Assembly: GCF_001922305.1 (NCBI RefSeq)
Contig: NZ_CP018839.1
Location: 682,001-746,000 of the forward strand
Direction: 5' to 3'
Length of the DNA: 64,000 bases
From: Thauera chlorobenzoica
Lineage (GTDB): Bacteria > Pseudomonadota > Gammaproteobacteria > Burkholderiales > Rhodocyclaceae
Made by a program: the position numbers and the translations under genes. Under the pieces are notes generated by a model. That model did not search any database and was not told where the DNA came from. It saw nothing but the letters and a program-made list of their open reading frames with translations. Below, one piece after another: positions 1 to 64,000 of this stretch. The first letter of the stretch is position 1. The number at the start of each line of letters is the position of its first letter.

Positions 1-1
1 G

Positions 2-754
2 CTCACCGTGTTCGCCGCCACCGTCGGCATCGCCTGCGTCGCCGGGGCGGCGGCGGCGATGAACTGCCTGCTCGAACAGCAGCTCGACGCCCGCATGACG
101 CGCACCCGCGCCCGCCCGCTGCCGCGTGGCGAGCTGGCGCCGGGCGAGGCGCTGGCCTTTGCCGGCGTGCTCGGCGGCTGCGGCCTGACGGTGCTGCACC
201 AGGCGGTCAATCCGCTGACGATGTGGCTGACGCTGGCCACCTTCGTCGGCTACGCGGTGGTGTATACGGCGTTCCTGAAGCCGCGCACGCCCCAGAACAT
301 CGTCATCGGCGGGGCGGCCGGGGCGATGCCGCCGGTGCTCGGCTGGGCGGCGGTGGCGGGGGAGGTTCCGGCCGATGCGCTGCTGCTGTTCCTGATCATC
401 TTCGCGTGGACCCCGCCGCACTTCTGGGCGCTGGCGCTGTACCGCAGCGCCGACTACGCCCGCGCCGGCCTGCCGATGCTACCGGTGACCCACGGGCCGG
501 CGTTCACCCGGCTGTCGGTGCTGCTGTACACGCTGATCCTGTTCGGCGTCACCCTGCTGCCGTTCGCCACCCGGATGAGCGGCGTGCTCTACCTGGGGGT
601 GGCGCTGGCGCTGGGCGCGGAGTTCATCCGCCGCGCCTGGCAGCTGTACCGCGGCTACAGTGATGCGCGCGCGCGGCGCACCTTCCGCTTCTCGATCACC
701 TACCTGTTCGGGCTGTTCGCCGCGCTGCTGGCCGACCACTACCTGCGGTGGTGA
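2..754 (+). CDS. ctaB: Heme O synthase (protoheme IX farnesyltransferase), 5' partial
   Basis: CtaB transfers a farnesyl group to heme b, making heme O for terminal oxidases; it is an integral membrane UbiA-superfamily prenyltransferase. The frame is open from the first bases of the window, so the N-terminus lies upstream and the GTG at position 8 is probably internal. About 250 residues are visible of the roughly 300 usual for the family. The prenyl-diphosphate-binding motif appears as [15 protein letters not shown] near the start, followed by the [11 protein letters not shown] and [11 protein letters not shown] signatures and several hydrophobic helices. A SCO copper chaperone follows on the same strand, fitting a cytochrome oxidase assembly cluster. 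Confidence 0.93.
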
Positions 755-902
755 GTGCGTGCGCAAGGGGGCGGCACGGCAAGGGCGGCACCGCAGGGAT
801 GGCAGGGCAAGGGCTGCGGCACGGTGTCGCAGCGGGTTCCGGCCGGGGCGGCAAAGGGCTACCATCGAGCGATTGCCGAATCGCGATAGCACAGGTCCTG
901 CC

Positions 903-1547
903 ATGGGTTTCAGCGTTACATCCACCGCCGCCTCCACCTCCACCCTCTATCCGCGCCTTCTGCGCCGGCTGCGCGCGGCTGCGCTCGGGCTGCTCGCGCT
1001 CGGCGCGCTTGCCGCCTGCACGCCGCCCGAACCGGTGTTCCGCAGCACCGACATCAGCGGCGCCGACTACGGCAAGGGTTTCACCCTCACCGATCATCAC
1101 GGCCAGGTGCGCACTCTGGCCGATTTCCGCGGCAAGGTCGTGACCCTGTTCTTCGGCTATACCCAGTGCCCGGACGTCTGCCCCACCGCGCTGTCGGGGA
1201 TGAGCGAGGTCGTCGGCCGCCTCGGCGCCGACGGCGAGCGCGTGCAGGTGGTGTTCGTCACCGTCGACCCCGAGCGCGACACCCCCGCGCTGCTCGCCGA
1301 ATACGTGCCGCTGTTTGATCCGCGCTTTCTCGGCCTCACCGGCAGCGCCGAGGAAATCGCCGCGGTGGCGAAGGAATTCCGCGTGTTCTACCGCAAGAGC
1401 GGCGATCTCGAAGGCCATTACACCGTCGACCACTCGGCCGGAACCTACGTCTTCGACCCCCAGGGCCGACTGCGCCTGTACCTGCGCCACGGCGAAACCG
1501 CGGAAACGGTGGTTGCCGACATCCAGGCGCTGCTCGACGGCAAGTAG
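903..1547 (+). CDS. SCO1/SenC/PrrC family copper chaperone lipoprotein
   Basis: SCO proteins deliver copper or reduce cysteines during assembly of the CuA site of cytochrome c oxidase, on the periplasmic face of the membrane. The 214-residue product has a hydrophobic leader ending in a lipobox (LAAC, Cys39), so it is probably a lipoprotein. The thioredoxin-like fold carries the CPDVC copper-binding motif (Cys89 and Cys93) and the distal His in TVDHSAG (His177). The ATG at 903 was chosen because it immediately precedes the signal sequence; the longer open frame from 660 runs through ctaB. It follows ctaB by about 150 bases and probably belongs to the same oxidase-assembly locus. Confidence 0.92.
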   Translation: MGFSVTSTAASTSTLYPRLLRRLRAAALGLLALGALAACTPPEPVFRSTDISGADYGKGFTLTDHHGQVRTLADFRGKVVTLFFGYTQCPDVCPTALSGMSEVVGRLGADGERVQVVFVTVDPERDTPALLAEYVPLFDPRFLGLTGSAEEIAAVAKEFRVFYRKSGDLEGHYTVDHSAGTYVFDPQGRLRLYLRHGETAETVVADIQALLDGK

Positions 1548-1603
1548 GCGCCGGAGCGGGCGCCGGCCTTCGGCCTTCGGGGCTGCGCGGGAAGCGCTCC
1601 GCG

Positions 1604-2455
1604 TTACGCCACCGCGGCGAGCATGCCCCGCATCTTCTGCATCGCCTTGGCTTCGATCTGTCGGATGCGCTCGGCCGACACGCCGTATTCGGCCGCCAGC
1701 TCGTGCAAGGTGGCGCTGCCGTCTTCGGTGAGCCAGCGGCGCTGGACGATGGCGCGGCTGCGCTCGTCGAGCCCGGCCAGCGCGCTCTTCAGGCCGCGGT
1801 CCTGCAGATGGGCGAGCTGGGCCTGCTCCAGCACTTCGGACGGTTCGGCGTGAGGGTCGGGCAGGTAGGCGATGGGGGCAAAGCGCTCGTCCTCGTCGTC
1901 GCTGCCGGCATCGAGCGGGATGTCGCGCCCGCCGAGGCGGGTTTCCATCTCCACCACTTCTTCGGGCTTGACCCCGAGCTGGGTGGCGATGGCGTCGACT
2001 TCGCCGGGGTTCAGCGTGGTGCTGTCGCGCTTCAGGCTGCGCAGGTTGAAGAACAGCTTGCGCTGGGCCTTGGTGGTGGCGATCTTCACCAGGCGCCAGT
2101 TCTTGAGGATGTATTCGTGGATCTCGGCCTTGATCCAGTGGATCGCGAACGACACCAGGCGCACGCCGCGCGTCGGGTCGAAGCGCTTGACCGCCTTCAT
2201 CAGGCCGACATTGCCTTCCTGGATCAGGTCGGCGTGGGGCAGGCCGTAGCCCAGGTAGCCGCGGGCGATCGCGACGACCACGCGCAGGTGCGACATCACC
2301 AGCTGGCGTGCGGCTTCCACATCGGCTTCTTCGCGCAAGCGCGTCGCCAGTTCCACTTCCTGCTGCTCGCTGAGCATCGGCATCCGGTTTACGGTCTGGA
2401 TGTACTGGTCCAGGCTGCCGGCGGCGGGAACGGGAAACGTCAGGGCTTGGGACAT
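1604..2455 (-). CDS. rpoH: RNA polymerase heat-shock sigma factor sigma-32
   Basis: This 283-residue protein directs RNA polymerase to heat-shock promoters. It has the sigma-70 family region 2 (SHLRVVVAIARGYLGYGLPH, then DLIQEGNVGLMKAVKRFDP) and region 4 near the C-terminus (ELAAEYGVSAERIRQIEAKA). The RpoH box of region 2.4/3 is recognisable as TTKAQRKLFFNLR. Start: the ATG is preceded by a strong AAAGGAGG site at 2467-2474 on the minus strand. A perfect CIRCE operator lies 29 bases upstream of the ATG, implying HrcA repression on top of the usual RpoH control. The gene is divergent from the downstream porin. Confidence 0.96.
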   Translation of the reverse strand: MSQALTFPVPAAGSLDQYIQTVNRMPMLSEQQEVELATRLREEADVEAARQLVMSHLRVVVAIARGYLGYGLPHADLIQEGNVGLMKAVKRFDPTRGVRLVSFAIHWIKAEIHEYILKNWRLVKIATTKAQRKLFFNLRSLKRDSTTLNPGEVDAIATQLGVKPEEVVEMETRLGGRDIPLDAGSDDEDERFAPIAYLPDPHAEPSEVLEQAQLAHLQDRGLKSALAGLDERSRAIVQRRWLTEDGSATLHELAAEYGVSAERIRQIEAKAMQKMRGMLAAVA

Positions 2456-2483
2456 GGGTTCGATTCCTCCTTTCGGGCAAATA

Positions 2484-2510
2484 TTAGCACTCGCGGCGTG
2501 GGAGTGCTAA
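2484..2510. promoter_or_regulatory. CIRCE element (HrcA operator) of rpoH
   Basis: The sequence is TTAGCACTC, nine bases, GAGTGCTAA, an exact match to the CIRCE consensus bound by the heat-shock repressor HrcA. On the minus strand the arms also form part of a possible promoter, with TTAGCA and TAATAT about 18 bases apart, so bound repressor would block rpoH transcription directly. The promoter assignment is an inference. Confidence 0.93.
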
Positions 2511-2565
2511 GAGAGGGATGAGTTCCGGGGGAGGTGTTCCGCACCATCGCTTACCCGGGCGTTCT

Positions 2566-2657
2566 GTTGCACGGCTGCAACAAGAATCCCCGGAATGTGG
2601 CGTTTCGGTGCGCTCGAGCTTGCAAGGGCGGCGGGTGGTTTGCAGAATCGTTGCAAC
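2566..2657. promoter_or_regulatory. Cluster of TTGCA palindromes in the porin upstream region
   Basis: Three inverted repeats sharing a TTGCA core lie upstream of the porin gene: GTTGCA-cggc-TGCAAC (2566-2581), CTTGCAAG (2619-2626) and GTTGCAAC (2650-2657). They may be binding sites for a porin regulator. No regulator is identifiable from sequence, and the assignment rests on repetition alone. Confidence 0.3.
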
Positions 2658-2726
2658 TTCTCGCCAGAGAGGTGAGTAGGGCCGAGGCGAACGCCTGGGT
2701 CTCAACTTCAATTTGAGGAGAAACAC

Positions 2727-3794
2727 ATGCAGAAGAAACTGATCGCGCTGGCCGTCGCCGGCCTGGTTTCGGCCCCGGTCTTCGCCCAGTCGAACGTGAC
2801 TGTGTATGGTATCGCCGACGTTTACTACGGTTTCGGCAAGTACGACGACAACAAATTCAACGGCATCGAGAGCGGCGGCATCGCCGGTTCGCGTCTGGGT
2901 TTCAAGGGCAGCGAAGACCTCGGTAACGGCCTGAAGGCGCTGTTCACCCTCGAATACAGCATCGATCTCGACAAGAACGAAGGCGTCGGCACCACCGGCC
3001 TGCGTTCGCGCCAGCAGTTCGTCGGCCTGCAGGGCGGCTTCGGCTTCATCGGTGCCGGCCGTCAGTATGCGCCGGGCTACTTCTACGTCGCCAAGTACGA
3101 TACCTCGGCGATCGTCCCGCTCAGCCCCTACCACAAGTTTGTCGGCGCCAACGGCTCCAACATCCAGGCCGGCAGCGCGTCCCGCGTCAACAACTCGATC
3201 AACTACATCTCGCCGGACTTCGGCGGTCTGACCGTGAACGCCATCTACGGCTTCAACGAAGTCAACCAGGACAACAACCGCACCGCCGGTGACCTCGCCC
3301 AGATCGGCGCCCAGTACAACAACGGCCCGGTGTCGGTCGGCCTGATCTACAGCCAGGTCAAGCAGGATGCCGCTGCGATCCCCGCTGGCTATGCGATCGC
3401 CGGCTCCGACGAAACCAAGAAGGAATGGTTCCTCGGCGCGTCCTACGACTTCAAGGTCGTCAAGGTTACCGGTATGTACAACACCGTCAAGGACGCCACC
3501 GTCGATGGTGACGACAACAACGTCTGGGCGCTGGGCGCCATCGTTCCGGTGAGCGCTGCCGGCTCGGTCCGCCTGAGCTATGCCTCCGCCGACAACGACA
3601 CCGACGACACCGACGCCGATGGCTGGACGGTGTACTACTTCCACAGCCTGTCGAAGCGCACCACTCTGTACACCGGCTACGCCCGCATCAGCAACGACGA
3701 TGCGACCCGTCACTCGCTCCTCGCCAGCACCGCGGGCCAGGGCACCGACGAAAACGCCAGCAGCTTCGTGGTCGGTGTGAACCACACCTTCTGA
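2727..3794 (+). CDS. Gram-negative porin, betaproteobacterial trimeric type
   Basis: This is an outer-membrane general diffusion porin of 355 residues. A signal peptide of about 20 residues ends AFA before QSNVTVYG, the usual mature start for this family. The body is a run of alternating aromatic and polar strands with the motifs SRLGFKGSEDLGNGLKALF and FVGLQGGFGFIGAGRQYAPGY, and it ends in a C-terminal Phe (VGVNHTF) needed for Bam recognition. A GAGGAG ribosome site lies just before the ATG. A rho-independent terminator follows 27 bases after the stop. It is paralogous to the porin on the opposite strand at 6692-7732. Confidence 0.95.
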   Translation: MQKKLIALAVAGLVSAPVFAQSNVTVYGIADVYYGFGKYDDNKFNGIESGGIAGSRLGFKGSEDLGNGLKALFTLEYSIDLDKNEGVGTTGLRSRQQFVGLQGGFGFIGAGRQYAPGYFYVAKYDTSAIVPLSPYHKFVGANGSNIQAGSASRVNNSINYISPDFGGLTVNAIYGFNEVNQDNNRTAGDLAQIGAQYNNGPVSVGLIYSQVKQDAAAIPAGYAIAGSDETKKEWFLGASYDFKVVKVTGMYNTVKDATVDGDDNNVWALGAIVPVSAAGSVRLSYASADNDTDDTDADGWTVYYFHSLSKRTTLYTGYARISNDDATRHSLLASTAGQGTDENASSFVVGVNHTF

Positions 3795-3800
3795 TCTGTC

Positions 3801-3853
3801 TTTCCGACAGCTTGGAAAATCAAAACGGGCCTTCGGGCCCGTTTTTTCGTCTA
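3801..3853. repeat. Left repeat, copy 1 (contains porin terminator)
   Basis: This 53-base segment recurs at 5916-5968 with four mismatches. It starts TTTCCGACAGCTTGGAAAAT and includes the terminator hairpin. Both copies immediately precede a toxin-antitoxin locus. Confidence 0.85.
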
Positions 3854-4000
3854 CGGCGGCTGAAACCGGAGGGCGCTATTTGCAGATGGGTCCTGATTCA
3901 GGTGGGTGCTCTGCTCGTCCCGGCACACCGACCGATCAAGCCGGTGTATGTGCGCCGCTTCGTGGCGCTGGTCGATAAAGTGAAGGAGTCGCAAGCATGA
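3812..4000 (+). pseudogene. Possible 3' remnant of a hicA-type toxin gene
   Basis: A frame of at most 62 codons begins inside the porin terminator and ends with TGA overlapping the start of hicB as ATGA. Its C-terminal part (LLVPAHRPIKPVYVRRF) resembles the VPxH and basic tail seen at the C-terminus of HicA-like proteins. No N-terminal toxin half with the GSHH catalytic region is present, and no ribosome site is visible at its start. The best explanation is a hicA whose 5' part was lost at the boundary with the repeat, leaving the translational coupling to hicB. The family assignment is tentative. Confidence 0.4.
3822..3847 (+). terminator. Rho-independent terminator of the first porin
   Basis: A GC stem (ACGGGCC, TTCG-type loop, GGCCCGT) is followed by six T residues, 27 bases after the porin stop codon. 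The A-run before the stem makes it potentially bidirectional. Confidence 0.9.
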
Positions 4001-4410
4001 GCGAAGTCGACAGCATTCCCCGTGTCGTTCCGCCCTGGCCGTTCGAGGCTTACGCGCACATCATCAGTCCGATTGCCGCGGAGGACGGTGGCGGCTACCT
4101 GATTACTTTTCCCGATCTTCCCGGCTGCATGTCCGATGGCGAAACCGAGGCCGAGGCGGTCGAAAATGGTCGCGATGCGTTCATTGCCGTGGTTTCCGCA
4201 CTTGCCGACATGGGGCGCGACATTCCCGCACCGTCATTCAGCCCGGACGATGCAGCCGCGCCGGGCGCATCCGGCAAGTTCGTCGCGCGCGTGCCGAAAT
4301 CCATCCACGCCAAGCTCACCACACGCGCCAGGGCCGAAGGCGTGTCGCTCAATACGCTGGTACTGGCGCTGATCGCAGAAGGACTGGGAAGGCGCGAAAG
4401 CCGCGCCTGA
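3997..4410 (+). CDS. hicB: HicB-type antitoxin, orphan
   Basis: HicB proteins neutralise the HicA ribonuclease and repress their own operon. This 137-residue product has the partially degraded RNase-H-like domain with the typical AEDGGGYLITFPDLPGC stretch near residues 30-45. The C-terminal ribbon-helix-helix or Arc-like segment is FVARVPKSIHAKLTTRARAEG with SLNTLVLALIAEGL after it. It starts within the stop codon of the upstream frame (ATGA). Because that toxin frame is truncated, the antitoxin appears to have no partner here. It lies between two repeats that also flank the mazEF locus, suggesting acquisition as a cassette. Confidence 0.85.
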   Translation: MSEVDSIPRVVPPWPFEAYAHIISPIAAEDGGGYLITFPDLPGCMSDGETEAEAVENGRDAFIAVVSALADMGRDIPAPSFSPDDAAAPGASGKFVARVPKSIHAKLTTRARAEGVSLNTLVLALIAEGLGRRESRA

Positions 4411-4426
4411 TTCAGGCGGGTGGGAT

Positions 4427-4484
4427 TACGGGACACGACTTTCCCCTGCCGTCCCCCCCTGAAAAAAACCGGCGCCCAGGCGCG
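4427..4484. repeat. Right repeat, copy 1 (decayed minus-strand terminator)
   Basis: The segment shares CTGCCGTCCC, an A7 run and GGCGCCCAGGCGC with 6601-6670, allowing small gaps. In the other copy this sequence terminates a porin gene. Here the stem is reduced to about five base pairs and no reverse-strand gene ends here. Confidence 0.65.
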
Positions 4485-4597
4485 TAAAGCGCGGCAAGCC
4501 CGAGCGCGATCGCCGGGTGCGCGACAGATGCGCCCCCGCCCCCGACGCTTCCGCCCGCGTGCGGCTGATCCCTTCAGCGCCCGTCGAAAGCGGATCC

Positions 4598-4603
4598 TAT
4601 AAT
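4598..4603 (+). promoter_or_regulatory. Predicted -10 element upstream of the small secreted-protein gene
   Basis: TATAAT matches the sigma-70 -10 consensus exactly and lies about 110 bases before the start codon. The only -35 candidate is weak (TTCAGC, 19 bases upstream), so activation by another factor is possible. Confidence 0.45.
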
Positions 4604-4714
4604 CGAAGCGGTCGGGTAGCCGAATGTAAGGTTTCATTGCCTCGGCACGACCAACCGGTGTGCGATGACACAGTCTGAGCACACCTGGGACAGTTGAAGA
4701 AAAAGGAGGCAGTC

Positions 4715-5128
4715 ATGTCCACCGCGATTCGGAAACAAACTTCAAGGTATCTGGCCGGTTTGCTCACGGCCTTGATGCTGGTGTCGCCAGCGGCGTTCGC
4801 CGAGACGATCAATGGCAAGATCAATGGCCTGCAGTGTGCGATATCGGGCTTTGTCTGCCCGGTCGATCAGGTCGATGCAATGGTGACGCTCGAGCGCGAC
4901 TTCGTGCTGCAGCAGGCCGACGGGGTCTACTACACCCTGACCAACGTCGATCGCGGCGTGAAGGCACGCTATGCGCTGCAGGAGGCGACGGTGACAGGGA
5001 AGGTGAACAAGTTCTACAAGGCCGTCGACGTGGATACCCTGCAAGTCGGGGGCAAGACCGTCTGGTCGAAGAAGATGCAGCAGGAACTGGCCGATGAGCT
5101 GTATAAGAGCCTGTACGCAACCCCATAA
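4715..5128 (+). CDS. Small secreted protein of unknown function
   Basis: I do not recognise the family. The 137-residue product has a clear signal peptide (hydrophobic core LAGLLTALMLV, cleavage after AFA at about residue 29) and should be periplasmic. The mature part has only two cysteines, Cys41 and Cys48, which could form a disulfide or bind a metal or heme. The rest looks like a small beta-rich domain (YYTLTNVDRGVKARYALQEA). The ATG at 4715 was chosen over the upstream TTG at 4694 because AAGGAGG at 4703-4709 sits at the right distance. A periplasmic thioredoxin-like gene follows 170 bases downstream and may act on its cysteines. Confidence 0.75.
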   Translation: MSTAIRKQTSRYLAGLLTALMLVSPAAFAETINGKINGLQCAISGFVCPVDQVDAMVTLERDFVLQQADGVYYTLTNVDRGVKARYALQEATVTGKVNKFYKAVDVDTLQVGGKTVWSKKMQQELADELYKSLYATP

Positions 5129-5165
5129 GCCTTGAGCTCGGCACCGCCAGGGGTCGAGCGTTATC

Positions 5166-5235
5166 CGCCGTCCGCCCGCGCGACCGTGCGCCCGCCTTGT
5201 CGAGGCAGGCAGCAGGGCTGCGCGGGCGGACGGCG
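5166..5235. repeat. Perfect 16-bp inverted repeat with a 38-base loop
   Basis: CGCCGTCCGCCCGCGC at 5166-5181 is exactly complementary in inverted order to 5220-5235. It lies between the secreted-protein gene and the tlpA-like gene. There is no T-run, so it is not a standard intrinsic terminator. It could attenuate transcription, protect an RNA end, or be a mobile-element relic. Confidence 0.75.
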
Positions 5236-5297
5236 CGTATCGAAGCCGTGACCCGCAGCGCGCCTCTTCCGTCGGCGCCAGCGGGGAGGATGGATCT

Positions 5298-5891
5298 ATG
5301 TCGATATCATCAATTTTCGGAGGCCGCTGGTTCGGGCGGCATCGGCCCGCGGGGGGGCGCGTGCTTGCGATGGGGGCCGCGTTGCTGCTGGCCATCGCTG
5401 CCGCTCCGGTGCGTGCGGCGCAGGCCGCGGTCGCGGACGGGGCTCTGGGCAGCCTGGTCGAAGTGGAGGGGATGCCACAGGCGCCGGAGTTCGAACTCAG
5501 CGACACCGAAGGCAAGCGCCACCGCCTGTCCGCTTACCGGGGCAAGGTCGTGGTGGTGAATTTCTGGTCGGTGTGGTGCGCCCCGTGCCGCAAGGAAATG
5601 CCGGCCATGCAGCGCGCGTGGGAGCAGATACGCGACCGCGATGTGCTGATCCTGGCGGTGAATTTCGACGACAGGCCCGAGCAGGTCAGCCAGTTCTTTT
5701 CCGTGATTCCGGTGCAGTTTCCCGTCCTCCTCGGTGGCGACCGGCCGATGCTGAAGGCGTGGTCGGTCCACGGCCTTCCCACCACCTATGTGCTCGACCC
5801 GCAGGGACGGTTGCGCCATCGAGTCGTCGGCGAGTACCACTGGGATCAGCCCGAGGCGCTCGAACTCCTGCTCGGCTTGCGGGGGAAATAG
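5298..5891 (+). CDS. TlpA-like periplasmic thiol-disulfide oxidoreductase
   Basis: This 197-residue protein has an N-terminal membrane or signal segment (VLAMGAALLLAIAAAPVRA) and a thioredoxin fold. The active site is WCAPC (Cys94, Cys97) and the cis-proline loop is HGLPTTYVLD. TlpA/ResA/DsbE-type proteins reduce specific periplasmic disulfides, often during cytochrome c or copper-site assembly. Here the nearest candidate partner is the two-cysteine secreted protein encoded just upstream. A terminator-containing repeat follows 25 bases after the stop. The exact substrate cannot be read from sequence. Confidence 0.88.
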   Translation: MSISSIFGGRWFGRHRPAGGRVLAMGAALLLAIAAAPVRAAQAAVADGALGSLVEVEGMPQAPEFELSDTEGKRHRLSAYRGKVVVVNFWSVWCAPCRKEMPAMQRAWEQIRDRDVLILAVNFDDRPEQVSQFFSVIPVQFPVLLGGDRPMLKAWSVHGLPTTYVLDPQGRLRHRVVGEYHWDQPEALELLLGLRGK

Positions 5892-5915
5892 CGGAATCGG
5901 CGGAGTCGGTCAAAT

Positions 5916-5968
5916 TTTCCGACAGCTTGGAAAATCGAAACGGGTCTTCGGGCCCGTTTTGTCGCCTA
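5916..5968. repeat. Left repeat, copy 2 (contains tlpA terminator)
   Basis: This is the second copy of the 3801-3853 repeat, with four mismatches in 53 bases. It ends exactly at the stop codon of the convergent mazF gene. Confidence 0.85.
5937..5961 (+). terminator. Rho-independent terminator of the tlpA-like gene
   Basis: The hairpin ACGGGTC-TTC-GGGCCCGT is followed by four T residues. It is slightly weaker than the porin copy because of a G-T pair and a shorter T-run. It also lies at the 3' end of the convergent mazF gene. Confidence 0.75.
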
Positions 5969-6292
5969 CTCCAGCATCTGCAGCAGTACGCCGTGCCAGA
6001 GGCCGGGCTCGATCTCGCCCAGTTTGCCAGCAAGGCGCAGCTTGTCCACGCAGCGGATCTGATCCAGCAGCACGCGTGCCGGCTTGCCATTGAGGGTGAG
6101 ATCCGGCCGACAACCCAGCGCCTGCCCCTTGCTGGTGATGGGGGCCACGATCACACGTGGCAGAGCTGCGTTCATGTCGTCGGGCGACACCACCAGTGCC
6201 GGCCGTGTCTTCTTGATCTCGGTTCCGACGGTGGGGTCGAGGTTGACCCAGTAGACCTCGCCGCGCCGGACTGGCGCCGGGTTCTTTACCAT
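5966..6292 (-). CDS. mazF: MazF/PemK-type endoribonuclease toxin
   Basis: MazF toxins cleave single-stranded RNA at short motifs and are held inactive by MazE. The 108-residue product begins MVKNPAPVRRGEVYWVNLDP, the classic GEVYWV start of the PemK/MazF barrel, and continues with TRPALVVSPDDMN and RVIVAPITS, typical of an active toxin. The start ATG overlaps the mazE stop by seven bases, as usual for these operons. A longer open frame upstream was rejected because it lies inside mazE. The gene converges on the tlpA-like gene, and its stop lies in a duplicated repeat. Confidence 0.93.
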   Translation of the reverse strand: MVKNPAPVRRGEVYWVNLDPTVGTEIKKTRPALVVSPDDMNAALPRVIVAPITSKGQALGCRPDLTLNGKPARVLLDQIRCVDKLRLAGKLGEIEPGLWHGVLLQMLE

Positions 6293-6522
6293 GCCCAGTC
6301 CCCGCTGTCGGCCTCGGGTGGCAGTCCTTGCCACGCATCCACGTCGTCCTCGGCGCGGTAGCCGTCGAACCAGCCCTGGCGCGACGGCTTGGCAGGTTCG
6401 ATGATGATCCGGGTGCCTTCCAGGCGCAGATCGATCTCGTCAGTGATGCCGCATTCGGCCAGCACTGCGGCCGGGAGCAGCACCCCGCGCGAGTTTCCGA
6501 TCTTTCGCAGCGTTGTGCGCAT
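6286..6522 (-). CDS. mazE: MazE-type antitoxin (AbrB/SpoVT fold)
   Basis: This 78-residue protein is the partner of the downstream MazF. The N-terminus (MRTTLRKIGNSRGVLLPAAV) is the swapped-hairpin AbrB DNA-binding domain, and the acidic Trp-rich tail is the toxin-binding part. The start at MRTTLRK was chosen over upstream codons because it matches the family and has a GGAG site seven to eight bases before it. A perfect TAATAAC-aac-GTTATTA inverted repeat 16 bases upstream is the likely autorepression operator. Confidence 0.92.
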   Translation of the reverse strand: MRTTLRKIGNSRGVLLPAAVLAECGITDEIDLRLEGTRIIIEPAKPSRQGWFDGYRAEDDVDAWQGLPPEADSGDWAW

Positions 6523-6537
6523 GACTGTCTCCAGGAG

Positions 6538-6554
6538 TAATAACAACGTTATTA
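6538..6554. promoter_or_regulatory. Likely mazEF operator
   Basis: TAATAAC, three bases, GTTATTA forms a perfect 7-3-7 inverted repeat just upstream of the mazE ribosome site. Its AT-rich arms could overlap the -10 region. MazE-MazF complexes usually autorepress through such palindromes. Confidence 0.65.
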
Positions 6555-6600
6555 CATCCGATCGCGCCGGAGAGCGCAACGTCTACGCTCGGCTGGGGAG

Positions 6601-6670
6601 TACGGGGATGGAGCACGGCTTTCTCCTGCCGTCCCTCCTCCCCGAAAAAAACGGGCGCCCAGGCGCCCGT
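6601..6670. repeat. Right repeat, copy 2
   Basis: This segment is related to 4427-4484 with gaps. It includes the intact terminator of the second porin and bounds the mazEF locus on its upstream side. Confidence 0.65.
6645..6670 (-). terminator. Rho-independent terminator of the second porin
   Basis: On the minus strand the stem ACGGGCGCC, a two-base loop and GGCGCCCGT is followed by seven T residues. It lies about 20 bases after the porin stop. Confidence 0.92.
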
Positions 6671-6691
6671 TCGATGTGGCCGCGAGCGGGC

Positions 6692-7732
6692 TCAGAAGGT
6701 GTGGCGCACGCCGACGACGAAATTGTCGCTGTCTTCGCCGAAGACATCGGCGCCGTCGATCTTGTTGCTGGCGAGGTTGGTCTGCTTGGTCAGGCTGCCG
6801 TTGTCGTTGCGCAGGAAGCCGGTGTACAGCGTGGTGCGCTTGGACATCGGATAGGTGTAGGCGAGCACCCAGGACTTGACGTCGTAGTCACTGCCCTGGT
6901 CGGCGTCGAGCTTGCCCCAGGCGACATGGACCTTGCCGCTGCCGGCGGGGACGACGGCGCCGATCTGGACGATCTTGTCGGTGTTGCCGGCCTTGCCGAT
7001 GACGTCCTTCACCTGCTGGTAGGAGCCGAGCACGGTCGCCACGCCGAAGTCGTAGGCGGCGCCGAGCATCCATTCCTTCTGGTCATCGCGGTCGTCGCCG
7101 CCTTCGATCTGCTGGAAGGTCAGGCCGGCGGCGAGGGGGCCGTTCTTGTATTCGAGGCCGAGGCCGAGCTTGTCGTTGCTGCGGCGGTCGTCGTCCTGGT
7201 TGGTCTCGTTGAAGCTGTAGATGGCGTTGACGCTGAGGCCGCCGAAGCTGGGTGACTTGTAGTTGATCGCGTTGTCGAAGCGCGAGCCGCTGCCGGCATC
7301 GATCGTCGCCTTGGCCGCCTTGGCGAGCTGGATCTGCGGGCTGAGTGCGCTTGAGCCGGCGGTGGCGTCGTACTTGTTCACGAAGTAGCCGGGCGCGTAC
7401 TGGCGGCCGAGGCCGAGAAAGCCGAAGCCGCCTTGCAGGGCGACGAACTGCTGACGTGCACCGCCGGTGCCGACACCTTCGTTCTTGTCCAGGCTCAGGG
7501 TGTATTCGAGGGTGAACAGCGCCTTCAGGCCGTTGCCGAGGTCTTCGCTGCCCTTGAAACCGAGGCGCGCGCCCGACAGGCCGCTGCTGTTGACCCCGGT
7601 GAATTTGTTGTCGTCGTACTTGCCGTAGCCGAAGTAAGTGTCGGCGACGCCATACACGGTGACATTGGACTGCGCCAGCAGCGGCGTGGACACGGCGCCC
7701 GCGAGCGCCAGGGCGATGAACTTGGCCTTCAT
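6692..7732 (-). CDS. Gram-negative porin, second paralogue
   Basis: This 346-residue outer-membrane porin is a paralogue of the one at 2727-3794. It shares the signal peptide form (ending LLA before QSNVTVYG), the SGARLGFKGSEDLGNGLKALF block, GRQYAPGYF, and the C-terminal VGVRHTF with terminal Phe. The loops differ, so the two may have different selectivity or regulation. A GGAG ribosome site precedes the ATG on the minus strand. It is transcribed towards the mazEF locus and ends in its own strong terminator. Confidence 0.95.
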   Translation of the reverse strand: MKAKFIALALAGAVSTPLLAQSNVTVYGVADTYFGYGKYDDNKFTGVNSSGLSGARLGFKGSEDLGNGLKALFTLEYTLSLDKNEGVGTGGARQQFVALQGGFGFLGLGRQYAPGYFVNKYDATAGSSALSPQIQLAKAAKATIDAGSGSRFDNAINYKSPSFGGLSVNAIYSFNETNQDDDRRSNDKLGLGLEYKNGPLAAGLTFQQIEGGDDRDDQKEWMLGAAYDFGVATVLGSYQQVKDVIGKAGNTDKIVQIGAVVPAGSGKVHVAWGKLDADQGSDYDVKSWVLAYTYPMSKRTTLYTGFLRNDNGSLTKQTNLASNKIDGADVFGEDSDNFVVGVRHTF

Positions 7733-7825
7733 GGTTTCTCCTTGACCGGATGAAAGGGATGAAATCAGGAAGGGCAGTTTCGCAACACGGTGTTACATGG
7801 GTGCTACAGCCGGGGCCGGCCTTGC

Positions 7826-8677
7826 TCAGGGTTTGAAAAAGCGCGTTTCCAGCTCTTCCAGCCCGAGCGTGGCGAGCAGCTCGGCGAGCCGTTCGGCGGC
7901 GCGGCGGCCGGGCTGGTCGTGGCGGCGGGCGATGATCAGCTCGTTCTTCATCGAATGCTCCCAGCCCACCAGCTCGGTGACGCTGACCTGGTAGCCGTGC
8001 GCTTCGAGCTGCAGGCAGCGCAGCACGTTGGTGAGGTGGCTGCCGAACTCGCGCGTGTGCAGCGGGTGGCGCCACAGCTCGGCGAGGCTGTGCCTGAGCG
8101 CCTGCGCCTTGTGCTTGCGCAGCACGGCGGCGACTTCGGCCTGGCAGCACGGCACCAGGACGATGAAGCGGGCCTCCTTTTCGAGGGCGAAGCGGATTGC
8201 GTCGTCGGTGGCGGTGTCGCAGGCGTGGAGCGCGGTGACGAGGTCGATGCGCGCGGGCAGGCGCGCCGACGTGATCGAGTCGGCCACGCTCAGGTTGTGA
8301 AAGCGCATCCGGGCGGAAAAGCCGAGCTTGTCGGCGAGCCGGCGCGAGCTCATCACCAGCTCGTCGCGGGTCTCGATGCCGTGGATGCGTCCGGCGGGCG
8401 CGTGCTGCTTGAAGAACAGGTCGTAGAGAATGAAGCCGAGGTAGGACTTGCCCGCGCCGTGGTCGACGAGCTCGATCTCGGGGCGGGCGGCGAGCGCCTC
8501 GGCGAGCAGTGGCTCGATGAACTGGTAGAGGTGATAGACCTGCTTGAGCTTGCGCCGGCTGTCCTGGTTGAGCTTGCCGTCGCGGGTCAGGATGTGAAGC
8601 TGCTTGAGGAGCTCGATCGACTGCCCGGGGCGGATTTCGGGGTGGGCGGCGAGTGGGGCGGTGGGCGGCGTGGTCAT
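7826..8677 (-). CDS. SAM-dependent methyltransferase, Methyltransf_32-like
   Basis: The 283-residue product has a class I methyltransferase core. The SAM-binding motif I is VDHGAGKSYLGF (about residue 71), followed by the acidic ribose-binding IETR, then ALHACDTATDDA and a PCCQ motif at 176-179. That PCC signature is characteristic of the Methyltransf_32 family, whose substrates in bacteria are mostly unknown. The start at MTTPPTAPL was chosen because the longer frame runs into low-complexity Pro/Arg sequence. It is a single gene between the porin and the phosphatase, both on the same strand. Confidence 0.75.
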   Translation of the reverse strand: MTTPPTAPLAAHPEIRPGQSIELLKQLHILTRDGKLNQDSRRKLKQVYHLYQFIEPLLAEALAARPEIELVDHGAGKSYLGFILYDLFFKQHAPAGRIHGIETRDELVMSSRRLADKLGFSARMRFHNLSVADSITSARLPARIDLVTALHACDTATDDAIRFALEKEARFIVLVPCCQAEVAAVLRKHKAQALRHSLAELWRHPLHTREFGSHLTNVLRCLQLEAHGYQVSVTELVGWEHSMKNELIIARRHDQPGRRAAERLAELLATLGLEELETRFFKP

Positions 8678-8803
8678 GGGTGGGCGCGGGGGTCTGGAAG
8701 GTTGTTCGGAAACGATGGAATGGCGCGGACTGTACTCCCCGGCGGGGGGCGGGACCAAGTCCGATCCGGCGCTGCGGCCGGGGAACGCCCCCGGCGGGGC
8801 GCC

Positions 8804-10945
8804 TTACTCCCAGCGCGACTCGGCTTCCGCGCGCAGGAAGCGCACGCTGCGGCCGTCGCCGAGGAGCTCGCGGATGCGCCACGGCGCGCCGTCGGCGTCG
8901 AGTTCGACGAGGCCGATGCCGCTGCCGTTGAGCAGGCGGCGCCCGGGCGCGGCGCCTTCCGGAGTGCGCGGGATCACCCGCATCCGGCGCCGGCGGGTGA
9001 GCCAGTTCAGTGGCGAGCGCGGCGAATACAGCCAGCGGTTGGCGCGGTCGAGCACGGCGAGCAGGCGCGGGGGGAATTCGTTGCGCACGCCGCTGCTGCA
9101 GATCTGCCAGATGTCCGGGCCGCGCACCCGGCCGCGGAGCTCGACGTCATAGACGAAGGAGTAATGGACGTCGCCCGAGAGCACGACGAAGTGCCGCGGC
9201 GTCTTGCGGTGGCGGAAGATGTTGAGGATCGCCTGGGCCGCGCCGCGGTGCGCCATCCAGTTTTCCGCATCGACCAGCAGCGGATGGCCGAGCCAGGTGA
9301 ACAGGCGCTGGATCACTTCGATCAGCTTGACGCCGAAGATCGGCGCCGGCGACACCAGCAGCACCGCGGGGTGGCCACGCAGGGTGTGCTGGAGGTCGGT
9401 CAGCGCTTCCCAGTCCATCAGCCCGGAGGGGCGGCGGGCGGCGAGTTCGGAGCGCCAGCGGTGGGTGCGGGTGTCGATCACCACCAGCGGCGGGGTGGTC
9501 GGCCATGCGTAGTGCCAGGCATCGAAGGCCTGCAGCTGCTCGATGCAGGCGTCGTGGGCCGCGCTGCCGGGCGCGGCCAGCGCGCCGGCGAGGGCGTCGA
9601 GCAGCGCCGGGGGGAAGGCTTCGGGGCAGTTGCCCCAGCCCTGGTTGATCAGGTAGGCGGCGAGCGCGTTGCCCAGCACGCGGCGCGAGAAGGCGTGGCC
9701 GTAGGCGGTTTCCTCCCACTCGCGGCTCAGGTTCCAGTCGTCGGTGATGTCGTGGTCGTCGAAGATCATCGCCACCGGCAGGTGGGCGAACACCCGGCGC
9801 ACCGCCGGCAGCTCGGCGACGAAGGCTTCGAGCGCGCGCTGCTCCTGCGCGAACAGCGCGCGCTCGCGGGCATCGAGCGTGGGCGGCGGGTCGATCTCCA
9901 GGCCCTGCCAGGGAACGGGCGACCACACCAGCAGGTACATCGCCAGCACTTCGGCGAGGGTGATCAGGTGGTTGTGCGCGTTCGCGGTGGTGAACACCGG
10001 CTTTTCCGCGCCGCCGAACAGGATGTCGACCAGCGCGCGGTGGTGGGGCAGGCGCGGTAGCAGGGCTTCGCGCCGGTAGTAGCCGGCCGGGTGCGCATAC
10101 AGCGCGCCGGGTTCGGCGAGGGCGGGGTCGCCGGTGCCGGGGAGGGCTTCGGCGGGCAGGCCGAGGGCGGCAATCAGGCGGTGGATGGCGCGCAGCATGG
10201 GGCCGGCGACGTCGTCAGCGTAGATCTGGTCGCCCGACATCACCAGCGCCGAGGGCCAGGCGGGGAGCGCGTCGCCGCCCGCGTCCGCGCCGGCGTCCCG
10301 GCCCGGGGGCGCGGCGGGTGCGGCGTGGCCGGTGTCGGCAGCGTCCTCGTCGGGGCCGTCTGGGGCGACGCCGGCGTGTGCCCCGCCTCCGGCCGTGCCG
10401 CCCGCCGCGTGCGCCGCTGCGCAGGCGGGGCGGTCGGTGCCGGCGGCGATGCAGCGTGCGAGCAGGCGGTCGGCGGCGGCCAGGCCATCGCCGCCGAGGT
10501 GGTGCGGCCTGCGGCAGGAGCCGTGAAGCAGGGCGTGCACCGTGGGCATCAGGACGAAGCCGGGCGAGCTTTTGCCCGGATAGCACAGGTCCGGCGCCCA
10601 GTCCTGCCAGCCCTGCCAGACCGGCTCGTCGCCGTCGAGGGGCTGCAGCGCCAGGTCGTAGCCGATCCAGCAGCCGGTGGGCAGCGCGGGATCGAGCGCC
10701 AGCTCGAGCAGCAGGTAATGCAGCCGGGCACCGGCGGCGAGATGGCGGCAGCCGGCCTCGCCCGGCGCGAGGGTGTGGCGGCGTGGGGTGCCGTCGCCGG
10801 CGTCCAGGCTCAGGCGGACGCGCGCCGGGGTGCGCAGGGCGAGCCAGATCGTCAGCCGCGCGGGGGTGAGCCGGCGCAGGATCGGGCCGGCGAGGACGAG
10901 GGGCGCGGCGGGGGCGGTCGACGGGGCGCTGGGGGAGGTCGGCAT
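8804..10945 (-). CDS. PhoD-like metallophosphatase
   Basis: This 713-residue protein belongs to the alkaline phosphatase D-like metallophosphoesterases. It has HGSCRRP (about residue 140), MSGDQIYADD (236), the metal-binding MIFDDHDITDDWN (about 390) and LSGDVHYSFVYD (about 588). The N-terminal part is a beta-sandwich domain (PILRRLTPARLTIWL). No signal peptide or Tat motif is evident at the chosen start MPTSPSAP, so unlike classical PhoD it may be cytoplasmic. An Ala/Gly/Asp-rich insertion of about 55 residues separates HGSCRRP from the first metal motif. The natural substrate is unknown. Confidence 0.8.
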   Translation of the reverse strand: MPTSPSAPSTAPAAPLVLAGPILRRLTPARLTIWLALRTPARVRLSLDAGDGTPRRHTLAPGEAGCRHLAAGARLHYLLLELALDPALPTGCWIGYDLALQPLDGDEPVWQGWQDWAPDLCYPGKSSPGFVLMPTVHALLHGSCRRPHHLGGDGLAAADRLLARCIAAGTDRPACAAAHAAGGTAGGGAHAGVAPDGPDEDAADTGHAAPAAPPGRDAGADAGGDALPAWPSALVMSGDQIYADDVAGPMLRAIHRLIAALGLPAEALPGTGDPALAEPGALYAHPAGYYRREALLPRLPHHRALVDILFGGAEKPVFTTANAHNHLITLAEVLAMYLLVWSPVPWQGLEIDPPPTLDARERALFAQEQRALEAFVAELPAVRRVFAHLPVAMIFDDHDITDDWNLSREWEETAYGHAFSRRVLGNALAAYLINQGWGNCPEAFPPALLDALAGALAAPGSAAHDACIEQLQAFDAWHYAWPTTPPLVVIDTRTHRWRSELAARRPSGLMDWEALTDLQHTLRGHPAVLLVSPAPIFGVKLIEVIQRLFTWLGHPLLVDAENWMAHRGAAQAILNIFRHRKTPRHFVVLSGDVHYSFVYDVELRGRVRGPDIWQICSSGVRNEFPPRLLAVLDRANRWLYSPRSPLNWLTRRRRMRVIPRTPEGAAPGRRLLNGSGIGLVELDADGAPWRIRELLGDGRSVRFLRAEAESRWE

Positions 10946-11306
10946 GGGGCGGGGCGGCAGGGAGCGGGCTGCGGGCTGCGGGATGGGGGGCTCGAAAGGG
11001 GCCGGAAGGGTGAAGAATGCCGCCTCGCGCCGGCCCCGCAGAGGGTGGCTTGCGGCAGGGCGGATGTGCGCAAGGGCGGGGCGATTATCGCCCAGTTCGA
11101 ACCGCGGCTGCGCCATCGGAGCCGGGGCGCCGCCGCCGTTTTGCCGTCTCCTTGCGCAGGGGCGCGGGCCGCCGCGGTTTCGATGCGCGCGCGGGGCGTA
11201 TGTACCCGGCACCCCGGGCGAACCCGTATGTGCCGTTTCGACGTGCGCGCGTGGGGCGCATTTGCGGCACAATCCCCTTTACCTGTCAGCCCGGGAGTCC
11301 GCAGTC
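10946..11306. other. Intergenic region with a palindrome and direct repeats
   Basis: This 360-base divergent intergenic stretch has no supported gene. It holds a perfect GGGCGAT-t-ATCGCCC palindrome at 11079-11093. It also holds a pair of imperfect direct repeats of about 35 bases (11178-11211 and 11236-11270), both built on TTTCGA, GCGCGCG, GGGGCG and GGCAC. The second repeat directly precedes the copD-like gene. Confidence 0.55.
11079..11093. promoter_or_regulatory. Candidate operator palindrome
   Basis: GGGCGAT-t-ATCGCCC is a perfect 7-1-7 inverted repeat in the divergent region between the phosphatase and the copD-like gene. The regulator is unknown. Confidence 0.35.
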
Positions 11307-11768
11307 ATGATGCTCGATCCCTTCTTGCTGTTGCTGCACATCGCCGGTGTCGTGGTCTGGGTCGGCGGCATGTTCTTCGCCTACATGTGCCTGCGCCCGG
11401 AAGCGGCCAGCCAGCTCGAGCCACCGCCGCGGCTGCGCTTGTGGCGCGGCGTGCTGGCGCGCTTCTTCGCCTGGGTGTGGGCGGCGGTGGCGGCGGTGCT
11501 CGGCAGCGGCCTGCTGCTGGTCGGGCGCGCGGGCTTTGCCGCGGCGCCGCTCAACCAGCACCTGATGCTGCTGCTCGGGCTGGCGATGATGGCGATCTTC
11601 GTATACGTGGTGTTCGTGCCCTATGCCGCCCTCGCCAGAGGGGTGGAGGCTGCGGACTGGAAAGGCGCCGGCGCTGCGCTCGGGCGCATCCGCCAGCTGG
11701 TGGGGACGAACCTCGTCCTCGGCCTGCTGACGATCGCGCTCGCGACCGCCGGGCAGCTGTTCGGCTGA
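11307..11768 (+). CDS. CopD-like integral membrane protein
   Basis: This 153-residue protein has four hydrophobic helices and begins MMLDPFLLLLHIAGVVVWVGGMFFAY. The conserved LLLHIxGVVxWVGG opening, with a membrane-embedded His, is typical of the CopD/YkfA-like family. These are linked to copper or heme handling, but function is often unproven. The start ATG is preceded by GGGAG. The SDR gene downstream begins about 105 bases later on the same strand. Confidence 0.75.
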   Translation: MMLDPFLLLLHIAGVVVWVGGMFFAYMCLRPEAASQLEPPPRLRLWRGVLARFFAWVWAAVAAVLGSGLLLVGRAGFAAAPLNQHLMLLLGLAMMAIFVYVVFVPYAALARGVEAADWKGAGAALGRIRQLVGTNLVLGLLTIALATAGQLFG

Positions 11769-11873
11769 CGCCGGCCGGCAGCCCGGTGGGGGGGGCCGCC
11801 GTGACGCCCCGCCCCGCCCCGTGGCGGCGGGCGCGTGGCGTGCGGCGCTGGCCGCGACGAGGAGGAAATGCAC

Positions 11874-12611
11874 ATGATCAAGGCCATCGTCAGCGGCCAT
11901 AGCCGCGGCCTCGGTGCCGCCCTTGCCGACGAGCTGCTCGCACGCGGGATCGCGGTGCTGGGGCTCGCGCGCCATGCCAATCCGGCACTGGCAGCGCGCC
12001 ACCCCGGCCGGCTGCAGGAGGCGGCGCTCGATCTCGCCGATCCTGCTGCGCTTGCCGCGTGGCTGGACGGCCCTGCGCTGCGCGACTGGCTCGCCGACGC
12101 CGGCACCGCGCTGCTGGTGAACAACGCCGGCACCCTGCAGCCGATGGGCCCGCCCGCGCTGCAGGACCCCGCCGCGGTGGCGCGCGCGGTGGCGCTCAAC
12201 GTCGCCGCGCCGCTGATGCTGAGCGCCGCCCTGTGCGCCGCCGCCCCGGCGTCCTGCATCCGCCGCGTGCTGCACGTCTCCAGCGGCGCCGCGCGCAAGC
12301 CCTATCCGGGCTGGAGCGTGTATTGCGCGACCAAGGCCGCGCTCGACCACCACGCGCGCGCGGTGGCGGCCGACGACGTGGCGGGGCTGCGCATCTGCAG
12401 CCTGGCGCCGGGCGTGCTCGACACCGGCATGCAGGCCGAAATCCGTGCCACGTCGCTGGCGCGCTTTCCACTGCGCGACCGCTTCGCCGAAATGCAGCGC
12501 AGCGGCGGCCTGGTGGCGCCGGAAGAAGCCGCGATGCACCTCGTCGATTACCTCCTCGACGACGGCTTCGGCGCCGAGCCGGTGGCCGATCTGCGCGAAC
12601 TCACCGGCTGA
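11874..12611 (+). CDS. Short-chain dehydrogenase/reductase (YueD/sepiapterin reductase-like)
   Basis: This 245-residue classical SDR has a variant cofactor motif SGHSRGLGAAL at the N-terminus, NNAG, and the catalytic VSSGAARKPYPGWSVYCATKAA with Tyr and Lys in YxxxK. The overall pattern, including APGVLDTGMQ, resembles NADPH-dependent benzil or sepiapterin-type carbonyl reductases. The ATG at 11874 has GGAGG eight bases upstream, whereas the in-frame ATG at 11868 would be too close. The substrate cannot be deduced. Confidence 0.82.
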   Translation: MIKAIVSGHSRGLGAALADELLARGIAVLGLARHANPALAARHPGRLQEAALDLADPAALAAWLDGPALRDWLADAGTALLVNNAGTLQPMGPPALQDPAAVARAVALNVAAPLMLSAALCAAAPASCIRRVLHVSSGAARKPYPGWSVYCATKAALDHHARAVAADDVAGLRICSLAPGVLDTGMQAEIRATSLARFPLRDRFAEMQRSGGLVAPEEAAMHLVDYLLDDGFGAEPVADLRELTG

Positions 12612-12737
12612 GCCGGGGGCGGGGAGGCTTTCCCGCGGGCACGCCCGCGCCCGCACGGCCCGCCGCAGCGTGGTGGCCGGTGGCGTGGGGCGGGGCGGGT
12701 TGCGGCCCGGGGGCGCCGCGGGTGTAATCTTGCTGCC

Positions 12738-14318
12738 ATGAATGCCGACCTTCCTTCCCCGCCCGCCGAGGGCGAAACCGCCTTTCCGCTCACCCTGCGC
12801 CGGGTCGCGGTCGACACCTACCGCGAGAATGTCGCCTACCTGCACCGCGACTGCGCGATCTACCGCGCCGAGGGCTTCCAGGCCCTGGCCAAGGTCGAAG
12901 TGCGCGCCAACGGCCGGCGCATCCTCGCCACCCTCAACGTCGTCGATGATCCGGCGATCGTCGGCTGCGGCGAGATCGGCCTGTCGATCGACGCCTTCGC
13001 CCAGATGGGCGTGGCCGACGGCCACCCGGCGATGGTCGCGCAGGCCGAGCCGCCGTCGTCGATCCCCGCGCTGCACCGCAAGATCGCTGGCGAGCGCCTC
13101 GGCCGCGAGGACTTCCGCGCGATCGTGCGCGACATCGCCGAGCACCGCTATTCCAAGATCGAGCTGACCGCCTTCGTCGTTGCCAGCAACCAGGGCGAGC
13201 TCGACCGCGAGGAAGTGCTGTTCCTCACCGAGGCGATGGCCGCGGTCGGCCACCGTCTCGACTGGCGCGAGCGCCCGGTGGTGGACAAGCACTGCATCGG
13301 CGGCATTCCCGGCAATCGCACCTCGATGCTGGTGGTGCCGATCGTCGCCGCCCACGGCATGCTGTGCCCGAAGACCTCGTCGCGCGCGATCACCTCACCG
13401 GCGGGCACCGCCGACACCATGGAAGTGCTGGCCAACGTCGAGCTGCCGATGGAGGTCTTGTCCGACATCGTCCGCGCCCACCGCGGCTGCCTCGCCTGGG
13501 GCGGCACCGCCCACCTGTCGCCGGCCGACGACGTGCTGATTTCGGTCGAGCGCCCGCTGTCGATCGATTCGCCGGGACAGATGGTCGCCTCCATCCTGTC
13601 GAAGAAAGTCGCCGCCGGCTCCACCCACCTGCTCCTCGACATCCCGGTCGGGCCGACCGCCAAGGTGCGCTCGATGCCCGAGGCGCAGCGCCTGCGCAAG
13701 CTGTTCGAGTTCGTCGCCGGGCGCATGAACCTGGCGATCGACGTCGTCATCACCGACGGCCGCCAGCCGGTGGGCAACGGCATCGGCCCGGTGCTGGAAG
13801 CGCGCGACGTGATGCGCGTACTCGAGAACGACCCGCGCGCGCCCAACGACCTGCGCCAGAAGGCGCTGCGCCTGGCCGGGCGCATGCTCGAATTCGACCC
13901 CGACGTGCGCGGCGGCGACGGCTTTGCGATCGCCCGCGACATCCTCGACTCGGGGCGCGCGCTGGCGAAGATGGACGCCATCATCCGCGCCCAGGGGGCG
14001 AAGCCCTTCGACCACAATGCGCCCCGGCTGGCGCGCCTGAGCTTCGAGCTCCAGGCCGAGGCCGATGGTGTGGTCATCGGCATCGACAACCACCAGCTCG
14101 CGCGCGTCGCCCGCCTCGCCGGTGCGCCCAAGGTCCAGGGCGCGGGAGTGGACCTGCTGAAGAAACTCGGCGAGTCGGTGCGCCGCGGCGAGGCCCTGTA
14201 CCGTGTCCATGCCGACTACCCGGCCGACCTCGAGTTCGCCCGCCAGGCGGCGCAGCGCGCTTCGGGCTACAGCCTGGGCGAAGCGGGCGAAATGCCGCTG
14301 CTGTTCGTGGAATTCTGA
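12738..14318 (+). CDS. AMP phosphorylase-type nucleoside phosphorylase
   Basis: The 526-residue product is related to thymidine phosphorylase but has the features of the archaeal AMP phosphorylase branch. These are an extra N-terminal domain of about 90 residues and the phosphate-binding signature [16 protein letters not shown] (182-196), where classical enzymes have KHSTGG. It continues with [20 protein letters not shown]. Characterised archaeal members convert NMP and phosphate to base and ribose-1,5-bisphosphate. It is followed 76 bases later by a PRPP-synthase-like gene, suggesting a joint role in nucleotide salvage. Enzymes of this branch in bacteria are often annotated simply as thymidine phosphorylase, so the substrate is inferred. 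Confidence 0.82.
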
Positions 14319-14394
14319 GCCTGCCGGGTGCCTTGGGCGGTGGACGGTGTGCTCCACCCGCCGTGAACCGAACAACGTTTTTCCGGGGACCGCG

Positions 14395-15294
14395 ATGACG
14401 ACTGCCGAGACCTTGCTGCTGTATTTCGACGACGAGGCCGGCCCCGCGCTGCGCCTGGCCGCGCATGCCGGGCTGGCGGCGGCGGCAATCGAGCGCCACC
14501 GCTTTCCCGACGACGAACTGCGCCTGCGCCTGCCGCCGCTGCTGCCGCCGCAGGTGGTGGTGTACCGCGGCCTGCACCGCCCCAACGACAAGCTGGTCGA
14601 GCTGCTGCTGGCGGCGCGCACGGCGACGACCCTGGGTGCCCGCCGCCTGGGCCTGGTCGCACCCTATCTCGCCTACATGCGCCAGGACACGGCCTTCCAC
14701 GACGGCGAGGCGGTGAGCCAGCGCATCGTCGGCGATTTTCTCGCCGGGCTGTTCGCGGCGGTGATCACCATCGACCCCCACCTGCACCGCGTCGCCACCC
14801 TCGCCGAGGCGGTGCCGGTGCGCCACGCCGTTGCCCTGTGCGGGGCGCCGTTGCTCGCCGGGCTCGCCGTCGCCCGGCGCGCCCGGCCGCTGCTGGTGGG
14901 GCCGGATGCCGAGTCCCGCCAGTGGGTGGAGGCGGCGGCGCGGCGTCACGGCCTGGAGGCGGTGGTGTGCGCGAAGACGCGGCGTGGCGACCGCGAGGTC
15001 GACATCGCACTGCCGCCGCAGGCGCCGGTGGCCGGACGCGCGGTGGTGCTGGTGGACGACGTCGCCAGCTCCGGGCATACCCTGGCGCGCGCCGCCGAGC
15101 GGCTGCGCGCCGCGGGTGCGGCTTCGGTCGATGTCGCGGTCACCCATGCGCTGTTCGCCGACGGCGCGCTCGATCTGATCCATGCCGCCGGCGTCGGCGA
15201 AGTGTGGAGCACGGACTGCATCGCCCATCCGAGCAACGCGGTGAGCGTCGCGCCGATGCTCGCCGCCGCGCTGCGGGAGATCGACCTGGGCTGA
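14395..15294 (+). CDS. Ribose-phosphate pyrophosphokinase-like protein
   Basis: This 299-residue protein has the duplicated phosphoribosyltransferase fold of PRPP synthases. YMRQDTAFHDGEAVSQR (about 94-110) matches the ATP/metal region, and TIDPHLHR (125-132) corresponds to the catalytic His loop. A KTRR flexible-loop region lies near 194, and the PRPP loop is VVLVDDVASSGHTL (217-230). It is more divergent than housekeeping PrsA, with the PRPP loop lacking the usual DTGGT form. It is placed directly after the AMP phosphorylase-like gene and probably works with it. It could make PRPP from ribose-5-phosphate or handle ribose-1,5-bisphosphate; sequence does not decide. Confidence 0.78.
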   Translation: MTTAETLLLYFDDEAGPALRLAAHAGLAAAAIERHRFPDDELRLRLPPLLPPQVVVYRGLHRPNDKLVELLLAARTATTLGARRLGLVAPYLAYMRQDTAFHDGEAVSQRIVGDFLAGLFAAVITIDPHLHRVATLAEAVPVRHAVALCGAPLLAGLAVARRARPLLVGPDAESRQWVEAAARRHGLEAVVCAKTRRGDREVDIALPPQAPVAGRAVVLVDDVASSGHTLARAAERLRAAGAASVDVAVTHALFADGALDLIHAAGVGEVWSTDCIAHPSNAVSVAPMLAAALREIDLG

Positions 15295-15312
15295 ACACCG
15301 CGGCCGGCGGCG

Positions 15313-15349
15313 GCATTCGGGTGGCGGCATTCGGGCCGAGCGCATTCGG
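15313..15349. repeat. Three direct GCATTCGG repeats upstream of the cyclase gene
   Basis: GCATTCGG occurs at 15313-15320, 15327-15334 and 15342-15349, with 14- and 15-base spacing. They lie about 120-155 bases before the cyclase-FHA start. They may be iterated regulator sites or simply local duplication. Confidence 0.45.
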
Positions 15350-15467
15350 ATGGAGCGGTGACGGCCCGCGGCCGGAATGCTAGCATCGGGCATTCCCGCA
15401 ATGCAGCGATAGCCGCGTGCTCCGCCGTGCCGGGGCGGCGGGCAGATAGCCAGAGAAGAGGGGCGGT

Positions 15468-16382
15468 GTGGAGCAATCGACGAGGACCGTGGTATTCGCC
15501 GACCTGACAGGAAGCACCGGTCTGTTCGAGTCGGCGGGCAACGTGGTGGCGACCCAGATCGTCACCCGGTGCACGCACGTCCTCGGCCGCCACCTCGCCG
15601 CCGCCGGGGGCGACGTGGTGAAGTTTCTCGGCGACGGCGTGCTGGTGCTGTTCGACGACCCGATCGCCGCGGTGCAGGCCACCGCGCGTATGCAGGACGT
15701 GCTGCAGGAGCTGGCCACCGTCGAGCTGCGCTGCGCCCCGCTGGGGGTCAAGACCGGCATCGACCGCGGTGCCGTGGTCGAATACGACGGCGACTGCTAC
15801 GGCGATCCGGTCAACGTCGCCGCGCGCCTGTGCGACCGCGCCCAGGCCGGTGAAGTCCTGATCGGCGAGCCGGTGTTCGGCAGCCTGCCCGAGGGCCTGC
15901 GCCTGGCCTGCCACAGCCTCGATCGCATCACCCTGAAGGGCAAGGCCGAGCCGCTGCGGGTATGGCGGGTGGACTTCGCGCGTACCGCCGAAACCACCCT
16001 GGCGAGCCTGCTCGACTACCGCGAGCTGCTCGACGGCGTGCGCCCGCTGCAGCGCATCGACCTCGGCCGCCTCGACCAGCATATCGAGCTGCACCCCGGC
16101 GACGGCCCGCTGATCATCGGTCGCGGCGAAGGCGCGGGCTTCGCGGTGGACGATCCGCGCGTGTCGCGACGCCATGCGCGCATCGAATGGGCCGGCGAGC
16201 AGTGCGTCCTCACCGACTTCAGCAGCAACGGCAGCTGGGTGCATTTTTCCGGTGCCGCGGCGCCGGTGCAGTTGCGCCGCGAACGATGCACGCTGCACGG
16301 CGAGGGCGAAATCTTCCTCGGCACGGCGCCGGACGACTTTACCGCGCCGACGCTCGGCTTCCGCGTCATCGATGAGCGCTGA
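15468..16382 (+). CDS. Class III adenylate/guanylate cyclase with C-terminal FHA domain
   Basis: The 304-residue protein starts at GTG. Residues 5-170 form a class III nucleotide cyclase catalytic domain. The metal-binding Asp residues are in FADLTGST (Asp12) and VKFLGDG (Asp56), with Lys52. Asp113, Asn116 and Arg120 are in YGDPVNVAAR, so the site looks complete. Residues about 205-300 form an FHA domain with IIGRG, SRRHARIEW and SSNGSWV, which binds phosphothreonine. The fusion suggests cyclic nucleotide production controlled by, or recruited to, a phosphorylated partner. No Ser/Thr kinase gene is nearby. The end lies 76 bases before the efflux adaptor start, so co-transcription is likely. 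Confidence 0.88.
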   Translation: MEQSTRTVVFADLTGSTGLFESAGNVVATQIVTRCTHVLGRHLAAAGGDVVKFLGDGVLVLFDDPIAAVQATARMQDVLQELATVELRCAPLGVKTGIDRGAVVEYDGDCYGDPVNVAARLCDRAQAGEVLIGEPVFGSLPEGLRLACHSLDRITLKGKAEPLRVWRVDFARTAETTLASLLDYRELLDGVRPLQRIDLGRLDQHIELHPGDGPLIIGRGEGAGFAVDDPRVSRRHARIEWAGEQCVLTDFSSNGSWVHFSGAAAPVQLRRERCTLHGEGEIFLGTAPDDFTAPTLGFRVIDER

Positions 16383-16458
16383 ACGGGCCGCCGTTCCTCC
16401 GCTTCCCGAGCGCTCGCTGCCCCTCCGCCCACTTCCCGATCCTGCGCCTGCTGCCCCG

Positions 16459-17448
16459 ATGAAGCTTCTCACCGCCCTGCTGGCCTTGTGGCCGCTGTTC
16501 GTCTTCGCCCAGGACTGGAGCAGCCGCCCGCTGTCGGCAATCGCCCTCTACCCCGAGTTCCGCGCTCCGGCCGCGGTGCACCCGCGCGAAGAGGCGAGCC
16601 TCGCGGCCGAAGTGGCGGCGCGGGTCGTCGCCCTGCCGCTGCGCGAAGGCGAGGCCGCCGCGCGCGGCGCCGAACTGGCGCGCCTGGATGACGCCGCCTA
16701 TCGCATCGAGCGCGAGCGCAGCCGGGCCCAGCTCGTCCTCGTCGAGCGCCGCATCGGCCTCGCCCGCGCCCAGCTCGAGCAGGCGCGCGCGCTGGCCGCG
16801 CGCGGTTTCATCAGCGCCGATGGCCTGCGCATCCGCGAGACCGAGCTCGGCGTGCTGCAAAGCGAGCGTGCCGCCGCCGCGGCCGCCCTGGCGGGGGCCG
16901 AGCTGGCGCTCGCGCGCTGCGTGGTCCGCGCCCCCTTCGCTGGGGTGGTGCGCGCGCGCCTGGCCGGCGTCGGCGATCTGGCCGCGCCCGGCACGCCGCT
17001 GCTGCGCTTCACCGCCAGCGCCGATGCCGAAGTGCGCGCGCAGGTGCCGGCGGGGCGGATCGACAGCCTGCTCGCCGCCGCCGAATGGACCCTGGAAGCC
17101 GGCGGCGGCAGCCATGCGCTGCGCCTGTTGCGGGTGTCGCCGCTGCTCGAGGCCGCGGGCCAGGTGCGCGAAGCCGTGTTCGCCGCCGATGCCGCGTTGC
17201 CGCCCGGTCTTGCCGGCGAGCTGCGCTGGCGCAGCGCGCAGCCCCACCTGCCGCCGGCCTACGTGCAGCAGCGCGACGGCGTGCTCGGGGCCTGGGTCGA
17301 GCGCGACGGCCGGCCGCTCTTCGTTGCCCTCCCCGAAGCGCAGGCCGGCCGCCCGGTGGCGGTGGACTGGCCGCCCGCTACCGCGCTCATCGACGAGGGC
17401 CGCTTCGCCCTCGAGCGCGCCGCGCCCGCAGTGAAGGCGGCGCCGTGA
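16459..17448 (+). CDS. RND efflux periplasmic adaptor (membrane fusion protein)
   Basis: This 329-residue HlyD/AcrA-type adaptor links an inner-membrane RND pump to an outer-membrane channel. It has a signal peptide (MKLLTALLALWPLFVFAQ), a lipoyl half-domain, a coiled-coil hairpin rich in Glu/Arg/Ala (about residues 75-145), and the second lipoyl half VVRAPFAGVVRARLAGVGD. The start was placed at MKLLTALL because it begins the signal peptide; the open frame from 16174 overlaps the cyclase gene. The pump gene follows eleven bases after the stop. No outer-membrane factor gene is adjacent. Confidence 0.9.
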   Translation: MKLLTALLALWPLFVFAQDWSSRPLSAIALYPEFRAPAAVHPREEASLAAEVAARVVALPLREGEAAARGAELARLDDAAYRIERERSRAQLVLVERRIGLARAQLEQARALAARGFISADGLRIRETELGVLQSERAAAAAALAGAELALARCVVRAPFAGVVRARLAGVGDLAAPGTPLLRFTASADAEVRAQVPAGRIDSLLAAAEWTLEAGGGSHALRLLRVSPLLEAAGQVREAVFAADAALPPGLAGELRWRSAQPHLPPAYVQQRDGVLGAWVERDGRPLFVALPEAQAGRPVAVDWPPATALIDEGRFALERAAPAVKAAP

Positions 17449-17458
17449 ACAGCGCGTG

Positions 17459-20400
17459 ATGAAGTCCCTCTACGCGCGCCTGATCGGCAACGCGCCGCTC
17501 GCCAACATCACCTTCATCATGGTGCTGCTCGGCGGGCTGCTGAGCTATCTGACGATGCCGCGGGCGCAGGACCCGGAGATCAACTTCAACTGGGTCAGTA
17601 TCGTCACCAGCCTGCCCGGGGCGTCGGCCGAGGACGTCGAGCGCGAGCTCACCGGGCCGCTTGAAGACGCGATCCGCCAGGTCAAGGACATCCGCTTCGT
17701 GTCCTCGTCCAGCCGCGAGAGCGTGTCCTCGATCCTGGTGCGCTTCGAGGAATTGTCCGAGCGCCAGTTCGACAAGCGCGTCAACGACTTGCGCCGCGAA
17801 ATCCAGAACAAGGCGGCGGCCGAGCTGCCGGCCGAGGCGAAGGACCCGGTGGTGGTCGAGATCACCAGCTCGAACGGCTTTCCGACCGCGATCCTGGTGC
17901 TCCACGGGGCGGGCGGGGAGCCGTTGCGGCGCGCCGCGTTCACGATGAAGAAGGCGCTCGAAGGCCTCGCCGGGGTCGACCAGGTGATCGCCGCCGGCTT
18001 CGACGAGCCGCAGCTGCAGGTCGATTTCGATCCGGTACAGGTGGCCGCAGCGGGGCTGTCGCCGGTCGCGCTCGCCGACGGAGTGGCGGCCTGGTTCCGC
18101 AACACCCTCGCCGGCCGGGTGCGGGTGGCGGACCGCGAGTGGCTGGTGCGTCTCGAGGGCAAGACCCCCGACCCCGAGACGCTGGCGCAGGTGGCGGTGG
18201 TGACCCCCGCCGGGCGGGTGGCGGTGGATGAGGTGGCGGCGGTGGTGCGCGGCCACGAGCGCGCCGACCAGCTGGTCAGCTACCACGGGCGGCCGGCGGT
18301 GATGCTGTCGATCACCAAGCAGGTCGGGACCAACACCTTGGCGCTGGTCGAGCGCCTGCACGGCTTCGCCGCCGAGCGCAATCCGCTGCTTGCCGGCGAG
18401 GGGCTGCAGCTGACGCTGGTCGACGACCAGACCCATGCCACCCGCCAGGCGATCGGGGTGATGGAGACGAACGCGCTGTTCGGCCTCGCCGCGGTGCTGG
18501 GGATGTGCTGGGTCTTCCTCGGCTCGCGCCTGGCGCTGCTGGTCGGGCTGGGGGTGCCGTTCGCGCTCGCCGGCACCTTCATCGCCGCCGACCTGATCGG
18601 CTCGACCCTGAACCTGACCGTGCTGCTCGGCGTGGTCATTGCGCTCGGCATGCTGGTCGATGACGCGGTGGTGGTGGTGGAGGCGATTTACTACCGCTTG
18701 CAGCGCGGCGAGGCGCCGGCCGCGGCGGTGATCGGGGGCGTGGGCGAAGTGGGCCTGCCGGTGCTGAGCGCGGTGCTGACCACGATCGCCGCCTTCCTGC
18801 CGCTGATGCTGCTCCCCGGCATCCTCGGCAAGTTCATGTTCGTGGTGCCGTTCGTGGTCACCGTCGGCCTGCTGGTGAGCCTGTTCGAGGCGTTCTGGAT
18901 CCTGCCCGCGCACGTCCTCGGCCTGCGCCTGCAGCTCGCCCGCCGGCGCACCCGGGCGCAGGCGCTGCGCGAGCGCTTCACCCACGCGCTGCGGGTGAAG
19001 TACGCCCGCGCCCTGGTCGGCGTGCTGCGCCGGCCACGCCTCGGGCTGGGCGTGCTGGTGCTGGTGATGGCGGTGGCGGGGGGCGCGGTGGCGGGTGGGC
19101 TGGTGAAGATCCAGTTCTTCGCCTTCGATTCGAAGCGCCTGTTCTACGTCAGCGTCGACATGCCCGCCGGCACCCCTCCCGAGCGCACCCTGGCCGCTGC
19201 CGAGCGTGCCGCCGCGGTGCTGGAGAAGGCGCTCGACGGCGCCGGGCTGCGCGCGATCACCAGCTACGCCGGGCTCAAGTTCACCGATACCGAGCCGGTG
19301 TATGGCGACCAGTACGGCCAGGTGCTGGTCTCCCTGCTGCCGCGCGCGGACGGAATGCGCGACACCGGCGAGATCGTCGCCGCCGTGCGTCCGCTGGTCG
19401 CTGCGCTGCAGGGCGAGGCGCGCTACGCCTTCCTCGAAGTGAAGGGCGGGCCGCCGACGGCGAAGCCGGTGTCGGTGAAGCTGAAGTCCGACGATTACGC
19501 CCGGCTGCGCGCCGCGGCCGATGCGCTGCGCGCCGAAGTGGCGCGCCTGCCCGGGGTCCGCGACCTGACCGACGACGACGTTCCCGGGCGCGACGAGATG
19601 CGCCTGCTGCTCAACCGCGAGAAGCTTGCCCGCGCCGGTGTCGCTCCGGCCGAAGTGACGCGCCTGCTGCGCCTGTACGGCGAAGGCGAAGTCGTCGCCA
19701 CCACCCGCGACGCCGGGGAGAAGGTGGAAGTGGTGGTGCGCGCCCGCCCCGAGACCTTCGCCGACGTCACCGCGCTGCTGCAGCGTACGGTGCCGCTGGC
19801 CGGCGGCGGCAGCGTCCAGCTCGGCGAGCTGCTCGACCGTGAGCTGCGCCTGTCGAAGGGCTACATCCGCCACTACCAGCTCACCCGCGCGATCACCGTC
19901 GAGGCCGAGCTCGACCGCAGCCAGCTCGACACCGTGGCGGCCAACGACCGCCTGAAGGCGGCCTGGGCGCGACTCGGGCCACAGCATCCCGGGGTCGAGC
20001 TCGACTTCTCCGGCGAGCTCGAGGACATCGAGGAAAGCCTCGATGCGATGGGCAAGCTCTTCGTCCTCGGCCTGGGCCTGATCTACCTGATCCTCGCCAC
20101 CCAGTTCCGCAGCTACTGGCAGCCCTTCATCATCCTGCTGACGGTGCCGCTGGCGTTTACCGGGGTGGTGTTCGGGCTGCTGCTGTCGGGCAACCCGTTG
20201 TCGCTGTATACGCTGTACGGGGTCATCGCCCTGACCGGGATCGCGGTCAACTCGGCGATCGTGCTGATCGATGCCGCCAACGAGCGCCGCGCCGCCGGGA
20301 TGAGCGTGCAGCACGCCGCGATCTACGCCGGACGGCGGCGGGTGGTGCCGATCCTGATCACCTCCACCACCACCATCGGCGGCCTGTTCTCGCTCGCGGC

Positions 20401-20578
20401 GGGGCTGGGAGGAAAATCGTTGATGTGGGGGCCGGTGGCGGCGAGCATCGTCTGGGGGCTGGGGTTCTCCACGGTGCTGACGCTGTTCGCGGTGCCGCTG
20501 GTGTATCGGATGGCGATGCGGGGCGCGGGGGGGTCGGCGCGGGCGGGCAGGCTGTTACATTCCGGGCATCCGACGTGA
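17459..20578 (+). CDS. RND-family multidrug efflux inner-membrane transporter
   Basis: The 1039-residue product is a full-length AcrB/MexF-type proton-driven pump with two sets of six transmembrane helices and two large periplasmic loops. The proton-relay Asp pair is in GMLVDDAVVVVEA of the fourth helix. The N-terminus is NAPLANITFIMVLLGGLLSYLTMPRAQDPEINFNW, with the conserved PRAQDPE segment. The ATG at 17459 directly follows a GTG and overlaps no upstream gene. It pairs with the adaptor upstream. Sequence resembles the HAE1 or heavy-metal-type branch broadly; the substrate is not evident. Confidence 0.93.
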   Translation: MKSLYARLIGNAPLANITFIMVLLGGLLSYLTMPRAQDPEINFNWVSIVTSLPGASAEDVERELTGPLEDAIRQVKDIRFVSSSSRESVSSILVRFEELSERQFDKRVNDLRREIQNKAAAELPAEAKDPVVVEITSSNGFPTAILVLHGAGGEPLRRAAFTMKKALEGLAGVDQVIAAGFDEPQLQVDFDPVQVAAAGLSPVALADGVAAWFRNTLAGRVRVADREWLVRLEGKTPDPETLAQVAVVTPAGRVAVDEVAAVVRGHERADQLVSYHGRPAVMLSITKQVGTNTLALVERLHGFAAERNPLLAGEGLQLTLVDDQTHATRQAIGVMETNALFGLAAVLGMCWVFLGSRLALLVGLGVPFALAGTFIAADLIGSTLNLTVLLGVVIALGMLVDDAVVVVEAIYYRLQRGEAPAAAVIGGVGEVGLPVLSAVLTTIAAFLPLMLLPGILGKFMFVVPFVVTVGLLVSLFEAFWILPAHVLGLRLQLARRRTRAQALRERFTHALRVKYARALVGVLRRPRLGLGVLVLVMAVAGGAVAGGLVKIQFFAFDSKRLFYVSVDMPAGTPPERTLAAAERAAAVLEKALDGAGLRAITSYAGLKFTDTEPVYGDQYGQVLVSLLPRADGMRDTGEIVAAVRPLVAALQGEARYAFLEVKGGPPTAKPVSVKLKSDDYARLRAAADALRAEVARLPGVRDLTDDDVPGRDEMRLLLNREKLARAGVAPAEVTRLLRLYGEGEVVATTRDAGEKVEVVVRARPETFADVTALLQRTVPLAGGGSVQLGELLDRELRLSKGYIRHYQLTRAITVEAELDRSQLDTVAANDRLKAAWARLGPQHPGVELDFSGELEDIEESLDAMGKLFVLGLGLIYLILATQFRSYWQPFIILLTVPLAFTGVVFGLLLSGNPLSLYTLYGVIALTGIAVNSAIVLIDAANERRAAGMSVQHAAIYAGRRRVVPILITSTTTIGGLFSLAAGLGGKSLMWGPVAASIVWGLGFSTVLTLFAVPLVYRMAMRGAGGSARAGRLLHSGHPT

Positions 20579-20645
20579 ACCATTTCCTCGCGGCCGACGT
20601 GCGCAAGCGTGCATGCTGGCTCCAGAGCAATCAGGATCTGTCGAT

Positions 20646-23300
20646 ATGAGCAAGCCCGCCCGCCGCCATCCTCCCGCCCGCAGAGCGCTGCTGGTGGTGC
20701 TCGCCTATGCGCTCGGCGCGGGTCTGTGGATTGTGTTTTCCGACGCCTGGCTGGTACGGCTGGTGAGCGAGCCGGAGCGCCAGGCCCCGCTCCAGACCTG
20801 GAAAGGGTGGTTTTTCGTCGCCGTCACCGCCGGCCTGCTGTTCGCGCTGCTGCTGGCGCAGTTCCGCGCGCTCGAAGCCTCGAACGCGCGCGCGCGCCGC
20901 CTGGCCGGGCGCCTGAAGCTGATTCTGGCGTCGATGGACGACCTGGTGTTCGTGTTCGACGCCGACAACCGCATCGTCGACCACTATCCGGCGGACCATC
21001 CGCTGCTGTTCGTTCCGCCGTCGGCGTTCCGCGGCCATCCGGTGGACAAGATCGGCCTGCCCGCGCAAGTGGGCGCAGCCTACCTCGCCGCGCTGGCGGC
21101 GGTGCGCGCCGGGGGGCAGGCGCAGACCATCGACTACGCGCTGTCCTACGACGGCCAGCGGCGCTGGTTCAGCGCCCGGCTGTCGCCGATGACGAGCGAA
21201 GCGGGGGCGGAAAGCGGGGACGATGTGCTCGCGGTGGTGCGCGAGATCACCGACCTGAAGAGCAGCGAGCAGCGCTTCCGTGCGCTGTTCGAGGACGTCG
21301 AGCACATCGCCGTGCAGGGCTACGATGAAAACCGCCGGGTGCTGTTCTGGAACGCGGCGAGCGAGGGGCTGTACGGCTATTCCCGGGACGAGGCGCTCGG
21401 GCGCTGTTTCGACGAACTGATCGTGCCCCCGGAGATGCGTGCCGAGGTGCGGCGCCTGCATCGCGCCTGGGTCGAGGGCGGGCGGCCGATTCCGGCCGGC
21501 GAGATCGAAATGCTCGCCAAGGACGGCAGCCGCGTCCCGGTGTTCTCGAGCCACACGATGCTGCGCAATGCGCGCGGCGGCCGGGAGATGTACTGCATCG
21601 ACATCGACCTGCGGGCACAGGCCGAAGCGCGCGAGCAGCTGCGCCTGGCCGCCCAGGTGTTCGAAAACAGCGGCGAGGCGATCCTGATCGTCGATGCCGG
21701 GCACCGGGTGATCGCCGCCAACCGCGCGTTCAGCCGCATCAGCGGCCATGCCGAGGCGGAGGTGCTCGGGCGCGAGCCCACCTTCCTGTGCGGCGAGGCC
21801 GGCGACGACGCCGGCACGCTCGCCGGGATCTGGGCCGCGGTCGAGGCGCACGGCCACTGGCAGGGCGAGGTGCGCAGCCGGCGGCACGACGATACGCCGT
21901 ATCCGGCCTGGCTGGTGGCGAGCGCGGTGCGCGACGAGGGGGGCGCCCTGACTCACTACATCGTGATTTTTGCCGACATCGGCGAGCGCAAGGCGATCGA
22001 GGCCCGGCTCGCCTACCTCGCCCACCACGACGTGCTCACCGGGCTGCCCAACCGGATGCTGGCGCGCGACCGCCTGGAACAGGCGCTGGCGCTGGCGGCG
22101 CGTGCGCAGCAGCGGGTGGCGCTGATGTTCCTCGACCTCGATCACTTCAAGAACATCAACGACACCCTCGGCCACGGCGTCGGCGACAGGCTGCTGCAGT
22201 CGGTGGCGGCCCGGCTCGAGAGCTGCGTGCGGCGCAGCGACACGGTCAGCCGCCAGGGCGGGGACGAGTTCCTGATCGTGCTCACCGCACTGAGCGAGCT
22301 CGACAGCGTGTCACGCATCGCCACCGACATCCTGGAGGCGATGGCGCCCGGCTTCGAGGTCGATGGCCATGCGCTGGCGTGCAGCTTTTCGATCGGGATC
22401 GCGCTCTATCCCGACGATGGCGCCGACTTCGACACCCTGCTGCTGAAAGCCGACACCGCGATGTACCACGCCAAGGAAGCGGGGCGGAACGCCTACCGCT
22501 TCTTCACCGAGCACATGAACGCCGAGGCCCGCGAGCGGCTGCAGATCCAGAGCCTGCTGCACGGCGCCGCCGAGCGCGGCGAGCTGTGCCTGCACTACCA
22601 GCCCCAGTTCGACCTGGTCTCGGGCGAGCTGGCCTGTGCCGAGGCCTTGCTGCGCTGGAACAGCGCCGAGCTCGGGCAGGTGTCGCCGGCGCGTTTCATT
22701 CCCGTCGCCGAGGAAAGCGGGCTGATCGTGCCGGTCGGCGAATGGGCGCTGCGCGAGGCCTGTCGCCAGGCCGAGAGCTGGCGCCGGACAGGCTTTGCGG
22801 TGCCGGTGGCGGTCAACCTTTCGGCCCTGCAGTTCCGCCGCAGCGACCCGGTGGAGCTGCTCGAGCGGGTGCTGGCCGAGAGCGGCCTGCCGGCGGCACA
22901 GCTCGAACTGGAGCTGACCGAGTCGGTCCTGGTGCAGGACAGCGGGGGGGGTACCCTCGAGCGCCTGCGCCGGCTGAAGGCGCTGGGGGTGAGCCTGGCG
23001 ATCGACGACTTCGGCACCGGTTTTTCCAGCCTCGCCTACCTGCGCCGCTTCCCGATCGACAAGCTGAAGATCGACCAGGCGTTCGTGCGCGATATCGCCA
23101 CCGACCCGGAGGACGCGGCGATCGTGAACCTGGTCATCGAGCTTGGCCGCATCCTGAGGATCAGGACGGTGGCCGAAGGGGTGGAGAGCGAGGCGCAGCT
23201 GCGCTTTCTGGCCGAGCGCGGCTGCGACATGGTCCAGGGGTATCATTTCGCCCGACCGATGACGGCCGCGCAGTTCGAGGCACAATACCGCGCCCCATGA
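20646..23300 (+). CDS. Membrane PAS-GGDEF-EAL cyclic-di-GMP signalling protein
   Basis: The 884-residue protein has two N-terminal membrane helices (about residues 15-40 and 57-77) and three PAS-like sensor domains (about 85-200, 210-325 and 335-450). A diguanylate cyclase domain follows with an intact GGDEF motif. An inhibitory RxxD site (RRSD) lies five residues before it. The C-terminal EAL domain keeps EALLRW, ELTESVL, DDFGTGFSS and KIDQAF, so it looks phosphodiesterase-competent. Both synthesis and degradation of c-di-GMP are therefore possible, with PAS input deciding the balance. The ATG at 20646 was preferred to one at 20613 because of its ribosome-site context. Confidence 0.93.
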   Translation: MSKPARRHPPARRALLVVLAYALGAGLWIVFSDAWLVRLVSEPERQAPLQTWKGWFFVAVTAGLLFALLLAQFRALEASNARARRLAGRLKLILASMDDLVFVFDADNRIVDHYPADHPLLFVPPSAFRGHPVDKIGLPAQVGAAYLAALAAVRAGGQAQTIDYALSYDGQRRWFSARLSPMTSEAGAESGDDVLAVVREITDLKSSEQRFRALFEDVEHIAVQGYDENRRVLFWNAASEGLYGYSRDEALGRCFDELIVPPEMRAEVRRLHRAWVEGGRPIPAGEIEMLAKDGSRVPVFSSHTMLRNARGGREMYCIDIDLRAQAEAREQLRLAAQVFENSGEAILIVDAGHRVIAANRAFSRISGHAEAEVLGREPTFLCGEAGDDAGTLAGIWAAVEAHGHWQGEVRSRRHDDTPYPAWLVASAVRDEGGALTHYIVIFADIGERKAIEARLAYLAHHDVLTGLPNRMLARDRLEQALALAARAQQRVALMFLDLDHFKNINDTLGHGVGDRLLQSVAARLESCVRRSDTVSRQGGDEFLIVLTALSELDSVSRIATDILEAMAPGFEVDGHALACSFSIGIALYPDDGADFDTLLLKADTAMYHAKEAGRNAYRFFTEHMNAEARERLQIQSLLHGAAERGELCLHYQPQFDLVSGELACAEALLRWNSAELGQVSPARFIPVAEESGLIVPVGEWALREACRQAESWRRTGFAVPVAVNLSALQFRRSDPVELLERVLAESGLPAAQLELELTESVLVQDSGGGTLERLRRLKALGVSLAIDDFGTGFSSLAYLRRFPIDKLKIDQAFVRDIATDPEDAAIVNLVIELGRILRIRTVAEGVESEAQLRFLAERGCDMVQGYHFARPMTAAQFEAQYRAP

Positions 23301-23318
23301 TGAACTCGCTCCGCTCGA

Positions 23319-23894
23319 ATGAATGCCTTTCTCGTTTCCACCGCCATCGTCGCGCTCGCCGAAATCGGTGACAAGACCCAGCTCCTCGCCTTTCTGCTCG
23401 CCGCCAAGTTCCGCCGCCCGTGGCCGATCGTGCTCGGCATCTTCGCCGCGACCGTGGCCAACCATGCCTTCGCCGCCGCGCTCGGAAGCTGGCTGACCAC
23501 GCTGCTCGGGCCGCAGGCCCTGCGCTGGGTGCTCGGGCTGTCCTTCATCGCGATGGCGCTGTGGACGCTGATCCCGGACAAGCTCGACGAGGACGATGCC
23601 CGGCTGCCGCGGCTGGGCGTGTTCGGCGCCACGCTGGTGGCGTTCTTCCTTGCCGAGATGGGCGACAAGACCCAGGTGGCGACGGTGGCGCTGGCGGCGC
23701 AGTACCAGGCCCTGGTCGCGGTGGTGGCCGGGACCACGCTGGGGATGATGATCGCCAACGTGCCGGCGGTGCTGCTCGGCGAGCGCATCGCCCAGCGCAT
23801 GCCGGTGAAGCTGGTGCATGGGATCGCCGCCGCGCTCTTCGCTGTGCTCGGGGTCGCGACCCTGTTCGGCGCCGGGGCCGCGCTGGGGTTCTGA
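23319..23894 (+). CDS. GDT1/TMEM165 (UPF0016) family divalent cation exporter
   Basis: This 191-residue membrane protein has six predicted helices in two inverted halves. Each half carries the family signature: LAEIGDKTQLL near residue 13 and LAEMGDKTQVA near residue 109. Characterised bacterial members export manganese, and eukaryotic ones exchange Ca2+ or Mn2+ for protons. It follows the GGDEF-EAL gene by 18 bases, and converges with the cysN transcript. Confidence 0.9.
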   Translation: MNAFLVSTAIVALAEIGDKTQLLAFLLAAKFRRPWPIVLGIFAATVANHAFAAALGSWLTTLLGPQALRWVLGLSFIAMALWTLIPDKLDEDDARLPRLGVFGATLVAFFLAEMGDKTQVATVALAAQYQALVAVVAGTTLGMMIANVPAVLLGERIAQRMPVKLVHGIAAALFAVLGVATLFGAGAALGF

Positions 23895-23914
23895 GCGTGC
23901 CGCGGGGGCACATG

Positions 23915-23949
23915 AAAAACGGGGCCGCCCGGACGGCCGGCGACCCCGT
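23915..23949 (-). terminator. Terminator of the cys operon
   Basis: On the minus strand a GC-rich hairpin (outer stem ACGGGG with CCCCGT) is followed by a run of five T residues, about 30 bases past the cysN stop. It lies in the convergent gap and may also affect the GDT1 transcript. Confidence 0.7.
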
Positions 23950-23979
23950 GACGCCCGGCCCGGGCGCGGTGTGAAGCCT

Positions 23980-25260
23980 CTAGCCGATCATGCCGGCGCC
24001 GACGGTGTTGTTGGTGCTCTCGTCGATGATGATGAAGGCGCCGGTGGCACGGTTGTCGGCGTAGCGGTCGGCGACGATCGGCTGCGCAAGCTTGAGGGTG
24101 ACGCGGGCGATGTCGTTCATTGCCAGGCCGCTGGCGGCTTCGTGCTCGAGGGTGTTGACGTCGAGCCGGTAGTCGATCTTCGCCAGCTTGGCCTTCACTT
24201 CGCGGGTGGTGTGGCGCACGAGGTAGGTGCGCGCCGGCGACAGCGGCGCCTCGGCGAGCCAGCACACGGTGGCGTCGATCTGCTTGACCGGCTCCGGCGC
24301 TTCGGCCGACTTGACGATGAGGTCGCCGCGCGAGATGTCGATCTCGTCTTCCAGCAGCAGGGTCACCGACTGCTCGTGGATCGCGCGCGGCAGTGCGGCG
24401 GCGCCGAGTTCGATCGCCTTCACCCGGCTGCTGGCGCCCGAAGGCAGCACGGTGACGGCGTCGCCGACGGCGATCTCGCCCGATTCGACCCGACCCATGA
24501 AGCCGCGGTAGTCGTGCAGCGCAGGGTTGGCCGAGTCCTGCGGACGGCACACGAACTGCACCGGGAAGCGGAAATCCTCGGCCTGCTCGGTGTGGGCGGC
24601 GGGGGCGTTCTCGAGGATGTCGAGCAGCGTCGGGCCGTCGTACCAGGACAGGCGCTCGCCGCGGTCGACGATCATGTCGCCGGCCAGCGCCGAGATCGGG
24701 ATGAAGCGCACGTCCTTGATGCCGAGTTTTCCGGCGAAGGCGAGGTAGTCGGCCTTGATGCGCTCGAACACCGCCTGGTCGTAGTCGACGAGGTCCATCT
24801 TGTTCACCGCCACCACCAGGTGCGGGATGCCGACCAGGCTCGCCAGATACGAGTGGCGGCGGGTCTGGGTGAGCACGCCGCGGCGGGCGTCGATCAGGAT
24901 GATCGCGAGGTTGGCGGTGGACGCCGCGGTCACCATGTTGCGCGTGTACTGCTCGTGCCCCGGGGCGTCGGCGATGATGTACTTGCGTCGGCCGGTGGAG
25001 AAGTAGCGGTAGGCGACGTCGATGGTGATGCCCTGCTCGCGCTCGGCCTGCAGGCCGTCGGTGAGCAGCGACAGGTCGACCGCGCTCATGCCGCGCTTGG
25101 CTGAGGTCTTCTCGATCGCGTTGAGGGTGTCGGCGAGGATGGTCTTGGTGTCGAACAGCAGGCGCCCGATCAGGGTGCTCTTGCCGTCGTCGACGCTGCC
25201 GCAGGTGAGGAAGCGCAGCAGGCCGTTGTCGATCTCGGGCAGGTGTTCAGGGGCGGACAT
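23980..25260 (-). CDS. cysN: Sulfate adenylyltransferase subunit 1 (GTPase)
   Basis: CysN is the GTPase that powers ATP sulfurylase (CysDN), which makes adenosine-5'-phosphosulfate from sulfate and ATP. The 426-residue product has the EF-Tu-like G motifs: GSVDDGKST (21-29), DAPGHEQYTRNM and NKMDLVDY. Beta-barrel domains follow, with no CysC kinase fused at the C-terminus. Two in-frame ATGs lie six bases apart; the downstream one (MSAPEH) is nine bases from an AAGGA site and was preferred to the ATG at 25266. It is the last gene of the leftward cys operon, 38 bases after cysD, and is followed by a terminator. Confidence 0.95.
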   Translation of the reverse strand: MSAPEHLPEIDNGLLRFLTCGSVDDGKSTLIGRLLFDTKTILADTLNAIEKTSAKRGMSAVDLSLLTDGLQAEREQGITIDVAYRYFSTGRRKYIIADAPGHEQYTRNMVTAASTANLAIILIDARRGVLTQTRRHSYLASLVGIPHLVVAVNKMDLVDYDQAVFERIKADYLAFAGKLGIKDVRFIPISALAGDMIVDRGERLSWYDGPTLLDILENAPAAHTEQAEDFRFPVQFVCRPQDSANPALHDYRGFMGRVESGEIAVGDAVTVLPSGASSRVKAIELGAAALPRAIHEQSVTLLLEDEIDISRGDLIVKSAEAPEPVKQIDATVCWLAEAPLSPARTYLVRHTTREVKAKLAKIDYRLDVNTLEHEAASGLAMNDIARVTLKLAQPIVADRYADNRATGAFIIIDESTNNTVGAGMIG

Positions 25261-25298
25261 GGTCATGATTCCTTCAATTCTCTGTGTTCGGTCGCGGG

Positions 25299-26213
25299 TC
25301 AGAAGTAGCCTTCTTTCTTGCGCTGCTCCATCGACGCTTCGGAGGTCTGGTCGTCCATCCGCGTCGCGCCGCGCTCGGTGATCGTGGTGGTCGCGGTTTC
25401 GGCGAGGATCTTGTCCACCGTGTCGGCGTCGGATTCGACCGGCGCGGTGCAGGTGATGTCGCCGACGGTGCGAAAGCGCACCCGGATGTTTTCCACCACG
25501 TCGCCGTCCTTCGCCGGGGTGACCTCGGTCACCGGCTGCAGCAGGCCGTTCTTCCTCACCACCGGGCGCACGTGGGCGAAGTAGATCGACGGCAACTCGA
25601 GCTGCTCGCGCTCGATGTATTGCCAGACGTCGAGTTCGGTCCAGTTGCTGATCGGGAAGGCGCGGATGTTCTCGCCCTTGTGGCTGCGCGCGTTGTACAG
25701 GTTCCACAGCTCGGGGCGCTGGTTCTTCGGGTCCCACTGGCCGAACTCGTCGCGGAAACTCATGATCCGCTCCTTCGCCCGCGCCTTTTCCTCGTCGCGC
25801 CGCGCGCCGCCGATGCAGGCATCGAAGCCGAACTCCTCGATCGCTTCGAGCAGGGTTACCGACTGGTGCTTGTTGCGGCTCTCCAGTGCGTGCTTGAGCA
25901 CCACCGTGCCGCGCGCCATCGAGTCTTCCACCGAGCGCACGATCAGGCGCTCGCCCAGTTCAGACGCGCGCTTGTCGCGGAAGTCGGTCACTTCCCGATA
26001 GTTGTGGCCGGTGTCGATGTGCATCAGCGGGAAAGGGAAGCGCCCCGGGCGGAAGGCCTTCTCGGCCAGGCGCAGCAGGCAGATCGAATCCTTGCCGCCG
26101 GAGAACAGCAGCACCGGGTTGGCGCACTGGCCGGCAACTTCGCGCAGGATGTGGATGGCTTCGGCTTCGAGCCAGTCGAGATGGGTGAGCGTCTGTTTGG
26201 TCAGCGTGGACAT
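25299..26213 (-). CDS. cysD: Sulfate adenylyltransferase subunit 2
   Basis: CysD is the catalytic subunit of ATP sulfurylase and works with CysN in the cytoplasm. The 304-residue sequence has the PP-loop motif LLFSGGKDS (residues 35-43), HIDTGHNYREV, and the family block IGGARRDEEKARAKERIMS. The C-terminal MEQRKKEGYF is also typical. The gene lies between a small ORF and cysN in the same leftward operon. Confidence 0.96.
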   Translation of the reverse strand: MSTLTKQTLTHLDWLEAEAIHILREVAGQCANPVLLFSGGKDSICLLRLAEKAFRPGRFPFPLMHIDTGHNYREVTDFRDKRASELGERLIVRSVEDSMARGTVVLKHALESRNKHQSVTLLEAIEEFGFDACIGGARRDEEKARAKERIMSFRDEFGQWDPKNQRPELWNLYNARSHKGENIRAFPISNWTELDVWQYIEREQLELPSIYFAHVRPVVRKNGLLQPVTEVTPAKDGDVVENIRVRFRTVGDITCTAPVESDADTVDKILAETATTTITERGATRMDDQTSEASMEQRKKEGYF

Positions 26214-26220
26214 GATGTGG

Positions 26221-26373
26221 TTACCGTTGCGGATGCTTGATCGGGTGTGAGCGCAAGGCGCGCAGGGCGGCCCGCAGCCCGGCGTGGAAGGCGGCGAGGC
26301 GCTGCTGCAGGCTGCGCCGGTCGGCGCCGACGACCGCGCCGTGGGGCGTGCGGGCGGGATGCTTGCCGTGCAT
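26221..26373 (-). CDS. Small basic protein between cysH and cysD, hypothetical
   Basis: A 50-codon frame starts two bases after the cysH stop and ends seven bases before the cysD start, filling the gap exactly. The product is MHGKHPARTPHGAVVGADRR followed by an Arg/Leu-rich helix (LQQRLAAFHAGLRAALRALR). I do not recognise a family. The tight spacing and AAGAAGGGCT-like upstream sequence suggest real, coupled translation, but in GC-rich DNA a frame this short can be chance. Confidence 0.4.
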   Translation of the reverse strand: MHGKHPARTPHGAVVGADRRSLQQRLAAFHAGLRAALRALRSHPIKHPQR

Positions 26374-26375
26374 GG

Positions 26376-27146
26376 TCAGCCCTTCTTCACGTGAAGGCCG
26401 CATTCCTTGCTGGCCGGATCTTCCCACCACCAGCGCCCGGCGCGCACGTCCTCGCCGAGGGCGATGGCGCGGGTGCACGGGGCGCAGCCGATGCTGGGGT
26501 AGAACTGGTCGTGGAGTGCATTGTAGGGAAGGTCGTGGATGCGGATATAGGCCCAGACCTCGGTCTCGCTCCAGTCCGACAGCGGGTTGAGCTTGTCGAG
26601 GCCGTTGGCGGCGTCGAATTCGCGCACCGGCAGGCCGCTGCGGGTCACCGATTGCGCTGCGCGCAGGCCGGTGATCCAGGCCTTCTTGCCCGCCAGGGCG
26701 CGGCGCAGCGGTTCCATCTTGCGCACCCCGCAGCACGCCTTGCGCAGCTCGACCGAGTCGTAGAAGGCGTTGATGCCGTGGCTGCGGACGTAGTTCTCGA
26801 CCGCGCCGGCGTCGGGGAAATAGATCTTCAGCTTCGTGCCATAGCGCCGCTCGACTTCGCCGATCAGGGTGTAGGTCTCGGCCGGCAGGCGCCCGGTGTC
26901 GAGCGAGAAGATCTCGATCGGCAGCGCGTTGGCGAGGATCAGGTCGCTCAGCACCATGTCTTCGGCGCCGAAGCTGTTGGCGAAAGTGAGTTCGCCGCCG
27001 GTGCCGAATTCGGCCACCGCCTCACGCAGGAACTGCAGCGCAACGGCGGCCTTGGCGTCGACCGCGGCACGCAGCTCGGCGCTCAGCTGCGGGCGGGTGG
27101 CCGGGTTGGCCGCGGGCGGGCGCAGCGCGGAGACGGCGCCGCTCAC
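26376..27146 (-). CDS. cysH: Adenylyl-sulfate (APS) reductase, assimilatory
   Basis: CysH reduces activated sulfate to sulfite with thioredoxin. The 256-residue product has the PP-loop region and the catalytic Cys in KECGLH at Cys249. It also carries the four cysteines of a [4Fe-4S] cluster, CC at 138-139 and CAPC at 221-224. The cluster cysteines place it in the APS-reducing rather than PAPS-reducing type, consistent with the absence of cysC here. It starts with GTG, overlapping the stop of the DUF934 gene as GTGA, so translation is coupled. Confidence 0.94.
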   Translation of the reverse strand: MSGAVSALRPPAANPATRPQLSAELRAAVDAKAAVALQFLREAVAEFGTGGELTFANSFGAEDMVLSDLILANALPIEIFSLDTGRLPAETYTLIGEVERRYGTKLKIYFPDAGAVENYVRSHGINAFYDSVELRKACCGVRKMEPLRRALAGKKAWITGLRAAQSVTRSGLPVREFDAANGLDKLNPLSDWSETEVWAYIRIHDLPYNALHDQFYPSIGCAPCTRAIALGEDVRAGRWWWEDPASKECGLHVKKG

Positions 27147-27697
27147 CGTTGCACCTGGGGCGGCGTGCTGCGTTCGACGCGGCGGAACAGCGGCAGCGGA
27201 TCCTGTACCGAGCGCTGGTAGGGCTGGCTGAAGTCGCCGATGCTGGCGAGCGCGGCGGCGAGCTGTTCGTCGGTGTAGCGCCCGGGGCGCGGCTGCAGGG
27301 CGTCGAAACCGCAGCGGGTGAGGTAGTTGAACTGGTCGCGCAGCACTTCGCCGATCGCGCGCAGTTCGCCGCGGTAGCCGTAGCGGGTGCGCAGCGCGGT
27401 GGCGGCCGAGTAGCTGCGGCCGTCGGTGAATTTCGGGAACTGGAGGGCGATCACGGTCAGGGTGTCGAGGTCGTCGGCGAGCGCGGCGACGTCCTCGCCG
27501 GCGGCCAGCCAGACCCCCAGCTCGCCGCCTTGCGCGCGCGCCAGCAGCGCGTCGCGGCGCGCCTGCCACACCGCCAGCGGCACCAGCACCGGACCGGCGG
27601 GCACGGCGATGTCGGCTGCGGCTTCGCCTTCGGCGAGAACGACGAGCCGGTGCTCGTCGGTGACGATGCGGCCGTTCTTGATGAGCTTGTCAGACAT
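27143..27697 (-). CDS. DUF934 family protein associated with sulfite reductase
   Basis: This 184-residue cytoplasmic protein of the DUF934 family is consistently encoded between cysI and cysH in beta- and gammaproteobacteria. Visible conserved blocks are FPKFTDGRSYSAATALRTRYGY, LRDQFNYLTRCGFDAL and YQRSVQDPLPLFRR. Its role is unproven; a part in electron delivery to, or assembly of, the sulfite reductase hemoprotein is inferred from context. It overlaps cysI by eight bases upstream and cysH by four downstream. Confidence 0.9.
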   Translation of the reverse strand: MSDKLIKNGRIVTDEHRLVVLAEGEAAADIAVPAGPVLVPLAVWQARRDALLARAQGGELGVWLAAGEDVAALADDLDTLTVIALQFPKFTDGRSYSAATALRTRYGYRGELRAIGEVLRDQFNYLTRCGFDALQPRPGRYTDEQLAAALASIGDFSQPYQRSVQDPLPLFRRVERSTPPQVQR

Positions 27698-29372
27698 GGG
27701 CGGGGTTCCTTTGCGGCTGGCGCTCGGCATAGACGCGGTCCTTGAAGGGGTCGATGCCGAGGCGTTGGACGGTGTCGATGAAGCGCTCGTCTGCATGACG
27801 CAGTTCGAGATAGGTCTGGATCAGCTGCTCGATGACGCCGACCACTTCGTCGTGGGCGAACGACGGGCCGATCACCTTGCCGAGCGCGGTGGCGTTGCCC
27901 TGGGTGCCGCCGATGGTGATCTGGTACCACTCCTGGTTGTTCTTGTCGACGCCGAGGATGCCGATGTGGCCGACGTGGTGGTGGCCGCAGGAGTTCATGC
28001 AGCCGGAGATGTTGATGTCGATCTCGCCGATGTCATGGAGGTAGTCGAGGTCGTTGAAGCGCTGCTGGATCGCCGCCGCGATCGGAATCGAGCGGGCGTT
28101 GGCGAGCGCACAGAAGTCGCCCCCGGGGCAGCAGATGATGTCGGTCAGCAGGCCGATGTTGGGCGTCGCCAGCCCGGCCTCGCGGGCGAGCTGCCACAGC
28201 GCGAACAGGTCGGCCTGGCGGACGTCGGCGAGCGCCACGTTCTGCTCGTGGGTCATGCGCGCTTCGCCGAAGCTGAAGCGGTCGGCGAGATCGGCGATGA
28301 GGTCCATCTGCTCGGCGCTGACGTCGCCCGGAGCGATGCCGGTCTTCTTCAGCGACAGGACCACCGAGGTGTAGCCGGGTTGGCGGTGGGTGCGCACGTT
28401 GCGCTTCACCCAGGCGGCGAAGGCCTTGTTGGCGGCGAGCAGTTCATCGAAGGCGGCGTCCTGGGCGGGCAGGGCCTCATACGGCGGCGGAGCGAAGTGC
28501 GCGGCGACGCGCGCGAGCTCGGCTTCGGTCAGGGTGTTGGGGCCGTCCTTGAGCGGGGCCCATTCGTCCTCGACCAGGCGGCGGAATTCGTCGACGCCGA
28601 GCGCCTTCACCAGGATCTTGATCCGCGCTTTCCAGGCGTTGTCGCGCCGGCCGTAGCGGTTATAGACGCGCAGGATCGCCTCGCAGTAGGTGATCAGCTG
28701 CGGCCACGGCACGAATGCGGCGATTTCCTCGCCGAGGATCGGGGTGCGCCCGAGGCCGCCGCCGACCAGCACCCGGAAGCCCAGTTCGCCGGCGCCGTTC
28801 TTGATCAGGTCGAGGCCGATGTCATAGACGCGGAGGACGACGCGGTCTTCGCGCGCGCTGTTGAAGGCGATCTTGAACTTGCGCGGGAGGTAGGCGAACT
28901 CCGGGTTGTAGGTCGACCACTGGCGCAGGATCTCGGCGAACGGGCGGGGGTCGGCGATCTCGTCGGCGGCGACGCCGGCGAACGGATCGGCGGTGATGTT
29001 GCGGATGTCGTTGCCCGAGGTCTGGTTGGAATGCATCTGCACGCTGGCGAGCTGGGCGTGCATTTCGGGAATGGCTTCGAGCGGCGACCAGTTGAACTGG
29101 ACGTTGGTGCGCGTGGTGAAGTGGGCGTAGCCGCGGTCGTAGGTGCGCGCGAGGTGGGCGAGCATGCGCAACTGGCGGCTGGCGAGGTTGCCGTAGGGCA
29201 CCGAGATGCGGTACATCGGCGCGTGGCGCTGGATGTACAGTCCGTTCTGCAGGCGCAGCGGGCGGAACTCGTCGTCGCTCAGTTCGCCGGCGAAATAGCG
29301 CTGGGTCTGATCGCGGAACTGGGCGACCCGCTCGTCCAGGAGGCGCTGGTCGTATTCGTCGTACTGGTACAT
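27690..29372 (-). CDS. cysI: Sulfite reductase hemoprotein (beta subunit)
   Basis: CysI reduces sulfite to sulfide with six electrons, using siroheme coupled to a [4Fe-4S] cluster. The 560-residue protein carries the four cluster and siroheme ligands in CCPGGDFC (about 414-421) and CMNSC (458-462). It also carries the ferredoxin-type repeats HFTTRTNVQFNW and MTHEQNVALADV. It is the first gene of the leftward operon cysI-DUF934-cysH-ORF-cysD-cysN. No flavoprotein CysJ lies next to it, so electrons probably come from ferredoxin or another donor. Confidence 0.93.
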   Translation of the reverse strand: MYQYDEYDQRLLDERVAQFRDQTQRYFAGELSDDEFRPLRLQNGLYIQRHAPMYRISVPYGNLASRQLRMLAHLARTYDRGYAHFTTRTNVQFNWSPLEAIPEMHAQLASVQMHSNQTSGNDIRNITADPFAGVAADEIADPRPFAEILRQWSTYNPEFAYLPRKFKIAFNSAREDRVVLRVYDIGLDLIKNGAGELGFRVLVGGGLGRTPILGEEIAAFVPWPQLITYCEAILRVYNRYGRRDNAWKARIKILVKALGVDEFRRLVEDEWAPLKDGPNTLTEAELARVAAHFAPPPYEALPAQDAAFDELLAANKAFAAWVKRNVRTHRQPGYTSVVLSLKKTGIAPGDVSAEQMDLIADLADRFSFGEARMTHEQNVALADVRQADLFALWQLAREAGLATPNIGLLTDIICCPGGDFCALANARSIPIAAAIQQRFNDLDYLHDIGEIDINISGCMNSCGHHHVGHIGILGVDKNNQEWYQITIGGTQGNATALGKVIGPSFAHDEVVGVIEQLIQTYLELRHADERFIDTVQRLGIDPFKDRVYAERQPQRNPAHV

Positions 29373-29420
29373 GGTGTCTCTCTCGTCGGGTCCGTAGGGA
29401 ATGGCGGGATTCGTTGCAGT

Positions 29421-30200
29421 TCAGTGGCTGATCAGCTTGGCGCCCACCAGCACCAGCATCGTCGCCAGGATCGGGCGCAGCACGCGGTCCGGGATGCGGG
29501 TCGAAATGTGGGTGCCGAGCCAGATGCCGGGCAGCGAGCCGATCAGCAGGCTGCCCAGCAGCAGCCAGTCGACGCTGCCGAGGAACCAGTGGCCGAGGCC
29601 GGCGACCGCGGTCAGCGGCACGGCGTGGGCGATGTCCGAGCCGACGATGCGCAGCGCGGGCATCGCCGGGTAGAGGAAGAATAGCGCGGTGACGCCGAGG
29701 GCGCCGGCGCCGACCGAGGAAATCGACACCAGCACCCCCAGCACCGCCCCGGTGAACACGGTCAGGCGTGCGGTGCGCGCCGGGTTCGGTGTGCCGCTGA
29801 AGCGTGCCAGGGCGAGGGCCTGGATGTGCTTGCGGAAAATCAGCGCGACCGCGGTCAGGAGCAGGGCGAAGCCGAGTGCGACCTTGATCAGGCTGGCGGC
29901 GCCGTCGATGCCGCCGGGGGCGAAGCGCCCGACCAGCACCAGGGTCAGCACCGCGGCGGGCAGGCTGCCGGTGGCGAGCAGGCGGGTGATCTTCCAGTCC
30001 ACCGTGCCTTTCAGGCCATGGGCGAGGGTGCCGCCGGTCTTGGTGATCGCGGCGTAGAGCAGGTCGGTGCCGACCGCCACCGAGGGGTGGATGCCGAACA
30101 GCAGCACCAGCAGCGGCGTCATCAGCGAGCCGCCGCCGACCCCGGTCAGGCCGACGATGGCGCCGACGGCGAAACCGGTGATGGTGTAAGCGAAGTCCAT
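29421..30200 (-). CDS. TSUP/TauE-SafE family sulfite or sulfur-anion transporter
   Basis: This 259-residue integral membrane protein of the TSUP family has about eight helices. It starts MDFAYTITGFAVGAIVGLTGVGGGSLMTPLL, the conserved GxxxGLxGxGGG motif, and repeats the pattern in the second half (ISSVGAGALGVTALFFLYP). Its position 48 bases upstream of cysI and divergent from cysB suggests transport of sulfate, sulfite or a related anion for assimilation. Direction of transport is not readable from sequence. Confidence 0.88.
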   Translation of the reverse strand: MDFAYTITGFAVGAIVGLTGVGGGSLMTPLLVLLFGIHPSVAVGTDLLYAAITKTGGTLAHGLKGTVDWKITRLLATGSLPAAVLTLVLVGRFAPGGIDGAASLIKVALGFALLLTAVALIFRKHIQALALARFSGTPNPARTARLTVFTGAVLGVLVSISSVGAGALGVTALFFLYPAMPALRIVGSDIAHAVPLTAVAGLGHWFLGSVDWLLLGSLLIGSLPGIWLGTHISTRIPDRVLRPILATMLVLVGAKLISH

Positions 30201-30256
30201 GTGTGCTGTGCTCCTCGATGGTGCAGCGCATCGTAAAGATTTTGCTTAGCCCGGAA

Positions 30257-30283
30257 AATAAGTTTTAAGTTAGACTTTAAGAA
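30257..30283. promoter_or_regulatory. AT-rich divergent control region of cys genes
   Basis: A strikingly AT-rich block, with AATAAGTTTTAAGTTAGAC followed by TTTAAG, lies between the TSUP gene and cysB. CysB sites are AT-rich and degenerate, so this is a natural candidate for cysB autoregulation and activation of the leftward operon. Confidence 0.45.
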
Positions 30284-30306
30284 CCTGTTGTTATATGGGC
30301 CTGGGC

Positions 30307-31248
30307 ATGAACCTGCAGCAGCTGCGCTACATCCACGAAGTCGCCCGCCGTGGGCTCAACGTCTCCGAGGCCGCCGACGCCCTGTTCACCTCGCAGCCGG
30401 GCGTGTCGAAGCAGATCCGCCAGCTCGAGGCCGAGCTCGGGGTCGAGATCTTCGAGCGCCACGGCAAGCGCCTGGTGGCGGTCACCGAGCCGGGGCGCAC
30501 GGTGCTGGTGATCGCCGAGCGCGTGCTGCGCGACCTCGACAACCTGCAGCAGGTCGGCGACGAATTCGCCAACGAGGCGGTGGGCAGCCTGTCGATCGCC
30601 ACCACCCACACCCAGGCACGCTACGTGCTGCCCGGGGTGGTGCGCGATTTCATGCAGCGCTACCCGCAGGTCAAGCTCTCGCTGCACCAGGGCAATCCGC
30701 GCCAGGTGGGCGAGATGGTGCTCGACGGCACCGCCGACCTCGCCATCGCCACCGAGGCGATCGCCGAGTTCGACGAGCTCGTGATGCTGCCCTGCTACCA
30801 GTGGAACCGCTGCGTGGTCGCCACCCCGCGCCACCCCATCCTGCGCGAGACGCCGCTCACCCTGGAGGCGATCGCGCGCTACCCGATCATCACCTACGAC
30901 GACGCATTCACCGGCCGCGGCCTGATCAACAAGGCCTTTCTCGGCCGCGGCCTGAAGCCCAACGTGGTGCTGTCGGCGATCGACTCGGACGTGATCAAGA
31001 AGTACGTCGAGCTCGACCTCGGGATCGGCATCCTCGCGCGCATGGCCTACGACGCCGACGAGGACCGCCGCCTGGGGATGGTCGATGCCTCCCACCTGTT
31101 CGAGTCCAGCACCACCCGCATCGGCCTGCGCCGGCGCGCCTGGCTGCGCACCTACGTGTACGCCTTCATCGAGGGCTTCGCCCCGCACCTGTCGCGGCGC
31201 ATGGTCGAGACCGCGCTCGCCGGCGGCGGCACCGACCCCGGCCTGTGA
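30307..31248 (+). CDS. cysB: CysB-type LysR transcriptional regulator
   Basis: CysB senses N-acetylserine or related signals and activates sulfur assimilation genes. The 313-residue protein opens MNLQQLRYIHEVARRGLNVS, with the helix-turn-helix AADALFTSQPGVSKQIRQLE typical of CysB/Cbl. A type 2 periplasmic-binding effector domain containing LSIATTHTQARYVLP follows. The ATG at 30307 was chosen over one at 30295 because it gives the canonical N-terminus. It is divergent from the TSUP-cys operon, the usual place for its regulator. Confidence 0.93.
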   Translation: MNLQQLRYIHEVARRGLNVSEAADALFTSQPGVSKQIRQLEAELGVEIFERHGKRLVAVTEPGRTVLVIAERVLRDLDNLQQVGDEFANEAVGSLSIATTHTQARYVLPGVVRDFMQRYPQVKLSLHQGNPRQVGEMVLDGTADLAIATEAIAEFDELVMLPCYQWNRCVVATPRHPILRETPLTLEAIARYPIITYDDAFTGRGLINKAFLGRGLKPNVVLSAIDSDVIKKYVELDLGIGILARMAYDADEDRRLGMVDASHLFESSTTRIGLRRRAWLRTYVYAFIEGFAPHLSRRMVETALAGGGTDPGL

Positions 31249-31256
31249 CGCCGGGG

Positions 31257-31283
31257 CGTGCCGCGCTGGCGGCCCGCGGCACG
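31257..31283. terminator. Hairpin between convergent cysB and asparaginase genes
   Basis: CGTGCCGCG, nine bases, CGCGGCACG is a perfect inverted repeat in the 42-base convergent gap. There is no T-run on either side, so termination efficiency is uncertain. Confidence 0.45.
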
Positions 31284-31290
31284 GTGGCGC

Positions 31291-32346
31291 TCAGGCTTGC
31301 TCGAACCAGCGCTGCAGGCGGGCGCCGCGCAGGCCGGCGGCGAGGGCGGCGATCAGGCGCACGCGCGCCTTCAGTGCATCGAGGGGGCCGGCGTGCAGCC
31401 AGTGCGCGGGAAGTGCGTGGCCGCGCGTGACGGTGCCGCCGCCGCAGCGGCTGGCGAGCACCACCGGGATCGTCGGCGGCAGCGCTTCGAGCGCAGTCCG
31501 CCAGGGTTCGGGCAGGCTGGCGTTGCCGGGCAGGGCCAGCACCAGGCCGCCGCCGGGGCGGGAAGGCCCTCGGCGCGGCCGTGCCGTGCCTGCGTCGCTC
31601 GTGCCGATTTCTTCCCCGCCGTCGGGGGCGTGGCGCAGGCTCCGCGCTGCTGTGCCGAGCAGGGCCGGTGTGCTGCCGGCGGCCACGGTCAGGATTTCCA
31701 CCGCCGGCAGCTGCACCAGTCCGGCAGGCAGGCGCAGCGGGGCGGCCGGAGGGCGGGCCAGGGCCTGCAGGGCGATGTCGCTGGCGGTCACGGTGAGCGC
31801 ACCGGGCTGGGCAAAGGCGTCGACGGCGCTGGGGTGGCGCTTGGTGAGCATGGCCGCGGGCAGGATGCGGTCGCCAAGCACAGCGAGCACGCCGGCGCGC
31901 GCGGCCGCCGGGCGGGCGGCGAGCTGCACCGCCTGATAGAGGTTGAGCGGGCCGTCGGCCGACAGCGCGGTGGCCGGGCGCATCGCCGCAGTGAGCACCA
32001 CCGGCTTGCGGCGGGCGACGGTGAGGGCGAGGAAATAGGCGGTCTCCTCCAGCGTGTCGGTGCCGTGGGTGATGACGATGCCGTCCACCGCGGGGTCGTC
32101 GACGAGCGCCTGCACCCGGCGCGACAGCGCCAGCCAGTGCGCGGGCGTCATGTCCTTGCTGTCGAGGGCGAACAGGGCCTCGGCGCTGACGGTGGCGAGT
32201 GCGGCGAGCTGGGGCACGGCAGCGAGCAGGTCGGCGGCGCCGAGCTGCCCGGCGGTATAGCCACGGGTGTCGATGGCCGAGGCGGCGGCGCCGGCGATCG
32301 TGCCGCCGGTGGTGATCAGGGTGATGCGAGGACGGGGGGAGGGCAC
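31291..32346 (-). CDS. L-asparaginase
   Basis: The 351-residue product has the asparaginase/glutaminase signatures ITLITTGGTIAGA at the N-terminus (first catalytic Thr) and GIVITHGTDTLEETAYF (second Thr-Asp pair). No signal peptide is seen, so it is likely cytoplasmic. It starts with GTG preceded by GAGGA, which overlaps the stop codon of the upstream Kef gene. The much longer open frame upstream is a shadow. A Gly/Arg/Pro-rich segment of about 25 residues near 240-270 interrupts the usual C-terminal domain and looks like a disordered insertion. Confidence 0.9.
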   Translation of the reverse strand: MPSPRPRITLITTGGTIAGAAASAIDTRGYTAGQLGAADLLAAVPQLAALATVSAEALFALDSKDMTPAHWLALSRRVQALVDDPAVDGIVITHGTDTLEETAYFLALTVARRKPVVLTAAMRPATALSADGPLNLYQAVQLAARPAAARAGVLAVLGDRILPAAMLTKRHPSAVDAFAQPGALTVTASDIALQALARPPAAPLRLPAGLVQLPAVEILTVAAGSTPALLGTAARSLRHAPDGGEEIGTSDAGTARPRRGPSRPGGGLVLALPGNASLPEPWRTALEALPPTIPVVLASRCGGGTVTRGHALPAHWLHAGPLDALKARVRLIAALAAGLRGARLQRWFEQA

Positions 32347-32357
32347 GGGGAAGGTCC

Positions 32358-34115
32358 TCAGGGGGTGGGTGCGCCGTCGTCGCGCAGGGCGACGATGCGC
32401 CGTTCGCGCTCCTGCTCGAGCAGGCGCAGCGAGGCTTCCGGCGGCACGCCCAGGCTCTCCAGCACCCAGCCGGTGAGCTGGAGGCCGGACTCCAGCGTTT
32501 CCGGCACCACCACCGAAGCGCCGGCTTCGCGCAGGCGCAGCGCGTGGCGCTCGTCGCGGGCGCGGGCGATGATGCGCAGCATCGGCATCAGGCGGCGGAT
32601 GCCGCGCACCGCATGCTCGGCTGCGGCGGTGTGGTCCATGGTCAGCACCACCGCCTGCGCCCGGTCGATGCGCAGCTTGCGCACCAGCTCGGGGCGGCTG
32701 GCGTCGCCGAACACCAGCGGCACGCCGGCCTTGCGCTGCTGGGCGACGAGCTTGGCGTCGTTCTCGATGGCGACGAAGGGCACGCCCTGTTCGGCCAGCA
32801 TCTGCCCCACCATCTGCCCGACGCGGCCGAAGCCGGCGATGATGACGTGACCGTGGAGCGCGCCCAGCTCGGCATCGGGCGCCGCTTCGGGCGGCACCAG
32901 GCGGCGGTCGATGAGGTTCCCCAGGCTCTGGCCGAAGCGGGCGACGAGCGGTGCGCAGAGCATCGACACGCCGACCACGATCAGCATGAACTGGCCGATT
33001 TCGCGCCCGAGCAGGCCGAAGCCCAGCGCCAGGCCGATGACGATGAAGGCGAACTCGCCGCCTTGGCCGAGGAGCAGGCCGCCTTCGGCCGCGCGCCCCC
33101 AGGACAGCCCGAAGCGGCGCAGCAGGACGACCAGGATCAGGCCCTTGAGCGCCAGCAGGCCGAGCACCGAGAGCGGAATCCACAGCGGTTCGGCGAGCAG
33201 CGCGCGCAGGTCGATGCCCATCCCCACCGACATGAAGAACAGGCCCATCAGCAGGCCCTTGAATGGCTCGATGGTGATCTCGACTTCATGGCGGAACTCG
33301 GTCTCGGCGATGATCAGGCCGGCGAGCAGGGCACCGAGCGCCATCGACAGCCCCGCCATCCAGGTCAGCGTGGCCACGCCCAGGGTGGTCAGCAGGGTCA
33401 GCGCGGTGAAGGTGTCGGGCTGGCGGCTGGCGGCGATCTGGTGGAACAGCGGGCGGATCACGCGGCGCCCGATCAGGTATAGCGCGAGCACCGTCAGCAC
33501 GCCCTTGAGCAGCGCGCTGCCGAGCAGGAGCGCGAAGCTGCCTTCGCCGGCGGCGGCGCCGAGGATGCTGATCAGCACCAGCAGCGGCACCACCGCGAGA
33601 TCCTGGAAGAGCAGGATCGCGAACGCCGCCTGGCCCAGCGGCGTCCCCATCTCGCGGCGCTGGATCAAGAGCTGCATCACGATCGCGGTGGACGAGAAGG
33701 CCAGCACCACGCCCAGGATCACCGAGGCCTCGACGGCGTTGCCGAAGGACCAGGCCAGCCCGCCGACCGCCGCCGCCGACAGCGCCACCTGCAGTCCGCC
33801 GAGCCCGAACACCAGGCGGCGCATCGACCACAGGCGCTCGACCGACATCTCGAGGCCGATCATGAACATCAGGAAGATGACCCCCAGTTCGGCGAGGAAC
33901 TCGACGTCTTCGGGGCGGGCGAAGGTGAGCCACGACAGCAGCGGCCAGGCGTCGGCGTGGCTGGCCAGGCCGTAGGGGCCGAGCACGGCGCCGACCGACA
34001 GGAAGCCGAGCACCGGGTTGATGCGCAGCCGCCCGAGGAGCGGAATGAGCACGCCGCTGAGGGCGAGGAAGAGGATGATTTCCTTCAGGAAGGGAAAGCT
34101 GTCGTGGGTGTCCAT
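32358..34115 (-). CDS. Kef-type K+/H+ antiporter (CPA2) with TrkA-N domain
   Basis: This 585-residue protein has about twelve transmembrane helices of the CPA2 Na+/H+ or K+/H+ exchanger fold (PVLGFLSVGAVLGPYGL, LAFSSTAIVMQLL, LLFQDLAVVPLLVLISIL). A cytoplasmic Rossmann TrkA-N domain starts at HVIIAGFGRVGQMV (about residue 415). KefB/KefC proteins release potassium when glutathione adducts bind. No KefF/KefG ancillary gene is adjacent. It sits in a leftward run with the asparaginase gene downstream and the Atm1-type ABC gene upstream. Confidence 0.9.
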   Translation of the reverse strand: MDTHDSFPFLKEIILFLALSGVLIPLLGRLRINPVLGFLSVGAVLGPYGLASHADAWPLLSWLTFARPEDVEFLAELGVIFLMFMIGLEMSVERLWSMRRLVFGLGGLQVALSAAAVGGLAWSFGNAVEASVILGVVLAFSSTAIVMQLLIQRREMGTPLGQAAFAILLFQDLAVVPLLVLISILGAAAGEGSFALLLGSALLKGVLTVLALYLIGRRVIRPLFHQIAASRQPDTFTALTLLTTLGVATLTWMAGLSMALGALLAGLIIAETEFRHEVEITIEPFKGLLMGLFFMSVGMGIDLRALLAEPLWIPLSVLGLLALKGLILVVLLRRFGLSWGRAAEGGLLLGQGGEFAFIVIGLALGFGLLGREIGQFMLIVVGVSMLCAPLVARFGQSLGNLIDRRLVPPEAAPDAELGALHGHVIIAGFGRVGQMVGQMLAEQGVPFVAIENDAKLVAQQRKAGVPLVFGDASRPELVRKLRIDRAQAVVLTMDHTAAAEHAVRGIRRLMPMLRIIARARDERHALRLREAGASVVVPETLESGLQLTGWVLESLGVPPEASLRLLEQERERRIVALRDDGAPTP

Positions 34116-34144
34116 CGAGGCTTCGCTATGGGTGGGCGCGGGGG

Positions 34145-36001
34145 TTACGCCACGCCGGGCGTGGGCGTCGTTCGGGGGCGTGCTGCGGCCGGGGCAGCGC
34201 CGTCGTCGCCCTCTTCCTGCTGCTGCAGCAGCCACATCTGGGCGTAGGCGCCGTTGCGGGCGAGCAGCGCGGCGTGGCGTCCGCGCTCGACGATGCGCCC
34301 GGCGTCGAGGACGATGATTTCGTCGGCGTCCATCACCGTCGACAGCCGGTGTGCGATCACCAGCGCGGTGCGGCCCTGCGCGGCGCGCTCGATCTGGGCC
34401 TGGATCGCCTTCTCGGTCTTCGAGTCGAGCGCCGAAGTGGCCTCGTCGAAGATCAGGATCGCCGGGTCCTTGAGCAGCGCGCGGGCGATCGCGACGCGCT
34501 GCTTCTCGCCGCCGGACAGCTTCAGGCCGCGCTCGCCGACCCGGGTGTCGTAGCCTTCGGGGAGCTGGGCGACGAAATCCTCGAGCTGGGCGGCGCGGGC
34601 GGCGGCTTCCACTTCGGCGCGGCTGGCGGTGGGGCGGCCGTACTGGATGTTGTAGACCAAGGTGTCGTTGAACAGCACCGTGTCCTGGGGAACGATGCCG
34701 ATCGCCGCGCGCAGGCTGTCCTGGGTGAGCTGGCGCAGGTCGTGGCCGTCGATGCGGATGGCGCCGCCCTGGACATCGTAGAAGCGGTACAGGAGGCGCG
34801 CCAGGGTCGATTTGCCCGACCCCGACTGCCCCACCACCGCTACCGTGCTGCCGGCGGGGATGTCGAAATCGACGTCGAACAGGATCGGCCGGCGGGCATC
34901 GTAGGCGAAGCCGACATGCTCGAAGCGCACCCCGGCCGGGCCGGGCGGCAGCGCCACCGCGTCGGCGGCATCGGCAATCTCGCGGTGCTCGTGCATCAGG
35001 CCGAACATGCGTTCGATGTCGGTGAGCGCCTGGCGCAGTTCGCGGTACATCACGCCGAGGAAGTTGAGCGGGATGTAGAGCTGGATCAGGAAGGCGTTGA
35101 CCAGCACGATGTCGCCGATCGTCATCACCCCGCCCGCCACCCGGTCGGCGGCCTGCCACATCATCACGGTGACGCCGACGGCGATGATCGCGGCCTGGCC
35201 GATGTTGAGCGCGGACAGCGAATACTGGTTGGTCTCCTGCGCCTGCGTCCATTTCTGCAGTTCGTCGTCGTAGCGGCGCGCTTCGAATTCCTCATTATTG
35301 AAGTACTTCACCGTCTCGAAGTTGATCAGGCTGTCGATCGCGCGCGCGTTGGCCGCCGAGTCGAGCTCGTTGGCGCGGCGGCGCAGCGCGGTGCGCCAGT
35401 TCGTCACCTGCACCGTGAACACGATGTACAGCGCCAGCGTCACCAGGGTGGTGATCGCGAACACGGCGTCGTATTGCACGAGCAGGATGCCGATCACCAG
35501 GCCGATCTCGACCAGGGTGGGCAGGATCGAGTACAGCGTGTAGCTGATCAGCGAACCGATCGAGCGCGTGCCGCGCTCGATGTCGCGGGTCAGGCCGCCG
35601 GTCTGGCGCTCGAGGTGAAAGCGCAGCGACAGCGCGTGCAGGTGGCGGAACACGCGCAGCGAGATCGCCCGCACCGCCTGCTGGGTGACGCGGGCGAAGA
35701 CGATCTCGCGCAGCTCGGTGAACAGCGAGGCGGAAAAGCGCAGCACCCCGTAGGCCAGCAGCAGCGCGGCCGGCACCACGATGAACGCCTGTCCGGTGGT
35801 GAGCGAGAGGTCGTCGATCAGGTGCTTGAAGATGATCGGGACGGTGACGTTGGCGCCCTTGGCCGCGAGCAGGCAGCCGAGCGCGAAGATCACCCGGCCC
35901 TTGTAGGCCCAGATGAAGGGCAGCAGGCTCTTGAGCGTCTGCCAGTCGTGGCGCTGGGCGGGTTCGGGGCCGGGCAGGGCGGCGGCGGGGGCGCGTCGCA
36001 T
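34145..36001 (-). CDS. Atm1-type ABC half-transporter
   Basis: The 618-residue protein has an N-terminal six-helix membrane domain and a C-terminal nucleotide-binding domain with VVGQSGSGKST (Walker A), LSGGEKQRVAIARALL (signature) and ILIFDEATSALD (Walker B). The TDIERMFGLM linker and FNNEEFEARRYD in the intracellular loop are typical of the Atm1/HMT1 family. That family exports glutathione-linked sulfur, iron-sulfur or metal conjugates. The ATG at 36001 is nine bases after the stop of the LysE gene, indicating an operon. Confidence 0.88.
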   Translation of the reverse strand: MRRAPAAALPGPEPAQRHDWQTLKSLLPFIWAYKGRVIFALGCLLAAKGANVTVPIIFKHLIDDLSLTTGQAFIVVPAALLLAYGVLRFSASLFTELREIVFARVTQQAVRAISLRVFRHLHALSLRFHLERQTGGLTRDIERGTRSIGSLISYTLYSILPTLVEIGLVIGILLVQYDAVFAITTLVTLALYIVFTVQVTNWRTALRRRANELDSAANARAIDSLINFETVKYFNNEEFEARRYDDELQKWTQAQETNQYSLSALNIGQAAIIAVGVTVMMWQAADRVAGGVMTIGDIVLVNAFLIQLYIPLNFLGVMYRELRQALTDIERMFGLMHEHREIADAADAVALPPGPAGVRFEHVGFAYDARRPILFDVDFDIPAGSTVAVVGQSGSGKSTLARLLYRFYDVQGGAIRIDGHDLRQLTQDSLRAAIGIVPQDTVLFNDTLVYNIQYGRPTASRAEVEAAARAAQLEDFVAQLPEGYDTRVGERGLKLSGGEKQRVAIARALLKDPAILIFDEATSALDSKTEKAIQAQIERAAQGRTALVIAHRLSTVMDADEIIVLDAGRIVERGRHAALLARNGAYAQMWLLQQQEEGDDGAAPAAARPRTTPTPGVA

Positions 36002-36009
36002 CGCCCGCC

Positions 36010-36663
36010 TCAGCGCGCCGCGGCGGGCAGGGGGGCGTCGTCGACCGCCAGGCGCAGGGCGAGGCCGATGAAGACGATGCCGGCGATGCGCTCGAGCCAG
36101 GCGCCGGCGCCAGGGCGGCGGGCGAGGAGGCGGCCGATGCCGCCGGCGGCGAAGGCGAGGGCGCCGAAGATGAGCACCGTCTGGGCGGCGAAGAGCAGGC
36201 CGAGCTGGGCCATCTGCAGGCTGGCGGCGCCGTCGGCGGGGCGCACGAACTGGGGCAGGAAGGCGAGGAAGAAGAGCGCGACCTTGGGGTTGATCGCGTT
36301 GGCGATGAAGCCGCGGCGCAGGTAGGTGTGCCACGGCGCGGGGGCCTGCTCGCCGGCCGGTTGCAGGCGCACCGCGGCGGCATGGCGCAGGGCGTTGATG
36401 CCGATCCAGGCGAGGTAGGCGGCGCCGGCGAGCTTGAGGGCGAGGAAGGCGGTGGGTGAGGAAGCCAGCGCCGCGCTCACCCCCAGTGCCGCCCACAGGG
36501 TGTGGGTGAAACAGCCCAGCGCACAGCCCAGCGCGATGCCGAATCCGGCCATCCGCCCGCGCGCCAGGCTTTGTCCCAGCACCATCAGGTTGTCGGGGCC
36601 GGGGGCGAGGGTGATCAGGAAGCTGATGCCGAGGAAGGCGAGGGCGGTGTCAAAGTCGAGCAT
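36010..36663 (-). CDS. LysE/RhtB family amino acid exporter
   Basis: This 217-residue inner-membrane protein has about six helices and the family signature APGPDNLMVLGQSLARGRMAG near the N-terminus. NAINPKVALFFLAFLPQFV follows in the middle. Members export amino acids such as lysine, homoserine or threonine. It is the first gene of a leftward group with the Atm1-type transporter. The substrate cannot be specified. Confidence 0.88.
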   Translation of the reverse strand: MLDFDTALAFLGISFLITLAPGPDNLMVLGQSLARGRMAGFGIALGCALGCFTHTLWAALGVSAALASSPTAFLALKLAGAAYLAWIGINALRHAAAVRLQPAGEQAPAPWHTYLRRGFIANAINPKVALFFLAFLPQFVRPADGAASLQMAQLGLLFAAQTVLIFGALAFAAGGIGRLLARRPGAGAWLERIAGIVFIGLALRLAVDDAPLPAAAR

Positions 36664-36939
36664 GGCTGAACGGTGGGTGAGGTGGCGTTGGGGGGCCGCC
36701 GGCCGGCGTTGCCGGCGCGCCCGCCGTGGCCGCTGGAAGGGGGCGTGGAGGGGGCTGGCGGAAGGGGGCCGGTGCGGATTTCCGCCATTATGCGGCCCGG
36801 TTTGCGGCGGTGCACGGACAATCTTGCCGGCGTGTGCGATTGCCCGGCGGCGCGGCATGGCGGCTATGATGCAGGCTGAGTGGCGCCGGAAGGCGCTCCC
36901 GAAAGCCGGAAGAGGGCTTTGCCGAGCCTGGAGACAACG

Positions 36940-39435
36940 ATGAGCTGGATCGTCCTGATTGCCCTGCCTGTGCTGGTCGTCGGCCTCGCCGCCCGGCGTG
37001 CGTCATCCTTCGCCTGGCTGTGGGCGGGGCTGGCCTGGCTCGCGGCGCTGGGCTGGGCGGCGGACTGGGCGGCGGCGCTGACCGTGCTGGCGATGGCCGC
37101 CTTCGCCGCGGCGATGCACGTGTTGCGCGCCCCGGCGCTGCGCCGCAGGTGGCTGACGGTGCCGGTGTTCACGCTTTTCCGTCGTGCCCTGCCGGCGATG
37201 TCGCAGACCGAGAAGGACGCTCTCGAAGCCGGCACCGTGTGGTGGGAAGGCGAGCTGTTCGCCGGCCGCCCGGACTGGGCGAAGCTCGCCGCCTACCCGT
37301 GGCCGACGCTGAGCGCCGAGGAGCAGGCCTTCCTCGACGACGACACCGAGGAACTGTGCCGGATGGTGCGGGACTGGGACTGCACCCGGCGCCAGGACAT
37401 GCCGGCCGAAGTCTGGGCGTTTATCCGCGCGCGCGGCTTTCTCGGCATGATCATCCCGAAGGAATACGGCGGGAAGGGCTTCTCCGCCCTCGCCCATTCG
37501 GAAGTCATCACCCGGCTGGCGACCCGGTCGTCGACGCCGGCGGTGACGGTGATGGTGCCGAACTCGCTCGGCCCCGCCGAGCTGCTGCTGCACTACGGCA
37601 CCCCTGAGCAGAAGCAGCACTACCTGCCGGGGCTGGCGAGCGGGCGCGAGATCCCCGCGTTCGCGCTCACCAGCCCGTGGGCGGGGTCGGACGCCGCCTC
37701 CATTCCCGATGCCGGGGTGGTGTGCCGGGGGCAGTGGAACGGCGAGGATGTGCTCGGCATGCGGGTCAGCTTCGACAAGCGCTACATCACCCTGGCACCG
37801 GTGTGCACCGTGTTCGGGCTGGCGTTCCGCCTCTACGACCCGGAGCGCCTGCTCGGTGGCGACGAGGACATCGGCATTACCTGCGCGCTGGTGCCGCGCG
37901 ACCATCCGGGCGTCGACATCGGCCGCCGCCACGCCCCGCTCGACGCGGTGTGGATGAACGGTCCGGTCCGCGGCAAGGACGTATTCATGCCGCTGGAGTT
38001 CATCATCGGCGGCCCGCGGATGGCCGGGCAGGGCTGGCGGATGCTGATGGAGTGCCTGGCGGCGGGGCGCTCGATCTCGCTGCCGGGCTCCAACGCCGGC
38101 ATGCAGCAGCTCACCGCGCGTGCGGTGGGGGCCTACGCGCGCGTGCGCCAGCAATTCAAGACGCCGATCGGGCGCTTCGAAGGGGTCGAGGAGGCGCTCA
38201 CCCGGATCGGCGCCAACACCTACCTCAGCGACGCCGCGCGGGTGCTGACCGCGGGTGCGCTCGACCTCGGCGAGAAGCCGGCGGTGGTGTCGGCGATCGT
38301 CAAGTACCACGTCACCGAGCGCGCCCGCCAGACCGTCAACGACGGCATGGACGTGATCGGCGGCAAGGGCATCTGCCTCGGCCCGCAGAACTTCCTCGGC
38401 CGCGCCTATCAGCAGATTCCGGTCGGCATCACCGTGGAGGGGGCGAACATCCTCACCCGCAGCCTGATCCTGTTCGGCCAGGGCGCGATCCGCTGCCATC
38501 CCTGGGTACTCGCCGAAATGGACGCCGCCCGCGGCGGCGATCTCGACGCCTTCGACCGCGCGCTGTGGGGGCATGCCGCGTATACCGCGTCGAACGCCGC
38601 GCGTGCGCTGGGGATGGGGCTGACCGGCTCGCACTTCGTCCGCGTCGGCGCCGACGTCGCCCCCGAGACCCGGCGCTACTACCAGCAGCTGACCCGCTTC
38701 TCGGCCGCGTTCGCGTTCCTCGCCGATCTCTCGATGGGCATCCTGGGCGGCGCACTCAAGCGCAAGGAGAAGCTGTCGGCGCGGCTCGGCGACATCCTGT
38801 CGCTGATGTACCTGGCGAGCGCGACGCTCAAGCGCTACGAGGCCGAAGGCCGCCAGGCCGCGGACGCGCCGCTGATGCACTGGGCGATCTGGGACTGCAT
38901 GTTCCGCATCCAGCTCGCCTTCGAAGGGGTGATCGCGAACTTCCCCAGCAAGTTCGCCGCCGCGCTGCTGCGCCGGGTGGTGGTGTTCCCCCTCGGCCAT
39001 CCCTACGTGGTGCCTTCCGATCAGCTCGGCCACCAGGTCGCGGCGCTGCTGATCGAGCCCTCTCCCACCCGCGACCGCCTGACCGCCGCGGTCCATCTGC
39101 CGCAGGACGTCGACGAGCCGCTGGGGGCGCTCGAAGCCGCGCTCGCCGCTACCCTCGCCGCCGAGCCGGTCGAGGCACGGCTGAGGCAGGCCGAGCGCGA
39201 GGGCCGCTTCAGCCCCGGCGTGCTCGCCAGCGGCGACGTCGATGAAGTGTGGCGGCGCGCGCGCGATGCCGGCGTGATCGGCGCCGAGGAATACGCCCTC
39301 GTCGAGCGCCGCAACCGGCTCCGCGACAAGGTCATCCGCGTCGACGATTTCCCTCTCGATTTCGGCCTCGCCGAGGCCCTCGGCGCCGCATCCGCGGGTC
39401 GTAACCCGGGTCGTAACCCTACTCCTGCGCCCTGA
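36940..39435 (+). CDS. fadE: Acyl-CoA dehydrogenase, FadE type
   Basis: The 831-residue length, with two N-terminal hydrophobic segments before the catalytic domain, marks the large membrane-associated FadE type that starts fatty acid beta-oxidation. Visible motifs are RGFLGMIIPKEYGGKGFSALAHSEV, ALTSPWAGSDAASIPD (flavin region), FKTPIGRFEGVEEALTRIG and ITVEGANILTRSLI, which contains the Glu expected for catalysis. The start at MSWIVLIA was chosen because it begins the first membrane helix. It heads a rightward group with thioesterase, hydratase-dehydrogenase and thiolase genes. Confidence 0.94.
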   Translation: MSWIVLIALPVLVVGLAARRASSFAWLWAGLAWLAALGWAADWAAALTVLAMAAFAAAMHVLRAPALRRRWLTVPVFTLFRRALPAMSQTEKDALEAGTVWWEGELFAGRPDWAKLAAYPWPTLSAEEQAFLDDDTEELCRMVRDWDCTRRQDMPAEVWAFIRARGFLGMIIPKEYGGKGFSALAHSEVITRLATRSSTPAVTVMVPNSLGPAELLLHYGTPEQKQHYLPGLASGREIPAFALTSPWAGSDAASIPDAGVVCRGQWNGEDVLGMRVSFDKRYITLAPVCTVFGLAFRLYDPERLLGGDEDIGITCALVPRDHPGVDIGRRHAPLDAVWMNGPVRGKDVFMPLEFIIGGPRMAGQGWRMLMECLAAGRSISLPGSNAGMQQLTARAVGAYARVRQQFKTPIGRFEGVEEALTRIGANTYLSDAARVLTAGALDLGEKPAVVSAIVKYHVTERARQTVNDGMDVIGGKGICLGPQNFLGRAYQQIPVGITVEGANILTRSLILFGQGAIRCHPWVLAEMDAARGGDLDAFDRALWGHAAYTASNAARALGMGLTGSHFVRVGADVAPETRRYYQQLTRFSAAFAFLADLSMGILGGALKRKEKLSARLGDILSLMYLASATLKRYEAEGRQAADAPLMHWAIWDCMFRIQLAFEGVIANFPSKFAAALLRRVVVFPLGHPYVVPSDQLGHQVAALLIEPSPTRDRLTAAVHLPQDVDEPLGALEAALAATLAAEPVEARLRQAEREGRFSPGVLASGDVDEVWRRARDAGVIGAEEYALVERRNRLRDKVIRVDDFPLDFGLAEALGAASAGRNPGRNPTPAP

Positions 39436-39468
39436 GCGGCGCGACCTTGCCGTGGAGCCCCTTCGACG

Positions 39469-39939
39469 ATGAACGATAGCCCCGATCCCCGGACCTGCCT
39501 GCCGGCGCACCGGCAGCCCGAGCTGCGGGTGATGCCGATGCCGGCCGACCTCAACCCCGAAGGCAATGTCTTCGGCGGCTGGATCATGTCGATGGTCGAC
39601 ATCGCCGGCGCGATTCCCGCCCACCGTCGCGCCCGGAGCCGGGTGGCGACGGTGGCGGTGAATTCCTTCGCTTTCCGCCAGCCGGTGTCGGTCGGCGACC
39701 TGGTCAGCTTCTACGCCGAAGTCGTCGCCACCGGGCGCAGCTCGGTCACCGTCGACGTCGAGGTCTATGCCGAGCGCGACCTCGAGAACCCGGTGGTGGT
39801 GAAAGTGACCGAGGCGCGCCTGACCTACGTCGCGCTCGACGAGCACGGGCGCAAGCAGCTGATTCCTCCGGCGGCGCCGGCCGCGCCCGGGCCTGCCGCG
39901 GGCGGGCCCGACCGGCCCGCTCCACCGACCCATTCCTGA
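39469..39939 (+). CDS. Acyl-CoA thioesterase, YciA-like hotdog protein
   Basis: The 156-residue product has the hotdog fold with the YciA/BACH signature PADLNPEGNVFGGWIMSMVD, including the catalytic Asp, followed by VNSFAFRQPVSVGDLVSFYA. Such enzymes hydrolyse acyl-CoA to free CoA and acid. The Pro/Ala-rich C-terminus (residues about 128-156) is an unstructured tail not needed for the fold. It lies 33 bases after fadE in the beta-oxidation group. Confidence 0.9.
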   Translation: MNDSPDPRTCLPAHRQPELRVMPMPADLNPEGNVFGGWIMSMVDIAGAIPAHRRARSRVATVAVNSFAFRQPVSVGDLVSFYAEVVATGRSSVTVDVEVYAERDLENPVVVKVTEARLTYVALDEHGRKQLIPPAAPAAPGPAAGGPDRPAPPTHS

Positions 39940-39970
39940 GCACACCGCACACCGCGGGGAGGAGGCGCAA

Positions 39971-42364
39971 GTGAATCGACTGATCATCCGCAAGGTCGCC
40001 GTGCTCGGCGCCGGCGTCATGGGGGCGCAGATCGCCGCCCATTGCGCCAGTGCCGACATCCCGGTGCTCCTGTTCGACCTCGCCGCGGCGGAGGGCGCGG
40101 CCAACGCCGTCGCCGCGCGCGCCATCGCCGGGCTCGCCAAGCTCGATCCGGCGCCGCTGGCGGCGCGCGGCTGTGCGCACTACATCGAGGCCGCCAGCTA
40201 CGAGCACGACCTCGCCCGGCTGGCCGAGTGCGACCTGGTGATCGAGGCGATCGCCGAGAAAATGGAGTGGAAGCTCGCGCTCTACGCCCGTGTCGCCCCC
40301 CACCTGCGCGCCGACGCGGTGTTCGCTTCCAACACCTCGGGGCTGTCGATCGCCGCGCTCTCGGCCGGGCTGCCGGCGGCGCGGCGGGCACGCTTCTGCG
40401 GGGTCCATTTCTTCAACCCGCCGCGCTACATGGCGCTGGTCGAGCTGATTCCCACCGCCGACACCGAGCCGGCGCTGGTCGATGCGCTCGAGGCTTGGCT
40501 GACCACCCGCCTGGGCAAGAACATCGTGCGCGCGCAGGACACTCCCGGTTTCCTCGCCAACCGCGTCGGCGTGTTCTCGATTCTCGCCGTGATTCACCAC
40601 ACCGCGCGCCTCGGTCTGGCCTTCGACGACGTCGATCTGCTCACCGGCACCCGCATCGGTCGCCCGAAGAGCGCCACCTTCCGCACCGCCGACGTGGTCG
40701 GGCTGGACACCCTCGCCCACGTCATCGGCACCCTGCAGGCGACGCTCGGCGATGATCCCTGGCATGCCCACTTTGCCGTGCCCGACTGGCTGCAGGCGCT
40801 GATCGCACAGGGCGCGCTGGGGCAAAAGCGCGGCGCCGGGATCTACCGCAAGCACGGCGGACGCGTCCAGGTGCTCGACCCGGCGACGGGGGGCTACCGC
40901 GACAGCGCTGGCGAGCTGTTCCCCGACGTCGAGGAGATTCTCGAGCTCAAGGACCCGGTGGAGAAGTTCGCCGCGCTCGCCGCCCATCCGCATCCCCAGG
41001 CGCAGCTGCTGTGGTCGGTGTTTCGCGACCTGTTCCACTACTGCGCCCACCATCTCGGCACCATCGCCGGCAACGCGCGCGACGTCGACCTGGCGATGCG
41101 CTGGGGCTTCGGCTGGGCGCTGGGGCCGTTCGAGACCTGGCAGGCGGCGGGCTGGCGCGAGGTGGCAGCGATGATCGAGGACGACATCGCCCATGGCCGG
41201 GCGCTGGCGGCGGTGGCGCTGCCGGCCTGGGTGGCCGGGCGCGACGGTGTGCATGCGCCGGCCGGCTCCTACAGCGCCGCCGCCGACACCCTGGTGGCGC
41301 GCGCCGCGCTGCCGGTGTACCGGCGCCAGCTCTACCCCGAGCGGGTGCTCGGCGAGGCGCCCGATGCGCGCGGCGAAACCTTGTGGGAAAGCCCGGCCGG
41401 GCAGGGCGGGGTGCGCCTGTGGTGCCGCCCCGACCAGGACGCGCGGATCGGCATCGTGTCGCTCACGGGCCGGGTGCATGCGATCGGCAGCGTCGCCGTC
41501 GACGGCCTGCTCGAAGCGATTGCGCGCGCCGAGGCCGAACTCGACGGCCTGGTGATCTGGCATTCGGCGCCGTTCGCGGTCGGTGCCAACCTGCAGCAGC
41601 TCGCCGAAGCCTGCGGCGCAGGCCAGTTCGCCCTCCTCGAGCGCATGGTGGCGAAATTCCAGCGGGTCTCGATGGCGATCCGCCATGCCCAGGTGCCGGT
41701 GGTGGCCGCGGTGCAGGGGATGGCCCTGGGCGGCGGCTGCGAGTTCGCGATGCACGCCGCGCACCGGGTGTTCGCGCTCGAGAGCTATGTCGGCCTGGTC
41801 GAGGCCGGGGTCGGGTTGATTCCGGCCGGCGGCGGCTGCAAGGCCTTCGCCGTGCAGGCGCATGCGCTGGCGCAGCGTGCGGCCGGCGGCGATGTCTTCC
41901 CCTATATCCAGAACGCCTTTCAGACCATCGCCCTGGCCACCGTGGCGAAGAGCGCGCGCGAAGCGGTCGAACTCGGCTTCGGTACCCCCGCCGACGACAT
42001 CCTGTTCCACCCCGCCGAGTTGCTGTACACCGCGATCCGGCGCGCGCGTGCGCTGGCGGAGTCGGCCTGGCATCCGCCGCTGCCGAACCCGGCGGTGACC
42101 GTGGCCGGGCGCAACGGCATCGCCACCTGCGAGCTGATGCTGGTGAACATGGCCGAGGGCGGTTTCATTTCCGCACACGACTACCGCGTCGCCCGGGCCG
42201 CGGCCACCGCGCTGTGCGGCGGCGAGGTCGATTCGGGGGCGGCGGTCAGCGAGCAGTGGATCCTCGACGTCGAGCGTGCCCAGTTCGTCGCCCTGCTGCA
42301 GACCGAACAGACCCGGCAGCGCATCGCCCACATGCTGGAAACCGGCAAACCGCTGCGCAACTGA
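39971..42364 (+). CDS. 3-hydroxyacyl-CoA dehydrogenase/enoyl-CoA hydratase, FadN-like
   Basis: This 797-residue bifunctional enzyme performs the second and third steps of beta-oxidation. The dehydrogenase domain comes first (Rossmann KVAVLGAGVMGAQIAAHCA, then HFFNPPRYMALVELIP), and the crotonase part lies towards the C-terminus (VAAVQGMALGGGCEFAMHA, GVGLIPAGGGCK). This order is the reverse of E. coli FadB and matches the FadN type. It starts with GTG behind a GGAGG site. The thiolase gene starts 14 bases downstream, so the two form the expected enzyme pair. Confidence 0.93.
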   Translation: MNRLIIRKVAVLGAGVMGAQIAAHCASADIPVLLFDLAAAEGAANAVAARAIAGLAKLDPAPLAARGCAHYIEAASYEHDLARLAECDLVIEAIAEKMEWKLALYARVAPHLRADAVFASNTSGLSIAALSAGLPAARRARFCGVHFFNPPRYMALVELIPTADTEPALVDALEAWLTTRLGKNIVRAQDTPGFLANRVGVFSILAVIHHTARLGLAFDDVDLLTGTRIGRPKSATFRTADVVGLDTLAHVIGTLQATLGDDPWHAHFAVPDWLQALIAQGALGQKRGAGIYRKHGGRVQVLDPATGGYRDSAGELFPDVEEILELKDPVEKFAALAAHPHPQAQLLWSVFRDLFHYCAHHLGTIAGNARDVDLAMRWGFGWALGPFETWQAAGWREVAAMIEDDIAHGRALAAVALPAWVAGRDGVHAPAGSYSAAADTLVARAALPVYRRQLYPERVLGEAPDARGETLWESPAGQGGVRLWCRPDQDARIGIVSLTGRVHAIGSVAVDGLLEAIARAEAELDGLVIWHSAPFAVGANLQQLAEACGAGQFALLERMVAKFQRVSMAIRHAQVPVVAAVQGMALGGGCEFAMHAAHRVFALESYVGLVEAGVGLIPAGGGCKAFAVQAHALAQRAAGGDVFPYIQNAFQTIALATVAKSAREAVELGFGTPADDILFHPAELLYTAIRRARALAESAWHPPLPNPAVTVAGRNGIATCELMLVNMAEGGFISAHDYRVARAAATALCGGEVDSGAAVSEQWILDVERAQFVALLQTEQTRQRIAHMLETGKPLRN

Positions 42365-42378
42365 GCGAGGAACGAGCC

Positions 42379-43578
42379 ATGAGCAAGCAGATTCAGGACG
42401 CCTACATCGTCGCCGCGCTGCGCACTCCGGTGGCGCGGCGCAACGGCGCCTTCCGCCACGTCCGCCCGGACGACCTGCTGGCGCAGGTGCTGGCCGCGGT
42501 AGCGGCCGCGGTGCCCGCGCTCGACGCCGGCGAGATCGGCGACGTGATCACCGGCTGCGCGATGCCCGAGGCCGAGCAGGGCATGAACGTGGCGCGCATC
42601 GGGCTGTTGCTCGCCGGCCTGCCCGAGCGCGTGCCCGGAGTCACGATCAACCGCTTCTGCGCTTCCGGCCTGCAGGCGGTGGCCGATGCCGCCGCCCGCA
42701 TCCGCCTCGGCGAGGCCGACGTGATGATCGCCGCCGGCACCGAGAGCATGAGCGCGATGCCGCAGATCATGGGCAACAAGGTCAGCCTCAACCCGGCGAT
42801 CTTCGCCCGTGCCGAGAACGTCGGCATCGCCTACGGGATGGGCCTGACCGCGGAGAAAGTTGCGGCGCAGTGGCAGGTGAGCCGCGCCGACCAGGATGCC
42901 TTCGCCCTCGAGTCGCACCGTCGCGCCTGCGCGGCGATCGCCGGCGGGCGCTTCGCCGACGAGATCCGGCCATACACGGTGCGCGCCCATGTGCCGGGCG
43001 AGGACGGCACGGTGCGGGTGATCGAGCGTGTCGTGGAGCACGATGAAGGACCGCGCGCGGACGCTTCGGCCGAAGGCCTGGCGAAGCTCAAGCCGGTGTT
43101 CGCCGCGCGCGGCTCGGTGACCGCGGGCAACAGCTCGCAGATGTCGGACGGTGCGGCCGCGGTGCTGCTGATGAGCGAGGCGGCGCTGAAGCGCTACCAG
43201 GTGACCCCGGTCGCCCGTTTCGCCGGCTATGCGGTGGCCGGCGTGGCGCCACAGCTGATGGGGATCGGGCCGGTCGAGGCCATTCCGCGCGCCCTGGCGC
43301 GCGCCGCGGTGGGGCTCGGCGAGATCGGCTGGATCGAGCTCAACGAGGCGTTCGCCGCCCAGGCACTGGCGGTGATGCGCGAACTCGGGCTCGATCCGGA
43401 AAAGGTCAATCCGCTCGGCGGCGCGATCGCGCTGGGCCATCCGCTCGGCGCCACCGGGGCGATCCGCAGCGCGACCCTGATCGCGGCGATGCGGCGCGAC
43501 CCCGCCCTGCGCTACGGCATGATCAGCATGTGCATCGGCACCGGGATGGGCGCGGCAGGGGTGTTCGAGCGCGTTTGA
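42379..43578 (+). CDS. Acetyl-CoA C-acyltransferase (3-ketoacyl-CoA thiolase)
   Basis: This 399-residue thiolase cleaves 3-ketoacyl-CoA with CoA. The nucleophile is in [13 protein letters not shown] (about residue 94). [24 protein letters not shown] and the second catalytic cysteine in [11 protein letters not shown] are all present. It completes the beta-oxidation operon (fadE, thioesterase, FadN-like, thiolase). A GCGCCCGCGGGCGC palindrome follows directly after the stop and may end transcription. Confidence 0.94.
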
Positions 43579-43580
43579 GG

Positions 43581-43594
43581 GCGCCCGCGGGCGC
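43581..43594. other. GC-rich palindrome after the thiolase gene
   Basis: GCGCCCGCGGGCGC is a perfect self-complementary sequence two bases after the stop region. It lacks both a loop and a T-run, so it is only a weak terminator candidate. Confidence 0.3.
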
Positions 43595-43629
43595 TGCTGC
43601 GCGGGCCACGCGCGGGCAGAAAACGCAAT

Positions 43630-43643
43630 TGACGTAAACGTCA
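43630..43643. promoter_or_regulatory. Palindrome TGACGTAAACGTCA upstream of nqrA
   Basis: The perfect 6-2-6 inverted repeat lies about 45 bases before the predicted -10 element of the nqr operon. It resembles the TTGACGTTTACG-type sites reported for MerR-family LiuR regulators of acyl-CoA degradation. Such a regulator would fit the adjoining beta-oxidation operon. The factor is an inference. Confidence 0.5.
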
Positions 43644-43678
43644 GCCAAAGTCGGGGTGATCGTTCGGTAACAATCTTT

Positions 43679-45141
<1,463 letters not shown>

Positions 45142-45143
45142 GC

Positions 45144-46358
45144 ATGAGTCTGCGCTCCTGGCTCGACAGCATCGAGCATCATTTCGACAAGGGCGGCCGC
45201 TACGAGAAGTTCTACGCCCTGTTCGAAGCCATCGACACCGCCCTGTACAAGCCGGCCAGTGTCACCCGCAGCACCGCCCACGTGCGCGACGGCCTCGACC
45301 TCAAGCGGATGATGATCACGGTCTGGCTATGCACCTTCCCGGCGATGTTGTTCGGGATGTGGAACGCCGGCTACCAGGCCAACACCATCCTCGCCGCCAA
45401 TTCCGGGCTGATGGCGGCGCAGGAAGGCTGGCGCCTCGGCCTGGTGAGCCTGTTCGCCGGCTTCGACCCCGGCAGCCTGTGGGACAACTTCATCCACGGC
45501 GCGGCCTTCTTCCTGCCGATCTACCTCGTCACCTTCATCGTCGGCGGCTTCTGGGAAGTGCTGTTCGCCTCGATCCGGCGCCACGAAGTCAACGAGGGCT
45601 TCTTCGTCACCTCGGTGCTGTTCGCGCTCACCTGCCCGCCGTCGATCCCGCTGTGGCAGGTCGCGCTGGGGATCAGCTTCGGCGTCGTGATCGGCAAGGA
45701 AGTGTTCGGCGGCACCGGCAAGAACTTCCTCAACCCGGCGCTGACCGGGCGCGCCTTCCTGTTCTTCGCCTATCCGGCGCAGATGTCGGGCGACGCCGTG
45801 TGGACCACCGTGGACGGCTACACCGGCGCCACCGCGCTGTCGCAGGCGGCCGCCGGCGGCATCGACCAGGTGGTGGCGAGCGGTCTGACCTGGAGCGACG
45901 CCTTCCTCGGCTTCATGCCCGGCTCGATCGGCGAGACCAGCACCCTGGCGCTGCTGATCGGCGGCGGCGTGCTGCTGCTGATGAAGATCGCCTCCTGGCG
46001 CATCGTCGCCGGCGTCATGCTCGGCATGATCGCGATGAGCCTGGGGTTCAACGCCATCGGCTCGGACACCAATCCGATGTTCTCGATGCCCTGGCACTGG
46101 CACCTGGTGGTCGGCGGCTTCGCCCTGGGGATGATGTTCATGGCCACCGACCCGGTGTCGGCGTCGATGACCGACACCGGCAAGTGGATCTTCGGCGCCC
46201 TGATCGGCGTCATGGTGGTGCTGATCCGGGTGGTGAACCCGGCCTTCCCCGAAGGGATGATGCTGGCGATCCTGTTCGCCAACCTGTGTGCGCCGCTGAT
46301 CGACCATTTCGTGGTCGCGGCCAACATCAAGCGGAGGCTCGCGCGCAATGTCCAGTAA
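45144..46358 (+). CDS. nqrB: Na+-translocating NADH:quinone reductase subunit B
   Basis: NqrB is a 404-residue membrane subunit with about ten helices that takes part in sodium transport. It carries a covalently bound FMN on the Thr of the motif DGYTGAT, visible after the [11 protein letters not shown] segment, and binds riboflavin. Family blocks include [22 protein letters not shown] and [19 protein letters not shown]. It overlaps nqrC by eleven bases. Confidence 0.96.
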
Positions 46359-47139
46359 GAAGGAATCGACCGCCCGCACGTTGCTGGTGGCGCTCGCGGT
46401 CAGTCTGGTCAGTTCGATCTTCGTCGCCGGCGCGGCGGTGTCGCTGAAGCCGGTGCAGATCGAGAACCGCCAGCTCGACAAGCAGCGCAGCATCCTCGCC
46501 ATCGCCGGGCTGGGCGAGGCGCGGATGTCGGGGCGCGAGGTGAAGACGCTGTTCGCCGAACGGATCAGCGCGAAAGTGGTGGATCTGGAAACCGGCGACT
46601 ACACCGAGGCCTACGATCCGGCGGTGTTCGACCCGTTGAAGGCGGCCCGGGACCCGAAGCTGTCGACCGCCCTGGCGGGCGAGCAGGACATCGCGCTGAT
46701 CAAGCGCCGCGAGCGCTTCACCACCGTGTACCTGGTGGAGAAGGACGGCGCGCTCGACACCCTGATCCTGCCGGTGCGCGGCTACGGCCTGTGGTCGACG
46801 CTGCACGGCTTCATGGCAGTGAAGGCCGACCTCAACACCGTGGTCGGCTTCGGCTTCTACCAGCACGCCGAAACGCCGGGCCTGGGGGGCGAAGTCGACA
46901 ACCCGAAGTGGAAGGCGCTGTGGCCGGGCAAGACCTTGTTCGACGAGGCCGGCAAGCCGGTGATCCGCATTGTCAAGGGCGGCGTCGATCCGGCGAGCGC
47001 GGACGCCGGCCATCAGGTCGATGCGCTGGCCGGCGCCACGCTGACCAGCAACGGCGTCGATCGTCTGCTTCAATTCTGGCTCGGCGAGCAGGGCTTCGGC
47101 TCCTACCTCGCCCGGCTGCGTAGCGCACAGGGGGCCTGA
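46348..47139 (+). CDS. nqrC: Na+-translocating NADH:quinone reductase subunit C
   Basis: NqrC has a single N-terminal helix ([21 protein letters not shown]) and a periplasmic domain carrying a second covalent FMN. The flavinylation motif is [10 protein letters not shown], with Thr231 the expected acceptor; attachment needs an ApbE transferase, which is not encoded in this window. The 263-residue length is normal. The segment [15 protein letters not shown] is typical. Confidence 0.95.
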
Positions 47140-47141
47140 TC

Positions 47142-47810
47142 ATGTCCAAACCCACCGTCAAGGAAGTCCTGCTCAACCCGATTTTCCACAACAACCCGAT
47201 CGGCCTGCAGATCCTCGGCATCTGTTCGGCGCTGGCGGTCACTTCGAACCTGCAGACCGCGCTGGTGATGTCGATCGCGCTGACCCTGGTGACCGGGTTC
47301 TCGAACCTGTTCATCTCGATGATCCGCAGCCAGATCCCGGGCTCGATCCGCATGATCGTGCAGATGGTGATCATCGCCTCGCTCGTGATCGTGGTCGACC
47401 AGATCCTCAAGGCCTATGCGTTCAGCCTGTCCAAGCAGCTGTCGGTGTTCGTCGGCCTGATCATCACCAACTGCATCGTGATGGGGCGCGCCGAGGCCTT
47501 CGCGATGCAGAACCCGCCGGGCCTGTCCTTTTTCGACGGCATCGGCAATGGCTTGGGCTATAGCGCGATGCTGCTCACGCTGGGGGTGATCCGCGAACTG
47601 TTCGGCGCCGGCAAGCTGTTCGGCGTCGAGATCATCCCCCTCGCCAAGGACGGCGGCTGGTACGTGCCCAACGGCCTGCTGCTGCTGCCGCCCTCGGCGT
47701 TCTTCCTGATCGGCCTGATCATCTGGGCGCTGCGCACCTGGAAGACCGAGCAGGTCGAGAAACCGGCGTTCCGGATGGCGCCGCAGGTGATCACCAAGGA
47801 GGCCTACTGA
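47142..47810 (+). CDS. nqrD: Na+-translocating NADH:quinone reductase subunit D
   Basis: NqrD is a 222-residue integral membrane subunit with six helices, related to RnfE. It opens [28 protein letters not shown] and has [16 protein letters not shown], whose Cys contributes to the iron centre bound between NqrD and NqrE. The start is two bases after nqrC and the stop one base before nqrE. Confidence 0.96.
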
Positions 47811-47811
47811 G

Positions 47812-48420
47812 ATGGAGCATTACATCAGCCTCTTCGTGCGCGCGGTGTTCATCGAGAATATGGCGCTCGCCTTCTTCCTCGGCATGTGCACCTTCATCGC
47901 CATCTCGAAGAAGGTCGAGACCGCGATCGGCCTCGGCATCGCGGTGGTCGTGGTGCAGACGATCACCGTACCGGCCAACAACCTGATCTACACGTATCTG
48001 TTGCGCGACGGCGCGCTCGCCTGGGCCGGCCTGCCCGACGTGGACCTGTCCTTCCTCGGCCTGCTGTCCTACATCGGCGTGATCGCGGCGATCGTGCAGA
48101 TCCTCGAGATGCTGCTCGATAAGTACGTGCCCAGCCTCTACAACGCGCTCGGCGTGTTCCTGCCGCTGATCACGGTCAACTGCGCGATCATGGCCGGCTC
48201 GCTGTTCATGGTCGAGCGCGACTACAACCTGGCCGAGAGCACGGTGTACGGGATTGGCTCGGGGGCCTCGTGGGCGCTGGCGATCGCGCTCCTTGCCGGC
48301 ATCCGTGAGAAGCTCAAGTACAGCGACGTGCCCGCGGGGCTGCAGGGCCTGGGCATCACCTTCATCGCCATCGGGCTGATGTCGCTGGGCTTCATGTCCT
48401 TCTCCGGCGTGCAGCTGTAA
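47812..48420 (+). CDS. nqrE: Na+-translocating NADH:quinone reductase subunit E
   Basis: NqrE (202 residues, six helices, RnfA-related) pairs with NqrD in an inverted arrangement. Conserved blocks are [18 protein letters not shown] and [15 protein letters not shown], with the cysteines that help bind the intramembrane iron centre. It ends 15 bases before nqrF. Confidence 0.96.
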
Positions 48421-48435
48421 GGAGGCAGTGAACCC

Positions 48436-49659
48436 ATGAACACCGAAATCATCCTTGGCATCGGCATGTTTACCGCGATCGTGCTCGCGCTCGCGGTCTT
48501 CATCATCGTCGCCCGTTCCCGCCTGGTGGCGAGCGGCGACGTCACCATCGACATCAACGGCGAGCACCAGCTGACCGTGCCCGCCGGCGGCAAGCTGCTC
48601 CAGACCCTCGCCGGCAACGGCCTGTTCCTGCCCTCCGCCTGCGGCGGCGGCGGCACCTGCGCCCAGTGCAAGTGCATCGTCAAGGAGGGCGGCGGCTCGA
48701 TGCTGCCCACCGAGGAATCGCACTTCACCAAGCGCGACGCCCGCGCCGGCTGGCGCCTGTCGTGCCAGACTCCGGTCAAGCAGGACATGACGATCCAGAT
48801 CCCGGAAGAAGTCTTCGGGGTCAAGAAGTGGGAATGCACGGTCGAATCGAACCCCAACGTCGCCACCTTCATCAAGGAGCTGACCCTGCGCCTGCCGGAA
48901 GGCGAGAGCGTGGATTTCCGTGCCGGAGGCTATGTCCAGCTCGAGTGCCCGCCGCACGTGGTCAAGTACGAGGACTTCGACATCGAGGACCGATTCCGCG
49001 GCGACTGGGACAAGTTCAACCTCTGGCGCTTCGTCTCCAAGGTCGATGAAACCGTGATCCGCGCCTATTCGATGGCGAATTACCCGGACGAGAAGGGGGT
49101 GGTGAAGTTCAACATCCGCGTCGCCTCCCCTCCGCCGGGGCGCGACGACATTCCGCCGGGGAAGATGTCGTCCTGGGTGTTCGGCCTCAAGCCGGGCGAC
49201 AAGGTCGCCGTGTATGGCCCGTTCGGCGAGTTCTTCGCCCGCGACACCGATCACGAGATGGTGTTCATCGGCGGCGGCGCCGGCATGGCGCCGATGCGCT
49301 CGCACATCTTCGACCAGCTCAAGCGCCTGCACAGCACGCGCAAGATCACTTTCTGGTACGGCGCGCGCTCGATGCGCGAGGCCTTCTACGTGGACGAGTT
49401 CGACAAGCTGGCCGCGGAGAACCCCAACTTCACCTGGCACCTGGCGCTGTCCGATCCGTTGCCCGAAGACAACTGGACCGGCTACACCGGCTTCATCCAC
49501 AACGTGCTGTACGAGAACTACCTCAAGGACCACCCGGCGCCCGAGGACTGCGAGTTCTACATGTGCGGCCCGCCGATGATGAACGCCGCGGTGATCAAGA
49601 TGCTGCTCGATCTCGGCGTCGAGCGCGAGAACATCATGCTCGACGACTTCGGCGGCTGA
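48436..49659 (+). CDS. nqrF: Na+-translocating NADH:quinone reductase subunit F
   Basis: NqrF is the NADH-oxidising entry subunit. The 407-residue protein has one N-terminal helix and a plant-type ferredoxin domain with [2Fe-2S] ligands Cys69, Cys75, Cys78 and Cys110 ([13 protein letters not shown]). A ferredoxin reductase module follows, with the FAD motif RAYSMANYP and the NADH motif [11 protein letters not shown]. It is the last nqr gene. The usual nqrM and apbE maturation genes are not downstream. Confidence 0.96.
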
Positions 49660-49681
49660 GTCCCGCGCCACCGGGCGCAAC

Positions 49682-49702
49682 GGCCGGCGGTGTTCGCCGG
49701 CC
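49682..49702 (+). other. Hairpin after nqrF
   Basis: GGCCGGCG-gtgtt-CGCCGGCC forms an eight-pair stem shortly after the nqrF stop. There is no T-run. It may stabilise the 3' end or pause polymerase before the stronger terminator at 49746. Confidence 0.5.
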
Positions 49703-49745
49703 ACGCGTACCGGCTGCGTCGGCCCCGCCTCTCCGGCGTCCCTCC

Positions 49746-49788
49746 ATGCCCGCTGCCCGCCGTGTCGAACGCGGGCACGGGCATTTTT
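49746..49788 (+). terminator. Rho-independent terminator of the nqr operon
   Basis: A long stem (ATGCCCG and TGCCCGC pairing with GCGGGCA and CGGGCAT around a ten-base loop) is followed by TTTTATT. It ends 15 bases before the crotonase start codon. Confidence 0.88.
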
Positions 49789-49802
49789 ATTCGAGGATCT
49801 TC

Positions 49803-50603
49803 ATGGCTGGAACCGTACTGCTCGACGTCCGCGACGATGTCGCCACCCTCACCCTGAACCGCCCCACGGCGCTCAATGCGCTGTCGGTGGAAATGATGCA
49901 GGACCTCGGCGCCGCCGTGCGCGAACTGGCCGCGCGCCATGATTACGGCGTGGTGGTGATCGCCGGCGCCGGGGATCACTTCATGGCCGGCGGTGACCTG
50001 AAGGATTTCGCCCGCCATTTCAGCCTGTCGAAGGAGAGCCGCCAGGCGGCGTTCCGCGCCCTGATCGAGCAGCACGTCAATCCGGTGATCGACACCCTGC
50101 AGCGCCTGGAGCAGCCGGTGATCGCCCGCGTGCGCGGGGCCTGTGCCGGCTTCGGCCTGTCGCTGATGGCCGGCTGCGATTTCGCCGTGGCCGCGGACAA
50201 CGCCTTGTTCACCACCGCCTATGTCGGCATCGGCCTGCCCGGCGATGGCGGCGCGTCCTACTTCCTGCCGCGCATCGTCGGCCGCCGTCGCGCCGCCGAG
50301 CTGCTGCTGCTGGGTGATCGCTTCGACGCCGCCGAAGCGCTCCGGCTCGGGCTGCTCAACCGGGTCGCCGCACCGGCCGCGCTCGATGCCGAAGTCGCGC
50401 GCCTGGCCACCCGCCTGCTGGCCGGACCGCGTCGCACCCAGGCCGAGATCAAGCGTCTGCTGCTCGATTCGCACGACGCCTCGCTGCAGGCGCAGCTGCA
50501 GAGCGAGGCCGAAGCGTTCGGCCGCTGTTCCGCGGATGCGGATTTCGTCGAAGGCGTCAGCGCCTTCCTCGACAAGCGCAAGCCGCAGTTCAAGGCTGGC
50601 TGA
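49803..50603 (+). CDS. Enoyl-CoA hydratase/isomerase family protein
   Basis: This 266-residue crotonase-fold protein has the oxyanion-hole regions [13 protein letters not shown] and [20 protein letters not shown]. At the catalytic position it has [19 protein letters not shown]. The two Glu residues of hydratases are missing there and the Asp of the DGG motif remains, a pattern seen in PaaG-like and enoyl-CoA isomerases. It is therefore more likely an isomerase than a classical hydratase. A GAGGATCTTC sequence provides the ribosome site. Confidence 0.85.
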
Positions 50604-50734
50604 AGGCGGCCGGGCCGGTCGTGCCCCGTCGCCCGTTCCGGTGGCGATGCGCACGACCGCACGGGGGGATTGCCGGCGTGCAGGAAGGAGGGCCCGGTTA
50701 CAATGCCGGCTTTCTCATCCCCGAGGTTCATGTC

Positions 50735-51115
50735 ATGGCCCGAAGCATCGTCTCCACCCCCAACGCCCCCGCCGCGATCGGCCCCTATTCCCAGGCGGTG
50801 AAGGCCGGCAAGCAGGTTTTTCTGTCCGGCCAGATCGGCCTCGATCCGGCGACGATGGAGCTGGTCGAGGGCGTCGACGCCCAGGCCGTGCGCGTGTTCG
50901 ACAACCTGAAGGCGGTGGCCGAGGCGGCGGGCGGCTCGTTCGCGGACGTCGTCAAGATCACCATCTACCTCACCGACCTGGGCAATTTCGGCACCGTCAA
51001 TGAAGTCATGACGCGCTATTTCGCCGCGCCCTACCCGGCGCGCGCCACCGTCGGCGTGCGCGAACTGCCGCGCGGCGCGCTGGTCGAGGCCGACCTGGTG
51101 CTGGTGCTCGACTGA
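50735..51115 (+). CDS. ridA: RidA family enamine/imine deaminase
   Basis: RidA hydrolyses reactive enamines and imines such as 2-aminoacrylate made by PLP enzymes. The 126-residue sequence has [28 protein letters not shown] and the C-terminal signature [19 protein letters not shown] with the key Arg and Glu. The start at MARSIVST fits the family. recG starts 27 bases downstream on the same strand. Confidence 0.94.
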
Positions 51116-51142
51116 GGACAGGCGGGCAGCAGGGTACCGGGC

Positions 51143-53203
51143 GTGGCCGGACCGGAACAGGGCTGGAGCGGGGTCGGTGGCGCGCTTGCCGCGCGGCTGG
51201 CGAAGCTCGACCTGCACCGCCCGCGCGATTTGCTGCTGCACCTGCCACTACGCTACGAGGACGAGACCCGGCTGACGCCGATCGCCGCGCTGCGCCCCGG
51301 TTTTCCAGCCCAGATCGAGGGCGAGGTGGCGTCCTGTGAGGTCGTGCAGCAGCCGCGCCGCCAGCTCGTCGCCCGCGTGCGCGACGCCAGCGGCATGCTG
51401 GCCGCACGTTGGCTTCATTTCTATCCCTCGCAGCAGAAGCAGCTTGCCGTCGGCCGCCGCGTGCGCCTGTTCGGCGAAGTGCGCGGCGGTTTCTTCGGCG
51501 ACGAGATGGTGCATCCGCGGGTACGCGTGGTGGCTGCGGACGAAGGCCTGCCCGAGGCGCTGACGCCGGTGTACCCGACGACCGCCGGGGTCGGCCAGGC
51601 CACCTTGCGCAAGCTGGTGGAGCGCGCCCTGCACAGCGAAGCGCAGGACGAGCTGCTGCCCTCATCCTGGCGCGCACGCCTCGATCTGCCCGGCTTTGCC
51701 GCCGCGCTGCACGATCTGCACCATCCGCCGCCCGATGCCGACCCGGTGGCCCTCGAGCGGCGCGAACACCCGGCCTGGCGGCGGATCAAGTTCGAGGAGC
51801 TGCTGGTCCAGCAGCTGTCGCTGCGCCGTGCCTACCTCGCCCGCCGCGCGCGCGCCGCACCGCCCTTGCCGCGATGTGGCACGCTGGCTGCGGCCCTGCT
51901 CGCGGCGTTGCCGTTCCGCCTCACCGCGGCGCAGGCGAGGTCGGTGGTCGACATCGCCGCCGACCTCGCCGCGCCGCACCCGATGCAGCGTCTGCTGCAG
52001 GGTGACGTCGGCAGCGGCAAGACCCTGGTCGCCGCGCTGGCGATGCTGCAGGCGGCGGAAAACGGCTGGCAGGCGGCGATGATGGCGCCCACCGAGATCC
52101 TCGCCGAGCAGCACTGGAAGAAGCTCGCCGCCTGGCTGGCGCCGCTTGGGCTGGAGGTGGCCTGGCTGTCGGGCAGCCGCAGGAAGCGCGAGCGTGAGGC
52201 CGAACTCGCGCGCCTTGCACGCGGCGAAGTGCTGCTCGCGGTCGGCACCCACGCGCTGATCGAAGACCCGGTGAGCCTGCCGCGGCTGGCGCTTGCCGTT
52301 GTCGACGAACAGCACCGCTTCGGCGTGCGCCAGCGCCTGGCGTTGCGTGAGAAGGGGGGCTCCGGCGCGGACCCGGCGCTGCGCCCGCACCTGCTGATGA
52401 TGTCGGCGACGCCGATCCCGCGCACGCTGGCGATGACCCATTACGCTGACCTCGACGTTTCGGTGCTCGATGAACTGCCGCCCGGGCGCACCCCGATCCG
52501 CACCCGGCTGGTGTCCGAGGCGCGCCGCGACGAAGTCGTCGCCCGCCTGCGTGCGGCATGCGCGGGCGGGCGCCAGGCCTACTGGGTGTGCCCGCTGATC
52601 GAGGACTCCGAAGCCCTGCAGCTGCAGACTGCGCAGGAGACCTTCGATGCCCTCGCCGCGGCGCTGCCCGAACTGCGCGTCGGCCTCGTTCATGGGCGGC
52701 TCAAGGCCGACGCCAAGTCTGCCACCATGGCCGCGTTCGCCGCCGGCGCGGTGGACGTGCTGGTCGCCACCACGGTGATCGAAGTCGGCGTCGATGTGCC
52801 CAACGCCAGCCTGATGGTGATCGAGCACGCCGAACGCTTCGGCCTCGCCCAGCTTCACCAGCTGCGCGGCCGGGTGGGACGCGGCGCGGCCGAATCGGAG
52901 TGCATCCTGATCTTCGCCCGGCCGCTGTCGGACGCCGGCCGCGCGCGGCTGAAAGTGATCTACGAGCACACCGACGGCTTTGTCATTGCGCGGGAGGATC
53001 TGCGCATCCGTGGTCCGGGCGAGTTCGTCGGCGCGCGCCAGAGCGGGGTGCCGCTGCTGCGCTACGCCGACCTCGAAGCCGACGCCGCGCTGATCGAACC
53101 CGCGCGCGAGCTTGCCGAGCACCTCCTGAGCCATGAGCCTGCCCTCGCGCAGGCGCTGATGACCCGTTGGCTGGGTGGGCGCGAAGCCTTGCTGCGCGCC
53201 TGA
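51143..53203 (+). CDS. recG: ATP-dependent DNA helicase RecG
   Basis: RecG remodels stalled replication forks and Holliday junctions. The 686-residue product has an N-terminal wedge (OB) domain, then [19 protein letters not shown] (Walker A), [15 protein letters not shown] (DEQH motif II), [14 protein letters not shown], and the C-terminal helicase motifs [17 protein letters not shown] and [10 protein letters not shown]. It starts with GTG. Confidence 0.96.
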
Positions 53204-53316
53204 GCGAGGGGGGCGGCAGGTTTCGGTCGACGGCTCGGCTGGCGATGGCTCGGATGGAGTGCCATGCGGCCTTGCGGGCGCGGTATCATCGGCCGGTTTT
53301 CCCGGGAGCCGGATCG

Positions 53317-54189
53317 ATGACGCTGACCGACAAATTACCCCTCTACGCCCGCCTGATGCGGATCGACAAGCCGATCGGCACCCTGCTGCTGCTGTGGCCG
53401 ACGCTGTGGGCGCTGTGGTTCGCCGCCGACGGCTGGCCGCCGCTGCATATCCTGGTGATCTTCGTCGTCGGCACTTTCCTGATGCGCTCGGCCGGCTGCG
53501 TGGCCAATGACTACGCCGACCGCGGCTTCGACGGCCACGTCGAGCGCACCAAGAGCCGCCCGCTCGCCACCGGCGCGGTGAGCGTGAAGGAAGCCTTGCT
53601 GCTGGCGAGCGCGCTCGCGGCGATTGCCTTCGTCCTGATCCTGCCGCTCAACCCGCTCGTACGCTGGCTGTCGCTGCCGGCGCTGTTCCTCGCCGTGAGC
53701 TACCCGTTCACCAAGCGCTTCTTCGCCATCCCCCAGGCCTATCTCGGCATCGCCTTCGGCTTCGGCATTCCGATGGGGTTCGCCGCGGTGCTCGGCGAGG
53801 TGCCGCCGCTGGCCTGGCTGATGCTGCTCGCCAACATCCTGTGGGCGATCGCCTACGACACCGAGTACGCGATGGTCGACCGCCCCGACGACATCCGCAT
53901 CGGCATCAAGACTTCGGCGATCACCTTCGGCCGCTTCGACGTCGCCGCGGTGATGGGCTGCTACGCGGCGGCCTTCGCCCTGCTCGCCCTGGCCGGCGCG
54001 CTCGCCGGCAGCGGGCTGCCCTTCTATCTCGGCCTGCTCGCCGCCTGCGGCCTCGCGCTGTACCACTACACCCTGATCCGCGGCCGCGAGCGCGCCCCCT
54101 GCTTCAAGGCCTTCCTGCACAACAACTGGGTCGGCGGGGCGATCTTCGCCGGCATCTTCATCGACGACCTGCTGCGCCGGCTGCATTGA
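53317..54189 (+). CDS. ubiA: 4-hydroxybenzoate polyprenyltransferase
   Basis: UbiA attaches the polyprenyl tail to 4-hydroxybenzoate in ubiquinone synthesis and is an integral membrane protein. The 290-residue sequence has the first Asp-rich motif [20 protein letters not shown] and the second [13 protein letters not shown], with about nine helices. The ATG at 53317 was chosen over the longer frame because [21 protein letters not shown] is the family start. ubiD lies 3.1 kb downstream, separated by the fic insert and pyrF. Confidence 0.95.
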
Positions 54190-54268
54190 GCCGGTGCTGC
54201 TGCGCAGCCAGCAAGGCCCCGGCGGGGAGAGTGGCATCGCGCCCGAAGCACTCCGGCCCCCCCTGCGG

Positions 54269-54388
54269 CGGCCCCCGCACCCCGGCGAAACCCTGCGCGA
54301 GGATGTTTTGCCGGCGTTGGAATTGACGGTCACCCAGGCGGCACAAGAACTCCTTGAGTGTCTGGAAGGACTTGCGCGACACAATTAA
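54269..54388 (+). pseudogene. HigA-type antitoxin fragment, truncated
   Basis: The translated segment RPPHPGETLREDVLPALEL, followed by TVTQAAQEL, matches the N-terminus of HigA-family antitoxins, which open with HPGE-x-LRE and continue into the first helices of a Xre-type helix-turn-helix. The match stops near 54355. The frame then runs into unrelated codons and ends at TAA inside the first fic operator repeat. No HigB toxin is upstream. It is most simply a gene relic cut at the left boundary of the fic insert. Confidence 0.55.
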
Positions 54389-54401
54389 GTGTCGCGATAA
54401 T
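54372..54401 (+). promoter_or_regulatory. Predicted promoter of the HTH-Fic gene
   Basis: TTGCGC (54372-54377) and GATAAT (54396-54401) are separated by 18 bases. The first GCGACAC inverted repeat fills the spacer, and the second starts just after the -10 element, as expected for repressor control. Confidence 0.5.
54376..54395. promoter_or_regulatory. Operator 1 of the fic gene
   Basis: GCGACAC, six bases, GTGTCGC is a perfect inverted repeat lying within the spacer of the predicted promoter. Confidence 0.7.
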
Positions 54402-54405
54402 GGTT

Positions 54406-54436
54406 TTGCGACACATTATCCTGTTTAGTGTCGCAA
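54406..54436. promoter_or_regulatory. Operator 2 of the fic gene
   Basis: TTGCGACAC and GTGTCGCAA flank 13 bases at 54406-54436. It uses the same half-site as operator 1 with longer spacing. A further half-site, GCGACA, lies at 54449-54454 next to the ribosome site. Confidence 0.7.
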
Positions 54437-54463
54437 TTTAGGCGATGCGCGACAGGAAGAACC

Positions 54464-55858
54464 GTGGCCAGAATGATCCCGACAGAGACCTACGAGGCGG
54501 TTCTTGAAGCCATCGCTCGCTTTCCCGACGGTGCCAGCATCGAGCAGATTGAAGAAAACCTGTCTGCGCCGCCGAGCCGTCGAACGCTGCAGCGCTGGCT
54601 CAACAGCCTGATTGCTCAGGAGCGAATGCGTCGTGAAGGCCAAGGGCGCGCGGTCAAATATCTGCGTGGCAAGGTGGTCAGGGGACAGGGAAATGTCGCC
54701 CTGACGATAACTGCAACCGCTCACGCAGGAATCCTGATTCCCCTGTCACCTGAAGCGAAAGCGGTCGAGAAACAGGTCCGGCAACCCTTGGAGCAGCGCA
54801 CGCCCGTTGGCTACAACCGCGCATTTCTGGATGACTACCGACCCAACGAAACCTACTACCTCAGCGAAGTGGTTCGAGACGAACTGCTATCAAAGGGTCA
54901 AGCCGTCAGCAGCAATGAACCTGCGGGAACCTATGCACGGCAACTGGCCAATCGTCTGCTGATCGACCTCTCCTGGAACTCCAGTCGACTGGAGGGCAAC
55001 ACCTATTCCCTGCTGGAAACCGAACGATTGATTTCGGCTGGCGAGGCTGCATCAGGTAAGGATGCACTCGAAGCACAGATGATTCTGAATCACAGGGAGG
55101 CCATCGAGTTCTTGATCGACTCGGCCGGGGAGATTGGCTTCAACCGCTATACCCTGCTCAACCTGCACGCCTTGCTGTCCGACAACCTGCTGGACGATCC
55201 CACCGCCAGTGGCCGCTTGCGCACGATTGCCGTTGGCATTGGCCGGACCACATTCCTGCCGCTGGAAGGGCCACAACGGATCGAGGAGTGTTTTGACCAG
55301 GTGCTGGATACGGCCGCTGCCATACGAGACCCCTTCGAACAGGCGTTTTTTGCCATGGTGCATTTGCCGTATTTGCAGCCCTTTGAGGATGTCAACAAGC
55401 GGGTTTCCCGCCTGGCTGCCAATATTTCGCTGATTCGGCGCAACCTCTGCCCGCTGTCCTTCGTCGATGTCTCGCAGACAACTTACATCAGCGCCATGTT
55501 GGGTATCTATGAACTCAATCGCATCGAGCTGTTGCGCGACGTCTTTGTATGGGCATACAAACGATCCTGTGCGCGCTATTCTGCTGTGCGCCAGTCGCTG
55601 GGCGACCCTGATCCCTTCCGTTTGCAGCACAGGCAGCACATCACCCAAGTGGTCGCCACCGTGGTTCGTGAAAAACTGAGCAAGCCACAGGCAATCAGCC
55701 ATATCCACCACTTTGCGCAGGAGCGGATCGAGGCACCGGATCGCGAACGATTCATTGAAGTGGTCGAGACCCAACTGCTCAGTCTTCACGAAGGCAACAT
55801 TGCCCGATATCGCCTAAGGCCCAGTGAATTTCATGCTTGGCGCGAGCTCTGGAAATAA
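54464..55858 (+). CDS. Fic-domain protein with N-terminal winged helix and degenerate Fic motif
   Basis: Residues about 8-70 form a winged helix-turn-helix (IEQIEENLSAPPSRRTLQRW). The Fic domain includes a putative inhibitory motif S-x-x-x-E-G at 173-178 (SSRLEG) and the region LQPFEDVNKRVSR at 304-316. Canonical Fic enzymes have HPFxDGNGR there. Here the catalytic His is Gln305 and the Gly is Val310, so AMP transfer in the usual way is doubtful. The C-terminus (about 375-464) is helical and unassigned. The gene is clearly lower in GC than its neighbours. Start: GTG at 54464, behind AGGAAG, or ATG at 54473. Two GCGACAC operators at its promoter suggest autoregulation. Confidence 0.85.
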   Translation: MARMIPTETYEAVLEAIARFPDGASIEQIEENLSAPPSRRTLQRWLNSLIAQERMRREGQGRAVKYLRGKVVRGQGNVALTITATAHAGILIPLSPEAKAVEKQVRQPLEQRTPVGYNRAFLDDYRPNETYYLSEVVRDELLSKGQAVSSNEPAGTYARQLANRLLIDLSWNSSRLEGNTYSLLETERLISAGEAASGKDALEAQMILNHREAIEFLIDSAGEIGFNRYTLLNLHALLSDNLLDDPTASGRLRTIAVGIGRTTFLPLEGPQRIEECFDQVLDTAAAIRDPFEQAFFAMVHLPYLQPFEDVNKRVSRLAANISLIRRNLCPLSFVDVSQTTYISAMLGIYELNRIELLRDVFVWAYKRSCARYSAVRQSLGDPDPFRLQHRQHITQVVATVVREKLSKPQAISHIHHFAQERIEAPDRERFIEVVETQLLSLHEGNIARYRLRPSEFHAWRELWK

Positions 55859-55941
55859 ATCCGGTCGTCATCTGCGCAACCCTTCGCCGCGTGGCCGGTC
55901 AACGAGGAGCGGGCAGGTGCCCGCACCCCAGGAGAGCCACA

Positions 55942-56187
55942 ATGAAAATCCGCTATCCGCTGCTGGCCGCGCTGGCCGTCCTGTCTTCCTCGGCGGCGTT
56001 TGCCTTCCACTGCCCGGCCGACATGAAGAAGATCGACGAGGCGCTGTCGATGAAGCCGGCGCTCAGCGCCGAACAGCTCGCCGAAGTGCAGAAGCTGCGC
56101 GCCGAGGGTGAAATGCTCCACCAGGCCGGCAAGCACCAGGAGTCCGTCGATACGCTGGCCAAGGCGATGAAGATGCTCGGCCTCTGA
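55942..56187 (+). CDS. Small periplasmic protein, hypothetical
   Basis: The 81-residue product has a signal peptide (MKIRYPLLAALAVLSSSAAFA) and a mature part of about 60 residues. That part starts FHCPADMKKIDEAL, has one cysteine, and forms what looks like a helical hairpin (LSAEQLAEVQKLRAEGEMLH, then KHQESVDTLAKAMKML). I do not recognise a named family. A GGAGA site precedes the ATG. GC content returns to the chromosomal norm here, marking the right limit of the fic insert. The orphan cysteine could bind heme or a metal, but nothing proves this. Confidence 0.75.
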   Translation: MKIRYPLLAALAVLSSSAAFAFHCPADMKKIDEALSMKPALSAEQLAEVQKLRAEGEMLHQAGKHQESVDTLAKAMKMLGL

Positions 56188-56276
56188 GCGCATCGCGCCC
56201 CCGCCCGTGTCGCCGCCTGCTGTGCGCGGAGGGCGGGGTGCTGCCCGAAAGGCATCTGCGCAATCTTCGCGGTGAC

Positions 56277-56324
56277 TTTTCCGACCACTTTTCCGGCGAT
56301 TTCTCCCGCAATTTTTTCCGTACC
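56277..56324. repeat. Four imperfect 12-bp T-rich repeats upstream of pyrF
   Basis: The units TTTTCCGACCAC, TTTTCCGGCGAT, TTCTCCCGCAAT and TTTTTCCGTACC follow each other without gaps. They stand out in GC-rich surroundings and lie about 80-130 bases before the pyrF start. Confidence 0.55.
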
Positions 56325-56403
56325 TCCGGGCGGCGCGCGCATGCGCTCCCGGGCGGCGATCCGGCTTATCATTCAGCCCGCACCCAACCCGGACAGTTCT
56401 CCC

Positions 56404-57231
56404 ATGCATTTCATGAGCGCCCTTCGCGCCGCGTGGCAGCAGCGCGACAGCCTGCTGTGCGTCGGCCTCGACCCCGATCCGGCCCGCTTCCCCGCCCACC
56501 TCGAGGGGCGCGCGGACGCCGTCTTCGAGTTCTGCAAGGCCATCGTCGATGCCACCGCCGACCTCGTCTGCTGCTTCAAGCCGCAGATCGCCTACTTTGC
56601 CGCGCAGCGCGCCGAGGACCAGCTCGAAGCCCTGATCGCCCACATCCACGAGCGCCATCCGGCCACCCCGGTGGTGCTCGACGCCAAGCGTGGCGACATC
56701 GGCAGCACCGCCGGGCAGTACGCGGTGGAGGCGTTCGAGCGCTACCGGGCGGACGCGATCACGGTCAATCCGTACATGGGGCGCGACTCGGTCGAGCCCT
56801 ACCTGGCGTACTCCGACAAGGGCGTGATCCTGCTCTGCCGCACCTCCAACGCGGGCGGCTCCGACCTGCAGTTCCTCGAGGTCGGCAGGCCCGGCGGCGG
56901 GGTGGAAAAACTCTACGAGCGCGTCGCCCGCCTGGTCGCCGAGGAGTGGAACGCCAGCGGCAACTGCGGACTGGTGGTTGGCGCCACCTTCCCCGACGAG
57001 ATCGCCCGCGTGCGCGCGCTCACCGGCGAGATGCCGCTGTTGGTGCCGGGCATCGGCGCCCAGGGCGGCGACATCGCCGCGACCGTGGCTGCCGGGCGCA
57101 GTGCCGACGGCAGCGGGCTGATGATCAACTCCTCGCGTGCGATCCTGTACGCCGGCGCGGACGAGGACTTCGCCGCCGCCGCCCGCCGCGTCGCGCTCGC
57201 CACCCGCGACGCGATCAACGCCCACCGCTGA
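56404..57231 (+). CDS. pyrF: Orotidine 5'-phosphate decarboxylase (type 2)
   Basis: PyrF converts OMP to UMP, the last step of de novo pyrimidine synthesis. The 275-residue length and motifs ([34 protein letters not shown] with the catalytic Lys and Asp, and [12 protein letters not shown]) are those of the longer type 2 family common in betaproteobacteria. ATG at 56404 or 56413 could start it. The upstream region has a T-rich 12-bp repeat array that might influence expression. Confidence 0.94.
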
Positions 57232-57331
57232 GCCCGCGCCGGTGCGCGGCGGGCCGGTCCGCCTCGGTCGCGGTCCGCCCGCGCACTTTCTCACCCCTTC
57301 CGTCCCTCTTTCGCCTCGCCCGAGACCCCGC

Positions 57332-58822
57332 ATGAAATACGACGATCTGCGCGACTTCCTCACCCAGCTCGAAGCCCGCGGCGAACTCAAGCGCATCAGC
57401 GCGCCGGTCGACACCCACCTCGAGATGACCGAGATCGCCGACCGCGTGCTGCGCGCTGGCGGCCCGGCGCTGCTGTTCGAGCAGCCGCTGACGCAGGGCG
57501 TGGCGCAGGCCATCCCCGTGCTCGCCAACCTGTTCGGCACGCCGCAGCGGGTGGCGATGGGGATGGGCGAGGACGTTGCCGACGGCGACTGGCGCACGCC
57601 GCTGCGCGAAGTCGGCAAGCTGCTGTCCTTCCTCAAGGAGCCCGAGCCACCGAAGGGGCTGAAGGACGCCTGGGAGAAGTGGCCGGTGCTGAAACAGGTG
57701 CTCAACATGACGCCGTCGGTGCTGCGCTCCGCGCCCTGCCAGCAGCTGGTGTGGGAGGGCGATCAGGTCGATCTGGCGAGGCTGCCGATCCAGCACTGCT
57801 GGCCGGGCGATGCCGCACCGCTGATCACCTGGGGCCTGGTGGTGACGCGCGGGCCGCACAAGAAGCGCCAGAACCTGGGCATCTACCGCCAGCAGGTGAT
57901 CGGTCGCAACCGGGTGATCATGCGCTGGCTGGCGCATCGCGGCGGCGCGCTCGACTTCCGCGAACACCAGCTCGCCCACCCCGGTGAGCCCTTCCCGGTG
58001 GCGGTGGTGCTCGGTTGCGATCCGGCGACCCTCCTCGGCGCGGTGACGCCGGTGCCGGACACGATCTCCGAATACCAGTTCGCCGGCCTGCTGCGCGGGG
58101 CGAAGACCGAGCTGGTGCGCTGCCTCGGCTCCGAGCTGCAGGTGCCGGCCTCGAGCGAAATCGTCCTCGAAGGCGTGATCCACCCCGACGACATCGCGTC
58201 CGAAGGCCCCTACGGCGACCATACCGGCTACTACAACGAGGTCTCGGAGTTCCCGGTGTTCACGATCGAGCGCATCACCATGCGGCGCGACCCGATCTAC
58301 CACAGCACTTATACCGGCAAGCCGCCCGACGAGCCGGCGATGCTCGGGCTGGCCTTGAACGAGGTCTTCGTGCCGCTGCTGCAGAAGCAGTTTCCCGAAA
58401 TCGTCGACTTCTACCTGCCGCCCGAAGGCTGCTCCTACCGCCTCGCCGTGGTCAGCATCCGCAAGCAGTACCCGGGCCATGCCAAGCGCGTGATGTTCGG
58501 GATCTGGAGCTTCCTGCGCCAGTTCATGTACACCAAGTTCATCATCGTGGTGGACGACGACGTGGACATCCGCGACTGGAAGGAAGTGATCTGGGCGCTG
58601 ACCACGCGCATCGACGCCACCCGCGACACCACGCTGGTCGACCACACCCCGATCGATTACCTCGACTTCGCCAGCCCGGTCGCCGGGCTGGGGAGCAAGA
58701 TGGGGCTGGATGCGACCAACAAGTGGGCGGGGGAGACGAACCGCGAATGGGGCCGTCCGATCGTCATGGATGAGGCCGTCAGGCGCCGGGTCGACGCGCG
58801 CTGGGCCGAGTTCGGCTTGTGA
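57332..58822 (+). CDS. ubiD: 4-hydroxy-3-polyprenylbenzoate decarboxylase
   Basis: UbiD removes the carboxylate of the prenylated ring in ubiquinone synthesis using prenylated FMN made by UbiX. The 496-residue protein opens [22 protein letters not shown] and has [40 protein letters not shown] (catalytic Glu region) and [20 protein letters not shown]. The ATG at 57332 fits the family start. It follows pyrF by 100 bases; ubiA lies upstream beyond the fic insert. Confidence 0.95.
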
Positions 58823-58991
58823 GTTCCGTGCGCGCGCAGGCCGGTCCGGGGTATTGTTCCGGTGCGTGTGCCGGGACCGGGCACATGATCCGGCCGGCTG
58901 CCGGCTGCCTCCGGGTGGGGGCGGTGGTGGCACGGCGTGGCCCCGGTCCGGCGGATTTTCCATTCCATCCCGAGCGGAGGCTGTGCTGCCG

Positions 58992-59411
58992 ATGAACTAC
59001 CCCGAACCTTCCCCCCCACCCCTGCAGGCCGGCCAGCCGAGCGAGAACATGGTCACCGTCGCCCATCTGGTCTATGCCCTGCACGCCTTCGCGGTGTTTT
59101 CCGGGGTCGTCGGCTCGGCGACCATCGTCGGCAGCTTCATCGCCAGCCTGCCGTCGATCGCCGCGGTGGCGCTGAACTACTGGAACCAGGCCGCGGTGCG
59201 CGGTACCTGGCTGGAGAGCCATTTCCGCTGGCAGATCCGCACCTTCTGGTTCGCCGTGCTGTGGGTCGCGCTGGCGGTGCTGATGGTGCTCACCGTGATC
59301 GGCTTTCCGTTCGCGCTGCTGGTCGTCGCCCTGGTCGGACTGTGGGTGGTGTACCGGGTGGTGCGCGGCTGGTGGGTGCTGGCCGGGCGGCGCACGCTGC
59401 CGATGCACTGA
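58992..59411 (+). CDS. DUF4870-like small membrane protein
   Basis: This 139-residue protein has a Pro-rich N-terminus and three hydrophobic helices. It shows HLVYALHAFAVFSGVVGSATIVGSFIASL, then HFRWQIRTFWFAVLWVALAVL, and RVVRGWWVLAGRRTLP at the end. The overall pattern (helix, soluble FxWQIRTFW, two helices, RxxRGW) resembles the DUF4870/YrzE-like family of unknown role. It follows ubiD by about 170 bases and converges with dacB. Confidence 0.75.
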   Translation: MNYPEPSPPPLQAGQPSENMVTVAHLVYALHAFAVFSGVVGSATIVGSFIASLPSIAAVALNYWNQAAVRGTWLESHFRWQIRTFWFAVLWVALAVLMVLTVIGFPFALLVVALVGLWVVYRVVRGWWVLAGRRTLPMH

Positions 59412-59423
59412 GCGGCGGGCCGC

Positions 59424-60937
59424 CTACGGCGCCCCGTTGGCCCACAGCCATTCGAGCAGCGCGTCCTGGGCGGCGGCAGCGCTCGCGGCTTCGGGGTGGG
59501 CGACCATCATCACCACCGCGTGGCGGCGGCCGTGGCGGTCGAGCAGGTAGCCGGCCATCGTCCGGACGCCGTCGAGGGTGCCGGTCTTGATGTGGGCGTG
59601 GCCGCGCGCCGGGCTGGCGGCCAGGCGCCCGCGGGCGGTCCCATCGACGCCCGCAAGCGGCAGCGCAGCGAGGAATTCCGGCATCCACGGCCGCCGCCAG
59701 GCGGCGAGCAGGAGCTGGCCCAGGCTGTCGGCGCGGATGCGCTCGATGCGCGACAGCCCGGAGCCGTTTTCGATCACCAGCCCGGTCGCGTCGATGCCGG
59801 CGGCAGCGAGCGCCGCGGTCGCGCTGCGCGCGCCGTCGGCGACCATGTCCGGCACCGGCGGCCGATCCCCGGGCGTCGCCGGGGGAGGGCGGTGTCCGCC
59901 TCAGCGTCGCCGATTGTGCTGTGCGCGCCGAGGGTGGCGAGGAGCTGGCGGGCGATGACGTTGCTCGACCACTTGTTCATCTCGCGCACGACTTCGGCCA
60001 GCGCCGGGGAGTCGTCGCCGAGCAGTTCGCGGCTGGCGGCGGGCAGCACCCCGGGGCGCACCCTGCCGTCCACCCTGCCGCCCACTTCGGCCCACAGCCC
60101 GGCCACCAGGGCGATGCCGAAGTCGGCCGGCGGCAGCGGCGCCGCGCTCCATGTGCGGGGCCCGCAGGCGGCCGGCAGGCTGCCGCTCAGCACCAGGCGG
60201 GGGCCGGCTTCGAGGCGGGCCTGGAGATCGCCATACCACAGCCCGCAGGGCGCGTCCGAGGTCAGGATGCGGTTGTCGATGACGACGCCGGCGAGCGGCG
60301 GTTCGGCGGCGAGTGCCACCGGTTCACTGGCGGCGCGGCCCGGAAACAGGCCGAGGAGCAGGGTGTTGTAATGCAGCAGCAGGCCGTGCGGGCCGCTGTT
60401 GTAGGGGCGCAGGCCGCGGCCGTCGAAGGCGTCGGGGTCGTGCGGCGGCAGGCGCAGCGCCGAGGCGTCGAGGACGATGTCGCCGGCGATGCGCTCGATG
60501 CCGAGCGCGCGCAGCCGGCGCAGCAGCTTCCACAGGCGCTCCTGGCCGAGCATCGGGTCGGCGCCGCCCACCAGGTAGAGGTCGCCGTGCAGCACGCCGT
60601 CGCGCAGCGTGCCGCTGGCGGCGATCCGGGTGCGCCAGGTGTGGGCGGGGCCGAGCCGTTCGAAGGCGGCGAAGGCGGTGACCAGCTTCATCACCGAGGC
60701 CGGATTCATCGGCTCTCCGGCGTTGAGCGCGAGGACCGGCTGCTGCCCATCGACCGGCTGCGCCCAGACCGCGACCGCTGCGGCGGGGATGCCGGCGGCG
60801 CCGAGCGCGAGCGCTACCGGCGGCGGCAGGGCGCGGTCGGCGAGCGCCGCCTGCTGGAGGCCAAGTGTCAGCCCCAGCGCCAGCCCCAGCGCGGCGAGCA
60901 GGCGCCGGAAGGGTGTCAATGTGAAGTGAATTGGCAT
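59424..60937 (-). pseudogene. dacB: D-alanyl-D-alanine carboxypeptidase/endopeptidase (PBP4), frameshifted
   Basis: PBP4-type enzymes trim peptidoglycan cross-links in the periplasm. The first frame (60937 down to about 59885) encodes a signal peptide, the SxxK nucleophile (SVMK, Ser81) and the SxN motif (KWSSN, about residue 337). The second frame, ending at 59424, carries the HIKTGTLDGV KTG box. The two join if one C is restored in the CCCCC run on the minus strand (five G at 59881-59885), giving a normal-length protein of about 500 residues. As written the gene is broken; sequencing error or recent mutation are both possible. All catalytic motifs remain. Confidence 0.85.
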
Positions 60938-61073
60938 ATGCGAACTTCCTGCACAGGGGGCGCCGCAGAGGGGTAGAATCCCTGCCTCCGGCGCTCCGGT
61001 GATGGCGTCATTTTAGCCGCAGCAGCGACCTACGACGCCGGCCCGGGGGCGCAGCCAGAGGACGGGAAAAAGC

Positions 61074-61430
61074 ATGAGTGGATTCGGGCACTACGATCAG
61101 ACTGCACAGGCGCTCGAACGGGAAATCCGCCGTTACGGGATCGCGATCGGGCTGGACTGGAGCGACAGCGCGCGCTTGCGCACGCTCGCGCGCGAGGCGC
61201 TGAGCTGCACTTCGGAGTGCCGCATCGGCCTGCTGCGTCACCCGGACTACATGGAGCGGCACAAGGGCGAGCTGTTCGCGCTTTCCGAGCTGATGCTGGT
61301 CACCATGCGCCAGAGCGCGCAGATCGGGGTGCACACCCACGGTGGGGCAGCGTGGAAGGCGTTCGGGCGGGCGCTGTACGAGGAGGCGGAGCGCGCGCGT
61401 GGGGCGGGCGAAGGGATGTCCCGCGGCTAG
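61074..61430 (+). CDS. Conserved-looking cytoplasmic protein of unknown function
   Basis: The 118-residue product has no signal peptide or membrane segment. It is mostly helical, with SCTSECRIGLLRHPDYMERH in the middle and LFALSELMLVTMRQSAQIGVHTHGG after it. The His-rich GVHTHGG and the two cysteines could bind metal, but no known motif is evident. I do not recognise the family. It is divergent from dacB, with a TAGAAT -10-like sequence about 95 bases upstream. Confidence 0.6.
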   Translation: MSGFGHYDQTAQALEREIRRYGIAIGLDWSDSARLRTLAREALSCTSECRIGLLRHPDYMERHKGELFALSELMLVTMRQSAQIGVHTHGGAAWKAFGRALYEEAERARGAGEGMSRG

Positions 61431-61523
61431 CGGAGCGTCGGCGCCATGGCCCGGCCTGGTGCGAGCGGTACATCCGGTAAAATTTTCGCCGCTCAGCATG
61501 ATTTCGGTTGATTTCGGAGACTT

Positions 61524-61655
61524 ATGGCACTGAATCCAGGTTGTTGTCGGGGTCGCGAGGCGACGCGGATGCCTGAGCGCGCGCAGATGGCGGCGAAGGC
61601 CTGTGCCATGGGCGTCACCGGCTGCGGTATGGTCTGCGCTGCGGGTGGAGGCTGA
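61524..61655 (+). CDS. Small Cys-containing ORF coupled to the acyltransferase gene
   Basis: A 43-codon frame begins MALNPGCCRGREATRMPERA and ends CGMVCAAGGG. It has a GGAG site five bases before its ATG, and its TGA overlaps the plsC-like start as TGATG. It has four cysteines and no known motif. The ribosome site and the stop-start overlap suggest a real peptide or a translational leader, but it is too short to be certain. Confidence 0.35.
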   Translation: MALNPGCCRGREATRMPERAQMAAKACAMGVTGCGMVCAAGGG

Positions 61656-62452
61656 TGAGTGAGATGCGCGCGGCTGCGCGCCGGCTCATCGAGCACGTCC
61701 TGCTCTGGCTCGGGCTGGGCTACCTCGGCGTGATGTGCCTCGCGTGGGTCCCGGTTGCGATGCTGCTCCATCCGCTGCTGCCGGCCGCCGCCGCGCGCCG
61801 TTTCGGGCGGCGCATGATCATGGCCGGTTTTCGCAGTTACACCGGTTTTCTTGCCGCGATCGGCGCCTGCCGCTTCGATCTGGCCGCGCTCGATGCCCTG
61901 CGCGGGGCCGGCCCCCTCATCCTCGCGCCCAACCATCCGTCGCTGCTCGACGCGGTGATGCTGATCTCGCGCCTGCCCGACGTGGCCTGCATCATGAAGG
62001 CGGGGCTGATGGACAACCTCTTCCTCGGCGCCGGAGCGCGGCTCGCGCGCTACATCCGCAACGATGCGCCGCTCTCCATGGTGATCGGTGCGAGCGAGGA
62101 ACTTGCCGCGGGTAGCCAGCTGCTGGTGTTCCCCGAGGGCACCCGGACCACGCGCCTGCCGGTGAACCCGCTGCTGAGCAGCGTCGCGCTCATCGCCCGG
62201 CGCGCGCGGGTGCCGGTGCAGGCGATCTTCATCGAGACCGCGTCGCCCTATCTGACCAAGGGCTGGCCGCTCTTGCGCCGCCCCGACATGCCCGTAACCT
62301 ATCGTGTGCGCCTGGGTGCGCGCTTCGATCCGCCGGGCGACGTGCCCGCCTTCATGCACGCGCTCGAACGCCACTTCGCCACCGAGCTCGCCCACGTGCC
62401 GCTGCCCGCGCTGCCCTCCGCGAACCGTGCCGCCGTGGCGTCGAACTCCTGA
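61655..62452 (+). CDS. PlsC-like lysophospholipid/1-acylglycerol acyltransferase
   Basis: The 265-residue product has the acyltransferase motifs NHPSLLDAV (HX4D, about residue 93) and LLVFPEGTRTT (about 153-163), with an N-terminal membrane helix (LWLGLGYLGVMCLAWVPVAML). It transfers acyl chains to a lipid or alcohol acceptor at the membrane. ATG codons at 61655 and 61664 are both possible starts. A glycosyltransferase gene follows 16 bases after the stop, which suggests a glycolipid or polyene-lipid pathway rather than housekeeping phospholipid synthesis. Confidence 0.88.
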   Translation: MSEMRAAARRLIEHVLLWLGLGYLGVMCLAWVPVAMLLHPLLPAAAARRFGRRMIMAGFRSYTGFLAAIGACRFDLAALDALRGAGPLILAPNHPSLLDAVMLISRLPDVACIMKAGLMDNLFLGAGARLARYIRNDAPLSMVIGASEELAAGSQLLVFPEGTRTTRLPVNPLLSSVALIARRARVPVQAIFIETASPYLTKGWPLLRRPDMPVTYRVRLGARFDPPGDVPAFMHALERHFATELAHVPLPALPSANRAAVASNS

Positions 62453-62468
62453 CTCTTCATCCCCGTCC

Positions 62469-63221
62469 ATGACCCTGCCCTCGCTCACCCACCTCGTCCT
62501 CATCCCAAGCTACAACCCCGGCGAGAAAGTGTACGAGACGGTGCGCGCGGCGCGCCGCCAGTGGCATCCAGTGTGGGTGGTGGTCGATGGCAGCACCGAC
62601 GGGACCGCCGAGGGGCTGCAGGCGCTCGAGGCACACGACCCCGGTCTGCGCGTGATCGTGCTGCCCGGCAACTGCGGCAAGGGTGCGGCCGTGCTGCACG
62701 GGGTCGAACTCGCTATGCGCGAAGGCTACACCCATGCGCTCACCATCGATTCGGACGGCCAGCATCCGGCCGAGCTCATCCCGCGCTTCATGAGCGCCTC
62801 GCAGGAGCGCCCGGAGGCGATGGTCCTCGGCGTGCCGGTGTTCGACGCGAGCGCCCCGCGGCTTCGTGTGCGCGGGCGCCGGATCTCCAACTGGTGGGCG
62901 AACCTCGAGACGCTGTGGGCCGGCATCGGTGACTCGCTGTACGGCTTCCGCGTCTATCCGATCGCGCCGCTCGTGCGCGTGATGCGTGGGCAGCGCTGGA
63001 TGCGCCGCTTCGACTTCGACCCCGAGGCGGTGGTGCGCCTGGCGTGGCTGGGCGTGCCACCGGTGAACCTGCCGGCGCCGGTAAAATACTTTCGGGCGGA
63101 GGAGGGCGGTGTGTCGCACTTCAACTATACGCGCGACAATCTGCTGCTCACCTGGATGCACACCCGGCTCTTCCTCGGCTTCGTGCTGCGGCTGCCGGTG
63201 CTGCTGCGGCGGCGGTTGTGA
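62469..63221 (+). CDS. Family 2 glycosyltransferase
   Basis: This 250-residue enzyme has the GT-A fold of GT2: LVLIPSYNPGEKVYETV, WVVVDGSTDGT, GNCGKGAAVLHG and the metal-binding HALTIDSDGQHP, with GDSLYGFRVYP later. A C-terminal hydrophobic stretch (LFLGFVLRLPVLL) may associate with the membrane. It is translationally close to the acyltransferase, a gene pair frequent in aryl polyene and related lipid clusters. The sugar and acceptor are unknown. Confidence 0.88.
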   Translation: MTLPSLTHLVLIPSYNPGEKVYETVRAARRQWHPVWVVVDGSTDGTAEGLQALEAHDPGLRVIVLPGNCGKGAAVLHGVELAMREGYTHALTIDSDGQHPAELIPRFMSASQERPEAMVLGVPVFDASAPRLRVRGRRISNWWANLETLWAGIGDSLYGFRVYPIAPLVRVMRGQRWMRRFDFDPEAVVRLAWLGVPPVNLPAPVKYFRAEEGGVSHFNYTRDNLLLTWMHTRLFLGFVLRLPVLLRRRL

Positions 63222-63243
63222 GCTCCGTCCGTGCCGCGCTGCC

Positions 63244-63963
63244 TCAGACCATCCCGCCGTTGATCGAGATCACCTGACTGGTCACGTAGGCGGCCCGCTC
63301 GGAGGCGAGGAATCCTACCAGCTCGGCCACTTCTTCTGGCCGGCCGGCGCGCTTCATCGGCACCATGCGGGCGATCGCGTCGGCGCTGAAGGCGTGCTCG
63401 CTCATGGCGGTGTCGATGATTCCGGGTGCGACCACGTTTACCGTGATGCCGCGGCTCGCGAGCTCCTGCGCGAGCGACTTGCTCGCCGAATGCAGTGCTC
63501 CCTTGGCCGCGGCGTAGTTCGCCTGGCCGCGGTTGCCGGTGATCGCGGCGATCGACGAGACGGTCACGATGCGCCCCCAGCGGGTGCGGATCATCGGCAG
63601 GGTGAGCGGCTGGGTGACGTTGAAGAAGCCGTTCAGCGATACGTCGATCACGCGCTGCCACTGCTCGGGGCGCATGCCGGGGAAGACCGCGTCGTCGTGG
63701 ATGCCGGCGTTGTTCACCAGCACCTGGATCGGGCCCTCGGCGAGGATCGCCTCGAGCGCGCTGCGGGTGGCCGCGGCGTCGGTGACGTCGAACACCACCG
63801 CGCTTGCCCGTCCGCCTGCCGCCTCGATCTCGGCGGCGAGCGCGCGGGCCTTCTCGGCGCCGCGGTTGGCGTGGATGAATACACGGCAGCCGTCGGCGGC
63901 GAGGCGGCGACAGATGGCGGCGCCGATGCCGCCGCTGCCGCCAGTGACGAGGGCGTGCTTCAA
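63244..63963 (-). CDS. 3-oxoacyl-ACP reductase, FabG-like SDR
   Basis: The 239-residue SDR has ALVTGGSGGIGAAICRRL at the N-terminus, NNAGIHDD, and the catalytic Ser-Tyr-Lys in VSSIAAITGNRGQANYAAAKGAL. PGIIDTAMSEHAF and the C-terminal SQVISINGGMV match FabG, the NADPH-dependent reductase of fatty acid or polyketide elongation. It converges on the glycosyltransferase gene and is not near fabD/fabF/acpP here, so it is probably a dedicated copy for a specialised lipid or polyene pathway continuing beyond the right edge. Confidence 0.9.
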   Translation of the reverse strand: MKHALVTGGSGGIGAAICRRLAADGCRVFIHANRGAEKARALAAEIEAAGGRASAVVFDVTDAAATRSALEAILAEGPIQVLVNNAGIHDDAVFPGMRPEQWQRVIDVSLNGFFNVTQPLTLPMIRTRWGRIVTVSSIAAITGNRGQANYAAAKGALHSASKSLAQELASRGITVNVVAPGIIDTAMSEHAFSADAIARMVPMKRAGRPEEVAELVGFLASERAAYVTSQVISINGGMV

Positions 63964-64000
63964 GCGGGACTCCCGAAAGGTGCGCCGGCCAGCCGGCCGG

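What the first reader, a model, noticed from the sequence alone, without database searches (positions are those of the whole stretch)
54372..55858. Possible autoregulated HTH-Fic system with a non-canonical active site
The protein joins a winged helix to a Fic domain whose motif reads QPFEDVNKR instead of HPFxDGNGR, losing the catalytic His, while keeping an S-x-x-x-E-G inhibitory-like motif. Its promoter carries two perfect inverted repeats of GCGACAC (one in the -35/-10 spacer, one at the start site) and a fifth half-site. The likely picture is a Fic fold reused as a ligand-sensing repressor or a different transferase that controls its own gene. The lower GC and the flanking relic indicate horizontal arrival.
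Basis: partly seen in the sequence, partly recalled or inferred. Interest (0 to 1): 0.7.

Follow-up and report, generated by a model that had tools for sequence, protein, structure and literature searches.

The report
Self-repressing mobile Fic-fold gene
A horizontally acquired bacterial gene encodes a DNA-binding head joined to an enzyme-like Fic domain whose key histidine is glutamine, and predicted binding sites in front of it and its relatives suggest that it switches itself off and travels as a self-contained module.

Summary
The gene runs from GTG 54464 to 55858 (464 aa): N-terminal winged helix, Fic fold (closest to human FICD) and a helical tail. His-to-Gln is not decay: Gln305 and the main motif residues are identical in 248 of 248 aligned sequences. 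The palindromes are a family trait: 49 of 78 upstream regions have inverted repeats with arms of 9 nt or more (shuffles: mean 0.75), and close relatives share five half-sites around a largely conserved GATAAT. In this genome the full palindrome occurs twice, only here. Half-site class follows recognition-helix residue 44 (Tyr in 19 of 19 GCGCA-type members, 0 of 91 others). Six of six two-copy genomes compared carry different operators. The gene is patchy, sits where relatives lack it, and is flanked by direct repeats more often than control genes (16 of 74 against 6 of 186), sometimes of hsdR. Best reading: a mobile, self-repressing Fic effector. What the Gln-type pocket does is unknown; a pure ligand-sensing repressor of nothing but itself is less likely. 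Nothing here is binding or activity data.

The parts
54464..55858 (+). wHTH-Fic gene, GTG start, 464 aa, TAA stop (alternative ATG at 54473)
   Evidence: Start by comparison with relatives; Pfam Fic
54482..54667 (+). winged helix-turn-helix, about residues 7-68; recognition helix residues 39-51
   Evidence: Model m6ab3732718ec: H7-18 H26-31 H39-51 E55-58 E65-68; residue 44 follows one operator class; Pfam Penicillinase_R only E 0.058, below cut-off
54749..55603 (+). Fic fold (about residues 96-380)
54980..54997 (+). S-x-x-x-E-G inhibitory-type motif, residues 173-178 (SSRLEG); Glu177
   Evidence: E177 and G178 in 248 of 248 (80 of the loci had been picked with patterns of which one covers this motif); low model confidence at residues 175-181
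55376..55411 (+). Fic motif QPFEDVNKRVSR, residues 305-316
   Evidence: Q305, F307, N311, K312, R316 in 248 of 248
55631..55855 (+). C-terminal helical domain, about residues 390-464
   Evidence: Model me12ac618d20d, high confidence over these residues; no PDB match with E <= 0.001
54375..54396 (.). operator palindrome 1 (8-nt arms, gap 6), between the presumed -35 and -10
54406..54436 (.). operator palindrome 2 (9-nt arms, gap 13), about the presumed start site
54449..54454 (+). fifth half-site GCGACA, at the ribosome-binding site
   Evidence: Seen in most rows of alignment A6; GCGCCA at the same place in the two class C rows
54372..54401 (+). presumed promoter: TTGCGC, 18 nt, GATAAT
   Evidence: Largely conserved in A6; not found by the consensus scan
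54266..54352 (+). higA relic (N-terminal part); its frame runs on to a TAA at 54386-54388 inside palindrome 1
   Evidence: TIGR02607 E 2.3e-6 on residues 26-54 of the translated piece 54191-54385, below the model's cut-off

Best explanation
A solitary, horizontally mobile gene for a bifunctional protein. Its N-terminal winged helix, probably as a dimer, binds an alternating array of half-sites that overlaps the presumed promoter and ribosome-binding site of its own gene and represses it (inferred from comparative genomics, not from binding data). The Fic domain, with an invariant Gln in place of the catalytic His and an invariant gatekeeper Glu and Arg, keeps a nucleotide-type pocket under strong selection and is the effector: a Fic enzyme of altered chemistry or a nucleotide-gated binding domain. 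When repressor occupancy falls, for instance on entry into a new cell or when the pocket meets its ligand, the gene is derepressed. The unit of movement is operator plus gene; it lands in or beside host genes, in a minority of loci with a duplicated stretch of the target, and its operator specificity diversifies, which would let two copies live in one cell without cross-repression.
For: Operators upstream: arms >= 9 nt in 49 of 78 against a shuffle mean of 0.75, and 1 of 71 and 3 of 74 in control windows. Half-sites switch as a set: 86 GCGACA and 0 GCGCCA in 24 class A loci, 139 GCGCCA and 5 GCGACA in 38 class C loci. Tyr44 in 9 of 9 training and 10 of 10 held-out GCGCA-type members and in 0 of 62 and 0 of 29 class A and C members. 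Sites only at the own gene or nearly so. Active-site invariance. Different operators in the 6 two-copy genomes compared. Gene absent between ubiA and the next genes in five relatives, patchy distribution (38 of 369 in the class, 18 of 200 in the order, 13 of 398 in the phylum, own genome included), direct repeats 16 of 74 against 6 of 186.
Against: No binding, expression or activity data. The A-versus-C helix signature found in training did not generalise (3 of 10 held-out A members); the version with residue 38 (32 of 34 A, 52 of 57 C) was fitted after seeing those rows. 7 of 78 training and 11 of 50 held-out upstream regions fit none of the three classes, and 2 of these 18 also have Tyr44; one GCGCA-type locus left out of the count for its incomplete alignment, L104, has Phe44. 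In five of the six two-copy genomes the second copy is a distant member (36-41% identical to the window protein), so a different operator may only reflect age. 58 of 74 loci show no direct repeats, and the window has none by blastn. The looser operator pattern has 22 places in the genome against 10 for the reversed pattern, so weak targets elsewhere are possible. Mutation of the His stops AMPylation and deAMPylation in FICD (passages of PMC8373988), so an enzymatic effector is not assured.
Confidence: 0.6

Rival explanations
1. Pure ligand-sensing autorepressor: the Fic domain is a dead enzyme that binds a nucleotide and relieves repression; any real output is a neighbouring gene read through from the same promoter.
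For: His is absent in all 248 aligned sequences while the pocket residues stay. In 7 of 80 loci HsdR-like sequence, whole or fragment, starts within about 30 nt after the Fic stop (L031, L034, L041, L047, L051, L053, L074), so there the repressor could control hsdR.
Against: No conserved downstream partner: the largest neighbour clusters span 6 of 80 loci, and the nearest downstream frame was on the opposite strand in 40 of 78 (frames called by script). The full palindrome occurs only at the own promoter.
Confidence: 0.2
2. Anti-phage defence gene: derepressed on infection, the Fic domain then poisons the cell or the phage.
For: PADLOC models PDC-S04 (E 1.7e-15) and SoFic (3.9e-13) match the Fic part; among neighbours at positions +-1 and +-2 are type I R-M, Zorya-type, BREX-type, Gabija-type, PsyrTA and SoFic matches at E <= 1e-20 (128 and 108 proteins scanned, only the first 25 families shown).
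Against: The PADLOC matches cover only the Fic domain. Neighbours also include housekeeping genes; no background rate for defence neighbours was measured.
Confidence: 0.3
3. Decayed copy: the motif is a local degeneration and the palindromes are fossil.
For: Low GC and a higA relic beside it.
Against: Intact 464-aa frame; Gln305 in 248 of 248; a relative at 98% and several at about 90% identity exist.
Confidence: 0.02

Closest known systems
CccR, Fic plus C-terminal HTH autorepressor (PMC9755527; passages read)
   Same: Fic protein that represses its own promoter through an inverted repeat near -35 and -10; class II inhibitory helix.
   Different: Has the catalytic His (HPFGNGNGRTVR), AMPylates FtsZ, HTH at the C-terminus, one pair of sites 26 bp apart, secreted. 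Here Gln, NKR, N-terminal wHTH and five half-sites.
Clade D2 of Khater and Mohanty 2015, Qx[FY]x[DE][GV]NKR, 45 sequences (PMC4454073; passages and section 6 read)
   Same: Same motif, with Gln for His.
   Different: Described there as usually single-domain and Doc-like; no operator or wHTH in the section and passages I read.
Fic-HTH fusions listed by Kinch et al. 2009 (PMC2686095; passages read)
   Same: Fic joined to HTH domains; the authors suggest the HTH may regulate fic expression.
   Different: A suggestion without operators; the Gln motif was not found in the text by my term search.
CbFic2 and SoFic type class II Fic proteins with C-terminal HTH (PMC10628234; passages read)
   Same: Class II Fic fold fused to a DNA-binding domain.
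   Different: Catalytic His present in CbFic2, HTH at the other end; CbFic2 was tested on random DNA, no own-promoter operator in the passages read.
Restriction-modification systems that insert with long target duplication; C-protein incompatibility groups (PMC3874152, PMC3031569; passages read)
   Same: Small self-regulating unit, mobile, with direct repeats of roughly 100 bp; regulators of differing operator specificity.
   Different: One gene, no nuclease or methylase; repeats seen in 16 of 74 loci only.
Human FICD and other class II Fic enzymes
   Different: Here no His, Val for the first motif Gly, and a wHTH (that FICD has TPR motifs is from PMC8373988).

Membership tests
Fic/Doc family (PF02661) | Profile match above the curated cut-off | tested here: met
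   37.4 bits against 24
Fic/Doc family (PF02661) | Fic fold | tested here: met
Canonical AMPylating Fic | Catalytic His in HxFx[DE]GN[GK]R | tested here: not met
   Gln in 248 of 248 aligned sequences
Class II Fic (inhibitory helix before the motif) | [ST]xxxE[GN] with motif Arg | tested here: met
   S173, E177, G178 and R316 in 248 of 248; geometry uncertain because residues 175-181 have low pLDDT
Khater-Mohanty clade D2 | Qx[FY]x[DE][GV]NKR | tested here: met
   QPFEDVNKR
Khater-Mohanty clade D2 | Single-domain ('usually'), Doc-like | tested here: not met
   464 aa with N-terminal wHTH and C-terminal domain
CccR-type HTH-Fic autorepressor | Own-promoter inverted repeats | tested here: met
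CccR-type HTH-Fic autorepressor | C-terminal HTH and catalytic His | tested here: not met
   wHTH is N-terminal, Gln305
CccR-type HTH-Fic autorepressor | DNA binding and repression shown | not testable with these tools
   Needs EMSA, footprint, reporter
Element inserting with long target duplication | Direct repeats of host sequence at both ends | tested here: inconclusive
   16 of 74 loci against 6 of 186 control genes; clear hsdR cases L047, L053, L034; none by blastn at the window
Penicillinase repressor type wHTH (PF03965) | Profile match above the cut-off | tested here: not met
   14.2 bits against 22.6

The most novel reading that the evidence does not exclude
A one-gene selfish element: operator, repressor and Fic effector in a single 1.5-kb mobile unit that inserts with long target duplications, diversifies its operator specificity into incompatibility groups so that several copies can live in one cell, and carries a Fic active site that works with glutamine instead of histidine.
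Probability: 0.25. Interest if true: 0.85.

Novelty: new variant of a known kind. Interest (0 to 1): 0.6.

Why it matters
In every member I aligned, the residue taught as essential for Fic chemistry is glutamine, with the rest of the pocket held constant. I found no study of its regulation or activity in the searches listed. The operators give a handle: promoter fragment, expected DNA contacts and natural specificity variants are named, so DNA binding, ligand and Fic activity can be tested directly. The Tyr44 rule links one residue to one operator class. If the mobile-module reading holds, it adds a single-protein kind to the self-regulating selfish genes otherwise known as toxin-antitoxin and restriction-modification systems.

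Tried and rejected
Local decay of the motif: rejected. Chance palindromes: rejected. A conserved partner gene: none found. Phage gene: 1 weak match in 50,697 phage records and 10 relatives in the viral contigs, so not mainly viral. NCBIfam gave no match for the protein. The promoter and terminator scan found neither. Column-wise mutual information between protein and operator class was not decisive: residue 44 ranked second, behind residue 162 outside the DNA-binding domain, because related sequences share many residues; the tree counts (4 changes of the GCGCA class, 3 of 3 independent pairs agree, sign test p 0.25) support but do not prove independence. The C-terminal domain alone gave no PDB match with E <= 0.001. 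Defence-gene enrichment among neighbours was not measured against a background. In some searches neighbour proteins were aligned only so that they could be scanned in bulk; those alignments mean nothing.

Rows dropped and biases: L006, L012, L020 and L049 left out of the upstream statistics (contig end or incomplete 5' end). The 80 loci are the best of 554 and were found with the peptide patterns WNSSRLEG and LLETERL[IL]S, so the invariance of the SSRLEG motif is partly built in for them; the Gln motif is not in those patterns. The 248 sequences include the window and were not freed of near-duplicates between loci and database proteins. In one search, 8 loci were dropped as duplicates and 3 of 59 rows had no start codon; 50 held-out members with a nearly complete match entered. 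Of the genomes with two matches, G100 and G828 were not compared for operators (pieces at contig ends), nor two plasmids with two places each (H10, H24). L005 in the direct-repeat count looks like a local tandem repeat. In 7 of the 16 loci with repeats (L019, L031, L034, L036, L038, L047, L053) both repeats lie close to the unit (up to 240 nt before the start and 62 nt after the end); in the others they lie further off.

Papers: listings; passages or one section of PMC4454073, PMC2686095, PMC9755527, PMC10628234, PMC3031569, PMC3874152, PMC8373988, PMC7479194; abstract and outline of PMC13373217. None of what I saw describes this family's autoregulation or mobility; the library holds open-licence papers only.

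Full report

The active site. The motif reads QPFEDVNKRVSR. In 248 aligned sequences (128 loci, the window included, and 120 database proteins) Gln305, Phe307, Asn311, Lys312, Arg316, Ser173, Glu177 and Gly178 are identical in all; Asp309 in 245. Eighty of the loci were found with patterns of which one covers the Glu177 motif, so that part is biased; the Gln motif is not. Of 120 proteins of a divergent branch, 116 match Q.FxD[VA]NKR, two more keep the Gln but differ later, and two were not read by the script. I saw no His at this place. In FICD this His is the general base of AMPylation and the proposed general acid of deAMPylation, and Glu234, the counterpart of Glu177 by motif, is the gatekeeper (passages of PMC8373988). 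So ordinary AMPylation is unlikely, but the invariance of Gln, Glu and the phosphate-binding residues says that the pocket has a function. A Gln clade with this motif had been noticed before: clade D2, 45 sequences, of unknown function (PMC4454073 section 6).

The operators. Two perfect palindromes, 54375-54396 and 54406-54436, and a fifth half-site at 54449-54454 form an alternating array with starts at 54376, 54389, 54408, 54428 and 54449. The heptamer alone is common here (26 in the window, 20.5 expected), but the paired form occurs only twice in the genome, both at this gene. The looser GCGACA-N2-20-TGTCGC has 22 places against 10 for the reversed pattern, so weaker sites elsewhere cannot be excluded. 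In an alignment of ten upstream regions most half-sites and a GATAAT box are largely conserved; of the two class C rows, L027 has GCGCCA-type sequence at all five places and L023 at four, its fourth being degenerate. Over 78 upstream regions, 64 have an inverted repeat with arms of 7 nt or more (20 shuffles: mean 12.1, maximum 21) and 49 have arms of 9 or more (mean 0.75, maximum 3); control windows gave 12 and 1 of 71 (300 nt further up) and 20 and 3 of 74 (downstream).

Specificity. By half-site the 78 fall into GCGACA 24, GCGCCA 38, GCGCA-type 9 and unassigned 7. The classes are nearly pure: 86 against 0 and 139 against 5 half-sites; the majority rule that defines the classes favours purity but does not impose it. 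Residue 44 of the recognition helix is Tyr in 9 of 9 GCGCA-type members and in 0 of 62 A and C members; in held-out members 10 of 10 and 0 of 29; 2 of the 18 unassigned also have Tyr, and one GCGCA-type locus outside the count, L104, has Phe. On a tree from the Fic part alone the operator class changes 15 times. The A-versus-C helix signature from training (W45, or P39 with M41) held in 21 of 24 A and 37 of 38 C members in training but in only 3 of 10 A members held out, with 17 of 19 C. More distant members (36-45% identical) often carry repeats of other sequence, such as TGGCCGTAT and ATCTCCTCAT. In six genomes with two members, the two have different operators in all six, judged by eye; in five of these the second copy is a distant one.

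Targets. In nine genomes with TATGTCGC...GCGACATA operators, eight have one such place and one has two; the coordinates put one directly before the Fic gene in each, and the reversed pattern gives none. Strong operators therefore point at the own gene. This is why I prefer an effector role of the Fic domain over a pure repressor: a repressor that controls only itself does nothing else.

Mobility. The gene has 57.1% GC and GC3 0.66, its neighbours GC3 0.94-0.95. Of the 20 ubiA loci fetched from the same family (one of them, L154, the window itself), L157, L165 and L166 show ubiA followed directly by the small gene and pyrF, L159 ubiA next to the small gene with pyrF 0.8 kb further, and L156 ubiA next to pyrF without the small gene; the other 15 show neither gene within the 1.5 kb held. 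In the window 1.75 kb separate ubiA and the small gene, and before the operator stands a higA relic. The distribution is patchy: 38 of 369 genomes of the class, 18 of 200 of the order, 13 of 398 of the phylum, own genome included, 27 of 72,556 plasmid records. Direct repeats flank the gene in 16 of 74 loci against 6 of 186 control genes in the same loci (Fisher p 8e-6; loci are not fully independent). The clearest is L047: 222 nt at 88% identity, upstream -336 to -119 and downstream from the end of the gene, both copies being the 5' part of hsdR; the upstream copy ends just before the operator and an hsdR frame starts at TAATG over the Fic stop. L053 (264 nt) and L034 (123 nt) are alike. HsdR-like sequence, whole or fragment, follows the Fic stop within about 30 nt in 7 of the 80 loci, and stands next to the gene in L095, L098 and L099. 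Insertion with long target duplication has been described for restriction-modification systems (passages of PMC3031569 and PMC3874152). For most loci, and for the window, no repeat was found, so this is a tendency and not a rule.

How it probably works. Supported by comparison: operators kept and placed over the presumed promoter, sites at the own gene, a residue that follows one operator class, an invariant pocket, mobility. Inferred: dimeric binding, repression, derepression on entry or by a ligand, and an output of the Fic domain. The closest worked example is CccR, a Fic-HTH protein that represses its own promoter through inverted repeats; it has the His, and its HTH is at the other end. 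I found no paper on the present family's regulation in the searches listed under Tried and rejected, which cover open-licence papers only.

Verdict. Autoregulation is very likely on comparative grounds; the function of the Gln-type Fic pocket is the open and interesting question.

Noticed in passing
own genome, G000:C1:1295536-1296939 (L002): A paralogue at 53% identity with GCGCCA-type operators; an IS3-like integrase fragment (recognised by eye) lies downstream.
   Followed up: partly
own genome, G000:C1:1448105-1448641 (L003): A third, distant Fic-domain match (28% identity over residues 175-344) on the other strand; not examined further.
   Followed up: no
window 54266-54352: Truncated higA antitoxin gene, probably a relic of the donor site or of an earlier module.
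   Followed up: partly
L031, L034, L041, L047, L051, L053, L074, L095, L098, L099: hsdR-like frames or fragments start right after the Fic stop codon, in L031, L034, L047 and L053 with a second hsdR 5' fragment upstream.
   Followed up: partly
L004: The 91% identical relative sits among Baseplate_J and Phage_base_V genes, so probably inside a prophage.
   Followed up: no
L066, L072: A related pair of genes lies directly downstream on the opposite strand; probably the two SoFic and Fic matches, which I did not check one by one.
   Followed up: no
residues 390-464 of the protein: Well-predicted all-helical C-terminal domain with several invariant residues (L441, H442, G444, A447, R448) and no PDB match with E <= 0.001 by Foldseek.
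   Followed up: partly
L184, L185, L186, L136: More distant members have operator arrays that include direct copies (TGGCCGTAT, TGGCCAGAA), about 20 nt apart, seen by eye.
   Followed up: no
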